In this document: positions 1 to 64,000 of the stretch, one piece after another
How positions within the stretch are numbered: the first letter of the stretch is position 1
Layout of the letters: each line of letters starts with the position of its first letter
Source of the DNA: Gloeobacter morelensis MG652769
GTDB lineage: Bacteria > Cyanobacteriota > Cyanobacteriia > Gloeobacterales > Gloeobacteraceae
Assembly (NCBI RefSeq): GCF_021018745.1
Contig: NZ_CP063845.1
Coordinates: forward strand, 2,418,001-2,482,000
Direction: 5' to 3'
Length of the DNA: 64,000 nucleotides
Position numbers and translations under genes: made by a program
Notes under the pieces: generated by a model
Databases searched by the model: none
What the model saw: only the letters and a program-made list of their open reading frames with translations
What the model was told of the DNA's origin: nothing

Positions 1-1054
1 ATACATCAAGGCGCGCCGGCTGCACTTTCGGGTGCTCTTTCGCCAGGCGGTAGGCAATTATCTGTTTCGCGCGGCGGCCAACGCCGGTATCCTCGCCATC
101 GGCGGCTGGCTGGTCATCAACGGCCAGCTCACCCTGGGCCAATTGGTGGCGGCCGAACTGATCGTGCTCACGGTGCTCGCGGCCCTCGACAAGCTCATCC
201 GCAGCCTCGAAGAACTCTACGACCTGCTGACCAGCCTCGAAAAGCTCAGCCAGGCCACCGAATTGCCCATCGAGCGCCAGGGCGGCAAGCCGATGTTGCG
301 CTCGCACCGTGGGGCAAGCGTCACCTGCCGCAACGTGCGCTTTGCCTACCGCCCCGGCATGGAGGTCTTAAACGGTCTCAATTTGAGCCTCAGACCCGGC
401 GAACGGGTGAGCCTGGTGGGCACCAGCGGTGCGGGCAAATCGACCTTGAGCGCCCTGTTGTGCGGACTGCTCGAACCGAACCACGGCACGGTGGCCATCA
501 ACAGCGTCGAGGTGCGCGACGCCAACCTCCACGACCTGCGCCAGGTGGTGGGACTGGTGAGCGACACCAACGACGAAGTGTTCGAGGGCACCATCGAGCA
601 GAATATTCTGCTGGGCCGCACCGATACGCCCTACGAAGATCTCGTGTTGGCTCTGGAAGTCTCACAGTTGGCCGACGAGCTGGCTACACTGCCTGACGGT
701 CTCAAGACGATGCTGGTCAGCGAAGGGCGCAACCTCTCCCGCGGCCAGGTGCAGCGGATCTTGATTGCCCGCGCCCTGGTCGCCCAGCCGCAGCTGTTGA
801 TCCTCGACGAGGCCTTTACCGGCATCGACGAAAAGGACAAACTTGCCATCCTCGACAACATCTACAGCGGCGAGCACAACTGGACCATCCTCAATATCTC
901 CCACGACCCGGAGGTGGTGATGCGCTCGGACATCGTGCATGTGCTCGCCGACGGCCGCATCGTGGAGACCGGTTCCCCTCCGGAGATGGCCGCTCGGCCC
1001 GCAGGCCGCTTTGCTGTGCTCTTTCCCAGCCTGCGCGCCGAACTGGCCGCGTAA
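1..1054 (+). CDS. ABC exporter, membrane domain end plus ATPase (5' truncated)
   Basis: The reading frame is open from the first bases of the window, so the gene starts upstream. The GTG at 32 is only an internal codon. What remains is the last part of a type I exporter membrane domain, with hydrophobic stretches around [11 protein letters not shown] and [15 protein letters not shown], followed by a complete nucleotide-binding domain. Visible motifs are Walker [10 protein letters not shown], the signature LSRGQVQR (a variant of LSGGQ) and Walker [13 protein letters not shown]. An HlyD-type adaptor and a TolC-type channel follow on the same strand, so this is probably the inner-membrane motor of a tripartite secretion or efflux system. 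The substrate cannot be told from the sequence. Confidence 0.9.
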
Positions 1055-1108
1055 GTTGACTGCGCTTTTGCTGCTCCTATCCCGTCCCGCCTACCGCCAG
1101 GAACCGCC

Positions 1109-2479
1109 ATGTCCGGATACGTCGATCGCCATAGAGTTTCTAATTACGAGCCGACTTCGCTCCGCTCGCTCGCCCAGCTTGTCACCCCGGCGCCGCTCTT
1201 CTCGCTGGGAACTATCCTGCTGCTGCTGACGCTCCTGATTGGCCTGGGGCTGAGTTTTATTCCCTGGCAGCAGTCGGTGGTGGGCAAGGGCAAGGTGATG
1301 GTGCTCTCGCCGATGCAGCGGCCCCAAAATATCGAGGCGCAGATTCCCGGTCGGCTGGTGCGCTGGAATATCCGGGAGGGTCAGCAGGTTCAAAAAGGCG
1401 CGGTTGTGGCCGAGCTTGCCGACCTCGATGCGAAGTTTCTCGACAGCAACCAGCTTGCCCGCCTCGCACAGCAACAGCGCGTGCTGGTCGCCAAACGCAC
1501 CGCCGCCCAAAGCCGCATCGGCTCGATCGCCGCTCAGGTGACGGCCCTCGAAGGTTCGCGCGGTCTCGCCATTCCGGCCGCCCGGCAAAAAGCCGCTCAG
1601 AGCGTCGATCGCGAGCGCGCCTTCCGCCAGAGCCTGGAGGCGGCCGAAGCCAACCTCACCACCGCCAGCCTCAACGTCGAACGCCTGCGCGAACTGCACA
1701 GCAAGGGTCTGCGCTCTACCCGCGATCTTGAAGTGGCCGAAAACGACTTTGTCAAAGCGCGCACCGAGAGCGACCGCGCCGGTGCCGCTTTAGATGCCGC
1801 CCGCCGCGAGGTGAGCGTCGGCCGATTCGACCAGGACAAAGTCGTCTTCGACACCGCCGCCGGTCTGGCCAGTGCCCGCGCCTCCCTCGCCTCGGCGCGG
1901 GAGACTTTAGCCACCATCGAAAGCGACATCCTCAAGCTCGATGTCGATATCGAGAATCTGCGCTCGCGCACCGAGCAGCGCATCGTGCGCGCCCCGAGCG
2001 ACGGCGTCGTGGTGCGCCTGCTCAAAGTCGGCTCCGGCGAGACGGTCAAAGCGGGCGACGTGCTCGCGGTGGTCGCCCCTGCCACCACCGACCGGGCGGT
2101 CGAAATTTATCTTTCCGACAACGACGCACCGCTGGTGGCCGAGGGCCGCCCGGTCCGGCTGCAGTTTGCCGGCTGGCCTGCGGTACAGTTCGTGGGTTGG
2201 CCCTCAGTGGCGGTGGGCACCTTTGCCGGCCGCGTGGCGGTAATTGACGCGGTCGACGACGGCACCAGCCGCTACCGGGTGATCGTGGTCCCCGACGAGC
2301 AGGCCCAGCGCACCGAGCAGCCCTGGCCCGGCCCCCAGTACCTGCGTCCCGGCACCGAGGCCACCGGCTGGATCATGCTCGATACGGTCTCCCTGGGCTT
2401 CGAGTTGTGGCGGCAATTTAACGCCTTCCCGCCTACCCTCCAGGCGGAACCGGTCAAGCTCAAAGCCAAAAAAGAGTAA
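1109..2479 (+). CDS. HlyD-family membrane fusion (adaptor) protein
   Basis: 456 residues. A single membrane anchor lies at about residues 30-52 (LFSLGTILLLLTLLIGLGLSF). A lipoyl-like half-motif follows (AQIPGRLVRWNIREGQQVQKG), then a long Ala/Arg/Glu-rich coiled-coil hairpin at about 120-290. The second lipoyl half is IVRAPSDGVVVRLLKVGSGE, before a beta-barrel region. This is the standard order for type I secretion adaptors that bridge the inner-membrane ABC exporter and the outer-membrane channel. It sits 54 nt after the ABC gene and 27 nt before the TolC-like gene, so the three probably form one operon. Confidence 0.92.
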   Translation: MSGYVDRHRVSNYEPTSLRSLAQLVTPAPLFSLGTILLLLTLLIGLGLSFIPWQQSVVGKGKVMVLSPMQRPQNIEAQIPGRLVRWNIREGQQVQKGAVVAELADLDAKFLDSNQLARLAQQQRVLVAKRTAAQSRIGSIAAQVTALEGSRGLAIPAARQKAAQSVDRERAFRQSLEAAEANLTTASLNVERLRELHSKGLRSTRDLEVAENDFVKARTESDRAGAALDAARREVSVGRFDQDKVVFDTAAGLASARASLASARETLATIESDILKLDVDIENLRSRTEQRIVRAPSDGVVVRLLKVGSGETVKAGDVLAVVAPATTDRAVEIYLSDNDAPLVAEGRPVRLQFAGWPAVQFVGWPSVAVGTFAGRVAVIDAVDDGTSRYRVIVVPDEQAQRTEQPWPGPQYLRPGTEATGWIMLDTVSLGFELWRQFNAFPPTLQAEPVKLKAKKE

Positions 2480-2506
2480 CCCACTACCCGCCACCCAGCC
2501 CTCGCC

Positions 2507-3991
2507 ATGTCCACCTCGATTTACCCCCGGGCGAAGCGTCGCTATGCCCTTGGCCTCGCCCTCACCTTCGCACTCGCCCTGCCTGCCGCTGCCCTGGCCC
2601 AGCCCGAAATGCCCCCGGCCCTCTCAGACCCGCTCCAGGGGGGAGCGGCGGTAGATGTGGGCGGTCCCCTCTCGCTCGATGAATTGCTCTCGCGCGTCGA
2701 GCGCTACCACCCGAAGCTGTTGGGTGCCTTTGTCGCCAGGCGCGTCGCCTCAGCCAAGCTGCTGGAGAAACAAGGAGCCTTCGACCCGGTCTTTCGCGCC
2801 TACAGTGAATCGATCGAGTACAACAGCACCTCGACGCGCGGTAAGTTCAGCGCCGCCTTTCAAAACGAGATCAAAGTCGAATTTCCGACCCGCTCCGGCA
2901 TCAAGTACGACTTCGGCGCCCGCTACAACGTCGGGAACGTCAAATCGCCTTTGTCCTCCACCGGCGACACCGGCGAATATTTTGTGAGCTTCTCGGTGCC
3001 GCTGCTGCGCGGGCTGGGCGTCAACGAAAAAGCCATAGCCGAGCAGCAGGCGCAACTGGGCGAGCCGCTCGCCCAGGCCGAACTGGTGCAGACGCGCCAG
3101 GAACTCAAGCTCAAGGCGGCCACCAGCTACTGGGACTGGGTGGCGGCAGGACGACGGCTCATGGTGGCCCGCGAGGTGCTCAACCTGGCGCAGGTGCGGT
3201 TGGAGGCGATCAACAACCGGGTCGGTTCCGGCGACTTGCCCGCCATCGACGCGGTGGAGGCCGAGCAGGAGGTGCGGTTGCGCCGGGGGGAACTGGTCAA
3301 AGCCGAGCGCGACGTCCAAAAAGAAGCCTTCAAACTCTCGCTCTACTTCTGGCAGGCGGACGGTACCCAGGGACCGCCTCCGTCGCTGGCGCGCCTGCCC
3401 GCCGAATTGTCCCCACCCGCGGCAATCGACCCGAGCCTGCTCGCAGCAGCCCAGCGCGAAGCCATCGAGCGGCGCCCCGAACTGCAGCGGCTGGCGCTGC
3501 AGCGCGACAGTGCCCGGCTGGATCTGGCCCTTGCCGAAAACCAGCGCCTGCCGGGGGTGGACCTCTACGTGAGCCCCGGGCTCGATACCGGCAATTTCTC
3601 AATCGGCGGCACGCTCAAATTTGGCGTCGCCGTCACTCTGCCCCTGGCCCAGCGCACCGCCGACGGCCTTATCGAGCAGGCGCGCCTGAAGATGCAGAAA
3701 GTCGACCTCGATGCGCTCGGCGAGCGCCAGCGTATCCTCACCGATGTGATCGACGCGGTCTCCGCCGTCGATGCGGCCTACCGGCGCTACGAGAACGCCA
3801 CCCAGGAGACCCAGTTTGCCCGCCGGCTCGAACAGGGCGAGCGCGACCGCTTCGTGCTGGGCGACAGCACCGTATTTCTGGTCAACCAGCGCGAGCGCAG
3901 CTACGCCTCCGCCCGCACCAAACAGATCGACTCCCAGGCCGAATACGAACGGGCGCTTGCCACCTTCCGGGCCGTCACCGGTCAGTTCTGA
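2507..3991 (+). CDS. TolC-family outer-membrane efflux protein
   Basis: 494 residues with an N-terminal signal peptide (ALGLALTFALALPAAALAQ). It has the two long alpha-helical repeats typical of the outer-membrane efflux family: LSLDELLSRVERYHPKLLGA opens the first, and FGVAVTLPLAQRTADGLIEQ lies in the second. It would form the outer-membrane and periplasmic tunnel for the ABC/HlyD pair just upstream. Within the first half, SVPLLRGLGVNEKAIAEQQA resembles a subgroup of TolC proteins linked to HlyD adaptors. The family call is firm, but the cargo is unknown. Confidence 0.92.
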   Translation: MSTSIYPRAKRRYALGLALTFALALPAAALAQPEMPPALSDPLQGGAAVDVGGPLSLDELLSRVERYHPKLLGAFVARRVASAKLLEKQGAFDPVFRAYSESIEYNSTSTRGKFSAAFQNEIKVEFPTRSGIKYDFGARYNVGNVKSPLSSTGDTGEYFVSFSVPLLRGLGVNEKAIAEQQAQLGEPLAQAELVQTRQELKLKAATSYWDWVAAGRRLMVAREVLNLAQVRLEAINNRVGSGDLPAIDAVEAEQEVRLRRGELVKAERDVQKEAFKLSLYFWQADGTQGPPPSLARLPAELSPPAAIDPSLLAAAQREAIERRPELQRLALQRDSARLDLALAENQRLPGVDLYVSPGLDTGNFSIGGTLKFGVAVTLPLAQRTADGLIEQARLKMQKVDLDALGERQRILTDVIDAVSAVDAAYRRYENATQETQFARRLEQGERDRFVLGDSTVFLVNQRERSYASARTKQIDSQAEYERALATFRAVTGQF

Positions 3992-4090
3992 GGCCCTCAA
4001 AATAATCTACGGCAAACCCACCGATTTTTTGTTGTATTCTCGGCGCTCAGTTGCTAGGATTTGTGCAATCCCAGTCTCCCTGTGCTTGCG

Positions 4091-4663
4091 ATGAGCTTGT
4101 ACTACTGCCACCCTGGCGACGACGAACCGACGTTTTTGTACTTTGCCTACGGCTCGTGCATGTGCCCGGTCGATCTAAAACGTTCTCTGGCTGAGGATGT
4201 GCATGGCCGCGTTGTCGGAGCGGCGCGCCTGTCGGGATACCGACTCGGTTTTTTTCATTATTTGGAGCGGCGCAACTGCGGTGCCCTCGACATCGTGCCC
4301 GACCCGCACGGCGAGGTCGAAGGGGTACTCTACCGGCTGCCGTGGCGCCTGGGGGGCCTGCTCGATGCGCGCGAGGGAGTGAGGCAGGGCGACTACCGCC
4401 ATGCCTTTGTCGAAGTAAGTTGCCGGGGACGGGCATACCGGGGGGTGCGCACTTATACCGTCGTCGACAAACTAAGCGAGGAGATGGCCCCCAACGAATG
4501 GTACGGCAGCGTCGTTTTGCGCGGAGCGCTCACCTGCGGCCTTTCTGAGTCCTATTGTTGGAGGCTGTTCGAGCGGATGTGCTGGCTTGAGGCGCACCGG
4601 CAGCCCGCCGACGCAAAATGCCCGCCCCACCGGCGGCGGCAGGGCGGGCGGATCGCCGTCTAG
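4091..4663 (+). CDS. gamma-glutamylcyclotransferase-like protein
   Basis: 190 residues from ATG 4091. A TTG at 4061 would add ten residues. The N-terminal YFAYGSCM matches the YGSNM substrate loop of the GGCT/AIG2-like fold, and LDAREGVRQGDYRH supplies the acidic residue expected in the catalytic position. Proteins of this fold cleave gamma-glutamyl peptides to 5-oxoproline, and some act on glutathione-derived substrates. The Asn of YGSNM is replaced by Cys, so substrate preference is uncertain. It stands alone between the TolC-like gene and a convergent secreted-protein gene. A GC-rich inverted repeat at about 4619-4649 overlaps its 3' end. Confidence 0.75.
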   Translation: MSLYYCHPGDDEPTFLYFAYGSCMCPVDLKRSLAEDVHGRVVGAARLSGYRLGFFHYLERRNCGALDIVPDPHGEVEGVLYRLPWRLGGLLDAREGVRQGDYRHAFVEVSCRGRAYRGVRTYTVVDKLSEEMAPNEWYGSVVLRGALTCGLSESYCWRLFERMCWLEAHRQPADAKCPPHRRRQGGRIAV

Positions 4664-4667
4664 ACGC

Positions 4668-5273
4668 TTAGGGCGTCACGATCGTCAGCTGCACATTGTT
4701 GAAGCCGAAGTAGGTGCGGCGGGTGCCGGACTCTTTGTAGGAGAAGGTGACGGTGTACTGGCCTTCTCCCAGGGTGCGAATGGCGGAGGTGATGTCGAAG
4801 ACCCGCGTCAGCGAGGTTTTCGACAGCGTCGGGTCAAGGTCGCCGATCACCTTGGTACCGCCGGTGGTGACGTTGGTGATGATCACATCGATGCTCGAAC
4901 CGCTGGAGACGAAGTTCACCCCGAGGGTCACAAATTTAAAGCTCGAAATGAGCGTCGCATCCAGAAACGGACCGGCGCCGCTGGTGGCACTGGCGGTAAA
5001 CGAACCGATGTAATCGATGAATGTACTGCCGGAGTCGGCGGCGCCGAGTAGACCATAGTCGGCCTGAAAGACATTGCCGAAGACGTTGAAGTCGCCGGGG
5101 CCGTTGTTGAGGGCAACACCGCTTGCGATCCCGCCGATGCTGTCGACGTAGGTAAAGCCGTTGGTCGGATCGGCGTCCGAAACAGGAATGGCAATTTCAA
5201 GCACACCGGCGTGGCTGGGAGCCGCGATCATCAAGGCCGCAAGCGCAGCCGCAAACATGGAAGCGTATCGCAT
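4668..5273 (-). CDS. secreted protein of unknown function
   Basis: 201 residues. ATG at 5273 is preceded by GAGGA at good spacing. It has a clear signal peptide (MFAAALAALMIAAPSHAG). The mature part is rich in Gly, Ser, Thr, Ile and Val, looks all-beta, and contains no cysteine. It resembles the extracellular domains often found in PEP-CTERM proteins, but no PEP-CTERM tail is visible (it ends NNVQLTIVTP). No enzyme motif was seen. The gene converges on the GGCT-like gene with a 4-nt gap. The function is not recognised. Confidence 0.7.
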   Translation of the reverse strand: MRYASMFAAALAALMIAAPSHAGVLEIAIPVSDADPTNGFTYVDSIGGIASGVALNNGPGDFNVFGNVFQADYGLLGAADSGSTFIDYIGSFTASATSGAGPFLDATLISSFKFVTLGVNFVSSGSSIDVIITNVTTGGTKVIGDLDPTLSKTSLTRVFDITSAIRTLGEGQYTVTFSYKESGTRRTYFGFNNVQLTIVTP

Positions 5274-5658
5274 GATGATTCCTCACAGAAGGAGACGGAC
5301 CCGAGCGGACGGCGCTCGGAGTCCTACGACAAAGGAGGATACCAGAGTATGCATGTTTACATTAGTACTCGACCCAACATTTCTCATGAAAATTTTTAGT
5401 CCAGCCAAAGCGCCTTTCACAAAAGCTTTTTGTTATCCAACTAGTTATCAATAAAGTGAAAAGAGTCATTTGGCCACCAAAGCCTGTATTGATGTTCACC
5501 AACCAATTTGGCGTTTCATGGGTGCAAGAATTGGTAGACGCTGCGCTGCATAAGCATCCAATTGTTGCAATATATTTTTTTGCAATTTCATCACCGAATC
5601 TGCTGGGCACACTTCAGGGCACTCAGCTGGGATTGCGATTGCTAAAATCGGCGCCCGA
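5274..5658. other. AT-richer spacer with an inverted repeat and a tRNA-Leu-like fragment
   Basis: About 385 nt without a convincing gene, clearly AT-richer than its surroundings. It contains TGCAAGAATTGG at 5523-5534 facing CCAATTGTTGCA at 5558-5569, an 11/12 inverted repeat. Across the first arm and loop runs AGAATTGGTAGACGCTGCG, which resembles the D-arm of bacterial tRNA-Leu. No acceptor stem, anticodon arm or T-arm could be built around it, so it is not a functional tRNA. A 68-codon plus-strand ORF here (5456-5662) has no recognisable content. Confidence 0.4.
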
Positions 5659-6783
5659 TTAGCGGATGGCCACGAAGCCCGCCTGCTCGACGAGGCGCTG
5701 CCCTTGACCCGACAGCAGCAAATTGGTGTAGGCGGCCCCGGCTTGCTCGTCGAGACCGTCGTCGCGGCGCACCAGAATAAACAGCCGCCGGGTAATTGGG
5801 TAGGTGCCGCTGCGGAAGGCCCCCGCGTCGACGGTGCCAAGATCGCTAAAGGGTTTGACGTACTGGCGGCCGTCGCCCTTGGCGAGGGGCAGGGTGCGCA
5901 CGGTGCGCTGGCTGATCACTTCTGGGGCACTCGCGTAGCCGATGCCGCCGGGGGTGGAGGCGACGTTGCGCAGCGCTTCGGTGGTGTCGCGAATCGCGCG
6001 CACCCGCGGGCCGAATCCGCGGCTGCGCAGCACGTTCTCGTTGAAAAAGTCGACGGTCCCCCCGTCGCGCAGGTTGCGACTAAAAGGCACGATGGGCAGA
6101 TCCGCTCCACCCACCTGCCGCCAGTTGGTGATCTTGCCGGTGAAGATATCGCGCAACTGCCCAATATTGAGGCCCTCCACCGCCACTTCGGGGTGGACAA
6201 ACACGGCGATGCCGTCGATGGCGATGGGCAGTTGTTCGAGCTTGAAGCCGCGGGCGGCGGCCCGGACAAATTCCGAATCTTTGAGTGGCCGGGAAGACTG
6301 GCTGAAGCTCAACTCTCCGCGCAACAGCATCGCAATCCCTGCGCCCGATCCAGGATCGCCGTCGATCGGGTCGATATAGCGCAGCCCAAAGCCCGGGTGA
6401 GCAGCGGCGAGCGCACTGAGGATGACCCGGCTGCGCAAAGGCGCAAGCGTCGTCGAGCCGCCGTAGTTAAAGAGACCTGACGGCACATCCGGTACCTCGG
6501 CCATGGTGCGGTAGAGTCTGATGCGCTCGAAGCGGCTCGGGTAGCGATCGATCTGGGCCGCCAGGGGCGTGCTGGCGTTTACCCCTTCATCGAGGCCCGC
6601 GCGCAGGGCAAAGAGAATACCTCCGCCCGCAAGCAATCCCGCCACCGCTATCCACCAGACCCGCAGTGGTACACCGGCTTTCTCCCGCAACGGTTTGCCG
6701 CACACCAGACAGGCGGCAGCGGTACCGGGATTGTTGTTGTAGCCGCATTTGGAGCAACGAACGGCCGCTTTCTGGGTGTTCAT
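5659..6783 (-). CDS. zinc-ribbon, membrane-anchored PstS-like phosphate-binding protein
   Basis: 374 residues from ATG 6783. A GTG at 6810 would add nine. The N-terminus is a zinc ribbon with two CXXC pairs (CSKCGYNNN and CLVCGK). A single membrane span follows (VWWIAVAGLLAGGGILFAL), then a PBP-like phosphate-binding domain: NYGGSTTLAPL, GDPGSGAGIAMLLRGELSFS, IAIDGIAVFVHPE, LRDIFTGKITNWRQVGG. That order puts the ribbon in the cytoplasm and the binding domain in the periplasm. It is the last gene of the minus-strand pst cluster. It could be a phosphate sensor or a tethered binding protein, but its role is not established by sequence. Confidence 0.85.
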   Translation of the reverse strand: MNTQKAAVRCSKCGYNNNPGTAAACLVCGKPLREKAGVPLRVWWIAVAGLLAGGGILFALRAGLDEGVNASTPLAAQIDRYPSRFERIRLYRTMAEVPDVPSGLFNYGGSTTLAPLRSRVILSALAAAHPGFGLRYIDPIDGDPGSGAGIAMLLRGELSFSQSSRPLKDSEFVRAAARGFKLEQLPIAIDGIAVFVHPEVAVEGLNIGQLRDIFTGKITNWRQVGGADLPIVPFSRNLRDGGTVDFFNENVLRSRGFGPRVRAIRDTTEALRNVASTPGGIGYASAPEVISQRTVRTLPLAKGDGRQYVKPFSDLGTVDAGAFRSGTYPITRRLFILVRRDDGLDEQAGAAYTNLLLSGQGQRLVEQAGFVAIR

Positions 6784-6926
6784 GGTGGTGCTTTGATGAA
6801 GGTATCCCACGCGCGGCCGAACCTTGCCCCCTGGCTGCTGCCGGCAGTAGGCGACAAACCTCGAACGCCCTACAGTCTCGGGATAAAACAGCTACAAATT
6901 TACACAATTTGGGGTAAGCTGCGGCG

Positions 6927-7046
6927 CTACCGAACAATCGTTGCGGCAGCAACGGCCAGCCACGCCTGCGCCTTCTGGGCGGCAAGCAAGATACCGGCGA
7001 CGCCAAGCAAAACGATCACAATGTCGATAAATAGAGACTTCTTCAT
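6927..7046 (-). CDS. 39-residue single-span membrane microprotein (putative)
   Basis: A short ORF from ATG 7046 to TAG 6927 encodes 39 residues. It begins MKKSLFIDIVIVLLGVAGIL, one positively charged start followed by a single membrane helix, and ends with an Ala-rich tail. GGTGG lies 8-12 nt upstream as a weak ribosome site. It lies between pstS1 and the zinc-ribbon PstS-like gene, on the same strand. The other reading frames here give arginine-rich, unlikely proteins. It does not match any small photosystem subunit I recognise. Without homologues it remains a candidate gene. Confidence 0.4.
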   Translation of the reverse strand: MKKSLFIDIVIVLLGVAGILLAAQKAQAWLAVAAATIVR

Positions 7047-7175
7047 GCCGGATACCACCAATGGTCGCAAGCTGCAGACGGACGCCGACCCGCTCGACAG
7101 ACGGCGTTCGTCGCCGGTCGCCCGCTGCTCCCACTATTGACCTAGTTACCGACGGCGGCGGTTATGCAATCGGTC

Positions 7176-7202
7176 GCAACAGCTATGGTTTTCGGCTGTT
7201 GC
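7176..7202 (-). terminator. stem-loop downstream of pstS1
   Basis: GCAACAGC at 7176-7183 pairs with GCTGTTGC at 7195-7202 around an 11-nt loop, 24 nt past the pstS1 stop. No T-run follows, so it may be a processing or stability hairpin, not a true intrinsic terminator. Confidence 0.4.
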
Positions 7203-7225
7203 CTGCGCTGCTCAGGCTGAAGGGA

Positions 7226-8242
<1,017 letters not shown>

Positions 8243-8280
8243 GGGTCTGCCCCTTGCTGTAGCCGAACTAAAAATGCAGG

Positions 8281-8296
8281 TTCAAGTTTACTTGAT
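8281..8296 (-). promoter_or_regulatory. ArsR-type operator-like dyad upstream of pstS1
   Basis: On the minus strand this reads ATCAA-N6-TTGAA, one base from the perfect ATCAA-N6-TTGAT motif. It lies 39-54 nt upstream of the pstS1 ATG. The same one-mismatch form occurs at a similar distance in front of pstS3. Binding by ArsR1 is inference. Confidence 0.5.
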
Positions 8297-8341
8297 ATGT
8301 CCCCAAAGATGTGCATGCTGTCCTCCAACTCTCTCCCGGAC

Positions 8342-9349
8342 TCAATACTGAGGTGTGCGGGCAAGCAGGTCTTCGAGCTTCGAGCCCACCTCCGCTTTCC
8401 CACCAAAGACAGTGCCGATGCGATTCTGTTGAAAGTGGCCCAGGGAAACGGTGTAGGCTGCTGCCGGAAGCGGTACGTACTTCACCTGCCTGGCAAGCGT
8501 CGGTGCGTTCTTGAGGTAGTACTCGACGAACTGCCGCAGCTCGGGCTTCTCGGCCGCCGCCGCGGCATTGATATAGATAAAGATGGGGCGCGAGAGGGGG
8601 TTGTAGGTGCCGTCCTCGACCGTCTTGTCCGAGGGGAGCACAGGTCCTTTGCCCCCGTCGATACCCACCGCCTTGAGCTTGTTTTTATTTTCAGCGTAGT
8701 AGGCGTAGCCGAAGTAACCGAGGCCGTTTTTGTCGTTAGCGATGCCCTGCACCAGGACGTTGTCGTCCTCGGAGGCCGTGTAATCACCGCGGCTGGCTTT
8801 GGCTTTGCCGACCACCGCCTCGGTGAAGTAGTCGAAGGTGCCGGAGTCGGCGCCGGGGCCGTAGAGCTTCAAAGGTACGTTCGGAAACGATGAGCGCACC
8901 TGATTCCAGTTGGTGATCTTGATCTGTGCCGCCGGTTCCCAGATTTTTTTGAGTTCCGCTACCGTCAGATCACCGGCCCAGGTATTGGAGGGATGCACCA
9001 TGACGGTGAGCGCGTCGTAGGCCACCGGCAGCTCGATATACTGGATGCCCGCTTTTTTGCAGGCGTCCATTTCTTTTTGGAGAATCGGTCGCGAGGCGTT
9101 GGAGATATCGGTCTCGCCGCGGCAGAATTTCTTGAAGCCGCCGCCGGTGCCTGAGACCTCGACGCTCACCCTTACCGCCCCCTGGGTGCTTTTTTGAAAT
9201 GCTCCGGCAGCAGCCTCGGTAACCGGAAAGACCGTGCTGGAACCGTCGATTTTGATCACTGCCTGTGCAGCGGCAGAGGCGGCGGCAATGGTACCCAGCA
9301 AAGCCGTCGCGATCAGGCCGAACCCTGCTTTGTTGCAAACCGACACCAT
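8342..9349 (-). CDS. pstS: phosphate ABC transporter substrate-binding protein PstS (copy 2, type B)
   Basis: 335 residues. ATG at 9349 has GAGGG upstream. The signal peptide is [19 protein letters not shown]. Phosphate-binding segments are [32 protein letters not shown] and [18 protein letters not shown]. It closely resembles the copy at 13422-14438 (type B, with [13 protein letters not shown]) and not its immediate neighbours, which are type A (PGRDSGTYDYFAE). Its upstream gap carries paired Pho-box-like half-sites, not an ArsR-type dyad, so its regulation may differ from the type A copies. Confidence 0.95.
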
Positions 9350-9416
9350 GGTGCCCTCTGATTTTGATCGAACCGGAAGTGGACAGCCAGCATCCTACCA
9401 ACCATTCTTTGCGGCA

Positions 9417-9435
9417 AGGTTAAAACCAGATTAAT
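9417..9435 (-). promoter_or_regulatory. Pho-box-like direct repeat upstream of pstS2
   Basis: The plus strand reads AGGTTAAA-acc-AGATTAAT, two 8-nt units with an 11-nt period. On the coding strand this is ATTAATCT-ggt-TTTAACCT, close to the cyanobacterial PhoB/SphR repeat CTTAACCT. It lies 68-86 nt upstream of the pstS2 start. Confidence 0.55.
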
Positions 9436-9457
9436 TGAGGCAGATCGGTGCAAAAGG

Positions 9458-10471
9458 CTAGAAACTGGCAGTTTTGAGGAGCACCTCGCGGATGGTCAGC
9501 CCCAGGTAGGCGCGACCGCCGTAGACCGTGCCGCGCTTGCCGCGGAAAAAGTGGTTGTTGGCGATATGGTAGCCTTCTGCCGGCAAAGGCACGTAGCCCA
9601 CCGAGGCGGCCAGTTTCTCGCCGTTTTCGAGGTAAAAGTCCACGAACTCGCGCACTTCCGCTTTTTTTTGCGCTGAGACGATATTGACGTAGATGAACAG
9701 CGGCCGCGAGAGCGGGGCGTAGGTGCCCTTTTCGACATTCTTGTCGGTGGGGACCACGGGGCCTTTGCCATTGTCGACGGCGAGTGCCTTCAGTTTGTCT
9801 TTGTTCGCTTCGTAGTAGGCGTAGCCAAAATAACCCAGGGCATTGGGATCCGCGGCCACTCCTTCGACTAGCACGTCATCGTCCTCAGAAGCGATGTAAT
9901 CGCTGCGGGTGTCGGTGTCGGCGGAGCCCAGGATGGCTTCTGCGAAGTAGTCGTAGGTGCCCGAGTCGCGGCCGGGTCCATAGAGCTTCAGCGGCCGGTC
10001 AGGAAAGCCCGGGCGCACCTGATTCCAGCGGGTCACTTTGCCTTGGGCGGAGCGCTCCCAGATTTTTTTGAGTTCGGCGACGGTGAGGTCGCTTGCCCAG
10101 GTATTTTTGGGGTGGACGACGACGGTGAGCGCGTCGAAGGCCACCGGCAGTTCCATAAAGGCGACGTTCGCCCGCCGACACTCATCCATCTCCCTTTGCA
10201 AAATTGGTCGCGAGGCGTCGGAGATATCGGTCTCGCCGCTGCAGAATTTGCGAAATCCGCCGCCGGTGCCGGAGAAGTTGACGGCGATTTTGCCCTGGAA
10301 CTGCTTGTGCTTGGCCTCGAAGGCTTTGGCGGCGGCGCGGGTGATCGGGTAGACCGTGCTCGATCCATCGATTTTGACGGAGGGCGCCTGTGCAGGAAGC
10401 CCCTGCGCCAGGGTCGCACCCGCGGCAAGCGCCACGAGACTGGCGGCGACAGCAAGTTGTTTATTCAGCAT
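9458..10471 (-). CDS. pstS: phosphate ABC transporter substrate-binding protein PstS (copy 3, type A)
   Basis: 337 residues. ATG at 10471 is preceded by AAGGA. The signal peptide is LAVAASLVALAAGATLAQG. Binding-site segments are DGSSTVYPITRA, SGTGGGFRKFCSGETDISDA and GPGRDSGTYDYFAEAILG. It is the closest relative of copy 1 in the window, and their last ~200 residues differ at few positions. It follows pstB after a 224-nt AT-rich gap that holds a perfect and a one-mismatch ArsR-type dyad. It therefore probably has its own promoter in addition to read-through from pstSCAB. Confidence 0.95.
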   Translation of the reverse strand: MLNKQLAVAASLVALAAGATLAQGLPAQAPSVKIDGSSTVYPITRAAAKAFEAKHKQFQGKIAVNFSGTGGGFRKFCSGETDISDASRPILQREMDECRRANVAFMELPVAFDALTVVVHPKNTWASDLTVAELKKIWERSAQGKVTRWNQVRPGFPDRPLKLYGPGRDSGTYDYFAEAILGSADTDTRSDYIASEDDDVLVEGVAADPNALGYFGYAYYEANKDKLKALAVDNGKGPVVPTDKNVEKGTYAPLSRPLFIYVNIVSAQKKAEVREFVDFYLENGEKLAASVGYVPLPAEGYHIANNHFFRGKRGTVYGGRAYLGLTIREVLLKTASF

Positions 10472-10518
10472 TTTGCAAGTCCTTTCTATCGCTACTGCTT
10501 CCTAGACAGCTTCATTAT

Positions 10519-10534
10519 TTCAAAAATTGTTGAT
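10519..10534 (-). promoter_or_regulatory. ArsR-type operator-like dyad near the pstS3 start
   Basis: On the coding strand this is ATCAA-N6-TTGAA, one mismatch from perfect. It lies 48-63 nt upstream of the pstS3 ATG, in the place expected for a promoter-overlapping repressor site. Confidence 0.55.
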
Positions 10535-10672
10535 TTATAAAAGCAGGCGAGCCGCGCCCCATCGCATACCTGCGTCACGACGGCTTCGCGTTAAGAGGCT
10601 TGACCAGAAGCTAGCGAGGCATTTAAAGTTTGAAAATTACCCAAGAATTATATGCTGCTCTCAGATTTATTA

Positions 10673-10688
10673 ATCAAAATTTATTGAT
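10673..10688 (-). promoter_or_regulatory. perfect ATCAA-N6-TTGAT dyad between pstB and pstS3
   Basis: A perfect ATCAA-N6-TTGAT dyad lies 8 nt past the pstB stop codon, about 200 nt upstream of pstS3. It has the same arms and spacing as the site at 14601-14616 in front of pstS4. This is the motif described for ArsR in Synechocystis. Binding here is inferred. Confidence 0.6.
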
Positions 10689-10695
10689 TTAAATG

Positions 10696-11481
<786 letters not shown>

Positions 11482-11488
11482 GGGTTTC

Positions 11489-12406
11489 TTACCACTTGAT
11501 GCGTTTACGAAAAGAGTAGCGCAAGTAAATGGCGAGCGCGTTCATGCCGAGGGTCATCGCGATAAGCACCAGTCCGGCGGCGGCGGCGTTGAGCTGAAAA
11601 GCCGCCTGGGGGCGCGACACCCAGTTGAACATCTGGATGGGCAGCACCGTGAAGCCCGAAGAAAGCCACTGGAAGGAGAAAAACGGAAATTCGGCCCGCA
11701 AGGGTAAATCCGGCAAGAAGGCGATAAAGGTCAAAGCACCGATGGTGATAAGCGGGGCCGTCTCGCCGATCGCCCGCGAGAGGCCGATGATGATCCCTGT
11801 CAGGATGCCGCCGGTCGAGTAAGGCAGGATATGGTCGCTCACCATCTGCCAGCGGGTCGCCCCAAGGGCGTAGGCGGCTTCGCGGATCGAGTCGGGGACC
11901 GCCCGCAGCGATTCGCGCGTCGCTACGATGACGATAGGCAAGATGAGCAGTGCCAGGGTGAGCCCGGCGGTGAGGATGCTCTCCCCCAATCCCAATCCGT
12001 AGACGAAAAGCCCAAGGGCCATCAACCCGAAGATGATCGAAGGCACCCCGGCGAGGTTGGTGATGTTAACCTCGATGATCTCTGTGAACCAGTTCTTGGG
12101 GGCGTACTCCTCCAGGTAAATGCCCGCCGACACCCCCAAAGGCACCGCCGCTGTCGCCGTCACCAGCATCACCAGGCAGCTGCCCACCCAGGCCGACAAG
12201 ATCCCGGCCTGCTCGGCAAAGCGCGACGGAAAGGAAGTAAAAAATTCCGGCCGCAGCCGTGCGGTGCCGTCGACTGCCAAATCCACCAGCAGCGCCAGCA
12301 GCGTCACCAGCCCGACCAGCAGCGCCAGAAATCCGGCGGCAGCAAAGATGAGATCGGCGCGCTTGCGGCTTTTGATCGCCTCACGCAGTTGAACCGCGTC
12401 CATCAA
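11489..12406 (-). CDS. pstA: phosphate ABC transporter permease PstA
   Basis: 305 residues with about six membrane spans. The MetI-type coupling loop is [37 protein letters not shown] is the conserved PstA segment. ATG at 12406 overlaps the pstC stop by 4 nt (ATGA), indicating translational coupling. It pairs with PstC as the inner-membrane channel of the phosphate importer. Confidence 0.97.
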
Positions 12407-13344
12407 TAGACCTCCCGGAAGCGCTTGCGCAACAGGTGGCCGGCGATGTTGAAGGTGAGGGTCATCGCGAGCAGCATCAACCCCGCCGCGAAGATCGTCT
12501 GGTATGCCAGTGTGCCGTGGGGCAGATCCCCGAGGCTCACCTGAACGATGTAGGCGGTGATCGTCGCCGCCGGCTCCGTCGGGTTAAGGGTCAAATTGGG
12601 CTGGGTGCCTGCAGCGATGGCCACGATCATCGTCTCGCCGATGGCCCGCGAGAAGCCCAGCACGTAGGCGGAGGCGATGCCGGAGAAGGCGGAGGGGACC
12701 ACGACGCGCAGGGCTGTCTGCATGCGCGTCGCTCCCATCGCGTAGGAGCCTTCGCGAATCGCCATCGGCACCGAGCGCATCGCATCCTCGCTGAGCGACG
12801 ACACGTAAGGGATGATCATGACCCCGATCACCAGTCCGGCGCTCAACATGTTGAAACCGGGCAGATCCGGGTAGATCTTCTGCAGCAGCGGCGTGACAAA
12901 CAACAGTGCGAAGTAGCCGTAGACCACCGTCGGCACCGCGCTCAACAACTCGAGGATGGGCTTTGCCACCTCGCGCAGTTGGGCGGGGGCATACTCGCTC
13001 AGGTAGATGGCGGCGATTGTGCCCAGGGGAATGGCCACGACCAGGGCGACTACCGTAGTCACCAGTGTCCCAGCAACCAGCGGCAGGATGCCGTAGCGGG
13101 GATTGGCGAACAAAGGCGTCCACTGGGTGTCGGTGAGAAATTGACCCAGGGGCACCTGGGAAAAAAACTGGAACGACTCGAACAACAACACGGCGACAAT
13201 ACCGGCGGTTGTGAACACCGAGGAGAGAGCGGCAAGCAGCAGTATCAGTTCGATGGCCCGCTCGCGCAGGTTGCGCAGGGGCCGGTAGCGCAAGGTACCG
13301 CCTGCGGGTCGGCTCTGCAGACTGGAAGGATCGCTCGTGGCCAT
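12403..13344 (-). CDS. pstC: phosphate ABC transporter permease PstC
   Basis: 313 residues with about six membrane spans. The coupling loop is EGSYAMGATRMQTALRVVVP. GFSRAIGETMIVAIAAG and VPTVVYGYFALLFV are typical PstC segments. It lies 77 nt downstream of pstS4, with a strong stem-loop and T-rich tract in that gap. It overlaps pstA by 4 nt. Together these form the membrane channel of the Pst importer. Confidence 0.97.
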   Translation of the reverse strand: MATSDPSSLQSRPAGGTLRYRPLRNLRERAIELILLLAALSSVFTTAGIVAVLLFESFQFFSQVPLGQFLTDTQWTPLFANPRYGILPLVAGTLVTTVVALVVAIPLGTIAAIYLSEYAPAQLREVAKPILELLSAVPTVVYGYFALLFVTPLLQKIYPDLPGFNMLSAGLVIGVMIIPYVSSLSEDAMRSVPMAIREGSYAMGATRMQTALRVVVPSAFSGIASAYVLGFSRAIGETMIVAIAAGTQPNLTLNPTEPAATITAYIVQVSLGDLPHGTLAYQTIFAAGLMLLAMTLTFNIAGHLLRKRFREVY

Positions 13345-13370
13345 AGATTCATCGGCGTGTGGGGTGACAA

Positions 13371-13407
13371 GAAAAGGCAGGGCCGTGCCAAGGCACGCGC
13401 CCTACCC
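13371..13407 (-). terminator. intrinsic terminator or attenuator between pstS4 and pstC
   Basis: Read on the minus strand, GGTAGGGC-g-CGTGCC, a TT loop, then GGCACG-GCCCTGCC form a stem of about 14 bp followed by TTTTCTT. It lies just after the pstS4 stop. Partial termination here would make more binding protein than permease, a common arrangement in binding-protein operons. Confidence 0.65.
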
Positions 13408-13421
13408 ATGCAGACCAAAAT

Positions 13422-14438
13422 TTAGAACTTCGCTTCGCGGCTCAGCAGATCCTCGATCTTGAGGCCCACCTCCGCCTCCCCGCCGAAGACCGTGCCCACG
13501 CGGTTCTTCTGGAAGTGGCTTAAAGCCACGTCGTAGGCTTTTTTGGGCAGCGGCACGTACTTGACCTGTTTGACCAGGGTGGGGGCGCTCTTGAGGTAGA
13601 ACTCGACGAACTCCTTGACCTCCGGCCGGGCCATCGCCTTGTTGCTTACGTAGATGAAGATGGGGCGCGAGAGGGGGTTGTAGGTGCCGTCCTCGACCGT
13701 CTTGTCCGAGGGGAGCACAGGTCCTTTGCCCCCGTCGACGCCCACCGCCTTGAGCTTGTTCTTATTTTCGGCGTAGTAGGCGTAGCCGAAGTAACCGAGG
13801 GCATTTTTGTCGTTGGCGACGCCCTGCACCAGGACGTTGTCGTCTTCGGAGGCGGTAAAATCGCCGCGGCTGGCCTTGGATTTACCGACCACGGCTTCAG
13901 TGAAGTAGTCGAAGGTGCCGGAGTCGGCGCCGGGTCCATAGAGTTTCAGTGGCGCGTTCGGGAAGGACGGCCGCACCTGGTTCCAGTTGGTGATCTTGCC
14001 CTGGGCGTCCGGTTCCCACACTTTTTTGAGTTCGGCCACCGTCATCGTGCTTGCCCAGGTGTTGGATGGATTGACCATGACAGTGAGCGCGTCGTAGGCC
14101 ACCGGCAGTTCGATGTACTGAATTCCCGCCTCCTTACAGGCGTCCATTTCTTTTTTGAGAATCGGACGCGAGGCGTTGGAGATATCGGTCTCGCCGCGGC
14201 AGAACTTCTTGAAGCCGCCGCCGGTGCCCGAGACGCCGACGGTCACCTTGACCTTTTTGTTTTTCTGGAATTCCTCGGCCATCGCCTCGGTAATCGGGAA
14301 GACCGTGCTCGAACCGTCGACTTTGATGGTCTGCTGGGACTGGGCCTGCGCCTGGGGCGCGGGCATGCTCAAGAACGTGCCGATCAGACCGGCAGTTGCC
14401 ACACTGACTGCCGCTGCTTTTGCGCGTACCGATAACAT
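13422..14438 (-). CDS. pstS: phosphate ABC transporter substrate-binding protein PstS (copy 4, type B, first gene of pstSCAB)
   Basis: 338 residues. ATG at 14438 is preceded by GAGGA. The signal peptide is [20 protein letters not shown]. Phosphate-binding loops are [32 protein letters not shown] and [18 protein letters not shown]. It is most similar to copy 2. It heads the pstSCAB operon. Its upstream region has no Pho-box-like TTAAC repeat that I can see, but it holds one perfect and one imperfect ArsR-type dyad just past the end of arsR1. Confidence 0.95.
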
Positions 14439-14576
14439 GGATGTCCTCTTCTAACAATTTTGATTGACGTTGCTATCCGGCACCCAAATGGGCTCTCCCT
14501 ACTCAGCAGACCACCGTGAAGAAGCCCGCATATCAAGGCATTGGGACGCTTCAGGCACCCGGACACGTCCCATCGT

Positions 14577-14592
14577 ATCAATTTTGCTTGTT
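14577..14592 (-). promoter_or_regulatory. imperfect ArsR-type dyad upstream of pstS4
   Basis: The plus strand reads ATCAA-N6-TTGTT, one mismatch from the perfect form. It starts 24 nt from the perfect site at 14601-14616, and the two may form a tandem operator. It is about 140 nt upstream of the pstS4 ATG. Confidence 0.5.
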
Positions 14593-14600
14593 TTGTCAAT

Positions 14601-14616
14601 ATCAATAAAGCTTGAT
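14601..14616 (-). promoter_or_regulatory. perfect ATCAA-N6-TTGAT operator between arsR1 and pstS4
   Basis: ATCAA at 14601-14605 and TTGAT at 14612-14616 are separated by exactly six bases, directly downstream of the arsR1 stop codon. The motif and spacing match the ArsR site known from the Synechocystis ars operon. The gene it would control is pstS4, not arsR1, because both genes read on the minus strand. Confidence 0.65.
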
Positions 14617-14617
14617 T

Positions 14618-14965
14618 TTACTTGGGGCTGTCCTCACAGGAGCGCGCCGGGAGCAGCGGGCTGAAGCGCCGGTAATCGGCCAGGTACTGCTCGACGGCCA
14701 CCAGGCCGGGCAAGTTGACACTGTAGTAGACCCAGCGCTTCTCCTGGCGAGTGCGCACTAGACCGGCTTCTTTAAGCGTTTTGAGATGAAATGAAAGTTT
14801 AGACTGGGCCACCCCCAGTTTCTCGCCCAGTTCGCAGACGCACAATTCCTGGGCGCGCAGCACCTCCAGCACCTGCAGGCGCAGCGGTTCGGAGAGCGCG
14901 TGAAACTGGGCGGCGAACTGCTCGGCACTCAGACAGTCGCTATGAATCAACTTCGGTTGGAGCAA
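14618..14965 (-). CDS. arsR: ArsR-family arsenic-responsive repressor (copy 1)
   Basis: 115 residues from a TTG start at 14965. The winged-helix fold carries the ArsR metal-site motif ELCVCEL, whose Cys pair binds As(III) in this family, followed by the recognition helix AQSKLSFHLKTLKEAGLV. Further Cys residues lie near the N-terminus (SDC) and near the end (SCEDS). Repressors of this type leave DNA when arsenite binds. The gene lies between the phosphatase gene of the ars operon and pstS4. The ATCAA-N6-TTGAT dyads next to it and at other pst genes are its likely targets. Confidence 0.88.
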   Translation of the reverse strand: MLQPKLIHSDCLSAEQFAAQFHALSEPLRLQVLEVLRAQELCVCELGEKLGVAQSKLSFHLKTLKEAGLVRTRQEKRWVYYSVNLPGLVAVEQYLADYRRFSPLLPARSCEDSPK

Positions 14966-15072
14966 GGGTCTACCTCAGCTAGACAGCAGGTGCGCTTTAC
15001 TCACTGTAACCGGACTGGGAACAAGACTTGTCGTATCGGATGCATAATCACTGGAGGTCGAGTGCACGGCGT

Positions 15073-15519
15073 TCAAGACCGGGCAAAATTCCGCAAAAAC
15101 TCGATCTGCGCTTCCCTCAGTTCGACGTCGGGATTGGCGGTCTGGACAATTTGCAGTGCTTGCTCGCTCGAATGGCCCGCGGCGATTAAATAGGCCGCGA
15201 GGAAAGTGCCGGTGCGCCTTCTGCCGCTGGTGCAGTGCACGGCCACGCCTGCGCCGCGGGCGTTTTGCTCGGCTACGAAGTCCCGCAATTGCGCGATTTG
15301 CTCGCGGGTAGGGGCCGTCCCACCCTTCACCGGCAGCCAACGATGCGGCATCCCTGCCCGTTCGTACAGATCGAGGTTGCCGGGGTCGTCCATCACCGAG
15401 ACAAGCCCGCCGACGCCGCTCGCCTGCAAGTCGGAGATCTCAGCCTCGGTCGGTTTGCGGACACCTCCGAGCTTGCCGGGGATGACCCACCACAAATTCT
15501 CTGAAATCGATTGTTCCAT
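15073..15519 (-). CDS. dual-specificity/tyrosine phosphatase-like protein in the ars operon
   Basis: 148 residues from ATG 15519. The cysteine phosphatase loop is HCTSGRRRTG, with catalytic Cys96 and Arg102, in the CX5R pattern of PTP/DSP enzymes. It has no signal peptide. It lies 48 nt after arsH and upstream of arsR1 on the same strand. Possible roles are protein dephosphorylation, or reduction of arsenate by a CX5R mechanism like that of Acr2-type reductases, which evolved from this superfamily. The second is only inference from context, since arsC is already present. Confidence 0.78.
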   Translation of the reverse strand: MEQSISENLWWVIPGKLGGVRKPTEAEISDLQASGVGGLVSVMDDPGNLDLYERAGMPHRWLPVKGGTAPTREQIAQLRDFVAEQNARGAGVAVHCTSGRRRTGTFLAAYLIAAGHSSEQALQIVQTANPDVELREAQIEFLRNFARS

Positions 15520-15567
15520 GAAGTTGCTCGTGTGTGTGGGGAATGTGACAAGTGGGAAGGGGGAGGA

Positions 15568-16203
15568 TCACGGCTTCTGATCGGCCATTGCCTGGGCTGC
15601 CTTTTCCTTGCGCTCGCTGTAGCGGTCGGTGAGGTGAGCGGTGTGGGGACGCAGCAGGATGGTGAATTTGTACAGTTCTTCCATGACATCGATCACCCGA
15701 TCCCGGTAGGGCGAGTCCTTCATGGTGCCGTCCTCATGAAATTCGTTGTAGGCCTTGGCCACCGACGACTGGTTGGGGATGGTAAACATGCGCATCCAGC
15801 GGCCGAGCAGGCGCAGCGTGTTGACAGCGTTGAACGACTGGGAGCCGCCGCTCACCTGCATCACAGCGAGGGTGCGTCCCTGGGTGGGCCGCACCGATCC
15901 GAGCGTGAGCGGAATCCAGTCGATCTGATTTTTGAGGATGCCGGTAATTTGCCCGTGCATCTCCGGGCTCGACCACACCTGCCCCTCCGACCAGAGGCTC
16001 AAATCGCGCAATTCCTGCACTTTGGGGTGCTCAGCTTCGACGCTCGCGTAGACAGGTAAGGCGCGCGGGTCGAAAAAGCGGACTTCCGCTCCCATATCGG
16101 CGATGATGCGGCCGGCCTCTTCGGCGAGCAGGCGACTGTAGGAGCGCTCGCGCAGCGAACCGTACAAAAACAAAATCCGCGGGGGATGGTCGAAGTCGCT
16201 CAT
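15568..16203 (-). CDS. arsH: ArsH, NADPH-dependent FMN reductase / organoarsenical oxidase
   Basis: 211 residues from ATG 16203, which follows the arsC stop by 4 nt. The flavodoxin-like FMN site is [42 protein letters not shown] and [19 protein letters not shown] are the conserved ArsH blocks. Family members oxidise trivalent methylarsenicals to the less toxic pentavalent form and reduce quinones or dyes with NADPH. In cyanobacteria arsH is a regular member of ars operons. Confidence 0.94.
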
Positions 16204-16207
16204 ATGC

Positions 16208-16624
16208 TCAAGCAGAAATGGCAGGCTGCTCGCGCAGCGCATTGACCAGATTCTGCACGCGCTGTTTGATCTCCTCTCGCACCCGGTGGAAAACCTCGAT
16301 AGGCTGGCCGTCCGGGTCCTCGACGCGCCAGTCTTCAAAGACATCGCGCGTCAGCCACGCCTCGGGCAAATTCACCCCGCAGCCGCACAGCGAAATGACT
16401 GCATCAAAATCTTCCGAACCAAAGTCACTCAGGGGCTTGGAAGTTTGGCTCGTAATATCAACACCCGCCTCGGCCATCACCTGGACAGCCGTCGGGTGCA
16501 CGCGGCTCGATTCCAGCCCCGAGCTGACCACCTCGATCACCCCGGCTCCCAGGGTGCGGGCGTAGCCTTCGGCCATCTGCGAGCGACAAGAATTGCGCTT
16601 GCACACGAACATGATGCGCTTCAT
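16208..16624 (-). CDS. arsC: arsenate reductase ArsC (LMW-phosphatase fold, Synechocystis type)
   Basis: 138 residues from ATG 16624. A GTG at 16627 would add one. The P-loop is [10 protein letters not shown]5R with Cys8 as nucleophile. SLCGCG places two more cysteines at 80 and 82. This Cys8/Cys80/Cys82 arrangement is that of the glutathione/glutaredoxin-dependent enzyme of Synechocystis. It reduces arsenate to arsenite in the cytoplasm. It lies 6 nt after the aquaporin gene, so arsenite produced here could leave through that channel. Confidence 0.94.
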
Positions 16625-16630
16625 CACTAT

Positions 16631-17446
16631 TTAGCCTCCATCGAGTCTTGTTGATGTCTCTTCGAGCGGGTCGCGCATCTGCTGCCACACCCAGCCGGCC
16701 ACCAGGGCCCCGACGATCGGTGCCAGCCAATAGACCCAGTGTGCCTCCCAGGCCCCTGCCACCAGGGCCGGGCCGAACGAGCGGGCCGGGTTCATGCTCG
16801 CCCCCGAAATCGGTCCGCCGAAACCCGCCTCCAACCCGACGGTCAGGCCGATGGCGAGGCCCGCGAATCCCCGGGGAGCGCGCGGATCGAGGGCTGATCC
16901 GCAGATGACCAGCATCAAAATGAACGTGAGCAACAGCTCGACTGCGAACGCCTGCACCCAGTTGCCCGCCAAAGGCAACGTCGCCCCGAGCTTTGCTTGA
17001 TTGCCGAAACAGACGAGCACCGCCACACTCGCCGCTGCCGCCCCAGCCAGCTGCACCAGAATGTAGGATAAAACGCGCCGGGCCGGAAACCGGCCGAGTG
17101 CCCACAGCGCCAGCGTCACCGCCGGGTTGATGTGGGCGCCGCTGATATGACCCAGGGTGTAGATTAGCGCCGCTACCACCGCCCCGAAGACGAAGCTGAT
17201 GCCCAGATGGGTGAGGGCACCGCCCGAAACGGCGTTGACCACCACCGCGCCGGTGCCTGCGAAGACCAGCACAAAAGTGCCCACCGCCTCGGCCACCAGT
17301 TCGCGCCGAGGCCAGGCGGAATCGACCGGGGCGTCACTCCCGGCGGGGGCGCGGGCCGGGGCGGAGGCTGGACGGCTCACGGCCGCCTCGCTTTGCTTGG
17401 GTGAAATAGGTTCATCGCTCCTCTTCTCGGCGAGCACAGGGTACAT
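16631..17446 (-). CDS. aquaglyceroporin (AqpS-like MIP channel) in the ars operon
   Basis: 271 residues from ATG 17446. Six membrane spans and two half-helix loops are seen, with NPA motifs in GAHINPAVTLALW and GASMNPARSFGPAL. About 45 residues of Ala/Pro/Ser-rich sequence precede the first span, which is unusual. MIP channels conduct uncharged As(OH)3. In Sinorhizobium the AqpS channel replaces an arsenite pump and lets arsenite made by ArsC leave down its gradient. No ArsB or Acr3 pump is present in this window, so the same pairing is likely. An ATCGT-N6-ACGAT dyad lies 9-24 nt upstream of the start. Confidence 0.88.
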   Translation of the reverse strand: MYPVLAEKRSDEPISPKQSEAAVSRPASAPARAPAGSDAPVDSAWPRRELVAEAVGTFVLVFAGTGAVVVNAVSGGALTHLGISFVFGAVVAALIYTLGHISGAHINPAVTLALWALGRFPARRVLSYILVQLAGAAAASVAVLVCFGNQAKLGATLPLAGNWVQAFAVELLLTFILMLVICGSALDPRAPRGFAGLAIGLTVGLEAGFGGPISGASMNPARSFGPALVAGAWEAHWVYWLAPIVGALVAGWVWQQMRDPLEETSTRLDGG

Positions 17447-17454
17447 GATAGGAC

Positions 17455-17470
17455 ATCGTCGATAAACGAT
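17455..17470 (-). promoter_or_regulatory. ATCGT-N6-ACGAT operator-like dyad at the aquaporin start
   Basis: ATCGT-N6-ACGAT (extended to CATCGT/ACGATG at 17454-17471) sits between the arsR2 stop and the aquaporin ATG. It has the same arms and spacing as the dyad upstream of arsI. It is a probable binding site for ArsR2. Confidence 0.55.
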
Positions 17471-17495
17471 GAGTTTGCCAGAGCACAAAGCTTCG

Positions 17496-17828
17496 CTACA
17501 GCGACCCGGACAGGGCTTTGAAGCGCTCGAGGGTGGCAGGCTCGATGCAGTAGCAGACGCGGGGACCATCCACCTCCCCCTGCACCAGGCCCGCCTGCTT
17601 GAGGATGCGCAGGTGCTCGGAGACCGTCGACTGCGATACCGGCAACATCTCGACTAAGTCGCCGCAGATGCAGGTGGCGCGGGCGGCCAGAATCTTGAGA
17701 ATGCGCACCCGAATCGGGTGACCGAGCGCCTTGCAAAGCGCAGCGAATTGCCGCTCTTCTTCTTCGTCTTGCGGTGTGAAGACGGGAGCCTCGGCGGGCA
17801 AACAGGGAGCGCAACTATGAAGGATCAT
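17496..17828 (-). CDS. arsR: ArsR-family repressor (copy 2)
   Basis: 110 residues from ATG 17828. TTG 17834 is an alternative start. It is a winged-helix protein with CICGDLVEML, a variant of the ELCVCDL metal-site motif, and recognition helix SQSTVSEHLRILKQAGLV. Extra cysteines occur near the N-terminus (SCAPC) and near the end (VCYC), so the As(III) site may differ from copy 1. It sits between arsI and the aquaporin gene on the same strand. The matching ATCGT-N6-ACGAT dyads on both sides are its likely operators. A differently sequenced dyad, GTATG-N6-CATAC, lies at 17855-17870. Confidence 0.87.
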   Translation of the reverse strand: MILHSCAPCLPAEAPVFTPQDEEEERQFAALCKALGHPIRVRILKILAARATCICGDLVEMLPVSQSTVSEHLRILKQAGLVQGEVDGPRVCYCIEPATLERFKALSGSL

Positions 17829-17907
17829 CGGCAAGTCGCAACCGGGTACTAGCAGTATGAAAGGGCATACGGACCGGCGTCAACGCGGCTACCGGGCCGT
17901 GTGGCGC

Positions 17908-18375
17908 TTAAGCGCAGCAGGTCTGCTTGGCTGGGAGTGCAGCGGGCGCCGCAGCGCAGCAGGTTTGCTCCTGGGGCCGATTCTCGCTGTGCATCGCCTG
18001 CGCTTCGTCGGTGCGCACCCAGAATTCCCAGTCATTTCCGTCCGGGTCGGTGAGCCAAAATTTGTTCCCCACCGCGTAGCAGCAGGTGACGGCACTCTCG
18101 GTGCGCATCGGCAGACCGGCCGCTTCGGCCCGGGACTGCCAGTGCGCCAGTTGCCCGGCATCGAACATCTCGATGCCGAAGTGCTCGCCGCCGCCGCGCG
18201 AGCGCACATGCCCCGGCTGCGCCACCAGAGCCAGGTGCAGTGCCGGCTTCTCCAGGCGAAAGTTGGCGTAATCGGTGTAGTGTTTGGTCGGTTCGGCGGC
18301 GAAGACAGTGCGGTAAAAGCGCACCGACGCTTCGAGGTCTGCTACGTTCAAGCTGATGTGAGGGCGAAATTCCAT
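17908..18375 (-). CDS. arsI: ArsI-type C-As lyase (organoarsenical demethylase)
   Basis: 155 residues from ATG 18375. This is a vicinal-oxygen-chelate fold with likely Fe(II) ligands His6, His65 and Glu117. The diagnostic block TCCYAVGNKFWLTDPDGNDW has Cys98-Cys99 for binding trivalent methylarsenicals. The tail adds two more vicinal Cys pairs (QTCC at about 138 and QTCC at about 152). ArsI cleaves the C-As bond of MAs(III) to give arsenite. It is the first gene of the ars operon, with an ATCGT-N6-ACGAT dyad 23 nt upstream. CadI-type proteins share the fold, but the CCYAV block and context favour ArsI. Confidence 0.9.
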   Translation of the reverse strand: MEFRPHISLNVADLEASVRFYRTVFAAEPTKHYTDYANFRLEKPALHLALVAQPGHVRSRGGGEHFGIEMFDAGQLAHWQSRAEAAGLPMRTESAVTCCYAVGNKFWLTDPDGNDWEFWVRTDEAQAMHSENRPQEQTCCAAAPAALPAKQTCCA

Positions 18376-18397
18376 GGCAGTCTCTTGCAATAATTAA

Positions 18398-18413
18398 ATC
18401 GTCAATCGACGAT
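18398..18413 (-). promoter_or_regulatory. ATCGT-N6-ACGAT operator-like dyad upstream of arsI
   Basis: ATCGT at 18398-18402 and ACGAT at 18409-18413 with a six-base spacer lie 23-38 nt upstream of the arsI ATG. They are embedded in a wider dyad, TTAAATCG facing CGATTTAA (about 18394-18424). The same core recurs before the aquaporin gene. Confidence 0.6.
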
Positions 18414-18526
18414 TAGCGATTTAAATTTAGCCTCGCCCAGCTGTCCACGTCAATATTTCAACCCAACCGCAAAGCAACGGGTGCTCCGAACAGGGCGAAG
18501 AGGGGGTCCGGCTTGAAAAGCGGCCC

Positions 18527-18551
18527 AAAAAAAGACCGGCCTGCGCCGGTC
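18527..18551 (-). terminator. intrinsic terminator downstream of phoX (distal)
   Basis: On the minus strand a 7-bp GC-rich stem (GACCGGC/GCCGGTC, 4-nt loop) is followed by seven T residues. It is the second of two terminators after phoX and separates it from the ars operon. Confidence 0.75.
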
Positions 18552-18602
18552 CACTGCATGTCCAATGTGAGATTGATTCTGATTCTCGGACATTATAGCG
18601 CC

Positions 18603-18631
18603 AAAAAAAGCCGGGGGCAGTAGCTCCCGGC
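18603..18631 (-). terminator. intrinsic terminator downstream of phoX (proximal)
   Basis: On the minus strand GCCGGG and CCCGGC form a stem, followed by seven T residues, 35 nt after the phoX stop codon. It is backed up by a second terminator at 18527-18551. Confidence 0.75.
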
Positions 18632-18665
18632 CTTCGTGATTCAATCGCAGTCGATCACAGTCTGC

Positions 18666-21182
18666 TTACGGCTTTCTGCGGATGGCCACCACCGAGGGGC
18701 GGGGCGGACCGAACTGCAGGCCGCTGCCGCCGTCGGCTGTGGGCAGGTTGCTCGGGAAGCTGCTGCCGCGCGGGATGGTGCGCGTCTGGTTAAAGAGGCC
18801 GCCTTTGAGATCGAGAATTTCGATATCGCGGGTGACCACCGAGGCTTCGGCGCCGCCGGCGTTCGGATCGCCGTTGATGGGCGAATCTTCGCCGGGGTGC
18901 TGCACAGCGACGATGAACGTGTCCCCTACGAAGGTTGGGCCGGTGCACTCGCAGCGGGGCGGGCCGTAGCCGAAGGGCACCACCTGTCCGGCTTCAGGGC
19001 CGCTCAGCGGGATGTAGAAGATCCAGTTGCAGCCGAACACGCCGGTCAGGGCGCTGGAGGTGCCGGTGTGGTCGATCGTATTGAACGCAGGCTGCAGGGG
19101 CTGGCCGTTGGCGCCGGTGGCGTAGCTCAGGCCGAGGCCGTTGTGGTTGCTGGTGGACATGTCGGTCACACCCCAGATGTTGCCGTCCTGGTCAAAGGCC
19201 AGGTTATCGACGTTGGCGTAACCCGCACCGCCCTCGGCGCCCGCCTCGCCCGACTGTTTGAAGTTTTCCCAGCGGAAGGTGACGCCGGTGCTGTCGGCGC
19301 TGCTTTCGACAATCTTGTACAGACCGCCAAAGCCCTGGGTGTCGTTGATGTCGGAGGTGTACTTGCCCACCACGAAGATGCGCGAATCGGGATAGCCGTC
19401 GGAACCCGGGGCGCCGTCGGTGTAGGCGATGAACACCTCGCGGGGATTGCGGGGGTTGACTTCGAGGTCTTCGGGGCGGGCGGTGGGGGTGGCACCCGCC
19501 AGGTTGGCCGCCGCGTAGCAGTCGCACAGCACCGCGCCCTGGGTGGTGTAGTAGTCCTTCAGGCGGGCGCGCTCGACGGTGCCGCCCTTGGTGATGTAGC
19601 TTTCGAGATCCGTCACTTCGGTGGCGGGGAGCACGTCGTAAAAGCCGCCGTCCACTGTGCCCCCGGCGATGCCGGCGCGGCTGGGAAGCCGCAACTTCGA
19701 AGCCACTTCTGCCGGGGTGATCCCTTTGCCGGCCGCTTCCCCTTCACCCAGCACCGTAGGTGCAATCGGGTTGACCGGGGCGGCGAGCACCAGCGGGATC
19801 CAGCGGCCGGTGCCGTCCGGGTTGTAGCGCGCCGCGTAGAGCGTGCCTTCTTCGAGCAGCTTGCTGTTGGCGTCGCGGTCGGCTAGATCGCGCACACGGC
19901 CCTTGCTCACAAATTTCCAGGTGTTGCCGCCGCGGCGGTCGTCGCCCATGTAGGCCACCAGTTTCTTGCCCACCTCGGCGCGGAAGGCGATGTTTTCGTG
20001 GCGGAAGCGGCCCAGCCAGGTGTGCTTGCGCGCCCGCCAGTTCGGGTCGGCCGGGTCGATTTCTACCATCCAGCCGTACTTCTCGCCCACCTGGCCGAAG
20101 TAGGTGCCGGTGGTGTAGTTGAGGTATTCCGTGTTCGTAAACGGATCGACAAACGTCGCCGGGTCGCCCACCAGATAGCCCAGCTGGGTGCCGTCCGGTT
20201 GGACCGCTTCATTGACCCCTACGAAGAAGGCACCGACGCCTGCCTGGAAATTTTCCTCAGCGGTGAGGATCGTTCCCCACGGGGTGTAGCCGCCGGAGCA
20301 GTTGAAGGCGGTGCCGATAATTTTGTTGCCCAGGCCGTCGGTGCTCAGGTTAAATACCTGGGTGGCCGCCGGGCCGGTGCCGATGAGGTAGTTATTGTCG
20401 CCATCCTGACCGAGGCTCACACCGCTCACCTCGCCTTTCCAGGAGGTGACGGCGCTGTAGGGGGTACCGTCGGCGCGCACATCGGTGCGAGTGGCGTTGA
20501 TGGCAAGTCCCGACAGCCCGTGATAGCGGCGGTTGGCGGAATCGGCCACCGGCGCGAAGCGGCCGGTGGTGCCCTTTTTGATGCGCACGACCGAACCGCC
20601 CTGGTTGTACTGGAATTCACCCCAGCGCACCAGCTGCGGCGCATCTTCGAGCGCGGCACCGGGGGCTTCGGGGGTGCCGCTCACCACCTGCGGATAGGAC
20701 GTGGCGATGCGCGGCGACGCGCCCGCCAGCGCCGAGGGGGCTTCGGGGGTAGCAAAGGAAATCGGGCTGGAGACGTACTCGTGGTTGACCCACAGATAGC
20801 CTTCCCGGTTGCCGTTGATGGGCCGGTAGGCCGTAAAGTCGCAGTTGTAGCCGAAATAGTCGGCGTTATTCGGAAATACCCGGTCGCCCCAGCGGACGAT
20901 CACGTAGCGCTCGAATTCGGGGGCGACCACCACATCGTCGAGGACCGTGTAGCTGGTCAGAGGCTGGCCGTAGTAGGCGGTTTTGCCGGCGGCGGGCAGA
21001 TAGCTTTTTTGCGTGGCATAAATCGGCAGCGCGTGCGGCAGGCGCACCGGGGTGAGCGGGCCGGTGCCCAAGAAGGAGCCGGGGCGGGCCGTCGCCTGGC
21101 CGGGGATCATCGAGCCCAGCAGGGCCGCACCACCGGTGACACCCAGAAACTTCAGCAGTTCTCTGCGGGAATATTCGGACAT
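18666..21182 (-). CDS. phoX: PhoX-type alkaline phosphatase (Tat-exported)
   Basis: 838 residues from ATG 21182. The N-terminus carries a twin-arginine signal (YSRRELLKFLGVTGGAALLG). The rest matches the PhoX/DUF839 beta-propeller family, with GYNCDFTAYRP, YLWVNHEYVSSP, GGYTPWGTILTAEENF and NVDNLAFDQDGNIWGVTDMS. PhoX enzymes use Ca and Fe to release phosphate from organic esters in the periplasm. A Pho-box-like pair lies 209-227 nt upstream, fitting induction by phosphate starvation. It neighbours the pst/ars island and a 5'-nucleotidase, making a phosphate-scavenging locus. Confidence 0.93.
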   Translation of the reverse strand: MSEYSRRELLKFLGVTGGAALLGSMIPGQATARPGSFLGTGPLTPVRLPHALPIYATQKSYLPAAGKTAYYGQPLTSYTVLDDVVVAPEFERYVIVRWGDRVFPNNADYFGYNCDFTAYRPINGNREGYLWVNHEYVSSPISFATPEAPSALAGASPRIATSYPQVVSGTPEAPGAALEDAPQLVRWGEFQYNQGGSVVRIKKGTTGRFAPVADSANRRYHGLSGLAINATRTDVRADGTPYSAVTSWKGEVSGVSLGQDGDNNYLIGTGPAATQVFNLSTDGLGNKIIGTAFNCSGGYTPWGTILTAEENFQAGVGAFFVGVNEAVQPDGTQLGYLVGDPATFVDPFTNTEYLNYTTGTYFGQVGEKYGWMVEIDPADPNWRARKHTWLGRFRHENIAFRAEVGKKLVAYMGDDRRGGNTWKFVSKGRVRDLADRDANSKLLEEGTLYAARYNPDGTGRWIPLVLAAPVNPIAPTVLGEGEAAGKGITPAEVASKLRLPSRAGIAGGTVDGGFYDVLPATEVTDLESYITKGGTVERARLKDYYTTQGAVLCDCYAAANLAGATPTARPEDLEVNPRNPREVFIAYTDGAPGSDGYPDSRIFVVGKYTSDINDTQGFGGLYKIVESSADSTGVTFRWENFKQSGEAGAEGGAGYANVDNLAFDQDGNIWGVTDMSTSNHNGLGLSYATGANGQPLQPAFNTIDHTGTSSALTGVFGCNWIFYIPLSGPEAGQVVPFGYGPPRCECTGPTFVGDTFIVAVQHPGEDSPINGDPNAGGAEASVVTRDIEILDLKGGLFNQTRTIPRGSSFPSNLPTADGGSGLQFGPPRPSVVAIRRKP

Positions 21183-21390
21183 TGTCATCCTCAAGAAGTA
21201 AAAACGGTGTAGCTAGACAGAAGGTGCACATCCGGCGAACAAAAACAACGGCCGGGCGGTCGCAGGACAAAAGTGGACATGACAACAGCACGGCCTCGCA
21301 GGCGGAACCGAGCGCGCACTGCCCGCCGGTTTGGTAGCAAAAGATGCAGCGCTACTCTAAGGCGGCAAGATTAAGGCTGGCACGCGTTCA

Positions 21391-21409
21391 AGGTTAATAA
21401 AAGATTAAT
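21391..21409 (-). promoter_or_regulatory. Pho-box-like direct repeat upstream of phoX
   Basis: The plus strand reads AGGTTAAT-aaa-AGATTAAT, two 8-nt units 11 nt apart (ATTAATCT-ttt-ATTAACCT on the phoX strand). A further AGATTAAG lies at 21368-21375. The pattern matches the SphR/PhoB repeat of cyanobacteria. Confidence 0.6.
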
Positions 21410-21463
21410 GATCGTGAGTACGGCTATCGTTATTAAAAGTTTGTCTTGCCAATCCACACAGCT

Positions 21464-21667
21464 ATGGATGAACTGCGCAGCCTCGATCAGATCGAACTGG
21501 ACAACCCCGGCTTCGGCCTATCGCGCCGCTACGACCGGGAAGGAGTGGAGTATGCTATTTTTTATCGCGCCGCGGTCGGCAGCAGTCGTCACGTTCACTG
21601 TCGCGACAAAAATCAAATCCAAGCCATCATCGACCGGTTGCGCGCCGCTCGGGAGCGTGGCGACTAG
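21464..21667 (+). CDS. small hypothetical protein
   Basis: 67 residues from ATG 21464: acidic at the start (MDELRSLDQIELD), basic at the end, with VEYAIFYRAA and HCRDKNQIQAIIDRLRAARE. It looks like a small soluble alpha/beta protein. It has no recognisable motif and no clear ribosome site. It ends in a 4-nt convergent overlap with a small membrane-protein gene. The function is not recognised. Confidence 0.5.
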   Translation: MDELRSLDQIELDNPGFGLSRRYDREGVEYAIFYRAAVGSSRHVHCRDKNQIQAIIDRLRAARERGD

Positions 21668-21858
21668 AGGGCAGCGCGGCCTTCTTTGATAGCAAGCCAG
21701 AAGACAATCGGCGTGGCGATCCCCGTGACCGCAAGGATAATCGCCGTGGTCGCGGTGCCAAGGCGCGGCACACCGGACGCCAGTTCGAACACCGAGCCGA
21801 CGGCGGCGATGGCCGTCACGCAGGAGATGCCAAGCAGGGCATAGGCTTTGATGTTCAC
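21664..21858 (-). CDS. small two-span membrane protein
   Basis: 64 residues from ATG 21858, with two hydrophobic helices (AYALLGISCVTAIAAVGSVFEL and AIILAVTGIATPIVFWLAI) and a short polar C-terminus. No family was recognised. It overlaps the 3' end of the opposing small gene by 4 nt. The amino-acid pattern is typical of genuine small integral membrane proteins in cyanobacteria. Confidence 0.55.
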   Translation of the reverse strand: MNIKAYALLGISCVTAIAAVGSVFELASGVPRLGTATTAIILAVTGIATPIVFWLAIKEGRAAL

Positions 21859-21940
21859 AGAGTGTGCCGGTCTTGAGGACTGTTTCCCAATGTATCAAAA
21901 GTTGGCGTTGTCCTTCGATCCGGCAGTCGGCGGTGGATTC

Positions 21941-21948
21941 CTTAACCT
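21941..21948 (+). promoter_or_regulatory. single Pho-box half-site upstream of the 5'-nucleotidase
   Basis: An exact CTTAACCT lies about 105 nt upstream of the 5'-nucleotidase start. The expected second and third repeats at an 11-nt period are degenerate (GTTGGTTT), so this is weak evidence for Pho control. Confidence 0.35.
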
Positions 21949-22053
21949 GGGGTTGGTTTAATTTTCATTTTTTTTTGATTCACTGACCCTGGGGTCGCTG
22001 CGCGCGAAAGCTTCCGTCCGCACGGCTTCCGGCACTTTTGATACGAGGAAAAT

Positions 22054-23862
22054 GTGGTGAGAGTTTATCGCTTAATTTGCGTGGGTCTGCTTGCGGCCGT
22101 GGTGCTTGGTACCGCTTCGCCGCTCCCCGCCGCACGCGCGGCCGATACTTTTGAATTGACGCTTCTGCACAACAACGACGGCGAATCGGCGCTTTTATCC
22201 TCGCCGGTGGAAATCGAAGAAGGGGGCGAGACCGTCGAGGTGGGTGGCGTCGCCCGCTTCGCCAGGGTCGTGCGCAAATTGCGCCGCGAAGGTTCCTCCT
22301 GCCCCGCCAAGGGGGTGCTGCTCATCTCCTCCGGCGACAACTTTCTGGCAGGTCCACAGTTCAACGCCAGCCTCGAAAAGGGTATTCCGTTCTACGACAC
22401 CCTCGCCCTGGATTTGTTGCGCTACGACGCCAGCGCCATCGGCAACCACGAATTCGATTTCGGGCCGGACACGCTGGCGGATTTCATCCGCGGCTTCAAA
22501 AATCCGCCCGCTTTTGTCACGGCCAACCTCGACTTCAGTGCCGAGCCGAAGCTCAATGCCCTGGTCAAGCGCGGGCGGATCTCCAAAAGCAGCGTTGTGA
22601 ACGTCTGCGGCCAGCGCTTCGGGATCGTGGGTGCTACGACGCCGTTGCTGGGATCTATCTCCAGCCCCCGCGACGTGAAGATTGACCCGGATGTGGTAGG
22701 TACGGTGCAGGCGGAAATTGATGTGCTGCTGGCCCAAGGCATCAACAAGATCATCTTCACCAGCCATCTGCAGAGCGTCGAGGAGGATCTGGCCCTGATT
22801 CCGCAACTGCAGGGCATCGATATCGCCATCGCCGGGGGCGGCGACGAACTGCTCGCCAATCCCGACACGCCGCTGTTGCCGGGCGACGCAGAACTGGTGG
22901 CCGGCTCCTATCCGCTCACCGCCGCCGACAAAGACGGCAAGTCGGTACCGATTATCACCACCACCGGCAGCTACCGCTATGTGGGCAAGCTGGTGGCTTC
23001 CTTCGATGCGGCGGGTAATGTCGTCAGCCTCGATGCCAACCGCAGCGGCCCGGTGCGCGTCATCGCCAAAAGCCGTAGCTTCCCTGACGGTGTGGTACCC
23101 GACCCGCTGGTGCAGGAACTGGTGACCAGACCGGTGCAGGCGGCGGTGGACGACCTGGCCGCCAACGTCATCGGACAGAGCGAAGTGGCCCTCGATGGCC
23201 TGCGCACCAACGTGCGCACGATCGAAACCAACCAAGGCAACCTGGTGGGCGATGCACTCTTGTGGCAAGCCAATCAGCTTGCGGCCGGTTTCGGTGCCCC
23301 GACGGCGGACGTGGCGCTGCAAAACGGCGGCGGCATGCGCGACGACGAAGTGGTTCCGCCCGGCAATATCACCGAGCTGAAGACCTTCGACATCCTGCCC
23401 TTCTCGAACTTTGTGTGCATCGTGCCCCAGATTTCAGCCGCCCAGTTCAAAGAAATCCTCGAAAACGCCGTCTCGCGCGTCGAATTGACCGACGGTCGCT
23501 TCGCGCAGATTGCCGGTTTCCGCTACACCTGGGATGCCACCGGCACCGCCCAGGTGATCGACGAGACCACCGGCCAAATCACCACCCCCGGCACCCGGGT
23601 CAAAGAAGTCGTGCTGGCAAACGGCACGGTGCTCGTCCAGAACGGCCAGGTGGTGGCGGGTGCCCCGGCCGTCAACATCGCCACGATCGACTTTCTGGCT
23701 AGAAATGGCGATCAGTACCCCTTCAACGGCGTCCCCTTCACCAACCTGGCGGTCTCCTACCAGCAGGCGCTACTGAACTACATCACCGGCAACCTGAGCG
23801 GTGTGGTGACCAGCAGCCAGTACCCCGAAGGCGGCAGCGGCCGGATCACCCGCCTCAACTAG
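22054..23862 (+). CDS. secreted 5'-nucleotidase / UshA-family metallophosphatase
   Basis: 602 residues. It starts at GTG 22054 or 22057, with GAGG upstream. The signal peptide is LLAAVVLGTASPLPAARA. The metallophosphatase domain has LLHNNDGES, GDNFLAGP and GNHEFDFG. The C-terminal 5'-nucleotidase domain has NQGNLVGDALLWQAN, QNGGGMRD and FSNFVCIVP. The enzyme would strip phosphate from nucleotides in the periplasm. The first motif differs from the usual HTNDxHG, so its specificity may be altered. It lies next to phoX and the pst cluster, and is followed by an intrinsic terminator. Confidence 0.9.
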   Translation: MVRVYRLICVGLLAAVVLGTASPLPAARAADTFELTLLHNNDGESALLSSPVEIEEGGETVEVGGVARFARVVRKLRREGSSCPAKGVLLISSGDNFLAGPQFNASLEKGIPFYDTLALDLLRYDASAIGNHEFDFGPDTLADFIRGFKNPPAFVTANLDFSAEPKLNALVKRGRISKSSVVNVCGQRFGIVGATTPLLGSISSPRDVKIDPDVVGTVQAEIDVLLAQGINKIIFTSHLQSVEEDLALIPQLQGIDIAIAGGGDELLANPDTPLLPGDAELVAGSYPLTAADKDGKSVPIITTTGSYRYVGKLVASFDAAGNVVSLDANRSGPVRVIAKSRSFPDGVVPDPLVQELVTRPVQAAVDDLAANVIGQSEVALDGLRTNVRTIETNQGNLVGDALLWQANQLAAGFGAPTADVALQNGGGMRDDEVVPPGNITELKTFDILPFSNFVCIVPQISAAQFKEILENAVSRVELTDGRFAQIAGFRYTWDATGTAQVIDETTGQITTPGTRVKEVVLANGTVLVQNGQVVAGAPAVNIATIDFLARNGDQYPFNGVPFTNLAVSYQQALLNYITGNLSGVVTSSQYPEGGSGRITRLN

Positions 23863-23891
23863 AGCGGGCAGCCCACCACTGGGTGAGATTG

Positions 23892-23918
23892 CAGGCCGCC
23901 TCCAGGCGGCCTGTTTTT
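23892..23918 (+). terminator. intrinsic terminator after the 5'-nucleotidase
   Basis: CAGGCCGCC at 23892-23900 pairs with GGCGGCCTG at 23905-23913 across a 4-nt loop, followed by TTTTT. It lies 30 nt past the stop codon, in the convergent gap before fghA. Confidence 0.85.
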
Positions 23919-23919
23919 G

Positions 23920-24768
23920 TTATCTGATCAGCACCTCGGCGTGGTGGCGCAGGTGATCGTCGATGAAGCTGGCGATGAAGTAGTAGCTGTGGTCGTAGCC
24001 TACCTGGCGGCGCAACAGCAGCGACTGGCCGGCGGCGGCGCAGGCCTGCTCGAAGGTGTCGATGCGCAGTTGCTCCTCCAGGTACGGATCTGCCATTCCC
24101 TGGTCGATCAGCATGGTCGGCTCGATGGTACCGAGCGCCACCAGGGCGCTTGCGTCGTAACTTTTCCAGCTCTCCTGGTCCACTCCCAGATAGCGCGGGA
24201 AAGCTTTTTGGCCCCACGGCGAGCGCGTCGGGGCAGCAATGGGAGCAAAGGCCGAGACCGAGCGGTAGCGCGTCGGGTTCTTGAAGGCACACACCAGCGC
24301 GCCGTGGCCCCCCATCGAGTGGCCGCTGATGCCGGTGCGCTCAGGATCCGCCGGAAAGTGGGCAGCGACGATCAAGGGCAATTCGCCGACCACGTAGCTG
24401 TACATGCGGTAGTGGCGGCTCCACGGCTCCTCGGTGGCATCGACATAAAAGCCCGCCCCGCTGCCGAAGTCCCATTCATCGTCCTCGCCGGGGATGCCGG
24501 TGTTGCGGGGGCTGGTGTCGGGGGCGATCAGCATCAGCCCGTGCTGGGCAGCGGCGCGCTGTGCTCCGGCTTTGACCATGAAGTTTTCTTCAGTACAGGT
24601 GAGGCCCGCCAGAAAGTACAGCACCGGCACCGGACCGGCCGCTGCCTGGGGTGGGGTAAACACCGAAAAGCGCATCGAGCCGTCGCAGGTCTCGGAGTGG
24701 TGCCGATAGAAGCCCACCGTCCCGCCGAAGCAGCGGTGGGAGGACAGTAATTCGGGTGCGTTGCGCAT
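23920..24768 (-). CDS. fghA: S-formylglutathione hydrolase
   Basis: 282 residues of the esterase D alpha/beta-hydrolase family. The nucleophile elbow is GHSMGGHGAL, with FLAGLTCTEENF and PDTSPRN around the oxyanion site, and late Asp and His (YDHSYYF). It hydrolyses S-formylglutathione to formate and glutathione, the second step of glutathione-dependent formaldehyde detoxification. It starts 1 nt after the stop of the dehydrogenase that makes its substrate, so the two genes form a tight operon. Confidence 0.95.
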   Translation of the reverse strand: MRNAPELLSSHRCFGGTVGFYRHHSETCDGSMRFSVFTPPQAAAGPVPVLYFLAGLTCTEENFMVKAGAQRAAAQHGLMLIAPDTSPRNTGIPGEDDEWDFGSGAGFYVDATEEPWSRHYRMYSYVVGELPLIVAAHFPADPERTGISGHSMGGHGALVCAFKNPTRYRSVSAFAPIAAPTRSPWGQKAFPRYLGVDQESWKSYDASALVALGTIEPTMLIDQGMADPYLEEQLRIDTFEQACAAAGQSLLLRRQVGYDHSYYFIASFIDDHLRHHAEVLIR

Positions 24769-24769
24769 A

Positions 24770-25879
24770 TTAAAAAGTCACCACGGTGCGGATGGATTTG
24801 CCCTCGTGCATCAGGTCGAACGCCTGGTTGATCTCGTTCAGCGGCAGGACATGGGTAATCAGATCGTCGATGTTGATCTTGCCTTCCATATACCAGTCGA
24901 CGATCTTGGGCACGTCGGTGCGCCCGCGCGCTCCCCCGAAGGCGGAGCCTTTCCAGACCCGGCCGGTCACTAGCTGGAACGGCCGGGTGCGGATTTCCTG
25001 ACCGGCGCCTGCCACGCCAATGATCACGCTCACCCCCCAGCCTTTGTGGCAGCACTCAAGGGCCTGGCGCATCACGTCGACATTGCCGATGCATTCAAAA
25101 CTGTAGTCGGCTCCGCCTTTGGTCAGTTCCACCAGGTAGGGCACCAGGTCGCCCTCGACTGCTTTGGGATTGACGAAGTGGGTCATACCGAATTTCTCGG
25201 CCAATACTTTTTTGGCCGGATTGGTATCGACTCCGATGATCTTGTCGGCTCCCACCATCCGGCAGCCCTGGATGACGTTGAGGCCGATGCCGCCCAGGCC
25301 AAAGACGACCACATTTGCGCCCGGTTCAACTTTGGCGGTGTAGATCACTGCACCGACGCCGGTGGTCACCCCGCAGCCGATGTAGCAGACTTTGTCGAAG
25401 GGGGCATCCTTGCGGATCTTTGCTACGGCGATCTCCGGCAGCACCGTGAAGTTCGAAAAGGTCGAGGTGCCCATGTAGTGGTAGAGCGGCTCACCACCGA
25501 GCGAGAAGCGGCTGGTGCCGTCGGGCATCACCCCCCGGCCCTGGGTGGCACGGATGGCCTGGCAGAGGTTGGTCTTGCGGCTCAGGCAGTACTCGCACTG
25601 GCGGCATTCGGGGGTGTACAGCGGAATGACGTGATCGCCCGGTTTGACGCTCGTCACCTCGGGGCCGACTTCCACCACCACACCGGCCCCCTCGTGGCCC
25701 AAAATCGCCGGAAAGAGTCCCTCCGGATCCGCGCCTGAGAGTGTGAAGGCGTCGGTGTGGCAGATGCCGGTCGCCTTGATTTCGACCAGCACCTCGCCGA
25801 CTTTGGGGCCTTCCAGTTCGACGCTTTCTATCCGCAAAGGCTTGCCGGCTTCCATTGCCACGGCCGCTTTTACCTGCAT
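24770..25879 (-). CDS. frmA: S-(hydroxymethyl)glutathione dehydrogenase (class III alcohol dehydrogenase)
   Basis: 369 residues, the normal length. The catalytic zinc site starts at [20 protein letters not shown] and the structural-zinc cysteines in [17 protein letters not shown] follow. The NAD-binding motif is [13 protein letters not shown]. It oxidises the formaldehyde-glutathione adduct to S-formylglutathione. fghA follows immediately, completing the pathway. Confidence 0.96.
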
Positions 25880-25985
25880 GCGCTGCTCCTTGCCTGTCCG
25901 TTTTGGCCACAGACAAGGCTAACGCACCGGGCGCAACGGTTCACCGGGCCGTTTATCAATCTGTACACGGGCCGGTCGCGGGCGG

Positions 25986-26915
25986 CTAAACGTAGACACC
26001 CCGCGAGGCTTTGAGCATGTGATAGGTGATCAGCAACTGCGAGATGGCGAGTGGATGGCTCTGCAGCGTTTCGCCGGTGGTGCCGGTCACCTTGCCCAGG
26101 TCCGCGGGGATATTGCACAGCTGCGAGCCGTTGGCCATCTCTTCGCAGAGCACATCCTGGAGTTCTTTGACCTGCTCGTCGGTGGCATGGCCGTCCACTT
26201 CGAGCACATCGACGGGCTTGCCCATGTCGCGGTCCAGTTCGATGCGCACCGCCGAGCGGGTGTGGGCGCCGCTGCGCTCGATGACATCCACGAAGTCCGG
26301 GTGGGGAATGGTGGGCCTCAGCACCAGCCGCACGTTGAGCTGGGTATCGGGGCCGTTCTGGCCCGGGTAGAAGCTCACCACCAGGTCCGCTGTGCTGCGC
26401 TGGGGCCGGATAAACTGCTCCGAGTCGGGTTCGCGCTTGGCCATCTCGCCCAGCACCTGCTCCTCGGTGTAGCCGCGCTTGGCGGTGTCGCGCCGGATTT
26501 TCCAGCGGGTACGCAGCGACTCCGGGGGAGCGAGGTAGGCTTTAACGTCGTAGCAATCGCGCATCCCCCGCGTCGAGAAGCCCAATAACCCCTCGACCAC
26601 TACAAAGTTGCGCGGTTTGATGTACTCGGGCGGATCGAAGGTGCCGGTTTTGTGGTTGTAGATGGGCTTTAAGATCGGCTGGCCGGTGCGCAGCAAAGCG
26701 AGGTGCTGCTGGATGATGTCGAGGTAGTTGCAGTCGGGGTGCAGGGCAGTGATCCCCAGTTCGGCGCGCTGCTTGCGGTCGTAGCGATGGTAGTCGTCGG
26801 TGCAGATGATCGTGACATTGTCGGGGCCGAGGAGCTGAGCGAGGCCTCGCGTCAGGGTGGTCTTGCCCGCCGCGCTGTCGCCGACGATGCCGAGAATGAT
26901 AGGACGCTGTGCCAT
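25986..26915 (-). CDS. phosphoribulokinase/uridine-kinase family protein
   Basis: 309 residues from ATG 26915, with a strong GGGGAGG ribosome site. The kinase P-loop is GDSAAGKTT. The PRK-type segments CTDDYHRYDRKQR and KPIYNHKTGTFDPPE closely follow Calvin-cycle PRK. The P-loop lacks the Cys (GCGKS) that forms the redox switch of cyanobacterial and plant PRK, while the Cys before TDDYH is kept. The last third also differs. It is probably a PRK paralogue without thioredoxin regulation; whether ribulose-5-phosphate is its substrate is uncertain. Confidence 0.75.
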   Translation of the reverse strand: MAQRPIILGIVGDSAAGKTTLTRGLAQLLGPDNVTIICTDDYHRYDRKQRAELGITALHPDCNYLDIIQQHLALLRTGQPILKPIYNHKTGTFDPPEYIKPRNFVVVEGLLGFSTRGMRDCYDVKAYLAPPESLRTRWKIRRDTAKRGYTEEQVLGEMAKREPDSEQFIRPQRSTADLVVSFYPGQNGPDTQLNVRLVLRPTIPHPDFVDVIERSGAHTRSAVRIELDRDMGKPVDVLEVDGHATDEQVKELQDVLCEEMANGSQLCNIPADLGKVTGTTGETLQSHPLAISQLLITYHMLKASRGVYV

Positions 26916-27054
26916 GGAACCTCCCCTGCTAAGGATAAGTAGTTTTGATTTTAGAACCCCCGTCACATATTTTTCCGTTGTAGGACGACGGACTTTTTGT
27001 CAGCCCGCCCCGGCAGCGGCTTGTAGACTGGTCTGAGAAATCCTGCCTATCGCC

Positions 27055-28719
27055 ATGCTCCCAATCCGACGCCTGCTCGCCTGCACCGCGCTCATCTGCG
27101 CCACCGCCCTCGGTCCGGTCGCTTCTGCCCAGACGGACAACGCCGCCGGGTCGGGCAAGGACTGGTGGTCCCACGTCCGGTTTCTAGCCGACGACCGCCT
27201 TGAAGGCCGCAACACCGGCAGCGAGAGCTATCTGCAGGCGGCGCGCTACGTCGCGGAGCAATTCAAGCGGGCGGGGGCGTTGCCCGCCGGGAGCAAAGGT
27301 TATCTGCAGCCGGTCAAGTTTCAAAGCCGTGTGCTCGATGAGGGCCGCTCCAGCCTGACGCTGGTGCGCGGGGGCACATTCGAAGCGCTGACCATTGGCG
27401 ACGACGCGGTTATCGGCGTGCGCAACGGTATCACCCCCAGTCTTGAAGCGCCCCTGGTCTTCGCAGGCTACGGCCTCACGGTGCCCGAAAACAATTACGA
27501 CGACCTGGCCGGGCTGGACCTTCAAGGCAAGATTGCCGTTGTCCTCAGCGGCGGCCCGGCGGCGATCCCCGGTGCGTTGCGCTCGCACTACGGTTCGGTG
27601 GCCGAGCGCTGGAAATTTCTGAAGAAGGCCGGGGCGGTAGGGCTGATCACGGTGCAGAACCCCAGGATCATGGACATCCCCTGGGAGCGCTCGAAGCTGT
27701 TGCGCTTTTTTCCGTCGATGGTGCTCGCCGAATCTACCCTCCAGGACGCGCCCGATCTGCCTTTGACCGTGGGGATGAACCCGGCCAGCATGGACAAGTT
27801 GCTCGCCGGTTCCGGCACCACCTTCGCCCAGATTCTGGCTGCCGCCGACACCGAAAAACCGCTGCCCAAATTTGCGATCCCCGCCCTGCTCAAGGCCCAG
27901 GTGAGCGTCAAAAGCGACACGCTCACCTCGGCGAACGTTGCGGCCATGCTGCCCGGAAGCGATCCGAAGCTCAAAAACGAGTACATCGTGCTTTCGGCCC
28001 ATCTCGATCACCTGGGGATCGGTGAACCGATCGGCGGCGACCGCATCTACAACGGGGCGATGGACAACGCCGCCGGGGTAGCGACGCTCATCGACGTGGC
28101 TGCGAGCATGCGCGCCCAGAACCTCAAGCTCAAGCGCTCGGTCGTGTTTCTGGCCGTCTGCGGCGAGGAGAAGGGGCTGCTCGGCTCGAAGTTCTTCGCC
28201 AACCGCCCGACGATAGGTCCGCTTGTGGCCAACTTCAACATGGACATGTTCCTGCCCATCCACCCGCTCACGCGCCTGACGGCGCTGGGCCTCGAAGAAT
28301 CGAACCTGGCGGAGCCTTTGCGCGAGTCGGCCGGGCAAGTCGGCGTGAGCGTGATCAGCGACCCGGAGCCCAACCGCAACAGCTTCGTGCGCTCCGATCA
28401 GTACAGTTTCATCCGCACCGGCGTGCCGGCTTTGGCTTTTAAATTCGGCTACGAAAAGGGTTCCGCCGAGGAGAAACTTCAAAAAACGTGGCTGACGACC
28501 CGCTACCACGCCCCGTCGGACGACCTCAACCAGCCGGTGGACCTCGAAGCTGCCGCCAAGTTCAACCGGATCATCGAAGGACTGCTGGTGCGGGTCGCCA
28601 ACCGGCCCGAGCGTCCGGAGTGGAACGCAGCCAGCTTTTTTAAACGCTTCGCCCTCACTGCTCCCGGCGGTACCCCAAATCCCGCAGCGTCGCGTCGGAC
28701 TGGCGCCAACGCTCCTTGA
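27055..28719 (+). CDS. secreted M28-family metallopeptidase with PA-like insert
   Basis: 554 residues with a signal peptide (LLACTALICATALGPVASAQ). Zinc-ligand and catalytic segments of M28 aminopeptidases are present: LSAHLDHLG, GAMDNAAGVATL, CGEEKGLLGS, NFNMDMF and a late His in YHAPSDD. A protease-associated-like region (FAGYGLTVPENNYDDLAGLDL) precedes the catalytic core. It probably trims peptides in the periplasm. Its 3' end overlaps the opposing era gene by 65 nt. Confidence 0.88.
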   Translation: MLPIRRLLACTALICATALGPVASAQTDNAAGSGKDWWSHVRFLADDRLEGRNTGSESYLQAARYVAEQFKRAGALPAGSKGYLQPVKFQSRVLDEGRSSLTLVRGGTFEALTIGDDAVIGVRNGITPSLEAPLVFAGYGLTVPENNYDDLAGLDLQGKIAVVLSGGPAAIPGALRSHYGSVAERWKFLKKAGAVGLITVQNPRIMDIPWERSKLLRFFPSMVLAESTLQDAPDLPLTVGMNPASMDKLLAGSGTTFAQILAAADTEKPLPKFAIPALLKAQVSVKSDTLTSANVAAMLPGSDPKLKNEYIVLSAHLDHLGIGEPIGGDRIYNGAMDNAAGVATLIDVAASMRAQNLKLKRSVVFLAVCGEEKGLLGSKFFANRPTIGPLVANFNMDMFLPIHPLTRLTALGLEESNLAEPLRESAGQVGVSVISDPEPNRNSFVRSDQYSFIRTGVPALAFKFGYEKGSAEEKLQKTWLTTRYHAPSDDLNQPVDLEAAAKFNRIIEGLLVRVANRPERPEWNAASFFKRFALTAPGGTPNPAASRRTGANAP

Positions 28720-29578
28720 CCTTCACAAATAGCTGCAAGTAAATCTGGTGGCCCACCAGTTTCTGCATTTGGTGGCGCGCACCGGTGCCGATCGCCTTGA
28801 GCATCTGACCGCCCTTGCCAATCAGAATAATCTTCTGAGAATCCCGCTCCACCAGGATCGTGGCGAGCACGCGGGTGAGGCTTTCGCCCTCTTCGACTGT
28901 GTCGATCACCACCGCCACCGAATGGGGTACTTCCTCGCGGGTGGCAAGCAGCACCTGTTCACGAATCAGTTCGCCCATGATGAACCGCTCGGGCTGATCG
29001 GTAAACAGATCCGGCGGGTAGTAGTATGGCCCTTCGGGCAGGCTTGAAATAATGTTCTCCAGCAGCGGCTCGACCCCGGAACCTTTGAGGGCCGAAATTT
29101 CGTAGAGCACCGGCTCCGGGTCGAACAGCTTGCGGTAACTCTCGCGAACAGGTTCCACCTGATTTCGGGAGCGGCGATCGATCTTGTTGAGCACCAGCCA
29201 GACAGGCGCTTTATTCCCCTTGAGGCTCTCGGCGATGAACCGGTCGCCCGCCCCGGCTTCCACCGAGCCGTCCACGAGAAAAACAATCCCGTCGGCGGAG
29301 CCCGCCGCGGTGCGGGCATTGTGAACCAGCACTTCGCCCAGACGGTGCTGGGGTTTGTGGATCCCCGGCGTGTCCACCAGGACGATCTGGGCGGTAGGCA
29401 ATGTCAGAATGCCCCGCAGGCGGTTGCGGGTCGTCTGGGCGGTGGGGGAGATAATTGCGACTTTCTCGCCCACCAGCCGGTTGACCAGCGTCGATTTGCC
29501 GACGTTGGGGCGGCCGACGATGGCGACAAAACCCGAGCGAAAGCCCGGAGGTGCGTTTGGTATCACATCAGTGATCAT
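28655..29578 (-). CDS. era: GTPase Era (16S rRNA/30S maturation)
   Basis: 307 residues. G motifs are GRPNVGKS (G1), DTPG (G3) and NKID (G4). The C-terminal KH domain has the signature IILIGKGGQMLKAIG. Era binds the 3' end of 16S rRNA and assists small-subunit assembly. ATG 29578 comes one nucleotide after the stop of the ParA gene and has no obvious ribosome site of its own, so translation may be coupled to that foreign-looking gene. GTG 29566 is an alternative start. Confidence 0.96.
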   Translation of the reverse strand: MITDVIPNAPPGFRSGFVAIVGRPNVGKSTLVNRLVGEKVAIISPTAQTTRNRLRGILTLPTAQIVLVDTPGIHKPQHRLGEVLVHNARTAAGSADGIVFLVDGSVEAGAGDRFIAESLKGNKAPVWLVLNKIDRRSRNQVEPVRESYRKLFDPEPVLYEISALKGSGVEPLLENIISSLPEGPYYYPPDLFTDQPERFIMGELIREQVLLATREEVPHSVAVVIDTVEEGESLTRVLATILVERDSQKIILIGKGGQMLKAIGTGARHQMQKLVGHQIYLQLFVKVKERWRQSDATLRDLGYRREQ

Positions 29579-29579
29579 G

Positions 29580-30590
29580 TTAAGAGAGTGCCATCGAATG
29601 TATCCCTGCAGCTTCCAGAATTTTCTTAGTCAACTTTCTAAAATCGTTGAATGCATTGGTCACTGCCTTACCATGCGCGCCAAGGGCACCGTCAGCAGGC
29701 TTCAGATGAAACATCGGCTTGTGTGCTTCCTGTGCCATTGGCATCAAACTCTGATAGTTTTTCAGCAAAGCTAAACAATTTGGATCTTGGGTTATTTCCC
29801 TTTCATCACAGATTTCTTCGTCAAGTACATCCTTGCAGTATGTCCCAGGAATTTGGGCTATCCAACGCATATATGCCTTGACCGGCCGATCCAGTCTTAC
29901 GGCGTGCTGCATCACGATATATCCAATCGTTTTCATACGACCGGGCGGCAAGAGCAAATCTTCTGCCGGGTTGCGCGGTACACGCTCTTTCCAGTCGTTG
30001 CGCCAGTGTCTGAGTGTCGGTCCCAGGTTTCGTAAACCCTGGAGAGAGTAAAGGTCGGGCGTGAGAGGTACGACGATATAGTCAGATGCTATCAACGCTG
30101 ATCTGTTGATTGCTCCAAGGTTGGGCCCCAAATCCATCAAAATAACCGATGCATCTACAATTTCTGCCGCACTTTGCAAGGCTCTCCACAGAGAGGAAAT
30201 AACCCGAAATGAACGCTCGTCGCCGTCCATGCATTTGGGCCATACTTCTGAAAGTTGGTCTTCAAATCCAGAGAGGGCCAGATCGCCAGCAAGTAATGTC
30301 AACCTTTGTTCTATTTTTTCAAGTCGAGGGGTGTTACTGACATCTCCCACACCTTTCACCAGAGGTTGTACCATTCTGTAAATGGTGTTGGGTATTTGCT
30401 GGCCCTGCTGCCATAGTTCCTCTAGACGATCTTCATCCAAAAAAGCGCCAGTGAGGTTGGCTTGTGGATCTAGATCGGCGGCAAGAACATTCCAACCCAA
30501 CTCGCTTAGCATCCACGCAATATGGTAAACGAGGGAAGTCTTGCCAACGCCTCCTTTGTTGTTGAAAAATGCAATCACTGGTATAGCCAA
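29580..30590 (-). CDS. ParA-family ATPase of a low-GC two-gene module
   Basis: 336 residues from a TTG start at 30590, with AAGGAG 10-15 nt upstream inside the end of the preceding gene. The deviant Walker A is NNKGGVGKTSL, with Lys12 and Lys17. DLDPQANLTGAF and ILMDLGPNLGAINRSAL complete the ParA/MinD nucleotide site. The tail (about 200-336) is unlike chromosomal ParA and is not followed by a parB. Base composition is clearly lower in GC than its neighbours. It is coupled to the AlbA_2 gene upstream and abuts era downstream by 1 nt. It may belong to a mobile or defence-type module; its function is unknown. Confidence 0.8.
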   Translation of the reverse strand: MAIPVIAFFNNKGGVGKTSLVYHIAWMLSELGWNVLAADLDPQANLTGAFLDEDRLEELWQQGQQIPNTIYRMVQPLVKGVGDVSNTPRLEKIEQRLTLLAGDLALSGFEDQLSEVWPKCMDGDERSFRVISSLWRALQSAAEIVDASVILMDLGPNLGAINRSALIASDYIVVPLTPDLYSLQGLRNLGPTLRHWRNDWKERVPRNPAEDLLLPPGRMKTIGYIVMQHAVRLDRPVKAYMRWIAQIPGTYCKDVLDEEICDEREITQDPNCLALLKNYQSLMPMAQEAHKPMFHLKPADGALGAHGKAVTNAFNDFRKLTKKILEAAGIHSMALS

Positions 30591-30591
30591 T

Positions 30592-31785
30592 TTAATTCTC
30601 CTTACGGCGTTTCAGGACTGCAAGTACTTGGTCAAAATTCACATCAAAGTAAAGTTCAGGGTTGCCGTTCTTTTCAAGTTCTTTTTTCGCAATCGCGATG
30701 CCGAGTCCAAAACGCTGAACGTACCCAAGATTCTTCATAACTTCGGCAAGATTGGGATTACGGTAATCTGTAACACCTGGCTGGCCGAAGTTGCTGGGAG
30801 TGCTTTGTCCAAACGGCCCCCCTGGATTGAGAATTTCTAGACGGTCAGAGAACCATGTAATTCTTACAGGAGAGTTTGTCGCTTCATAGGTTCGATGAAG
30901 GATGGCGTTTCTGGCTATTTGCTGAAGTGCTGCGATTGGATAATCGGGCCATTTACTCTCAACCGATCCAGTGGTAAAGTCCGTTGATGTTGAAATGTTC
31001 AGCTGCAAAACCTCATCTAATTGGCGCAGGATTTGAAGCAAATGACCAGATAATTCTTTTTGATCTTTAATAGGGTCAGTGATTTCCTGCCCATCGATTC
31101 GCAAAAACTGCACATAAGCACCTGGCAGGAACTGTCTAGGTTCATTGCCAACGGATAAGATACCAAGATTTGTCGGAGATCCAGTCTTCGCGATAAACCG
31201 TACCGACATCAATCGTTCATTTACTGTTCGCTGATTCAGCTCTAAAACGTCAGGAGATATAGCTGTCGGCAAATACGTATCGCAGAAAAAACCAAGATCT
31301 AGATCCTCAAGACTGGCGCCGGGCACGGTGCGGATGTCGAAGGGTATATCTGAAGATCTGCGCTTCTCCGATAGCGAGCGTTCTTCTTGGGGTGTCGCTG
31401 TAGCTTTGCGCGGCCCAACCCGGATCCAGGTACGCCCCTTGTACCGAACAGGCGGGGCATAAGAAGGTTGGACTATTACAGCGGCTACCTCACAGTCAAG
31501 AAGCACGCGCTTCTGAACAATCATTTCAGGGAAAGGGAGGATGTTGCCATCGGAGCGAATACCGGCAATGTCCCTAAGCAATTGATCTGTAATCGCTAAA
31601 TCCGCGCACCTGCCATCGTCATAGACACCAATAAAATATATGCCCGGCTTCTGGTGATTCGGCAGGTCATTAGAAAACGCACATATCGCTTCGCAGAGCT
31701 TGTCCTTATCCCTTACTGAACTCGTCCGCTCAACCCGGTCAGATTCAAGATCGCTAAGCAGTAATTCAAGCTCTTGATCAGTCAT
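30592..31785 (-). CDS. AlbA_2 (Schlafen-like) plus GHKL-like C-terminal domain protein
   Basis: 397 residues from ATG 31785; GTG 31791 would add two. The N-terminal third fits the AlbA_2/Schlafen domain, with an acidic patch (ESDRVERTSS), AICAFSNDLPN and GIYFIGVYDDGR. The C-terminal part resembles the HATPase_c_4 region of such proteins: ALQQIARNAILHRTYEATN and WFSDRLEILNPGG. In other bacteria these proteins are variously annotated as regulators, RecG-like helicases or defence components. It is low in GC and ends 1 nt before the ParA start. A dyad lies directly upstream. Confidence 0.8.
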   Translation of the reverse strand: MTDQELELLLSDLESDRVERTSSVRDKDKLCEAICAFSNDLPNHQKPGIYFIGVYDDGRCADLAITDQLLRDIAGIRSDGNILPFPEMIVQKRVLLDCEVAAVIVQPSYAPPVRYKGRTWIRVGPRKATATPQEERSLSEKRRSSDIPFDIRTVPGASLEDLDLGFFCDTYLPTAISPDVLELNQRTVNERLMSVRFIAKTGSPTNLGILSVGNEPRQFLPGAYVQFLRIDGQEITDPIKDQKELSGHLLQILRQLDEVLQLNISTSTDFTTGSVESKWPDYPIAALQQIARNAILHRTYEATNSPVRITWFSDRLEILNPGGPFGQSTPSNFGQPGVTDYRNPNLAEVMKNLGYVQRFGLGIAIAKKELEKNGNPELYFDVNFDQVLAVLKRRKEN

Positions 31786-31796
31786 TGCCACCCTAT

Positions 31797-31816
31797 TTGG
31801 TGACTGTTCACACCAA
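31797..31816 (-). promoter_or_regulatory. dyad upstream of the AlbA_2/ParA module
   Basis: TTGGTG at 31797-31802 and CACCAA at 31811-31816 flank GTGA/TCAC arms, in the 46-nt gap between prfA and the AlbA_2 gene. The position suits an autoregulatory operator. No protein can be assigned to it from sequence alone. Confidence 0.35.
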
Positions 31817-31831
31817 TATACCTTGACAAGC

Positions 31832-32926
31832 TTAGCCGCTGCTGCGGGCCAGTTCCGCGAGTTGTTCGCGCTGGGCGGCGGCGATGGCCGATTGGATCAG
31901 GGTCTCGATTTCGCCTTCGATGGCGGTGTTGAGGGTAAAATTCTGGCTCAGGCGGTGGTCGGTCACCCGGTTGTCTTTGTAGTTGTAGGTGCGGATCTTT
32001 TCAGATCGATCGCCGGTACCGACCTGGGAGCGGCGCATCCCGGAGACCTGTTCGTGCTGCTCGCGCTGTTTGATATCGTAGAGCTTGACGCGCAGAATCT
32101 GCATGGCGCGCGCTTTATTTTGCAACTGCGAGCGCTCCTCCTGGCAGTGGATATGGATGCCGGAGGGCTTGTGGACCAGATGGACCGCCGTTTCGACTTT
32201 GTTGACGTTCTGGCCGCCCGCCCCGCCCGAACGGGTCGTGGTGATCTCGATGTCGTTGGGATTGATCTCGACGTCCACTTCTTCGACCTCGGGCATGATC
32301 GCGACGGTGGCCGTGGAAGTATGCACGCGCCCCTGGGTCTCGGTGACCGGCACGCGCTGGACGCGGTGGACCCCCGCTTCGAATTTGAGCTTGGAATACA
32401 CGCTCTCGCCGCGAATTTCGAGGATCACTTCTTTGAAGCCGCCCATCTCGGCGGGCGATTCGCTGGCAAGCTTCACCGACCAGCCCTGGCTCTCCGCGTA
32501 GCGGATGTACATACGCATCAGGTCGCCTGCGAAGATGGCCGCCTCGTCACCGCCGGTCCCCGCCCGAATTTCGAGCATGACGTTCTTGTCGTCGTTGGGA
32601 TCGCGCGGCAACAGCAGCAGCGTAATCTCGTCTTCGAGCCGGGCGATGCGCTCTTCGAGGCCGGTGTGCTCCTCTTCGGCCAGTTCGCGCAACTCGGGAT
32701 CTTGCTCGTCGCGAATCATCTGGCGAACGGCGTTGCGTTCTGCGCACAGCCGCTGCCACTGGTCGTAGGCTTCGACCGTACGCTCCAGGCCCGCGCGCAT
32801 GCGCACGATGCGCAGCATCTCCTGGGGGTTGTTTGCCAGGCTCGGGTCGCCCAGGCGGGTGGTCAAATCGTTATAGGTTCGCTCGATGTCGTTGAGCTTC
32901 TGAACCATTAAATCGGGGCTGGCCAT
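31832..32926 (-). CDS. prfA: peptide chain release factor 1
   Basis: 364 residues from ATG 32926, with GGAGGAG upstream. It carries the PxT codon-recognition tripeptide in [10 protein letters not shown] and the catalytic GGQ in [12 protein letters not shown]. The PVT form assigns it to RF1 (UAA/UAG), not RF2. It ends next to the low-GC ParA/AlbA_2 pair, which appears inserted between prfA and era. Confidence 0.97.
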
Positions 32927-33022
32927 GGGTGTGCTCCTCCGCAAATCAAAGGGTGCTGTCGGTCGGTCAACAGGCAGCGACGCTAATGGAACGGCAGAGG
33001 AGCACAGCGGTACATGGCGGCT

Positions 33023-33247
33023 TTAGCGCTTGGTGCGGGGCTGGACATTGCCGTACTTCTTGAGGAAGCGATCGACGCGGCCCTCGGCGTCGACGATTTT
33101 CTGCTGCCCGGTAAAAAAGGGATGGCAGTTGGCGCAAATCTCGACGTTGGTGACGCCGGGTTTGGTGGAACGGGTCTCGTAAATGGCACCGCAACCACAG
33201 ACGATGCGGGCTTCCTCGTAGCGAGGATGAATACCGGCCTTGGGCAT
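33023..33247 (-). CDS. rpmE: 50S ribosomal protein L31
   Basis: 74 residues from ATG 33247. It has the zinc-binding (C+) form of L31: Cys residues in [10 protein letters not shown] and [11 protein letters not shown]. The basic tail is [14 protein letters not shown]. It follows rpsI with a 14-nt gap and belongs to the rplM-rpsI-rpmE group seen in many bacteria. Confidence 0.97.
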
Positions 33248-33261
33248 GGGGTTTGCCTCCG

Positions 33262-33663
33262 CTAGCGCTTGGAAAATTGAGGGGCTTTGCGGGCCTTCTT
33301 CAGGCCGTACTTGCGACGCTCCTTGGCGCGGGGATCGCGGCTGAGGTAACCCTCGACCTTGAGGGGCCGACGGTTGTCCGGGGACAACTCGCACAGCGCC
33401 CGGGCCACCCCCAAACGGATGGCACCGGCCTGACCGGCCACGCCCCCACCGGACGCGTTCACTATAATATTGTACTGATTTTCGAGGCCCAACGTCTCTA
33501 GCGGCGCCTTGGCCAGGCTCAGCAGCGGCTGACGGAAGTGCAGGTACTCATCGCCCGGTCGACCGTTGATCACCAGTTCGCCGTTTCCCGGCACGAGGCG
33601 CACGCGGGCAATCGCGCACTTGCGGCGGCCGGTGCCCGAATAGACGGCTGCATTTTGACTCAC
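33262..33663 (-). CDS. rpsI: 30S ribosomal protein S9
   Basis: 133 residues. The start overlaps the rplM stop by 4 nt. Typical S9 segments are [37 protein letters not shown] and the C-terminal [15 protein letters not shown], whose final Lys-Arg reaches the decoding site. Confidence 0.98.
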
Positions 33664-34118
33664 GAGGGACCTCCAAGGACCGTGCTCAGATCGAAGACTT
33701 CGGGTTTTTGGGCGGCGTGGGGATGGGCCGGCCCCTTGTAGACTTTTAACTTGGTAAATTGCTGGCGGCCGAGGCGGGTGTGGGGAAGCATGCCCCAGAC
33801 GGCCTTCTCGACAATGCGCTCGGGCAAGCGCGCCTGCAGATGGCTGAAGGTCTCGACTTTCATGCCGCCGGGGCGGCCGGAACTGCGGCGATAAAGCTTC
33901 TGGCTGGACTTTTTGCCGGTTACTTCGACTTTTTCGGCGTTGACGACGATCACAAAGTCGCCGGTGTCGAGGTGGGGCGTGAAGTTAGGGCGATGCTTGC
34001 CCCGAATGAGATTGGCGACGACACTCGCCAGCCGCCCAAGGTGCTGCCCGGCGGCATCTACCACCAGCCAGCGACGCTCAATCTCGTCAACTGCGGGGAG
34101 AAATGTCTTAGCTGTCAC
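33660..34118 (-). CDS. rplM: 50S ribosomal protein L13
   Basis: 152 residues from GTG 34118, chosen because AGGAG lies 9 nt upstream. A TTG at 34124 would be only 3 nt from that site. Conserved L13 segments are [53 protein letters not shown] and [11 protein letters not shown]. It heads the rplM-rpsI-rpmE operon. Confidence 0.97.
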
Positions 34119-34296
34119 GGTCAATGGCTCCTGTGCTGCCGTTGCGCACACAAATTTGAATTATACACAACAAACCCGATTAATCAAAAACTGGTTCGCC
34201 TCACCACTGCGCCTCGTAGAGGCGGATGTTCTGGCCGGTGGCCGCCTCGCAACGCTGGAAGCATTGTACAGTGGGTGGTCCCGGCCGGTGGCAAGG

Positions 34297-34560
34297 CTAG
34301 AGTTCGACCTGCACCGAGGCGCGCTGCCACTGTTCGGGGGTGAAGGTGCGCAGGGCCAGGGCGTGGATGCGACCGTCGTCGATGTAATTTTGCACACTCT
34401 GGTAGACCAGTTTGTGCTGTTTGATCATCGTGAGGCCGGCGAAGCGCTCCGAGACGACCATGGCCTGAAAATGGTCGCCGGTGCCGGTGAAATCCTGCAC
34501 CTCGACGGAGGCGTCGGGAAAGGCCTGCAAGATAAGCGTGCGCACGTCTTCTGTGTCCAT
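34297..34560 (-). CDS. BolA-family protein
   Basis: 87 residues. The BolA class II KH-like fold is seen: LILQAFPDASVEVQDFTG, HFQAMVVSERFAGLTMIKQH and YQSVQNYI, with the conserved His residues that bind a shared 2Fe-2S cluster with monothiol glutaredoxins. No glutaredoxin gene lies beside it. Probable role: iron-sulfur or iron homeostasis with a Grx partner elsewhere. Confidence 0.92.
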   Translation of the reverse strand: MDTEDVRTLILQAFPDASVEVQDFTGTGDHFQAMVVSERFAGLTMIKQHKLVYQSVQNYIDDGRIHALALRTFTPEQWQRASVQVEL

Positions 34561-34653
34561 CGAAGCCGACCTGTAGCTGCCCTTTTATTGTTATCCCAAC
34601 AAACGCCGTTTTTTGGACGATCATGAAAACGGCGTTTGGGACAGGCAAAGCGC

Positions 34654-35190
34654 GTGGGCGAGTTTTTTACACAGGTGGGCAATATCCTCGGGATCGTCAC
34701 CATCCTGGCGGCGGCAGTGACCCTGGTGGCCTGGCTGACCCAGCAGAAATGGCGCTTTCGCGCCTTCGGTACCACCGCGTTTCTGGTTGTGCTCACCTCA
34801 GGGGTCTGGACCCTCGCCATCCTGCCTTCGATCGTCCGTCCGAAGGTGCCGGGGGCCGAAAAATTCAGCATCGTCTTCGACCGGGGGGCGAACCGGGCGG
34901 TGATCGTTGTCGCTCCCACCATCACTGCGGCGGCGCTCGCCACCACGCTGCGCCAGGCGGCGGTGGATCTGCGTTCCACCGGCCGCAGCCTCGCAGGGGG
35001 TGGAACCTTTTTGATCCAGGCGCGCACGGTGGTACACCCCCGGCCCGGGGTGACGCGCGTCCTCTACGTGGGCGCTCTTGAGCGCAAAGCCGGGCAGGCT
35101 CAGGAGCAGGAGCCTGCGATCACTGTGGACGAAGCGGCCCTCGCCGAGGCGCGCCGCATTGCCGACAAGACGGCCAAGCCCGTTAAATAG
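34654..35190 (+). CDS. ycf51: Ycf51-family membrane protein
   Basis: 178 residues from GTG 34654; TTG 34636 would add six. Two N-terminal membrane spans ([15 protein letters not shown] and [19 protein letters not shown]) precede a soluble domain with [24 protein letters not shown] and [13 protein letters not shown], the pattern of Ycf51/DUF2518 of cyanobacteria and red-algal plastids. The function is not established. It lies 25 nt upstream of tyrS on the same strand. Confidence 0.85.
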
Positions 35191-35215
35191 GTGGTTGAAC
35201 CGTTGCAAAACGACG

Positions 35216-36424
35216 ATGGACGAGCGGCAAGTGGAGCGCCTCAGCAGGCACGGCGTGGCCGAAATTTTCCCGGGCGGAGCGGAGGCGCTCACCCGGCGCC
35301 TCGCGGAAGCTGAAAGATCCCGAACTTCCCTGCGCGTCAAACTGGGGATCGATCCCACCCGGCCGGATCTGCACCTCGGGCACACCGTCGTGCTGCGCAA
35401 ATTGCGGGAATTCCAAGATCTGGGCCACACCGCCATCTTGCTCATCGGCGGCTTTACTGCCCAGATAGGCGATCCGACCGGCAAGTCCGAGGCCCGCCCG
35501 CGCCTGAGGGCCGCCGAGGTCGACGAGTACGCCAAAACCTACCTCGATCAGGCCCGGCTGATTCTCGATTTCGACACCCTCGAAGTGCGCAACAACACCG
35601 AGTGGCTCTCGGGTCTGGATTTGGCCGCAATTATCAAGCTCCTCGCCTCCACCAGCGTCGCCCAGATGCTCGCCAAAGAAGACTTCGGCCAGCGCTACGA
35701 GGCGGGTACGGCCATCTATCTGCACGAATTTCTCTACCCACTGATGCAGGGCTACGACTCGGTCGCCCTCGACGCCGATGTCGAGCTGGGCGGAAGCGAC
35801 CAGCGCTTCAACTTGCTCATGGGCCGCAACTTGCAAGAATTGTTCGGCAAAAGGCCGCAGCTTGCCCTCACAGTGCCGTTGCTGGTGGGCCTCGACGGCG
35901 TCAAGAAAATGTCCAAATCCCTCGACAATTACGTGGGCGTCACCGAAGACCCGCTCACGATGTACTCGAAGCTGGAGAAGACCCCCGACGCGCTGGTAGA
36001 AACGTACTTCGAGCTGCTCACGGATTTGGGCGTCTCTGTCCTGCCCGCCAACCCCCGCGAGCGGCAAAAACGCCTGGCTCTCGCCGTTACCGGTTGGCTG
36101 CACTCGCCCGAGCAGGCCCTGCGCGCCCAGGAGGCGGCGGCAGCCATGGTCACCGGCTCCGGCGGGACCGGTGCGGATCTAGAGGCGGTGCCGGAGTTCT
36201 CGCTGGCCGAGATAGTCTTTCCGGTGCGGCTTGCCAACTTGCTCAAAGCAGCCGGGCTGTGCCCGAGCGTGTCCGAAGGGATGCGCCAGATCAAAAACGG
36301 GGCGGTGCGCCTCAACCAGGAGCGGATCACCGACCCTAACCGCGGATTTATCGGGGCGGAGGAACTGGCGGGGGCGGTATTGCAAGTCGGCAAAAAGCAC
36401 TTTCGCCGCCTGGTGCCGGGCTGA
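35216..36424 (+). CDS. tyrS: tyrosyl-tRNA synthetase
   Basis: 402 residues from ATG 35216. Class I signatures are HLGH (variant of HIGH) in [13 protein letters not shown] and [19 protein letters not shown] belongs to the tyrosine/tRNA site. A C-terminal S4-like RNA-binding region starts around [22 protein letters not shown]. It is the longer (TyrRZ-like) form. The stop codon overlaps the lipB start by 1 nt. Confidence 0.96.
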
Positions 36425-37092
36425 TGGGGCGTTGTCTGCTCATCGAGCCTGGGCTGGTGGCTTATCCGACCGCCTGGGAGTGGCAGCGGCAACTGGTGGC
36501 GGCGCGCATCGCCCATCGCGACCGGCCGGACGTGCTGATGCTGCTGGAACACCCGCCGGTCTACACCCTCGGCCAGGGCGCCGATGCTAAACACGTGCTC
36601 ATGGACCCGGCGAGCGTCGAACTGTACCGCACCGAGCGCGGCGGCGAGGTCACCTACCACGGTCCCGGGCAGCTGGTGGGCTACCCAATTCTCGATCTGA
36701 GCTGCCACCGGCGGGACTTGCACTGGTATTTGCGAACCCTTGAACAGGTACTGATCGAAGCTCTGGCGGACTTTGGGGTGCAGGGCACACGAGAGCCGGG
36801 CTTGACGGGCGTGTGGGTGGGCGGCCAGAAAATCGCCGCCCTGGGTATCAAAGTTTCGCGCTGGGTGACGATGCACGGCTTCGCCCTCAACGTGAATCCG
36901 GATCTGGATGCTTTTGCCCGCATCGTCCCCTGCGGTCTGACACGGCCGGTGGGCTCACTCGCTCAACTGTGTCCGCAAGTCAGCGTGCAGCAGGTGCAGC
37001 CGGCGGTGGCGTGCGCCTTTGCCCGGCTTTTTGGGGTGCAGTGCGAACCGGGTGTCCTCGAAGCGTGCCTCGCCGTCAGGCCGGGCTGCTGA
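36424..37092 (+). CDS. lipB: octanoyl-[ACP]:protein N-octanoyltransferase
   Basis: 222 residues. LipB motifs are [18 protein letters not shown], the catalytic Lys region [20 protein letters not shown] and the catalytic Cys in VPCGL. It moves octanoyl groups from acyl carrier protein to lipoyl domains, feeding lipoate synthase. It overlaps tyrS by 1 nt upstream and converges on a secreted-protein gene with a 17-nt overlap. Confidence 0.96.
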
Positions 37093-37690
37093 CCTGCGGT
37101 TCGACGCCGATAATGCGGGCGCTGCGGGCATCCACGAGCACCGTCGAGCGGTCGAAGGCGACGGCGTAGGCGAGAATCGCCAACTCCTCCGAGCGGGCGT
37201 AAACCACCAACCGTGTGCGCGCCTGTTCCTTCTGCGAGTGCAGGGCGGCGCGGGCGACGCGCTCGGCTTCCTCGCGCTCAATGCCCGGACGGGTGTCCAG
37301 TTGCAAATTGGGCCGCAAGTCGTTGATGAGCGTCTTGAGCCGGCCGTTGGAAACACTCACAATCAGCGAGGAACCAAAGACTTCGAGTCCCTCATAGGTC
37401 TGCTGAAATTGATAAATTTCGCTGTTGTCGATAAACGACAGCCGGGTGAAACGCAACCCCGTCAGCGCCTCGGGATCCAAAAACAAGGCGCGGTATTTAT
37501 CGATTGTCGTGCGGAGCATCTCGGGGGTCTGCGCCGGACCGAGGTCGCCCGAGATGCGCTTCAGCTCACCGCTCGCATCGTCGAAGTGCACCTGGACCAT
37601 CGCCATGGCAGAAGCCGCCTGCACCGGCAGCAGGACAGGCATCAGCAGTACAGACACCAGCAGGCCTTGCCAAAGGACGCTTATCCGCAT
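37076..37690 (-). CDS. secreted FTP/PepSY-like protein (protease propeptide without protease)
   Basis: 204 residues with a signal peptide ([19 protein letters not shown]). The middle resembles the fungalysin/thermolysin propeptide (FTP) region: [21 protein letters not shown] followed by [20 protein letters not shown] PepSY-like region follows ([14 protein letters not shown]). In M4/M36 proteases these domains fold and inhibit the enzyme, but no catalytic domain follows here and there is no HExxH. It could act as a free inhibitor or chaperone. The assignment rests on pattern only. Confidence 0.55.
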
Positions 37691-37861
37691 CGCCGCCCTG
37701 CTCCTTGCAATTGCCTCACCCCGAACTTTTTCATACTAAAGCAACTGTCGCTGTGTGCAAGTGTAGCCAGAGGAACATTTTGCCGTCTGCACGTTGATCC
37801 GCGGTGAAGAATCGGTGACAATGGTAACAAGAAGTTAACTTTCGTTTAAACCCGTACCGGC

Positions 37862-39550
37862 GTGAGCAGCACCCACCTCGCAAGCATTCAGGATCTGCGC
37901 AGCTACGATCCCCAACTCATAGGCGCCTACTACCGCAGACGTCCGCTGGTGATTTTACGCCGTGCCCTCGCTGTGGGCTTTGCCTTTTTGATCTTTGGTT
38001 TGCAGCTTTGGGGGGACAAGCTGAGCGGCTCCATCGAGCGCAACCGGCGCAAGCGAGCGTCGCAACTGCGGCAGTTGCTCACCGACCTCGGTCCCGGCAG
38101 CATCAAGGTGGGCCAGGCGCTCTCGACGCGGCCGGATCTGCTGCCCAAGGACTACATGGAGGAGATGACCCGGCTGCAGGATCAGCTGCCGCCTTTCGAT
38201 AACGCGGTTGCCTTCGAGTACATCAAAAGCGAACTGGGCCGCCCCGCCCAAGAAGTCTTCGCCCGCATCGACCCGACGCCGGTGGCCGCCGCCTCGCTGG
38301 GACAGGTGTACCGTGCCCAACTGCACACCGGCGAAAAGGTGGCCGTCAAAGTGCAGCGCCCCGACCTGGTGGGCAAGCTCACCCTCGACCTGACCCTGTT
38401 GCGCTGGTTTTGCGCGCGCTTCGCAGGCTGGCTGCCGTTGAATTTGGGCCACGACCTGGCGAGCATCGTCGATGAATTCGGCAACAAGCTTTTTGAGGAA
38501 ATCGATTACGAAAACGAAGCGACCAACGCCGAGCGCTTCGCCTGCTACTTCGAGAGCGACCCGACCGTTTATGTACCCAGGATCTACCGCGACTACAGCA
38601 GCCGCAAAGTGCTCACCCTGGAGTGGATTGACGGCATCAAGCTCACCGATGTCGCCGCAGTCAAAGCCGCCGGACTCGATATCGAATCGCTGGTGCGTAT
38701 CGGCGTCGAGGCAGGCCTCAAGCAGCTGTTGGAGTACGGATTTTTTCATGCCGACCCGCACCCGGGCAACCTGTTTGCGATGCGCGACGGCCGCATGGCC
38801 TACATCGACTTCGGGATGATGGACCAGCTTTCGGAGGAAACCAAAGAAAACCTGGTCGATTCGCTGGTGCACTTGATTAACCGCGAGTACAGGGCGCTTG
38901 CCCACGATTACGTCAAACTGGGCTTTCTTGCCCCCGGCACCGACGTGGCTCCGATCGTGCCCGCCCTGGAATCGGTTCTGGGGGACATCATCGGCCAGAA
39001 GGTCCAGGATTTTAACTTCAAGACGATCACCGATCGTTTTTCGGACCTGGTGTACGAGTACCCCTTCCGGGTGCCCGCCAAGTTCGCGCTCATCATCCGT
39101 TCGCTGATCACCCAGGAAGGAATCGCCCTCTCGCTGACCCCCGATTTTAAGATTATCCAGGTGGCTTACCCTTACGTGGCCCGCCGCCTGCTCACCGGCG
39201 AATCGCCCCGGCTGCGCCAGCGTCTGCTGGATATTCTTTTTAAAGACGGCCGTTTCCAGTGGCACCGCCTCGAAAACCTCATCCAGATTGCAGGCACCGG
39301 CGGCAGTTTCGATCTGCTGCCTGCGGCTCAATACGGTCTTGAATCGCTGTTTTCCAAGGACGGGGCCTTTATCCGCGAGCGATTGGTCCTGGCCCTCACC
39401 GAGGGCGACCGCCTGCACACCCATGAACTGGGGCGTCTCTGGAATCTGGTCCGCCCGGCCATCCAACCGCGCAAGTTCGTCGATCAGGCCCTGGACCGCC
39501 TGCGCGAGCGCCTTACCCCCCCGGCCGCCCAGCCCGTCCTGCGCAGCTAA
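37862..39550 (+). CDS. ABC1/UbiB-family atypical kinase
   Basis: 562 residues from GTG 37862. It has an ABC1 N-terminal KxGQ region (SIKVGQALSTRPDLLP), the Ala-rich nucleotide loop (AAASLGQVYRA), VAVKVQRP with the catalytic Lys, HADPHPGNLF and the metal-binding YIDFGMM. UbiB-like kinases act in quinone and isoprenoid lipid metabolism and, in phototrophs, in plastoquinone or pigment homeostasis. A weak hydrophobic segment lies near residue 40. Substrate unknown. Confidence 0.92.
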   Translation: MSSTHLASIQDLRSYDPQLIGAYYRRRPLVILRRALAVGFAFLIFGLQLWGDKLSGSIERNRRKRASQLRQLLTDLGPGSIKVGQALSTRPDLLPKDYMEEMTRLQDQLPPFDNAVAFEYIKSELGRPAQEVFARIDPTPVAAASLGQVYRAQLHTGEKVAVKVQRPDLVGKLTLDLTLLRWFCARFAGWLPLNLGHDLASIVDEFGNKLFEEIDYENEATNAERFACYFESDPTVYVPRIYRDYSSRKVLTLEWIDGIKLTDVAAVKAAGLDIESLVRIGVEAGLKQLLEYGFFHADPHPGNLFAMRDGRMAYIDFGMMDQLSEETKENLVDSLVHLINREYRALAHDYVKLGFLAPGTDVAPIVPALESVLGDIIGQKVQDFNFKTITDRFSDLVYEYPFRVPAKFALIIRSLITQEGIALSLTPDFKIIQVAYPYVARRLLTGESPRLRQRLLDILFKDGRFQWHRLENLIQIAGTGGSFDLLPAAQYGLESLFSKDGAFIRERLVLALTEGDRLHTHELGRLWNLVRPAIQPRKFVDQALDRLRERLTPPAAQPVLRS

Positions 39551-39821
39551 TACCGCGGGATTGTCCACCGCCCAGGGAGCGTCTTCTGCAGCCAGGATAG
39601 TTGTCATAGTTTCTATCATGTGAACCGCAAACAATTTTGCTGGTTTTCTTCGCGACCGGTGAGGGTGTTGCTGCCGTCTATCTACCGCAAGGCAGACTCC
39701 GAGCGGCCTGCAATAGACTAAAAATCTTTCAGTTTCTAGAGCCCATTTTGCTTCGCCTCCAGCTCAATAGAGATGGAGTGGAGTAACAGCTGCTCAAGAC
39801 CGTGACACCAGGGGGAAAGCG

Positions 39822-41906
39822 ATGGCAGGCCCGCAGGAGCAACCATGCCACGACACAACCGCTGAAGCCTCAAGCGACGAGGAAAGCATCGGTCTGTCGG
39901 AGTGTCTGCGTCTGCTCATCGACGATATCGAGGATTACACGATCTTGACTCTCGATGGAGAAGGCCTGATCGTCGGCTGCAGCGCCGGGGCCGAGCGCTT
40001 GTGCGCAGGGACTCCCCTTGGTCGGCACTTCAGCTGTCTGTATCCGCGCGAGGAGGGCGAGCGGGGACGGCCCGCGCAGGACCTCGAAGAAGCGCGCCTC
40101 CAGGGCCGCATCGCGCTGACGGGTTGGCGAGTGCGGCCCGACGGTAGCCGCTTCTGGGCCGAGGTGGTGCTCAGCGCCCTGCGCAATCCCAGTGGACAGG
40201 TGTCCGGCTACGCCATGGTCACCCACGATGTGACCGCAGGCCGGCTCGTCGAGGAGCGGCTGGCTGGTCTCGAGCAGGAGCGAGAGCGCCTCGAACAACT
40301 GCTCAGCGGCGGCGCTGCCGACCTGCCGACGCTGACAGCCGTCGCTCAACTCACCAACAACGCCGTGGTGATTACCGATGTCGAGCGCCGGGTCGTCTGG
40401 GTGAACGCAGGATTCACCGCCCTGACGGGCTTTACCCTCGATGAAGTCCGCGGTCACAACCCGGGGGCGCTGCTGCAAGGACCACAGACCGACCCGGCGA
40501 CGGTAATGTACATGCGCGAGCGCCTCCAAAGAGGCGAGGGTTATACCGTCGAGATTCTCAACTACAGCAAAACCGGCGATCAGTACTGGCTTGCGATCGA
40601 GGTCCAGCCGGTGCGCGATGGGACAGGCAAGCTCACCCACTTTATTGCGGTCCAGAGAGATGTCACCGAGCAGCGGCGCGCCGGGCAGGAGCGTCAGGCG
40701 TTGCTCGAGCGCGAGCAGCGCGCCCGCGAGCTGGCCGAGCAGAACAACCGCCTCAAAGACGAGTTTCTGGCCACCTTGAGCCACGAGTTGCGCACACCGC
40801 TCAACGGCATCCTCGGATTTGCCGGGTTGTTGCGCCGGGGTCGCCTCGACACCGAGACCGCCCGGCTCGCCGCCGTCGAGATTATCGAGCGCAACGCCCT
40901 GGCCCAGGCCCAGCTCATCGAAGACCTGCTTGACATGTCGAGCATCGCTGCGGGCACCTTCAACCTTGATGTCCAGCCGGTTGAGATGGCTGAGGTGGTC
41001 TCGACGGCCATAGCCGGCCAGCGCACGGCCGCCGAGGCCAAACGCATCCGTCTTGATCTGAGGCTCGATCCGAGTGCGGGACTGGTGTCGGGCGATCGCA
41101 GGCGTCTGCTGCAGGCAGTAGCCAACTTGCTCTCGAACGCTGTCAAATTTACACCACCCGATGGCCGCATCGCAGTGTCGATGCGCTGCGTCGCCAACGC
41201 CGTTGAAATCGCCGTGGCCGATACCGGTATCGGCATCGGCCCCGAATTTTTGCCCTACGTCTTCGAGCGCTTTCGCCAGGCGGACGGCAGCAGCACCCGC
41301 CTGCACGGCGGACTGGGGTTGGGCCTGTCGCTGGTGCGCCATATCGTCGAGATCCATGGCGGCTCCGTTCAGGTCCAGAGCGCCGGTCAGAGCCAGGGGG
41401 CAACCTTCACCGTGCGCCTGCCGCTGATGCCGGTGCGCATTGGCAAAATCGAATCGCCGCGCGATGCTGCCGAAGCGTTCTCCACCGAGGGGTTGCCCCC
41501 GGAGGCGGCCGACTGGCTTGCGGGCTTGCGCGTGCTGGTGGTGGACAACGACCTCCAGTCCCGCCGGGCCATTCAGCAAGTGCTCCATGGCTGCAAGGCC
41601 GAAGTGGTGACGGCCGATTCGGCGGGTACGGCCCTCGGACTGCTCGAACGGCTCAGGCCGGATGTACTGATCGTCGATCTGGGCGTGGGCGGCACGGAAG
41701 GTTACGCGCTGCTTGAAGCGTTGCCCGCCCAAAATCAGATGCTGCCGGTGCTCGCGGTCACCGCCTGCGCTACTGCCAGGGACCGGGCGCGCGCTTTTTT
41801 AAGCGGGATCGATGCCTTGTTGAACAAGCCCGCCGAGCCTATCGAACTGGCGGCCCTGGTTGCAAATCTGGGGCGCCGCTCGGAGCGCTATCGGGCCACC
41901 ATTTAG
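39822..41906 (+). CDS. hybrid PAS-PAS histidine kinase with C-terminal receiver
   Basis: 694 residues, apparently soluble. PAS 1 lies at about 35-140. PAS 2 at about 175-290 carries LTGFTLDEVRGHNPGALLQG, a LOV-like stretch in which the flavin-binding NCRFLQ Cys is absent. The kinase core has His321 in FLATLSHELRTPLNG, the N-box NLLSNAVKF, and DTGIGIG and GLGLGLS. A receiver-like domain at about 565-690 has VLVVDNDLQS and LIVDLG. Phosphate is probably relayed internally to the receiver. No output domain follows, and the next gene is a channel/RCK protein. The signal is unknown. Confidence 0.9.
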   Translation: MAGPQEQPCHDTTAEASSDEESIGLSECLRLLIDDIEDYTILTLDGEGLIVGCSAGAERLCAGTPLGRHFSCLYPREEGERGRPAQDLEEARLQGRIALTGWRVRPDGSRFWAEVVLSALRNPSGQVSGYAMVTHDVTAGRLVEERLAGLEQERERLEQLLSGGAADLPTLTAVAQLTNNAVVITDVERRVVWVNAGFTALTGFTLDEVRGHNPGALLQGPQTDPATVMYMRERLQRGEGYTVEILNYSKTGDQYWLAIEVQPVRDGTGKLTHFIAVQRDVTEQRRAGQERQALLEREQRARELAEQNNRLKDEFLATLSHELRTPLNGILGFAGLLRRGRLDTETARLAAVEIIERNALAQAQLIEDLLDMSSIAAGTFNLDVQPVEMAEVVSTAIAGQRTAAEAKRIRLDLRLDPSAGLVSGDRRRLLQAVANLLSNAVKFTPPDGRIAVSMRCVANAVEIAVADTGIGIGPEFLPYVFERFRQADGSSTRLHGGLGLGLSLVRHIVEIHGGSVQVQSAGQSQGATFTVRLPLMPVRIGKIESPRDAAEAFSTEGLPPEAADWLAGLRVLVVDNDLQSRRAIQQVLHGCKAEVVTADSAGTALGLLERLRPDVLIVDLGVGGTEGYALLEALPAQNQMLPVLAVTACATARDRARAFLSGIDALLNKPAEPIELAALVANLGRRSERYRATI

Positions 41907-41966
41907 CAGTTCTTGCTTACCCGCTCGCTGCTAGGCTGGAGCGGTCACCCCCGACGGCACCGGGCG

Positions 41967-44000
41967 ATGAGTGGACGGGCGGACGACAATCGCCACTATC
42001 ACGACGATCCCCCCGTGTTGGATCGGTTTTTGGTTTGCGGCCTGGGCAGCTTTGGGCAGCAGTGCGCGGCGGCCTTCCAAGATTTTGGCGTGCGGGTCGT
42101 GGCTATCGATCGTGCCGCGCCGGGATCTTGGGAAGTGCCCGGATTGCCGGAGGCTTTCGAAGCACTGGTCGTAGGTGATTGTCTGCAGCCGACGGTGCTT
42201 GAGAAGGCCGGCATCCACCGCTGCCGCAGCGTGCTGTTGGTGACCAGCGACGAGAAAGTCAACATTGAAGCAGCTTTCGCAGCCCGCAGGCTCAACCCCC
42301 GCGTACGCCTGGTACTGCGCTCGGGTAAGCAAAACCTCAACGCGCTATTGGCGGAGCGTCTGGGTAATTTTGCCGCCTTCGAAGCCAACCAGTTGCCGGC
42401 ACCGGCCTTTGCCCTCGCGGCAATGGACGACGGCACGGCGGGACTATTCTCCCTTGACGGCCAGCTGTTGCGGGTGGTGCGCCGTCCCTACCGGCCCGCC
42501 GAGCCGTACTGGGCCGGATACCGCTATGTCCATCAGCTCAACAGCCGCCTGCGGCGGGTCCTCGATTATGGGTCAACTCCCAACTTTTACGACTGGGATC
42601 CGCAGGCAATGCTCGAAGCCGAAAAAATGGTCACCTGCGTCGAGGTGGCGGAGGCGGAAGGCCTGGATTTTCGCTCGATGGCCGCGGCGAGGCGCCTGGA
42701 AGTGACGTTCGGTGTGGTGGTCCGCAAGCTCAAAACTGCCGCCGAGAAACTGTGGCGCTCGGAGCGGCGGCAGGCCGCCAGAGTCGCGTTGGTCAGCGTC
42801 CTGACGGTCCTGGTACTGCTCGCTTTGGGATCGGGGCTTTTCTGGCTGGCAGACCCGGCGATTGGCCCCGAAAACAGCTTCTACACCACAGCCATCCTGC
42901 TGTTGGGCGGCTACGGCGATCTGTTTGGTGAAATTCAACCCAAAGAAGTATTTCCCTGGTGGCTGCGCCTCTTTAGCCTCCTGCTCACCCTGGCCGGGGC
43001 CGCCTTTGTGGGGGTGCTCTACGCGCTGATTACCCAGAGCTTGTTGGTCTCGCGCTTTCAATTTGCCTCCCGCCGCCCCGCCGCTCCCCGGCGCGATCAC
43101 ATCGTCGTCATCGGCCTGGGGGCCATCGGCCGCCGCATCGCCCGCTATCTGCTCGAATTGGGACAACCCGTGGTCGGTGTGGACGGCGATGGCCTCGATG
43201 CCGCGGACCTGCCCCAGCTGCCGGTGGTGGTGGGCGAGCCGATGGCGGTGCTGGCTGAATTGGGCCTGGAGAGCGCCCGCAGCGTTGTAGTCGCCACCGA
43301 AGACGAACTGGTCAATCTCGAAGTGGGACTGATGGCCCAGGAGCACAACCCGGGGGCGGGGCTGGTGCTGGGCACCTCCGACCCACGCTTCAGCGCCAAC
43401 CTCAGCGAACTGTTGCCGGGAGCAAAGATCCTAAATGCTTACAATCTTGCCGCCGAGGCATTCGTAGGTGCGGCCTTCGGCGAAAAGGTGCTCGATTTAT
43501 TCCGGTTGGGCGAGCAGACGGTGCTGGTGACCGAATACCGCATCGAAACAGGTGACACACTGGCGGGCCAGATCCTTTCGCGGATTACCTTCGGCTACGA
43601 CGTTGTGGCGCTGTTGCACCAGAAACCGGCGCAACCGGCGGAATTGATGCCGCCTTTTGACGCCCGCCTCGACCCGGGCGACCGGCTGGTGGTCCTTGCC
43701 AGCCTCGAAGCCCTCAGGCGCATCGAACAGGGCGATCCCCACCCGGCCACCTGGTGTGTCTCGGCAAACCCACCTCGCGCCGAGGACATCCGGCGCGAGG
43801 CGACCTACATGCTGGTGCGCATCTGCGGCTGCAGCATCCCGGAGGCCACCCACTGGCTGGAGGTGCTTCCGGGTCCGTTACCCTGCCCCCTTTACCGCCA
43901 CCAGGCCCACCGCCTGGCGCGCGAATTGGAGCGCGTCGGTATGCATGCCCGTGTTCTGAGCGACCCTGGCGTGTCCAACACCGGCATCATTCCTGAATAA
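41967..44000 (+). CDS. potassium-channel-like protein with two RCK (TrkA-N) domains around one pore
   Basis: 677 residues from ATG 41967. The first RCK/TrkA-N Rossmann domain starts at FLVCGLGSFGQQ (about residue 25). A pore module follows, with TM1 (VALVSVLTVLVLLALGSGLF, about 272-292), a pore loop containing GGYGD (about 314-318) and TM2 (LFSLLLTLAGAAFVGVLYAL). The second RCK starts at IVVIGLGAIGRRIA (about 380). Typical 2TM channels have T(V)GYGD, with RCK only after TM2. Here an RCK precedes the pore and the filter reads LGGYGD. It probably gates K+ or a related cation by ligand binding. Confidence 0.82.
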   Translation: MSGRADDNRHYHDDPPVLDRFLVCGLGSFGQQCAAAFQDFGVRVVAIDRAAPGSWEVPGLPEAFEALVVGDCLQPTVLEKAGIHRCRSVLLVTSDEKVNIEAAFAARRLNPRVRLVLRSGKQNLNALLAERLGNFAAFEANQLPAPAFALAAMDDGTAGLFSLDGQLLRVVRRPYRPAEPYWAGYRYVHQLNSRLRRVLDYGSTPNFYDWDPQAMLEAEKMVTCVEVAEAEGLDFRSMAAARRLEVTFGVVVRKLKTAAEKLWRSERRQAARVALVSVLTVLVLLALGSGLFWLADPAIGPENSFYTTAILLLGGYGDLFGEIQPKEVFPWWLRLFSLLLTLAGAAFVGVLYALITQSLLVSRFQFASRRPAAPRRDHIVVIGLGAIGRRIARYLLELGQPVVGVDGDGLDAADLPQLPVVVGEPMAVLAELGLESARSVVVATEDELVNLEVGLMAQEHNPGAGLVLGTSDPRFSANLSELLPGAKILNAYNLAAEAFVGAAFGEKVLDLFRLGEQTVLVTEYRIETGDTLAGQILSRITFGYDVVALLHQKPAQPAELMPPFDARLDPGDRLVVLASLEALRRIEQGDPHPATWCVSANPPRAEDIRREATYMLVRICGCSIPEATHWLEVLPGPLPCPLYRHQAHRLARELERVGMHARVLSDPGVSNTGIIPE

Positions 44001-44004
44001 CAAG

Positions 44005-44030
44005 CGGCCAGAAGCAAAATCTCCTGGCCG
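44005..44030. terminator. stem-loop between convergent channel and terC genes
   Basis: CGGCCAG at 44005-44011 pairs with CTGGCCG at 44024-44030 across a 12-nt loop, in the 49-nt gap between the two stop codons. There is no T-run, so it is a weak candidate for a shared terminator. Confidence 0.35.
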
Positions 44031-44049
44031 TATAGCAATCTGCACGCGC

Positions 44050-45012
44050 CTACTCGCGCCGGGGAAGCGCCAGTTCGCGCTCCTGCCGCTCGCGCTCCTT
44101 GTCGAGCAGGCGGGCGCGCACGATCGAAGCGACAACCGCAACAGCCAGCACGCTCACGATCACCAACAGCGAGACGGCGATCGGGATTTTGAAGATGTCG
44201 ATGAGCAGCATCTTGGTGCCGACAAAAGTCAGAATGACCGACAGCGCCAGCTTCAAGTAGTGGAACTTGCCCACCACACCGGCCAGCACGAAGTACAGCG
44301 AGCGCAGACCGAGGATGGCGAACACGTTCGAGGTGTAGACGATAAACGGATCGGTTGTGACTGCAAAGATGGCCGGGATCGAGTCGACCGCGAAGATAAG
44401 ATCGGTAGTCTCCACCAGCAGCAGCACCAGAAACAGCGGAGTGGCCACCCACTGGCCCGCTCTACGAATAAAAAAGCGATCTTCGACGTAGTTGTCGGTG
44501 ACCGGGATCAGACGGCGCACCCACTTGAGCAAAGGATTCTGGGTGATGTCCTTTTCTTCTTTTTCAGGAAAGGCCATCTTGATGCCGGTGAACACCAAAA
44601 ACGCCCCAAAGATGTAGATGATCCAGTGAAACTCCTTCAGCAGCGCCGCCCCAACAAAAATCAAGATGCCGCGCATCACCAGCGCCCCCAGCACCCCCCA
44701 AAAGAGCACCCGATGCTGATAGATGGCCGGTACGCTGAAGGCCGAAAAGATGAGCACGAACACAAAGATATTGTCGACGCTCAGCGACTTTTCGATGAGG
44801 TACCCGGTAAAGAATTCGAGCGCCGGCTCCGGTCCCATCCAGTAATAAAGACCGACGTTGAAGACCATCGCCAGAGCGACCCAGACGCCGCTCCAGGTGA
44901 GAGCCTCCTTAAAAGAAACCGCGTGGGATTTGCGGTGAAACACCCCCAAGTCGAGGGCGAGCATCGCCAGCACAAAAGCGTTGAAACCAATCCAGATCCA
45001 CAAAGAATCCAC
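44050..45012 (-). CDS. TerC-family membrane protein (probable Mn2+ exporter/homeostasis)
   Basis: 320 residues from GTG 45012, chosen because GGAGG lies 5 nt upstream; GTG 45018 is possible. About eight membrane spans are seen. The TerC signatures are LIEKSLSVDNIFVF and VETTDLIFAVDSIPAIFAVT, with conserved acidic residues in the membrane. TerC proteins next to yybP-ykoY riboswitches (such as Alx and MeeF/Y types) take part in Mn2+ export. The leader here contains that riboswitch, which supports a manganese role over tellurite resistance. Confidence 0.92.
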   Translation of the reverse strand: MDSLWIWIGFNAFVLAMLALDLGVFHRKSHAVSFKEALTWSGVWVALAMVFNVGLYYWMGPEPALEFFTGYLIEKSLSVDNIFVFVLIFSAFSVPAIYQHRVLFWGVLGALVMRGILIFVGAALLKEFHWIIYIFGAFLVFTGIKMAFPEKEEKDITQNPLLKWVRRLIPVTDNYVEDRFFIRRAGQWVATPLFLVLLLVETTDLIFAVDSIPAIFAVTTDPFIVYTSNVFAILGLRSLYFVLAGVVGKFHYLKLALSVILTFVGTKMLLIDIFKIPIAVSLLVIVSVLAVAVVASIVRARLLDKERERQERELALPRRE

Positions 45013-45051
45013 ATTCACCTCCAGTAGTGACCGCAGGTATCGAATCTGACA

Positions 45052-45184
45052 GGCAGACCCACGGCAGTTTTTGTCGTGGTGGTCTCGCCAATCGTGCCTC
45101 GGCACTTGCAATCGACCGGAAGCAAACGCTTCGGGTTGACGACCGACTGCCCCGCTAGCGCGGGCGGCTACTCCCCAGCCATCT
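45052..45184 (-). ncRNA. yybP-ykoY manganese riboswitch upstream of terC
   Basis: Read on the minus strand, the leader holds the class hallmarks in order. GGGGAGTAG (45176-45168) comes first, then a GC stem-loop (CCCGCGCTAGCGGGG). GTCAAC (45140-45135), GGCGAGACC (45089-45081) and the closing GCCGTGGGTCTGCC (45065-45052) follow. These match the yybP-ykoY aptamer, which binds Mn2+. The gene start follows after about 40 nt without an obvious intrinsic terminator, so control may be at translation initiation. Confidence 0.88.
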
Positions 45185-45262
45185 CCAAGGTATCAAAAGT
45201 CTATTGACTAAGTTAAATGTTTTGAGCTCATTTGCATCAAAACATTCTATGGTTCCCCCAGC

Positions 45263-45628
45263 TCAAGGGGAAGTATGCCAGGGAGGCGGCAGGGGCGACC
45301 ACTCCGGGAAGGAACGCTTGGGATGCTTGGCACGGTAGAGCATGTCGGTGACCGGCTTGCCCTCGATGAGGTGCCGGCGGACAACCAGCGGTATTTCCTC
45401 AGGCCGCACCCGGTCGTACCAGATCTGCTGGCCGGTGGCGGTCTGTACCACCAGCAGCATCGGACCGTTGCCGCACTGGCTGAGGCATCCGGTGGCCTGC
45501 AACTCCACCCGGGCGCTCAACCCGCAGCGGGCCAGTTCGCTCTGGAGTTCGGCGAGCACGGTGGAACTGCCGTCGCGACGGCAGGTGCGATTCTGGCAGG
45601 CAAATATCTGGACGGGAGCAGGCAACAT
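45263..45628 (-). CDS. thioredoxin-like 2Fe-2S ferredoxin
   Basis: 121 residues. Four cysteines fit the thioredoxin-like ferredoxin pattern: Cys11 and Cys16 in FACQNRTCRRDG, and Cys48 and Cys52 in ATGCLSQCGNGPML. VVQTATGQQIWYDRV and the acidic region VRPEEIP follow, as in the cyanobacterial (2Fe-2S) ferredoxin family. It is likely a small electron carrier or Fe-S sensor in the cytoplasm. The partner is unknown. It lies downstream of a small membrane-protein gene on the same strand. Confidence 0.8.
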   Translation of the reverse strand: MLPAPVQIFACQNRTCRRDGSSTVLAELQSELARCGLSARVELQATGCLSQCGNGPMLLVVQTATGQQIWYDRVRPEEIPLVVRRHLIEGKPVTDMLYRAKHPKRSFPEWSPLPPPWHTSP

Positions 45629-45670
45629 GGCGCGGCCCTGGCGGCCAGTCCAATGTAACCTCCTGGCACC

Positions 45671-45979
45671 CTACAGCTTCGGCAAATACGCGGGAGTTTG
45701 GCGCACGAGTTTGCCGTCGCGGTAGAAGAAGTGCGCGTTGCCGATGCGGTAGCGGGCAAAGGTACCGCGCGGCGTAACCACGTATTCGGGATCGCGCAGG
45801 CCGCTATCGCGCTCGGGAGGAGCGACCACCTGGCTTTGCGGGGCCACAGCGAGCGGTGCGGGGGGCAATTTCACCGGCTGCAAAAACAAGGTTTGGTAAA
45901 TCCAGATGGCGATGGCCAGCAAAAAGAAAATCGTCCACTGCGTGAGGTAATGGGTCAGCTTCACCAGCTTGAGGTGCAT
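45671..45979 (-). CDS. small single-span membrane protein
   Basis: 102 residues from ATG 45979. One membrane helix (WTIFFLLAIAIWIYQTLFL) lies near the N-terminus. A Pro/Ala/Val-rich linker follows, then a soluble tail with YVVTPRGTFARYRIGNAHFFY. The N-terminus is cytoplasmic by charge and the tail would lie outside. No family was recognised. It lies 42 nt upstream of the ferredoxin-like gene and may be cotranscribed with it. Confidence 0.6.
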   Translation of the reverse strand: MHLKLVKLTHYLTQWTIFFLLAIAIWIYQTLFLQPVKLPPAPLAVAPQSQVVAPPERDSGLRDPEYVVTPRGTFARYRIGNAHFFYRDGKLVRQTPAYLPKL

Positions 45980-46162
45980 CACAATTCTCCAGAAGGGCAA
46001 CAGCCAAACGGCACCGTCGAGGCGGCGCGGGGTAGCAATCTTGGTTGGGCGTCACATCGAAGGCCGCTAGCCGTAACGCCCAAAAAATACTAAGGTGGTT
46101 ACATAAGCATGGTAAACGCTCGACTCGTAACCGTCAACCTAATTTTACCACGTTACTTGTGA

Positions 46163-46723
46163 ATGGATGTCCTCTGTTTTGAGTTGATCAACAGCGAGCG
46201 GCACGACCACTGCGGCAGCGGGCGCAGCGAGGATCGGCTGAGCGATCCCGACTGGCTGGTGCGCTTTCTCAACCGCTGGGGCCTCGCAGCGGTCGAAGCT
46301 CCCGACGGCGGCGAACTGGAGTCGCTGGTACAGTTGAGACATCTGCTGCGGCGGATTGTCGATGCGGTTGCGGCGGGAGAGCCGCCGGCCGACGCCGACG
46401 CCGATGCCCTCAATAGGGTGTTGCAGGCAGCCCCCACCAGCCGCCGGCTCGTCTGTTGCGGGAAGGAGGGCTACCGACTGCAGTTGACACCTGTCCGCCA
46501 GGATTGGCCCTGGGTCCTCGCCGAAATCGCCGCGTCATTTGCTGAACTGCTGGGCACAGGCGACCTGCGACGCATCAAGATTTGCGAGAATCCCGATTGT
46601 CGCTGGGTCTTCTTCGACGAGAGCAAGTGTTGCGGCAAGCGCTGGTGTGATGACGGTTGCGCCAATTTGATGAAGGTGCGCCGTTTTCGCAAACGTCAGC
46701 GCGCCGAAGAGGCGGGCGCTTAA
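46163..46723 (+). CDS. CGNR zinc-finger (ABATE-domain) protein
   Basis: 186 residues. The N-terminal helical stress-sensing region (ABATE type) is followed by a C-terminal zinc finger, CENPDCRWVFFDESK, then KRWCDDGCANLMKVRRFRKR, in which CGNR is replaced by DDGCAN. Such proteins are putative transcription regulators. It overlaps the opposing HerA-like gene by 4 nt at its 3' end. Targets are unknown. Confidence 0.85.
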   Translation: MDVLCFELINSERHDHCGSGRSEDRLSDPDWLVRFLNRWGLAAVEAPDGGELESLVQLRHLLRRIVDAVAAGEPPADADADALNRVLQAAPTSRRLVCCGKEGYRLQLTPVRQDWPWVLAEIAASFAELLGTGDLRRIKICENPDCRWVFFDESKCCGKRWCDDGCANLMKVRRFRKRQRAEEAGA

Positions 46724-48393
46724 AACCCCAGATCTTGATTGGCCAGTTCCGCTTCCCGAAACAGCTCCTCATCGCCCATCTCAGCCGGGTCTGGAGAACC
46801 GACTTCTTTATAAAATTGCTCGTCGTAGCTGCGGGTGCGCACCACCACCGGCATCGGCACGGCGTAGCCAAGCACAAGGGCCTGCTGCTTCGGGTCGAGT
46901 TGGGCGAGCACCGTGCGCAAGGTCTGGCCGCCGGAGACACCGGTGAAGACCGCGTCGATGTCCTTGTCGTCATTCAATAGAGCGGTGATCCGGGTACCCA
47001 ACTGGCTCATCACCTCGTTGTCGATGCCTGAAGGGCGCTGATCGACCACCAGTAGCGTCACGAAGTACTTGCGCATCTCGCGGGCGATTGTTCCGAAGAT
47101 CGTCTGGCGGGCGGTCTTGGGGTCCAAAAATTTGTGGGCTTCCTCGATGGTGATGATGAGCTGGCGCGGCTTGTCGGTGGGCTTTTTGGTCTGCAAATAA
47201 AGTTCGGCCTTGCGCACATAAGCTTCGTGGATGCGGCGGGTGAGGATATTGGCGGCGAGCATGTAACTGAGCAGTGACCCTTGCGAACCAAATTCGATGA
47301 CGACGTTCTTGCCCGCCGCGAGGTGATCGAGAATTTCGCCAATATAGTTGGCCGGACACACCGGCTTGATATAGCGCAGGTCCTGCAACCTGAGCAGCTT
47401 GCGCTGCAGAGCAATTGTCGAGCCGTAGTGCGCTCCTTTCGATTCGCACAATTCCTGCAACTCGCCGCCGCTCATCGACAGCAGCGCACCGATCCAGCTG
47501 CGCTGGAACTCGTGGCGAAGAATATTGGCGTTCTCGATGCTCGCCTCCGAAAGGTTCAGCTCCCCTCGGATGAGCGAGAGATCTTCGACTTCGATCTGAT
47601 CGTAGGAAATAAACAATTCCCGCGCGTCGCGCACGCCGCGCCTGCGGGTGGAATCCGGATCGAGGGTGTACATTTGCACGTGGCCCGGAAACAGCTGGCG
47701 CAAGCCCTTGACGGTGGAAGCTTCCTTTCCTTCCTTGGCTGCTTCCCAGCCGTATTCCGAGTGCATGTCGAAGATCAAATTGACGGCGGCGTTTTTCTTG
47801 ATCACCCCAGAAAGAATCAGACGGGTCAGAAACGATTTGCCGGTGCCCGATTTGCCAAAGATGCCGTTGGAGCGCTCGACAAAGCGCTCGAGATCAAGAC
47901 AGACCGGCACGTCCATGTCGAGGGGCATCCCGACGTAAAAGTTTTTCTTGTCGGGGTTTTCCTCGGAGCCGAAGACCATCTGAAAATCGTAGGAAGTCGC
48001 CTCGTGCACCTGCGAGAAGTGCGAAGGGATCGTCTTGACCGGCCGCAGTTCCGATTGGCCGTTCACGGTCTCAAACATCAGCATCGGCGTGAGCTGCACG
48101 GTGCCGAAGGTACTGGTTCCTGAGAGCACCTCGAAGAGAAAATCGTCCTCCGGGGCCGGGGGGTTCATCAGAATCTTGGGGCTCGCGGTGCCCAGGGTAA
48201 CGTCGGTGAGCATCGAGAAAAAGCGCGTCCGCCGCCCGTAGACGACGCAGAACTTGCCCACGCGCATCTCTTCGACCGAAACTTCCGGGCTGAGCCGGAC
48301 TTCGAGCCCTTCACTGAGCGATCCCTGTACAACAGTGCCGATCGGCTTGGCCGCCCCCGGCTGCGGAAACTGATTGGGAAAGCGTTCCTGCAT
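46720..48393 (-). CDS. HerA/VirB4-like DUF87 ATPase
   Basis: 557 residues from ATG 48393. A small beta-barrel-like (HAS) N-terminal region (about 20-130) precedes the RecA-like ATPase. Walker A is GIFGKSGTGKSFLTRLI and Walker B is IITIEEAHKFLDP. IFDMHSEYGW and VDQRPSGIDNEVMSQL are typical of HerA translocases. No nurA-like nuclease lies beside it, so a role in DNA end processing is not supported by context. Cyanobacteria often carry such solitary HerA-like genes. Confidence 0.87.
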   Translation of the reverse strand: MQERFPNQFPQPGAAKPIGTVVQGSLSEGLEVRLSPEVSVEEMRVGKFCVVYGRRTRFFSMLTDVTLGTASPKILMNPPAPEDDFLFEVLSGTSTFGTVQLTPMLMFETVNGQSELRPVKTIPSHFSQVHEATSYDFQMVFGSEENPDKKNFYVGMPLDMDVPVCLDLERFVERSNGIFGKSGTGKSFLTRLILSGVIKKNAAVNLIFDMHSEYGWEAAKEGKEASTVKGLRQLFPGHVQMYTLDPDSTRRRGVRDARELFISYDQIEVEDLSLIRGELNLSEASIENANILRHEFQRSWIGALLSMSGGELQELCESKGAHYGSTIALQRKLLRLQDLRYIKPVCPANYIGEILDHLAAGKNVVIEFGSQGSLLSYMLAANILTRRIHEAYVRKAELYLQTKKPTDKPRQLIITIEEAHKFLDPKTARQTIFGTIAREMRKYFVTLLVVDQRPSGIDNEVMSQLGTRITALLNDDKDIDAVFTGVSGGQTLRTVLAQLDPKQQALVLGYAVPMPVVVRTRSYDEQFYKEVGSPDPAEMGDEELFREAELANQDLGF

Positions 48394-48459
48394 GGCCACC
48401 TGCTCACGTTCCGCTAATTGTAGCGTGCTCGGGCAAATTGGCACTACAGGAAGGGGGTT

Positions 48460-49149
48460 CTAACGCACCAGCCCGGCGCGCAGCGCGGTCACCGCCGCCT
48501 GGGTGCGGTCGTCGGCGCACAGCTTGCTGAGGATATTGCGCACGTGGGTCTTGACGGTGCCCACGGTGATGTAGAGCTGGTCGGCAATATCCTGATTGGA
48601 GCGGCCCTCGACAATCAGCTGCAGCACCTCCAGTTCGCGCTCAGTCAGGGGCGAGGCTTCGAGGATCTGGGTGAACTCGGGTTCGGCGGCGTTGATCTGC
48701 ACGGTACTGGTTCCAGCGGCGGGCTGGCTGCCGATCTGCCCCAGCACCGTGCGGGCGATGGACGGATCGATCCAGGAGTGGCCCTCGCGGGTGGTCTGCA
48801 AAGCCGCGAACAGGTCCGCCGAGCCGATGTCCTTCATGCAGTACGAATCGGCCCCGGCGGCAAAGGCGGCAAGCACCGTCTGGTCGTTGTCGCGCAGGGT
48901 GAGAATCAGCACCCGCACCTCGGGGTCTTCGGCTTTGAGGCGGCGGGTCACCTCGATACCGTCGATATCCGGTAGGCCAATATCAACGATGGCGATGTCG
49001 GGCTTTTCTTTGTAGATGAGCTTCAATCCGTCTTGGCCGTTCGCCGCCTCGCCCACCACCTGTACGCTGTCGTGCTGCTGAAGCGTCATGCGCATCCCGG
49101 CGCGGGTGAGGTCGTGATCTTCTACCAGAACTACGCGGATCGCAGACAT
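48460..49149 (-). CDS. NarL/FixJ-type response regulator
   Basis: 229 residues from ATG 49149. The receiver has acidic pocket VEDHD and phosphoacceptor Asp56 in IAIVDIGLPD. A linker rich in Gln/Ser/Thr leads to a LuxR-type HTH (SPLTERELEVLQLIVEGRSNQDIADQL and VGTVKTHVRNILSKL). It is a DNA-binding two-component regulator without an adjacent kinase. The receiver-HTH layout resembles the NblR/RpaB-unrelated NarL set of cyanobacteria. Targets are unknown. Confidence 0.93.
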   Translation of the reverse strand: MSAIRVVLVEDHDLTRAGMRMTLQQHDSVQVVGEAANGQDGLKLIYKEKPDIAIVDIGLPDIDGIEVTRRLKAEDPEVRVLILTLRDNDQTVLAAFAAGADSYCMKDIGSADLFAALQTTREGHSWIDPSIARTVLGQIGSQPAAGTSTVQINAAEPEFTQILEASPLTERELEVLQLIVEGRSNQDIADQLYITVGTVKTHVRNILSKLCADDRTQAAVTALRAGLVR

Positions 49150-49426
49150 GTGAGGCCTTGTCTCCGGGTGTATGCGACTCATCATAGAACCAGGCACTAA
49201 CAGCGGCCACTTGTCTGAAGAGATATGTCGCTGGGTACGGTTTCGGTTCGCTCATGGTACGGGCACAGGTGGCTCGCGCACCTATCTCCTCCCCAGTTCG
49301 CTCGATAAAAAGACGGGCGACACCCCAAGCGCGCAAAACAATCTATATATTTCTTATTTGACTCCTTAAAAAAATAGCCCGAGACGGTAGATTCGGAAGG
49401 CAATTTGTGGGGTGAGGCACCTTAGC

Positions 49427-49990
49427 TTAGAGAAATAGTTGAGCCACGGAGGTGCTGAATCCCGGCAGTAGGGGTGAGGTGAGGGTATCGCTTCCAAGAA
49501 GAGTGGCGGCGAGTTGAAGTTGGGCGTCTGTTCGGCGATAAATTTCCAGGGTTTTCAGTTGCCAATTGACAATCCAGTACTCCTGAACCCCGTGTAGGGA
49601 GTAAAGTTTCAGTTTGACTTCTTTGTCCCGCTGTTCGTTGAGTTCGCCGGGAGAGAGGATTTCGACCATCAGTTCAGGGGCGACGGTTAGATGTCCTGCC
49701 CCATCGATGCCGTCGGCGAGGCGCTCTCGGCCAATCCAAGCGACATCAGGTATCACTGCATCGGTCGGGGAGAAAATCACTCCTGGCGCCTGGAAAGCGC
49801 TCCCCAAACCAGTCACCTCTGACCAGGTCTCCAGGCGAACGTGCAGTTTGCCCGCTGCGGCCTGATGGCGAATATGGGGGGCGCGGGTCACCAACAGTTC
49901 TCCATCGATGATTTCGTAGCGTTTCCAACCGCCATCGTCGGGCATGGCGCCCAGATCTCGGGTTGTCCAGCGAAGGGAGTTGGGGACCAT
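49427..49990 (-). CDS. Uma2-family putative endonuclease (DUF820)
   Basis: 187 residues. The restriction-endonuclease-like Uma2 fold has YEIIDGELLVTRAP, AVIPDVAWIGRERL (active-site Asp), LMVEILSPGE (Glu) and KLKLYSLHGVQEYWIVN, with a Lys before the Tyr. Hundreds of such genes occur in cyanobacteria, and their role is unknown; a nuclease function is inferred from fold only. About 280 nt upstream and 180 nt downstream are gene-free. Confidence 0.85.
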   Translation of the reverse strand: MVPNSLRWTTRDLGAMPDDGGWKRYEIIDGELLVTRAPHIRHQAAAGKLHVRLETWSEVTGLGSAFQAPGVIFSPTDAVIPDVAWIGRERLADGIDGAGHLTVAPELMVEILSPGELNEQRDKEVKLKLYSLHGVQEYWIVNWQLKTLEIYRRTDAQLQLAATLLGSDTLTSPLLPGFSTSVAQLFL

Positions 49991-50151
49991 CGGGATGACC
50001 GTTGTACTTGGTTTTCAGTGTAGTCGACAGCAAGGGAGGGTCAGTTCTCACCTGAAACTAGACCCACCCGGGGATAGGCATGATTTTTTCCGGCTGCGGT
50101 TGTGAGCAGCGCCCATGGATGTCCGTTGCAAAACATCAAAATCGGACGGCA

Positions 50152-50174
50152 AAGCCCTGCAACTTGCAGGGCTT
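50152..50174 (-). other. perfect 11-bp palindrome at the chlM stop codon
   Basis: AAGCCCTGCAA faces TTGCAGGGCTT across one base, at the end of chlM. It can form a strong hairpin, but no T-run follows on either strand. A stability or processing element is more likely than an intrinsic terminator. Confidence 0.5.
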
Positions 50175-50868
50175 ATGCCACCCCTGCAGACGCGGGGCGC
50201 GCCGTCATCACCAGGCGGGCAAAGTAAAACTTATCGTCGATGGCCGCCCGCCTGAGGATCTTCCAGCCCAACCGTGTCAGGATCGCCTCGATGTCCTCGC
50301 TGCGGTGCTGGTAGGCGCGGGTGGTCTTGTTCGCCCCCGGAAAAAATTCGCCGACTTTTTTGAGGGCAGCAAACAGCAAGGTTTTGGGGGCGTAGGTGAG
50401 GATGAGGTGCTCGCCCGCCCGGTTGCTCAGGTGGGCGAGCATTTTCTCCACCTGGTCAAGGGGATAGTGGATGAGTACGTCCAGACAGACGACGGTGTCG
50501 TAGCGGCCGTCGATCTGCTCTAGTTCGAGCACTTCGAAGCGGGGATTGTCGCTGTCGGGAAGCCGCGACTTTTGCCTGCGGCGCGCTTCGAGGATCATCT
50601 TCTCGGAGATATCGGTGGCAAATACCCGGGCACCGCGCTCGGCCAACGGAAAGCTGAGGCTGCCCAATCCGCAGCCCGCATCGCAGATCGATTGGTCACG
50701 CACATCGCCCAGCCATTCGAGTACGCGCTCGCAAGTGCGCTGGTGGCCGACACGGATCGAATGCTGGATGCGGTTGACCGCCTCGTCTCCGTAGATGCGC
50801 CGCCAGCGCTCAAAACCGGTGTTGTTGAAATAGTCGCGAACAATCAGCTTGTCATTCATAGGACTCAT
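50173..50868 (-). CDS. chlM: Mg-protoporphyrin IX methyltransferase
   Basis: 231 residues from ATG 50868, which overlaps the mreD stop by 4 nt (ATGA); ATG 50859 is an alternative. Typical ChlM blocks are KLIVRDYFNNTGFERWRRIYG and SICDAGCGLGSLSFPLAE (SAM-binding motif I). ATDISEKMILEARRRQ and VVCLDVLIHYP follow. It methylates Mg-protoporphyrin IX in chlorophyll synthesis, using S-adenosylmethionine. Its overlap with the cell-shape gene mreD is unusual and suggests cotranscription. Confidence 0.94.
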   Translation of the reverse strand: MSPMNDKLIVRDYFNNTGFERWRRIYGDEAVNRIQHSIRVGHQRTCERVLEWLGDVRDQSICDAGCGLGSLSFPLAERGARVFATDISEKMILEARRRQKSRLPDSDNPRFEVLELEQIDGRYDTVVCLDVLIHYPLDQVEKMLAHLSNRAGEHLILTYAPKTLLFAALKKVGEFFPGANKTTRAYQHRSEDIEAILTRLGWKILRRAAIDDKFYFARLVMTARPASAGVA

Positions 50869-51389
50869 TTTAAAGGAGCCGGCTCGCGCCACCACCAGCG
50901 TAGAGGCATGTAGACGATCGGCGCCCACAGGCTGCTGATCAAGGCCGAACCGAGGGCCACCGACTGGTGGTGCGACCAGATTTCCGCCAGGGGCAGCACG
51001 CCCATCAGCGAATACTGCACCGCGATGCAGGTCTCGGAGAGCACGGCCATCGCGAAGGTAATCAGGGCCACCGAGATAAAGTCCTCCTGGATGAAGCGCT
51101 GCTTTTCGAGGCGGGCGGTGAGCACCGCAGCAAGGGCGAGGCCCAGGGCGTGGGTGGGACGGGCGATGGTCAGGCCGTCTTGCGCCCAGCCCATGGCCAG
51201 CCCCGCGATCCCCGCCGGCAGGGGTGCCCGGCGGATACTGAAACAGATGACCCAGATGAGCGGCCAATCGACGCCGATGCCCGCGATCGCCCACCCCGGC
51301 ACCGGCGCAAACAGCGCCAGCAGCGCGCAGACAGCCGAGACCAGGGTGCCGATCGCGCTAATACATTGGCGGAGCAGAGAGGGTTGCAT
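50865..51389 (-). CDS. mreD: MreD-like rod-shape membrane protein
   Basis: 174 residues from ATG 51389, favoured by GGAG 9 nt upstream; ATG 51404 would give a longer overlap with mreC. About five membrane spans are seen (VSAVCALLALFAPVPGWAIAG and VALITFAMAVLSETCIAV among them). The sequence is weakly conserved, as usual for MreD, and the identification rests on position after mreC and topology. It is part of the MreBCD elongasome that guides sidewall synthesis. It overlaps mreC by 32 nt and chlM by 4 nt. Confidence 0.8.
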   Translation of the reverse strand: MQPSLLRQCISAIGTLVSAVCALLALFAPVPGWAIAGIGVDWPLIWVICFSIRRAPLPAGIAGLAMGWAQDGLTIARPTHALGLALAAVLTARLEKQRFIQEDFISVALITFAMAVLSETCIAVQYSLMGVLPLAEIWSHHQSVALGSALISSLWAPIVYMPLRWWWREPAPLK

Positions 51390-52590
51390 CGGCGGGAGCT
51401 CCATTGCGATTTTCGGGGCTGACGGCGCCTTCGCCCGCGGGGGCACTGGCAGGCGGAGCGGGCGCCTCGGCAGGGATCGACTCGGGAGTGGTCGAAGGGT
51501 CGGGCGCTTCGGGGGGACGGGGAACAGCCGACTTCGGGGTACCGCCCGGTGCAATGTCCGTATCGGGGGTCGAAAGGCGCGGGCTGGCCGCCGGTTTGAG
51601 CGGGAAGGTTGGCGGGGTTTGTCCCTCCGATTCGGGCGCGAGCGAGGGCTTGAGTTTGGGAACGAGGGGTGTGCTTGCGGGCGGCACCGCCGCTTTGGGT
51701 TTGGCGATCGTCACTTCGGCGGGGGCGCTGGGGGTGGGGGGTGCCGGCTTTACGGTCGTTGCCCCGGTGGGCGCGCTGGCCGCGGGTTGGGGAGAAACCG
51801 GCTCAGCAACCGGGGGGGGTGGAGGGGGAGGGGGTGGTTCGATCTTGACGGCGGGCTCGCCGGGGTAGATCTTGACCCATTCGAGGCGGCCAATCGGGGC
51901 AAGAAAGGCGATCTTGACGCGGGGTACGGCCTGGTTCTTGTCGAGGCCCACCACCCGGCCCACCGGCAGACCGGCGGGAAAGCGCGAACTGAGGCCGCTG
52001 GTGACGATCAGTTCGCCGGGTTTGAGCGGTTGCTGCTCAAAAAATTCGACCGTCGCCTGCTCGCGCCGCCGCCCCTGCAGAATACCCATCAGCCGTGGGC
52101 GCACCGCCATTACCCCGACTTGCGATCCGGGATCCGACAGCAGCAGCACGCGGCTGGTGCGCGCCGAGACCTCGCTGACCTGGCCGACCACCGCACCGCC
52201 GTCGCTGAGCACGGAGGAACCCACCTTCACGCCGTCCTCGCCGCCGCGGTTGACGACCATGCCCTGCCACCAGTGGTCGGCACTGCGGCCGATCACCTGG
52301 GCAGTGATCGTCTTGAGGTCGAGCTCCTCCTCCAGTTCAAGCAGACTGCGCAGTTCCCGGTTTTCGTAGTAGAGCGCCTCCAGGCGTCCCTGCAGCTGGC
52401 TTGCGCGATCGTCCTGCTTTTGAGTGGGGGTCGGACCGGCGTAGACAAAAGGCGAAGCGGCCAGGCCAAATAGATCCGCGATGAGCGCGCCGCCCGACTG
52501 GCGCATCCACCAGCCCAAACCCAAGGCCAGCACCGCCGCCGCCGCGACCAGTCCAAACCGTAGCCACCACCGCCTGAGCCGCTCAACCAC
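51358..52590 (-). CDS. mreC: MreC with long proline-rich C-terminal tail
   Basis: 410 residues from GTG 52590. One N-terminal membrane span (FGLVAAAAVLALGLGWWM) precedes a coiled coil (about 60-95, LQGRLEALYYENRELRSLLE) and the MreC beta-barrel region (VIGRSADHWWQGMVVNRGG, VLSDGGAVVGQVSEV, GELIVTSGLSSRFPAGLPVG). From about residue 250 a run of nine prolines opens a Pro/Ala/Thr-rich tail of about 160 residues to the end. MreC is usually about 280-330 residues, so this extension is unusual. It probably reaches through the periplasm. Confidence 0.92.
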   Translation of the reverse strand: MVERLRRWWLRFGLVAAAAVLALGLGWWMRQSGGALIADLFGLAASPFVYAGPTPTQKQDDRASQLQGRLEALYYENRELRSLLELEEELDLKTITAQVIGRSADHWWQGMVVNRGGEDGVKVGSSVLSDGGAVVGQVSEVSARTSRVLLLSDPGSQVGVMAVRPRLMGILQGRRREQATVEFFEQQPLKPGELIVTSGLSSRFPAGLPVGRVVGLDKNQAVPRVKIAFLAPIGRLEWVKIYPGEPAVKIEPPPPPPPPPVAEPVSPQPAASAPTGATTVKPAPPTPSAPAEVTIAKPKAAVPPASTPLVPKLKPSLAPESEGQTPPTFPLKPAASPRLSTPDTDIAPGGTPKSAVPRPPEAPDPSTTPESIPAEAPAPPASAPAGEGAVSPENRNGAPADATLSAPPMY

Positions 52591-52602
52591 CGCTCCACCC
52601 CT

Positions 52603-53649
52603 CTATCGATCGCTCAGCCGCTTGATGCTGCCGCCCAGCACCCGCTCCAAACGCTGGAAGTCTTCGAGTACCCGGCCGATGCCAAGGGCCACACAACCGA
52701 GCGGCTCTTCGGCAACATGCACCGCCACCCCCGTTTCATCGGAAATCAAATCGTCCAGACCGCGCAGCAGGGCTCCGCCCCCCGCCAGTACGATGCCGCG
52801 ATCGGCAATGTCGGCGGCCAATTCCGGCGGCGTGCGCTCCAGGGTGCGCTTGACTGCCTCCACAATCGCCGAGAGCGGTTCGTGCATACTTTCACGGATC
52901 TCCGCCGCCCGGACCACTACGGTCCGCGGTAACCCCGACAACAGATGCAGGCCACGCACCTCCATTTTGCCGGCCGCCTCTCCGCGCTGGGGATAGGCTG
53001 TGCCCAACTGCATCTTGATCCCCTCGGCGGTGCGCTCACCGATGACCAGGTTGTGCACTTTCTTGAGATAGGTGCCGATAGATTCGGTGAGTTCGTCGCC
53101 CGCGACGCGCACCGACTCGGAGAGCACCGTGCCTTTGAGGGCGAGGACCGCCACCTCGGTCGTACCGCCACCGATATCGACAATCATCGTGCCGGTCGGT
53201 TCACTCACCGGCAGACCGGCGCCGATGGCCGCCGCCACCGGCTCGTCCACCAGGCGCACCTCCCGCGCTCCCGCCCGGATCGCCGCCTCCATCACCGCCC
53301 GTCGCTCGATGCTGGTCACCCCGCTTGGAATCCCGATCACAATCAGCGGGGAGACGAGGTACTGCCCATTGTGCACGCGCTGGATAAAGTGCTTGAGCAT
53401 CATCTCGGTGACGTCGAAGTTGGCGATCACCCCGTCGCGCAAAGGCCGGATCGTCACAACGCTGCCGGGGGTGCGCCCGAGCATCTGCCGGGCGGCTTCG
53501 CCGAAGGCCAGGGCTTTGCCGGTGCGCTCGTCGAGGGCGACCACACTCGGCTCGAAGAGCACCGTGCCCCGACCGGCGACGTAGATCAGCGTATTGGCTG
53601 TACCCAGGTCGATTCCCATGTCTCGGGAAAACCGACTGAAAAGGCCCAC
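52603..53649 (-). CDS. mreB: rod-shape-determining actin homologue MreB
   Basis: 348 residues, normal length. The N-terminal amphipathic MGLFSRFSRDMGIDLGTANTL is the membrane-binding and phosphate-1 region. GIPSGVTSIERRAVMEAA, MIVDIGGGTTEVAV (phosphate 2) and IVLAGGGALLRGLDDLI (adenosine) are the actin-superfamily motifs. It polymerises under the membrane and organises MreC, MreD and RodZ. It lies 12 nt upstream of mreC. Confidence 0.98.
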   Translation of the reverse strand: MGLFSRFSRDMGIDLGTANTLIYVAGRGTVLFEPSVVALDERTGKALAFGEAARQMLGRTPGSVVTIRPLRDGVIANFDVTEMMLKHFIQRVHNGQYLVSPLIVIGIPSGVTSIERRAVMEAAIRAGAREVRLVDEPVAAAIGAGLPVSEPTGTMIVDIGGGTTEVAVLALKGTVLSESVRVAGDELTESIGTYLKKVHNLVIGERTAEGIKMQLGTAYPQRGEAAGKMEVRGLHLLSGLPRTVVVRAAEIRESMHEPLSAIVEAVKRTLERTPPELAADIADRGIVLAGGGALLRGLDDLISDETGVAVHVAEEPLGCVALGIGRVLEDFQRLERVLGGSIKRLSDR

Positions 53650-53710
53650 GCAACACCCTCACACGGATGACTCGATGGGGATCCTAACACAGAGAAGATT
53701 CGCGGTCTGT

Positions 53711-54499
53711 TCAGGGTTCCGGACGAAAGACACGCTCGACGACTTCTCCGGATTTGCCTAGCTGTCCAAGGGAGCGGTCGTTGAGGGTGATGAGCACCCC
53801 CCCGGCGTTGCCAGCCCGTACGGTAAATTGCTTTTCGGCCTGCCAGTCGCGCTTGGCCCCCACGGGCAATTCGCCTTCGAAGGCCTTGCGGCCGTCGGCA
53901 ATCACCCGCACCCAGGAGGCCTGGGTCATCGCAAGTTGCATTTGCAATCCCTTGGAAGCGGGGGCGGGCGGGCCGAAAGCACCCGCCCCCTGGGTTGCCG
54001 GTTTGGCGGACGGCTTCTGGGTTTTGCCCTGCGCAGGGTTGGCCGGTGCAGGCTGGATGGGTTTGACCGCCGAGATCACCTCGGGTTCTTGCGAGCGCTG
54101 CAGGTACGAAAATCCTGCGAGGGCCACGATCACCAGGGCTCCATAGAGCAACCAGGCGTGAAAGGGCCGCAAAGTCGGCTTATCGAGCGAGGCACTGGCC
54201 CGCTCGATGGGGGTACCGGCCGTCACCGCCTCAGCGATCGCGGCGGCGGGTTGCAGTTCTCTGAGCAGTTCTGTGCCATTTAGTTCAACGAGGTCGGAGT
54301 ATTTGCGGATAAAGGCGCGCACGTACACCGGCTCCGGCAGATGGTCAGCCTGGCCGCTTTCGATAGCCAGCAAGTAGCGCCTCGGGATGCGCGTACGCTC
54401 CGAGACGTCGTCAACCGACCAGCCGCGCTGCTGGCGGCCTTGCGCAAGCAATGAGCCCACCGATTTGAGCGAGTCGGGTTGAAAACTCTCGGTTGTCAT
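53711..54499 (-). CDS. rodZ: RodZ-like cytoskeleton/cell-shape protein
   Basis: 262 residues. The N-terminal HTH_25 (SLLAQGRQQRGWSVDDVSER, IPRRYLLAIESG and VYVRAFIRKYSDLV) precedes one membrane span (WLLYGALVIVALAGFSYL). A Pro/Lys/Ala-rich linker follows, then a C-terminal beta domain (DUF4115-like: WVRVIADGRKAFEGELPVGA, WQAEKQFTVRAGNAGGVLI). This is the RodZ order. It sits 61 nt upstream of mreB and overlaps the pseudouridine synthase by 4 nt, so it belongs to the shape operon. Confidence 0.9.
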   Translation of the reverse strand: MTTESFQPDSLKSVGSLLAQGRQQRGWSVDDVSERTRIPRRYLLAIESGQADHLPEPVYVRAFIRKYSDLVELNGTELLRELQPAAAIAEAVTAGTPIERASASLDKPTLRPFHAWLLYGALVIVALAGFSYLQRSQEPEVISAVKPIQPAPANPAQGKTQKPSAKPATQGAGAFGPPAPASKGLQMQLAMTQASWVRVIADGRKAFEGELPVGAKRDWQAEKQFTVRAGNAGGVLITLNDRSLGQLGKSGEVVERVFRPEP

Positions 54500-55242
54500 A
54501 GGTCGAAGGTTCCAGTGGCTTGCAGTAGTCGTTCGATTTGCGAAGCGGATAATCGACAGTGGGCGCCCGGGGGCAGTCCCGCCAGGGCCACAGGGCCGAT
54601 AGCCGTGCGGTGCAGCCGCTCGACCGGATGCCCCAGAAGCTCGGCCACCTTGCGGATCTGGCGGTTGCGGCCTTCGACTAGGACAACCTCCAGCTCCGTC
54701 GCCCCAGCAGACCGGCCCACGACCGTGACCGCCGCCGGCAACGTCCTTTGGCCCTCAAGCACGACGCCCGAGCGCCAGCGCCCGAGTGCTGCCGCCGTCG
54801 GCCGGCCACTCACCCAGACTCGATAGGTTTTGGGCAACTGGTGGCGCGGATGGGTCAGCCGGAAGGTGAACTCCCCATCGTTGCTGACAATCAATGCCCC
54901 CGAACTGTCGTAATCGAGACGGCCTACCGGGTGCAGACCCTGGCCCGTCCGCCATTCAGCCGGCAACAAATCGAGTACCGTCCGCCGCCCACGCGGATCA
55001 AAACAGGTCGAAAGCCAACCGACCGGCTTGTGCAAAAGGATATAGAGCAGCGGCGGCGCGCAGTGCAACGGCTTGCCGGACACTTCGATAAGATCAATTT
55101 GGGGATCGACCCGAGTGCCCAACCGATCGACGACCGCGCCGTTGACGCACACCTGACCTGAGACGATCAATGCCTCCGCTTTACGGCGGGAGGCGATACC
55201 GTGCTCAGCCAGAAGCTTTTGAAGACGGATAGCTGCTCCCAT
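54496..55242 (-). CDS. RsuA/RluB-family pseudouridine synthase
   Basis: 248 residues. The N-terminal S4 domain (IRLQKLLAEHGIASRRKAEALI) is followed by the synthase domain with catalytic Asp in HPVGRLDYDSSGALI and the family segments LLYILLHKPVGWLSTC and EGRNRQIRKVAELLGHPVERL. It modifies a specific uridine in rRNA; RluB-type (23S) is more likely than RsuA, but not certain. It overlaps the upstream gene by 38 nt and rodZ by 4 nt. Confidence 0.92.
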   Translation of the reverse strand: MGAAIRLQKLLAEHGIASRRKAEALIVSGQVCVNGAVVDRLGTRVDPQIDLIEVSGKPLHCAPPLLYILLHKPVGWLSTCFDPRGRRTVLDLLPAEWRTGQGLHPVGRLDYDSSGALIVSNDGEFTFRLTHPRHQLPKTYRVWVSGRPTAAALGRWRSGVVLEGQRTLPAAVTVVGRSAGATELEVVLVEGRNRQIRKVAELLGHPVERLHRTAIGPVALAGLPPGAHCRLSASQIERLLQATGTFDL

Positions 55243-55687
55243 TGCCGCCGCTGTTGAAAAAACCTACCTGGTAACTATTGGCATCTTCGGGGGGGGTGTG
55301 CACCAGGATACATTCAAATTCCCGCGCCAGGTTGTGGACCTCGCGCAGATCCTCCTCCGACCAGATCGTCCAACTGCCGCGCAACTCGTCGCCGACGCGC
55401 ACCTCGACGCGGTTGCCAATGATGTACATGATCCGCTGGCGTTGCGTAGCCCCGGCCGCCTTCTGCTCGAGCACTCCCTGCGGATCGAGCCCCAACAGCC
55501 GCATCGTTACTAGAAGGCGGGGTAGGGCCTCACAAATCTTTTGACGGGCTTTGTCCGGGTTACTGCGCAGCCAGGCCAGTTGCGCCTCCAGCACCTCCTG
55601 CTGGAGGTACTTGAGCGCTTCGAGGGGAGACTTGGTCTGGTAGCGCTGGCTCTCCCATATCTTCTCTAGCGCTTCCTGCAGATCCAT
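55205..55687 (-). CDS. hypothetical protein, possible degenerate MazG-like helical region
   Basis: 160 residues. The N-terminal half is helical (EALEKIWESQRYQTKSPLEA, LQQEVLEAQLAWLRSN, ICEALPRLLVTMRLLGLDP), loosely recalling the all-alpha NTP-pyrophosphatase fold, but the acidic metal-binding residues are not convincing. The C-terminal half (about 85-150) is beta-rich with VEVRVGDELRGSWTIWSEEDL. No function is recognised. The 3' end overlaps the pseudouridine synthase by 38 nt, and the pair is probably cotranscribed. Confidence 0.6.
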   Translation of the reverse strand: MDLQEALEKIWESQRYQTKSPLEALKYLQQEVLEAQLAWLRSNPDKARQKICEALPRLLVTMRLLGLDPQGVLEQKAAGATQRQRIMYIIGNRVEVRVGDELRGSWTIWSEEDLREVHNLAREFECILVHTPPEDANSYQVGFFNSGGNGSSYPSSKASG

Positions 55688-55882
55688 AGGCTACTGCCAA
55701 CAACTCTAGAGAACTTCGCTCATCTGCCGTCCTTATCGCCCACAATCATAGCCGTTCGGCTATCGAAAAAGAGTGCGTCGTCCGCAAATTTCTGCTCCCC
55801 CCACTGCAACCTTTGTAAATGAGCAGATGAGCCAATCCTCACCAGCACCATTACACTTAAAAGAAAGGACGCGGGTTGTTCT

Positions 55883-56665
55883 ATGGGTAGGATGGGTTGG
55901 CTTCTCGGTGGATTATTGGGGCTGGCAATCGCGTGTCCGGCAGTGCGGGCCGAGGTCAGCCTCCCGCAGCCGCCGGTGCCGGTGTTGGATATTGCTGAGC
56001 AATTGACGCCGCAGCAGCGCCAACTGCTGGGGCGGCAGCTGACGGCACTGGAGAAAAATTCCGGTTTCAAGGTGCGGGTTTTGACCCAAAAAATCGAGTC
56101 GCCCGGCAGGGCGGTGCGCGATTACTGGGGACTCGACGAACGATCGATCCTGGTGGTGCTCAATGTTCTGGAGAACAACCCCCTCGATTTCAACATCGGC
56201 ATGGCGGTGCGCGAGAAGCTGCCGCGGGTTTTCTGGCAGGAACTGCAGGGCCGCTACGGCAATCTGTTCTACGTCCAGGAGAACGGCCGCAGCAAAGCGC
56301 TGATGGAGACGGTCAACGCCATCGACGTGTCAATTCGCCAGGGTGGGCGCGCCTCGGTACCGGGCATTCCGCGCGAGCACTGGCTGTTTACCTTTGTGCT
56401 TTCGATTTGCGGCGGTCTGGTGGCTGGTTTTGCCAGCCACGGCCGCGACAAGGGCGGTTACTTCAGCTGGAAGGGCTTTCTGGTTTCCTCACCGATGTGG
56501 TTCATCTTGTTTGTGGCCTTCGGCCTCGGCCCGGTGCTCACCCGCAGCTCCGATTGGTCGCTGATTGCCCAGAATTTTGGCGGATTTTTGGCGGGGGGAC
56601 TGGTGGGCTTTTTGATCCCCTCACCCAAGCGCGAGCGGCAAGATCCCAACCTCTCGGAAGGTTGA
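55883..56665 (+). CDS. TPM-domain protein (Psb32/TLP18.3-like)
   Basis: 260 residues. The signal or anchor segment (WLLGGLLGLAIACPAVRAEV) is followed by a TPM domain: PPVPVLDIAEQLTPQQRQLL, KNSGFKVRVLTQ and WGLDERSILVVLNVLENN. The TPM domain is seen in Psb32/TLP18.3, which aids photosystem II repair. Two or three membrane spans follow (FTFVLSICGGLVAGFA, VSSPMWFILFVAFGLGPV and a third), which plant TLP18.3 lacks in that number. A role in photosystem II maintenance is plausible but inferred. Confidence 0.82.
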   Translation: MGRMGWLLGGLLGLAIACPAVRAEVSLPQPPVPVLDIAEQLTPQQRQLLGRQLTALEKNSGFKVRVLTQKIESPGRAVRDYWGLDERSILVVLNVLENNPLDFNIGMAVREKLPRVFWQELQGRYGNLFYVQENGRSKALMETVNAIDVSIRQGGRASVPGIPREHWLFTFVLSICGGLVAGFASHGRDKGGYFSWKGFLVSSPMWFILFVAFGLGPVLTRSSDWSLIAQNFGGFLAGGLVGFLIPSPKRERQDPNLSEG

Positions 56666-56753
56666 TACCGGATCGGTCGCCTGCGGCTTGGGATGCTAGC
56701 CTTGAGGCGATGGGAGGCTTGTCGCCCTCCCGTGCTCTCCACAGGATCCGCCT

Positions 56754-56996
56754 ATGTGCATCTGCATCAATTGCGCGCTCGTGGATCGTTGCCAGACCTA
56801 TCACCAGGTCGAGACCATCCACCAGCAGCCGCACCTGACGGAGGAACCTTCCTTCGAGCCGATTCATCCGGTCATCAACGTCAACATCTACGATTACGGC
56901 CAGGGCATGGAGTGGGACGTAGTCGGCTGTGAGAGCTTCGTGAGCGATCCCGGCCGCTGGTCGCGTCTGCGCCCCGGTGAACTGATTCCCACCTGA
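56754..56996 (+). CDS. ycf34: Ycf34-family protein
   Basis: 80 residues. The N-terminal cysteines (MCICINCALVDRCQTYHQVE) and the conserved block VVGCESFVSDPGRW are the Ycf34 signature. Ycf34 of Synechocystis binds an iron-sulfur cluster and affects photosynthetic electron transport and pigment content. It lies 8 nt upstream of lgt, possibly cotranscribed. Confidence 0.93.
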   Translation: MCICINCALVDRCQTYHQVETIHQQPHLTEEPSFEPIHPVINVNIYDYGQGMEWDVVGCESFVSDPGRWSRLRPGELIPT

Positions 56997-57004
56997 CGGT
57001 ACCC

Positions 57005-57808
57005 ATGGAAACCGGCTTCACCTCCCCGGGACCGCTCATCGTTCAGATTGGCGGCTTTGCGGTCCGCTGGTACAGCTTGCTCATCCTCGCAGGCATCATC
57101 GCCGGTACGCTGCTCTCACAGAGACTGGCCCCCGAGCGCAAAGTCGCCCCGGAGGTGCTCTCGGATCTGGTCGTCTGGCTGGTGGTGGGGGCGATTCCGA
57201 TGGCGCGGCTGTACTATGTACTCTTCGAGTGGCAGCGCTTCGCCGGGGAACCCTGGTGGAAGGTGTTTGCCATCTGGGAAGGGGGCATCGCCATCCACGG
57301 CGCCATCTTGGGGGGGCTGCTCGCCGGGTGGCTCTTTTGCCGCCGCAACGGCTATTCGCTTCTGACGATGATGGATCTGGCCGCCCCGGGGCTCATCCTC
57401 GGCCAGGCCATTGGCCGTTGGGGCAACTTTTTCAATTCCGAAGCCTACGGTGCCCCCACCAATCTGCCCTGGAAACTGTTGATTCCCGAGACCAACCGCC
57501 CGCCCGGGATGGCCGCCTTTGCCTACTACCACCCGACGTTTTTGTACGAATCGCTCTGGAACCTGGGGGTACTGGCCCTGCTGCTGTTTGGGTTCTTTCG
57601 CTTTAAAAATCTGCAGCCTGGCAGCATCGCCTGTCTGTACGCCCTGGCCTACAGTGTCGGACGCTTCTGGATCGAAGGGTTGCGCCTCGACTCGCTGATG
57701 GTGGGTCCGCTGCGCACCGCCCAGTTGGTAAGCCTCGCCGGAATCGTGCTGGGGGCGGTCGGTCTGTGGTGGTTCAATCGCCGCAGTGCCCGACAAGGGG
57801 CGCCGTGA
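57005..57808 (+). CDS. lgt: prolipoprotein diacylglyceryl transferase
   Basis: 267 residues with about seven membrane spans. The Lgt signature GRWGNFFNSEAYG and the conserved HPTFLYESLWNLG and GRFWIEGLRLDS are present. It transfers diacylglycerol from phosphatidylglycerol to the lipobox Cys of prelipoproteins in the inner membrane. A 12-bp perfect inverted repeat follows 13 nt after the stop codon. Confidence 0.97.
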   Translation: METGFTSPGPLIVQIGGFAVRWYSLLILAGIIAGTLLSQRLAPERKVAPEVLSDLVVWLVVGAIPMARLYYVLFEWQRFAGEPWWKVFAIWEGGIAIHGAILGGLLAGWLFCRRNGYSLLTMMDLAAPGLILGQAIGRWGNFFNSEAYGAPTNLPWKLLIPETNRPPGMAAFAYYHPTFLYESLWNLGVLALLLFGFFRFKNLQPGSIACLYALAYSVGRFWIEGLRLDSLMVGPLRTAQLVSLAGIVLGAVGLWWFNRRSARQGAP

Positions 57809-57821
57809 GCCTCAAGCAAGG

Positions 57822-57850
57822 GGCCCCGGTGCGTCAGGCGCACCGGGGCC
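57822..57850 (+). terminator. 12-bp stem-loop after lgt
   Basis: GGCCCCGGTGCG at 57822-57833 pairs perfectly with CGCACCGGGGCC at 57839-57850 across 5 nt. The T-run is missing, but the position between convergent genes suggests transcription termination or transcript-end protection. Confidence 0.6.
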
Positions 57851-57878
57851 GGCTGGTATTGCTTCGACGCAGGTGCCG

Positions 57879-58049
57879 CTAGAGTTCGAGCAGGATGGCA
57901 AAAGTGTTGAGGTCGATGAGGCCCAATTTCCAGAGCACGATGGGGAGGCTGCCCTGCCACAGTTGCACCAGTTCGCGGGCGCGCACCAGTTGTGGCTCGG
58001 TCAAAAGCCGATGGGTGAGCAAATAGGTTTCAACTGCGGGCGTTTCCAT
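57879..58049 (-). CDS. DUF2949-like small protein
   Basis: 56 residues from ATG 58049. A longer frame to 58121 exists but adds only Pro/Ser-rich residues. The core, LLTEPQLVRARELVQLW followed by LPIVLWKLGLIDLNTFAILL, matches the cyanobacterial DUF2949 pattern, in which LPMVLWQYGLI is the conserved block. The function is unknown. Confidence 0.65.
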   Translation of the reverse strand: METPAVETYLLTHRLLTEPQLVRARELVQLWQGSLPIVLWKLGLIDLNTFAILLEL

Positions 58050-58137
58050 CGGCGTTGTTGGGGCGACGGCTGTGGGTGCGGGGCCGGTCGGCGAGGGTGA
58101 GAATGACGAGGGCCAGGCCAATGAGCATCAACTCCAT
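58030..58137 (-). CDS. possible 35-residue membrane microprotein
   Basis: A short frame from ATG 58137 to TGA 58030 begins MELMLIGLALVILTLADR (one hydrophobic helix) and ends with a polar, Arg-rich tail. It overlaps the start of the DUF2949-like gene by 20 nt and has no clear ribosome site. It is listed because the composition fits a small membrane protein; it may be chance. Confidence 0.25.
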   Translation of the reverse strand: MELMLIGLALVILTLADRPRTHSRRPNNADGNARS

Positions 58138-58396
58138 GGACTTCAGGTCTCTATCGGGCGATACCTAGGCATCATGCCCGACTGGAGAAAGTACCCCCAG
58201 GGCCAAGGCCGAACAAGTGATTGCGCTTGAGCGCAGCGGCATTGTAGCAGCTAGATGAATCGGTGTGTGTCTACCTTTGTGGAGAAGCGCAGATCGGGAA
58301 GGGCCAATCGGGGGTCTGCCTTTGTGAGGATGAGCGGGGGCAGGCAACTGCTTACGATGATTCCGGTGGCGTATCGCGCGGAATGCCGGAGGGATC

Positions 58397-58981
58397 ATGC
58401 TGTATTTATTTGCCTACGAACTTAAACAGCCGCTCAGCGCTTATCCGGACCTGGTGGGCTTCATCGACGAGCTTAAGCCCCAGGCGCGCGCGATGGAGAA
58501 CGTCTGGTTGCTCAATAGTTCCGATCTGCCCTTTAATTTGCAGCGCCGACTCAAGGAGCGCCTTGGGGAGGACGAGCAGTTCTATATGGTCGATGTCTCC
58601 AAGTCGATCGTCGCCTGGTCGGGGCTGGAGGCGGAAGTGGCTGATTTTATCGGTCGCTTTACTGAGGCGGTCGAGCAGGACGTCAGCGACCGGCTGCTGA
58701 CCGTCGCCTTCGACAAACCCCTCGATGCCGCGAGCGTCTCCAGGGCCGCCGGTTGCGAGGTACGGCCGCTGCTGGCCAACGTCTGGCAGGTACAGTCGCA
58801 GGCCGCCCCCGAGCAGATCGTTTCAGCACTGCGCAGCAATCTCGCTGAGGGTAGCCGTTTGCTGGTGGCGGATGTGTCGCTGGCTCCGGCGGCCTGGTCG
58901 CAGCTTCCTGAAGATTCCGCCTACGCGGCGGTGGCCTACACCCGCACCGAACAGGGACCCGGGGATCGCCAGGAGTTCTAG
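58397..58981 (+). CDS. tandem Cas2/SinR-like ferredoxin-fold protein
   Basis: 194 residues from ATG 58397, with GGAGGG upstream. Residues 1-76 (LYLFAYELKQP, ENVWLLNSSDLPFNLQRRLK, QFYMVDVSKSIVAW) resemble the SinR-like relatives of Cas2. Residues 100-170 repeat the pattern (LLTVAFDKP, ANVWQVQSQAAPEQIVSALR, RLLVADVSLAPAAW). The duplication is visible by eye: NVWL/NVWQ, then a helix, then (Y/L)MVDVS/LVADVS and AW. No other cas gene and no CRISPR array is present, so it is not part of a CRISPR system. Function unknown. Confidence 0.6.
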   Translation: MLYLFAYELKQPLSAYPDLVGFIDELKPQARAMENVWLLNSSDLPFNLQRRLKERLGEDEQFYMVDVSKSIVAWSGLEAEVADFIGRFTEAVEQDVSDRLLTVAFDKPLDAASVSRAAGCEVRPLLANVWQVQSQAAPEQIVSALRSNLAEGSRLLVADVSLAPAAWSQLPEDSAYAAVAYTRTEQGPGDRQEF

Positions 58982-59028
58982 ACGGCGGGCGGCTGCTACG
59001 ATAGCGCCGTAGCGCGAGCCCTTGGTCG

Positions 59029-59466
59029 ATGCACCTGCCCTCGTTTCTCTGGCTCTGGAAAATTGCGGCCTGGTCGATGGGCCTGTCGCTCGCGGTGTAC
59101 GCCGTGCTGGCAGCGAGTGGCCTATGGGTATTGACCCGGCGCCCTGGAGGGCGCGGCGGACGGGCGGTGCGCCGATTGCATCTGGGGGCGGGGGTGGTCC
59201 TGGTGAGCCTGACTTTACTGCTGCTCGGCATTGGGGTGGTGGGTACCCTGGGCCGCTTCGGATCGCTCGGCCATTCTCCCCATCTGGGTTCTGGGCTTTT
59301 CGTGGTTGCCCTGGTGTCAACTTGCGCCTGGACCGCCCGGCAGATGTTTCGGGGCCGCCGTTGGGCAAAGCCTTTGCATCTGGGGGCGGGTAGCCTGTTG
59401 CTCGTGGGATTCGCTGCGGTGCTCGCCACCGGCTGGCAGGTCGTCCAGAAGTACCTGCCGCCTTGA
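59029..59466 (+). CDS. DUF4079-family membrane protein
   Basis: 145 residues with four membrane spans (MGLSLAVYAVLAASGLWVL, LGAGVVLVSLTLLLLGIGVV, GLFVVALVSTCAWTA, AGSLLLVGFAAVLATGW). Conserved His residues lie between the spans (RRLHLGAG, GHSPHLG, KPLHLGAG), as in the DUF4079 family of cyanobacteria. These His could bind haem or a metal, but this is speculation. It starts 47 nt after the Cas2-like gene. Confidence 0.8.
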   Translation: MHLPSFLWLWKIAAWSMGLSLAVYAVLAASGLWVLTRRPGGRGGRAVRRLHLGAGVVLVSLTLLLLGIGVVGTLGRFGSLGHSPHLGSGLFVVALVSTCAWTARQMFRGRRWAKPLHLGAGSLLLVGFAAVLATGWQVVQKYLPP

Positions 59467-59550
59467 TGTCGGGCGGCGTGCGGCAAGGGCTGCACGCTCG
59501 CCATGGCGGGGGCTTTGCCACTTGAATGGGGGCGCAGCCCAGAAGACCCC

Positions 59551-62064
59551 ATGCATTTGCGTTCGCGGCGCGGCGTGACCCTGGTGATAGTTCTGGCCCT
59601 TGGTCTGATTGTCGGCACAATCGCCAGTGCCGCTTTACTGTTGGGAGCCCAGCTCGCCGGCGGCACCGCCGGCCGCCGCAGTGCCCTCGAAGCGCGCCAC
59701 CTGGCCGAAGGTGCAAGCGAACTGGTGCGCAGCAAACTGCTCGAAGATTACCGGCGCGCCGGTTTGCCGCGCGCCGAATGGCTTCGTCGGTTGCTGCTGC
59801 CCCCAGGCGACCCCCTTTCGCGCTACGCCGCCAACCGCGACAATCCCGGGTTGGCTTGCTGCTTAATGGTGAGCAACGCCCAGGTGGCGGCGGATCCGGG
59901 GGCGCGGTTTGCCGAGCCGGGAGCCATCCGCCCCGCAAGCCAGCCTCCGGCCGAGGTGATCGCCCGCATCTTTGTGCTGCCGGCGGCGGACGGCACCGCG
60001 AAGGATCTGGAGATCCTCGCTACCGCCTACCTGCGCGGCACCAGCCAGACCGTCTCGCGCACGCTGCAGGGCATAGCACCCGAGAGTTTCGAATTTGCGC
60101 TGCTCACTCGCGAACCCAACTGCCAGTTCTGTCACTTGCAGATCCACGGCAACGTCGGAGCCCTGGCCCATCTGCGCCCGGGTTTTGAGCACAAAGCCGC
60201 CGACAAATCTGCCCTGGCCGATACGGGTTTCGACGAGAGCACCGGAGCTACTGCCGCCGGACCATCCTCCGCCTGGGGCGACGGCAACCGCGAAGGCATC
60301 CTCGAAGACAGCGGCAGGAACACCGCGGACAATGCCCTTGCCTCGCGCATCCGCGGGATGGTCTACACCAACCAGCTTGCCACCAACGACAAAAGCGACC
60401 TCGATTACGGATCAGGACGGGCGACGCGCCTTAACGGTGTTGTCCTGGAGTCCGACCGGCCGGGTGGGACTGCCGGGGTGACGACCCGGTACTTTGGAGC
60501 GCTGTTCTACTTGTTGCGCGGCGAGGATGTCGATGGCAACGGACGGCTGGACGATTTTCCACCCTTCGATCTCGAAGCGCTTGCGCGCACCGCCGCGGGC
60601 TCGGTGCGCGGCAATGTGCAGGTGATCACCTTTGGAAGCACGTATTCCGCCCGGCCGGTCGCGCGCCTTGGAGCGGTGGTGGCGGGCCAGGCCGTGCTGC
60701 TTGGGGAGGTGCCCTCCGAGGCGAACGGCTACTGCCGCAGCGCCAAAAATCCGCTCCTTGTGCAGGGGGATGTACTCGTCGAAGGCGATGTGGTCCTGCG
60801 CGGCTGCCTCCGGGGCCAGGGCCAGATCTACAGCGCCCGCAACATCTATGTGGCAGGCGACCTGGTCTACGGCAACCCACCGGGGAATTTCGGCAACTAC
60901 ACCGCCGCCACCGACCCGGATGCAGCAGCCCGGACCGATATTGCCGCCACCAAAGACAGTTTGCGGTTGGCGGCGGGCGGCAGCATCATCCTGGGCGATT
61001 ACACCGAGCGCGAAGCAGACGATGCGCCCAGACTCTACCGCGATCGGACCGGTGAGCACCATATCCGCTCGCGCTTCGGCTTCGCCCCAGGTCAGACGGC
61101 CGCTTTGCGGGTGGTGAACGGGCGGCTTGAGGAGTTGGTAGCGGCAGGGGCCGGCCAGTGGCGGACCCTGGCGGGCCAGGTGATCCCCGCCGGTGAGGTC
61201 ACGACACTCGAAGCCTACGACGCCCTCGTCCGACCGGTGGTCTGGGACGGTACCCGCAAAGCCCTGCGCAGTTGGCTGTCCGACGATGCTTACCGCGCGT
61301 TTTTGGGGGAGCGTATCCCGGGCGGGGAAGGATCGCTAAGCAGTTGGCGGGTGGCCGTCTCGCACTACCGCATTCCATCGGACGGCAAGAGCGGCCCCCC
61401 TGAGACGTTGTTGGCCCTTGCCACCAGCGCCGATCCGGCCAAAGTCGAAAGTGCCCGGCGTTTTTTTGCCGAGAATCTGGCTCTTGCGGATGACTCGACC
61501 TCTCTGGAAGCAGCGCAAGACCGCGCTGCAGCGGTCATTGCCCAGTTGCAAAGCGGCCGGAACGGCTGGAGCGCCGATGCTGTCGCTTCTCTGGTCACCG
61601 CAGGCGGATACGACCGCAAAAGCTGGATATTGGACCTGGTGCACCGCGATCCGAACGCCCCGGATCCTTACGCCGTGGTCCGTCCCACCCAGATCCAGCG
61701 CGTCGATGCTTTGCTGTACAGCGCCAGGCGCATCGCCGGACACATCAACGGCACCAACTTCACCCTCAACGGTGGGGCAGTGGCGCCGCAGGTGGCGATT
61801 AGCGCCCCGGGGGCGGGATGGCTGGGTGCACTGACGAGCGATGCGGCTTTGAAGGCGCGGCTGGAGGCCAAGTCCAACCAGATCAATCCCCTTTCGGGAA
61901 CAAGCTATAAATATGGAGCGTTCAATTACGACTACCGGTTGCGCAATGGAGGAGCCGCCTTGCGCCACGTTTCCCGCCTCAACACCGCTGAACCTATCCG
62001 GTTTGGCAGCAGCAGCGGCGGTGCCCTCACCAGTAAGGTTTGCCGCAATGCGCAGTGCAATTAG
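59551..62064 (+). CDS. large PilX-like pilus-assembly protein with a CXXCH haem motif
   Basis: 837 residues from ATG 59551. The N-terminus RRGVTLVIVLALGLIVGTIA is a type IV prepilin-like cleavage region and hydrophobic helix, as in PilX-type minor pilins. A CXXCH motif (NCQFCHLQIHG, Cys191-His195) fits covalent c-type haem attachment. The rest is a long beta-rich exported region (about 200-837) with repeated VQGDVLVEGDVVLRG-like strands suggesting a beta helix. Three minor-pilin genes follow with overlapping starts. It is probably the large tip or adhesin component of a type IV pilus; haem binding is inference. Confidence 0.75.
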   Translation: MHLRSRRGVTLVIVLALGLIVGTIASAALLLGAQLAGGTAGRRSALEARHLAEGASELVRSKLLEDYRRAGLPRAEWLRRLLLPPGDPLSRYAANRDNPGLACCLMVSNAQVAADPGARFAEPGAIRPASQPPAEVIARIFVLPAADGTAKDLEILATAYLRGTSQTVSRTLQGIAPESFEFALLTREPNCQFCHLQIHGNVGALAHLRPGFEHKAADKSALADTGFDESTGATAAGPSSAWGDGNREGILEDSGRNTADNALASRIRGMVYTNQLATNDKSDLDYGSGRATRLNGVVLESDRPGGTAGVTTRYFGALFYLLRGEDVDGNGRLDDFPPFDLEALARTAAGSVRGNVQVITFGSTYSARPVARLGAVVAGQAVLLGEVPSEANGYCRSAKNPLLVQGDVLVEGDVVLRGCLRGQGQIYSARNIYVAGDLVYGNPPGNFGNYTAATDPDAAARTDIAATKDSLRLAAGGSIILGDYTEREADDAPRLYRDRTGEHHIRSRFGFAPGQTAALRVVNGRLEELVAAGAGQWRTLAGQVIPAGEVTTLEAYDALVRPVVWDGTRKALRSWLSDDAYRAFLGERIPGGEGSLSSWRVAVSHYRIPSDGKSGPPETLLALATSADPAKVESARRFFAENLALADDSTSLEAAQDRAAAVIAQLQSGRNGWSADAVASLVTAGGYDRKSWILDLVHRDPNAPDPYAVVRPTQIQRVDALLYSARRIAGHINGTNFTLNGGAVAPQVAISAPGAGWLGALTSDAALKARLEAKSNQINPLSGTSYKYGAFNYDYRLRNGGAALRHVSRLNTAEPIRFGSSSGGALTSKVCRNAQCN

Positions 62065-62908
62065 ACGCCCGCACGGGCAGCGGGGTTTTACGCTCGTGGA
62101 GGTGCTGGTGGCGACGGTGCTGCTGGCGCTGTTTCTGGCGGCGCTCGCCCCGATGCTCTCAGCTGCCGCCCTGCTGCGCAGGCAACAGGAACTGATCGCA
62201 GAGGCCACCAATCTCGCCCAACTCGAAATCGAAGAAATTCGCCGCTCCTGGTCGGCCCTCGAAAACCGTGGGCTGGGCTCCCGTCAGAATGTGGGCGGCC
62301 TGGTACCCACCGCCATGCGCGACCGGCTCGTGCCGCTACCGCGGCCCTGCGTCCTGAGTGAAGTCGAGTACGAAGGCTGCAAGTACCCCGAACCGGTTCC
62401 CCCAGGACCGCTGCCGCTCACGGCCTCCCAGAACTACCCCTTCGACTCCGACGGTTACGAAGTGACCAGTCCGGACCCGAGCGGCGAAGGGGCGGACGAT
62501 CTCTATCTGTACGACATCAACCGCGAGCCGCCCGACTCGCCGCGCTCGGCGGGCTTCACCATGGCGGGGGTGCGCGGCCCGAGAACCTATCGGTTGCAGA
62601 TCTTCTGGGGCTACGCTCCCGGCTCCGCCACCCCCGCCGTCGCCTTAGACGATCCCCAGTGGTACCGGCAGGAGGTGGTGCGGGTGGTGGTGCGCCTCTA
62701 TCTGGCGGGCAAGGACGGCGATTTGCCGGTGGACGGCGACGGCAACCCGACCCGGCTCACCCGGGCGGTGCGGCCTTTGATCACCGCGCGCAGCGAGGAG
62801 GTGGCCGACACCCGCTCTGCCGCCAACGACCCGGAGACCCCGCCGGTATTTAGCCCCCTCGCCCCGCTGGCCGTTCTGAGCGCCGATATCGCCAGGAGCT
62901 ACCAGTGA
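62048..62908 (+). CDS. minor prepilin (PilV-like)
   Basis: 286 residues from ATG 62048, overlapping the previous gene by 17 nt. The type IV prepilin signal is QRGFTLVEVLVATVLLALFL, with cleavage after Gly and the conserved Glu at +5. The following helix (about 20-70) runs into a large variable domain. It is the second gene of the pilin-like operon and probably initiates or primes the pilus. It contains Cys residues (PCVLSEVEYEGCKYP) that could form a disulfide. Confidence 0.9.
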   Translation: MRSAIRRPHGQRGFTLVEVLVATVLLALFLAALAPMLSAAALLRRQQELIAEATNLAQLEIEEIRRSWSALENRGLGSRQNVGGLVPTAMRDRLVPLPRPCVLSEVEYEGCKYPEPVPPGPLPLTASQNYPFDSDGYEVTSPDPSGEGADDLYLYDINREPPDSPRSAGFTMAGVRGPRTYRLQIFWGYAPGSATPAVALDDPQWYRQEVVRVVVRLYLAGKDGDLPVDGDGNPTRLTRAVRPLITARSEEVADTRSAANDPETPPVFSPLAPLAVLSADIARSYQ

Positions 62909-63480
62909 GACGCCTGGCCCTCGGCTTTACGCTGCTCGAACTGGTGATCGTCATGGCCCTGGTCGGTTTGCTCGCCAGTTTCGGAGCGGTGTCGGCCTAC
63001 GGCCTGTTGCAGTCGCGCCGCTTCGACAGCGGCGTGCAGGAATTGGCCCTGGCCGCCCGCAAGGCCCGCACCCGCGCCCTCGAATCGTCGGAGACCTACA
63101 CGTTCGAATTCAGCCTGCACGACCCGGACCGCAACGCCGATCCCGACGATCCGCCGGATCACTACGCGCTTTACCGGGGCGCTGAGCGTCCGGCTGTACC
63201 CGATTGGCGGCCTTTGCCCCAGCGCATCTGGATCTACCGCACCAGCGTTCCGGGACCGCCCTACCGCTGGACCTTCGACGAGCGCGGCACGGTGAGCCCC
63301 TCCCAGATCGGCACCGTTGTACTTCAGGACGGCGACCAGCTCGATGCTAGCCTCGCAGCAGCCACAGATCTGCCCGGCTACCTGCGCAGCCGCGCGAGCA
63401 ACCCCAACGGCGCGAGCCGGGGGGTGATCATGAATACCTATCTGGGCAAGATCAGCGTCGTCTCGGTGGGAACGCTCTGA
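62905..63480 (+). CDS. minor prepilin (GspH/FimT-like)
   Basis: 191 residues from GTG 62905, overlapping the previous gene by 4 nt. The prepilin signal is ALGFTLLELVIVMALVGLLA, with Gly-Phe cleavage and Glu +5. A GspH/FimT-type domain follows (VQELALAARKARTRALESSE). It is a minor pilin of a type IV pilus or pseudopilus. Confidence 0.9.
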   Translation: MRRLALGFTLLELVIVMALVGLLASFGAVSAYGLLQSRRFDSGVQELALAARKARTRALESSETYTFEFSLHDPDRNADPDDPPDHYALYRGAERPAVPDWRPLPQRIWIYRTSVPGPPYRWTFDERGTVSPSQIGTVVLQDGDQLDASLAAATDLPGYLRSRASNPNGASRGVIMNTYLGKISVVSVGTL

Positions 63481-64000
63481 TGCGCAACCGCCGCGGCCTG
63501 ACCTTGCTCGAACTGTTGATTGCGGCGGTGATTGGTCTGTTGCTGGTGGGGGCTGTGACCTACACTTTCACCAGCTTCGGCAAAAATGCCCTGGTTGAAA
63601 ATGCCGTAAGCGACGTGCAGATGGATCTGCACAGCGCCCTCGGATTGATGACCGACGAATTGCGCCAGGCCCGCTATATCTACAACACCGACCCTGAAAG
63701 CAGTGCTACTGATCGTTTGCGCCTTGAGCCGGTCAGCCCGACGCTCGCCACCGAGGAGACGACGCTCGCTTCTGCGAATTTTGACAAAAGCCGGTTGGTG
63801 CAGGCCAACTCACCCGGCTTTCGGATCTTGCTGGCTTTCTGGGTGCCCACGGTGGCAGGCACGGGCCGCCTCGGGGAGCGCGCCTCTCCCGCGGGCCGGG
63901 GAACACCGCTCGCTTTCAACCTCGATAGCGGTGCTCTGACCGCCTGGGGCTCCGCCAATTCGATTCCGGCCTACAACCTGATCGTCTACTACGTCACCGA
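63480..64000 (+). CDS. minor prepilin (PilW-like), 3' truncated by the window edge
   Basis: The gene starts at ATG 63480, sharing one base with the previous stop (TGATG). About 173 residues are visible and the frame is open at the window end. The prepilin signal is NRRGLTLLELLIAAVIGLLL, with Glu at +5 after the Gly. The following helix (VQMDLHSALGLMTDELRQAR) resembles PilW/GspJ. It is the fourth gene of the operon. Confidence 0.85.
   Translation, partial: MRNRRGLTLLELLIAAVIGLLLVGAVTYTFTSFGKNALVENAVSDVQMDLHSALGLMTDELRQARYIYNTDPESSATDRLRLEPVSPTLATEETTLASANFDKSRLVQANSPGFRILLAFWVPTVAGTGRLGERASPAGRGTPLAFNLDSGALTAWGSANSIPAYNLIVYYVT

Follow-up and report, generated by a model that had tools for sequence, protein, structure and literature searches.

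A Schlafen–ParA gene pair inserted between prfA and era in Gloeobacter morelensis: a probable immune system, so far uncharacterised

The window analysed here is a stretch of 64,000 nucleotides of Gloeobacter morelensis MG652769 (contig NZ_CP063845.1, positions 2,418,001 to 2,482,000), in which two genes lie between prfA and era. Gene 1 (30592..31785, minus strand) encodes a Schlafen-type (AlbA_2) putative RNase of 397 aa with a C-terminal GHKL/HATPase_c_4 domain, as assigned from Pfam, homologue starts, conserved residues and a structural model. Gene 2 (29580..30590, minus strand) encodes a ParA/Soj-like deviant Walker-A ATPase of 336 aa that ends, at its C-terminus, in ~100 aa of alpha/beta extension (Pfam, residues and model). 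The flanks outside the module are the host genes prfA upstream (31832..32926, minus strand) and era downstream (28655..29578, minus strand; assigned from the sequence and from relatives). The left junction, from the prfA stop to gene 1 (31786..31831), holds the inverted repeat TTGGTGtgaacagtCACCAA, and the right junction is a single base (29579..29579) that separates the stop codon of parA from the ATG of era. Gene 1 starts with an ATG (31785), backed by homologue starts, with an upstream GTG at 31791 as a possible alternative; gene 2 starts with a TTG. The two are 1 nt apart, and AAGGAG occurs in the final codons of gene 1 (...CGT AAG GAG AAT TAA A TTG).

Both genes also differ from their neighbours in composition. 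Their GC contents are 0.475 (gene 1) and 0.481 (gene 2), and their GC3 values of 0.45 and 0.475, against 0.76 for era and 0.82 for prfA, are the two lowest among all ORFs of 200 aa or more in the window (42 ORFs; mean 0.76, sd 0.08). The original prediction, made from the sequence alone, had described a coupled pair of lower GC than the flanking housekeeping genes, ending 1 nt before era and free of parB, transposase or integrase; our analysis bears out each of these points, and none of the latter three was seen beside the pair. Elsewhere in the window (7226-14438, minus strand), four paralogous PstS-like phosphate-binding ORFs were seen by eye in a row around transporter genes of the same system.

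Within the genus, this site varies. In two genomes (G001 and G003), prfA and era overlap directly (GGATGA) with nothing inserted. A third (G002), whose Era is 95% identical to that of the window, keeps ~20 codons of the parA 3' end before era, the remainder being replaced by other sequence near the contig end; no close Schlafen copy was found in this genome. The empty sites and the parA remnant indicate that the pair was acquired at the prfA-era site after the genus arose and was later lost, all but this remnant, from one of the related genomes. In the window (28655-32926), the insertion lies inside the prfA-era unit, and a single base separates the start of era from the stop codon that now precedes it; expression of era thus probably passes through the foreign genes.

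To gather related loci, a profile built from seven Schlafen homologues was run on one-genome-per-species GTDB data, matching at least 553 contigs. The best 80 of these, 50-65% identical and essentially full length, form our locus set and span cyanobacteria, Myxococcota/deltaproteobacterial MAGs, Planctomycetes, Acidobacteria, Chloroflexi, Elusimicrobia, Proteobacteria and methanogens. A ParA gene directly follows the Schlafen/AlbA_2-GHKL gene in 75 of these best 80 loci, with starts overlapping or abutting. The original prediction had named as counter-evidence a pair present at this locus in all relatives with normal composition, or one never found together elsewhere; we find instead empty sites, low GC3 and a pair that recurs. 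In the other five of the best 80 (L098, L126, L129, L130 and L134), the Schlafen gene has no ParA partner, so a cell can tolerate it without strictly needing ParA. At L098 (2421-3552, plus strand), the Schlafen gene is followed at 5 nt by what appear by eye to be HTH-nucleotidyltransferase (MNT) and HEPN genes, without ParA.

The distribution is patchy, with the pair present in 18 of 386 genomes of a sample of the cyanobacterial phylum. Among 72,556 plasmid records, we found no copy at comparable identity (nearest matches 36% for ParA and 27% for Schlafen), and 50,697 phage records held nothing closer than these. A scan of viral contigs with the Slfn pattern gave no match; two IMG/VR contigs found via ParA (L143 and L144, ParA identity 51-55%) do carry the pair. 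In L144 (8981-11296), the gene behind the pair matches PglZ only weakly (2.8e-5, slightly below the cut-off), which suggests a BREX-like context. The module is thus horizontally mobile, with plasmids seemingly not its main carrier.

At most loci, the pair stands alone, and the genes around it serve metabolism or housekeeping. Clustering of neighbours found no recurring third gene among the best 80 of at least 553 loci, and uvrA adjoins the pair at a Nostocales-type site in nine of them. These neighbourhoods bear on the idea that the pair has been domesticated to regulate stress responses or translation in connection with prfA and era. It is co-directional and tightly packed with both genes in the window, and one further pair (L045) lies downstream of a prfB-like gene. 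However, the composition is foreign, the site is empty in G001 and G003, and neither prfA nor era adjoins the pair in the other 80 loci (the best of at least 553), making this reading most improbable.

The gene 1 protein matches AlbA_2 (PF04326, 5.3e-10, above the cut-off) and HATPase_c_4 (PF13749, 3e-16), the C-terminal GHKL ATPase domain being an addition to the original prediction; Pfam gave no HEPN domain. Two carboxylates, E14 and E19, are conserved in 78/78 homologues and a third, D56, in 70/79 (N in seven), and the window protein carries all three. This E/E/D spacing resembles that of SLFN11/13. In the GHKL domain, N293, H297, G322 and G360 are invariant. At position 21, the window protein has T where 74/78 homologues have K, and the window copy may therefore be altered. 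The structural model (pLDDT 93.3, pTM 0.72) matches PDB entry 3lmm over its length. Within the model, residues 4-147 resemble the SAMD9 tRNase domain (Z 9.4, 3.6 A, 137 aligned), the N-domain also matches Schlafens, and residues 221-397 match GHKL kinases. Gene 1 thus probably encodes a metal-dependent RNase acting on tRNA, as far as fold and residues can indicate.

ParA ATPases are textbook DNA-segregation motors. Gene 2 matches AAA_31/ParA (PF13614, 5e-28), and its deviant Walker A (KGGVGKT) and A' motifs are intact; K12 is found in 76/77 homologues, K17 in 75/77, and the aspartates D39, D41 and D153 in 77/77. Its model (pLDDT 93.6) is closest in fold to 3pg5 and Soj. A partition or replicon-stabilising cassette, in which ParA moves a cargo and the AlbA_2 protein is a DNA-binding, ParB-like adaptor, would fit these motifs and this fold, and AlbA_2 domains are frequently annotated as DNA-binding. 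Yet the genes are chromosomal, at scattered sites among housekeeping genes, with only the remote plasmid matches given above, and gene 1 conserves nuclease-type carboxylates. No ParB-like neighbour was seen around the window pair, nor centromere repeats. The inverted repeat TTGGTGtgaacagtCACCAA was considered as a common operator and rejected, as only the window copy has it and no upstream repeat or palindrome is common to the homologues. With sister ParAs also paired with HEPN, SIR2 or RelA proteins (see below), we regard a partition cassette as very unlikely.

Neighbouring genes were grouped by unbiased clustering and then named with Pfam and PADLOC (DUF1156, DUF499, HmaA/HmaB/HmaC). At eight of the 80 best loci (drawn from at least 553), the pair lies within or beside Hma/BREX-related genes for SNF2 helicase, DUF1156 methylase and DUF499 ATPase (L071, L078, L079, L086, L109, L112, L137 and L139), always co-oriented with them and at some loci with a partial operon. 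L078, for example, reads helicase, 105 nt, Schlafen, ParA, an ATGA overlap and DUF1156 methylase. Assuming one Hma operon in every genome, ~4 Mb genomes and random placement, ~0.5 such loci are expected among 80, against the eight observed (Poisson P ~6e-8). The window itself has no such helicase, methylase and ATPase operon, so its copy is not embedded; PADLOC recognised neither gene as part of a known system, with only partial matches to the pAgo and PDC-M28B models. Outside the Hma-type loci, matches to defence genes are scattered (Iet, type III methyltransferase, AbiLi, PDC-M05/M38), and we do not claim a general defence-island habit. At L137 (5985-7625, plus strand), a second AlbA_2-type gene was seen by eye upstream of the pair, immediately after the gene for the Hma-type helicase.

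We also compared how the two genes decay. With both proteins as queries in cyanobacteria, the Schlafen gene was broken or deleted beside an intact ParA in six genomes (G008, G017, G024, G266, G251 and G166), while the reverse was never found (6 vs 0, two-sided sign test P 0.03). One-way surveys of two other phyla added three Schlafen-broken, ParA-intact genomes (G510, G644 and G443). Sequencing error in drafts could account for some of the single stops, but not for the deletions found in G251 and G166. Two further candidates were discarded: an apparent Schlafen break in G041 (L049) was 635 masked N rather than a lesion, and a TGA inside the ParA of G447 (L303) disappeared on checking the frame. 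Schlafen-first decay fits a costly effector restrained by ParA.

This decay would also suit a selfish toxin-antitoxin (addiction) module, in which a Schlafen RNase toxin and a ParA antitoxin persist as their loss kills the cell, with no antiviral role. The operon has the two-gene, overlapping layout of such modules, a ParA-HEPN dyad has been proposed as a toxin-antitoxin system (PMC3710099), and a module placed within the prfA-era operon would be hard to delete. Against this, most or all of the module has been lost in three relatives (G002, G010 and G007), the Schlafen gene stands without ParA at the five loci listed above, the pair is nested in Hma/BREX-related operons, and no close copy was found on plasmids, where addiction modules abound. 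On balance, we think an addiction module rather unlikely.

Remote full-length relatives of the window ParA (~25-36% identity) occur in overlapping or tightly packed operons with other partners. HEPN proteins (PF18735) accompany them at L033 and L034, in Pf1 and another Pf-type phage, on a Burkholderia plasmid and at all eight of L274-L281, these eight being assigned by match to the HEPN of L034. SIR2 partners (PF13289) were found on plasmids of Vibrio, Salmonella and Spirosoma (in the last case identified by record annotation), on a prophage contig and in proteobacterial genomes. Small RelA/SpoT proteins (PF04607) lie directly behind ParA at L273, L313, L317 and L319, a possible ParA-alarmone-synthetase pair. 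At L224 (2489-4040, Pf1 prophage) and L225, the end of the gene for the Soj-like 'putative regulatory protein' of Pf1 is overlapped by the next ORF, a HEPN ORF (PF18735) that carries no annotation. The partner of one diverged ParA (L291, 652-1383, minus strand) matches no Pfam family and is possibly a further class of effector. The ParA of a P22-like phage (L223) was rejected as paired, having no co-directional, effector-sized ORF directly behind it.

In a tree of these ParAs, which has few outgroups and some long branches, the SLFN-paired (100/98), HEPN-paired (100/96) and SIR2-paired (100/99) proteins each form one group, so partner type follows ParA lineage for these three; the RelA/SpoT-paired ParAs fall in two places. 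A 99/97 split sets the effector-paired ParAs and related sequences apart from Soj and two further ParAs. In a broader reading, this ParA/Soj clade would have become a general immune regulator that joins, in two-gene operons, with any of four or more exchangeable suicide effectors (Schlafen RNase, HEPN RNase, SIR2 and RelA/SpoT), in Bacteria and Archaea alike and on plasmids and prophages as well as chromosomes. The pair in the window would then belong to a chromosomal, plasmid-independent Schlafen branch, and nucleotide- and DNA-dependent switching of ParA would be the infection sensor. We hold this only tentatively, as something that may nearly as well be true as false.

As the pair is sometimes found inside anti-virus operons, and relatives of its ParA accompany other suicide-type enzymes, it probably serves bacterial immunity as a system not characterised before. 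The original prediction of an uncharacterised defence or stabilisation module is thus supported, with defence favoured over stabilisation by the Hma/BREX nesting at eight of the 80 best loci (from at least 553), by the suicide-effector ParA clade and by the lack of a comparable copy in the plasmid records. Our best explanation, which we consider fairly likely, is a horizontally mobile, two-gene module of the abortive-infection type, with a Schlafen RNase effector and a ParA ATPase regulator. In such a module, the gene 1 product would be the effector, probably cutting tRNA and gated via its own GHKL ATP-binding domain. ParA, made by translational coupling in roughly matching amounts, would bind the gene 1 product and hold it inactive. 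Phage infection would shift the nucleotide- or DNA-bound state of ParA and so release or activate the RNase; translation would halt in the infected cell and the infection would abort. If true, a widespread branch of ParA that controls RNA-cutting or suicide-type enzymes would give the ParA ATPases a second role in bacterial immunity, with a switch mechanism that can be tested. It would also join an isolated ParA-HEPN prediction from 2013 with newer work on bacterial Schlafens, and account for many chromosomal genes annotated as a lone 'ParA family protein' or 'ATP-binding/RecG-like protein'.

The open literature we searched holds no description of Schlafen-ParA, ParA-SIR2 or ParA-RelA/SpoT pairs; bioRxiv work on bacterial Schlafens, outside that scope, may include Schlafen-ParA. 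The best PDB matches are 3lmm (C. diphtheriae DIP2311) for gene 1 and 3pg5 (DIP2308) for gene 2, with tags three genes apart. We do not claim them as proof of one known locus, since DIP2308 groups with the SIR2-paired ParAs.

Schlafen-kinase proteins are described as BREX/BR accessories in more than 1000 taxa in the searched text of PMC12839542, a BREX survey; the operons named Hma by the PADLOC authors (PMC8565338) go under the name Type-1 BR systems there. Like gene 1, these Schlafen-histidine-kinase-like accessories fuse a Schlafen RNase to a GHKL-like domain, within DUF499/DUF1156/helicase operons. Unlike them, most copies of the Schlafen-ParA pair are solitary, and that same text makes no mention of a fixed ParA partner. 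The Hma-embedded candidates (HECs) of PADLOC (PMC12988326, PMC8565338) follow the same guilt-by-embedding logic, being cassettes inside a helicase-methylase-ATPase operon, whereas the window copy is not embedded and neither of its genes is covered by a PADLOC model.

WonAB and related pairs (PMC12137116) offer a functional parallel, as two-gene ATPase and nuclease systems that abort infection by stopping translation, but their folds (an ABC/OLD ATPase and a PD-(D/E)xK nuclease) are unrelated to those of the window pair. The WonAB ATPase is needed for toxicity, rather than being a simple antitoxin (PMC12137116), so the direction of ParA control proposed here could be reversed. Finally, a 2013 analysis of HEPN domains proposed ParA/Soj as the antitoxin of HEPN RNases (MAE_18760 family dyad) (Anantharaman et al., PMC3710099). 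Like the window pair, this dyad combines genes for an RNase and a ParA/Soj ATPase in a two-gene operon. The ParAs of the HEPN dyads found here (PF18735) are relatives of the window ParA at an identity of only ~30%, and our tree, with its few outgroups, places them in the same subfamily. The effector differs, being AlbA_2-GHKL in the window and HEPN in the dyad, as does the gene order: the effector precedes ParA in the window module, whereas ParA comes first in the ParA-HEPN dyad.
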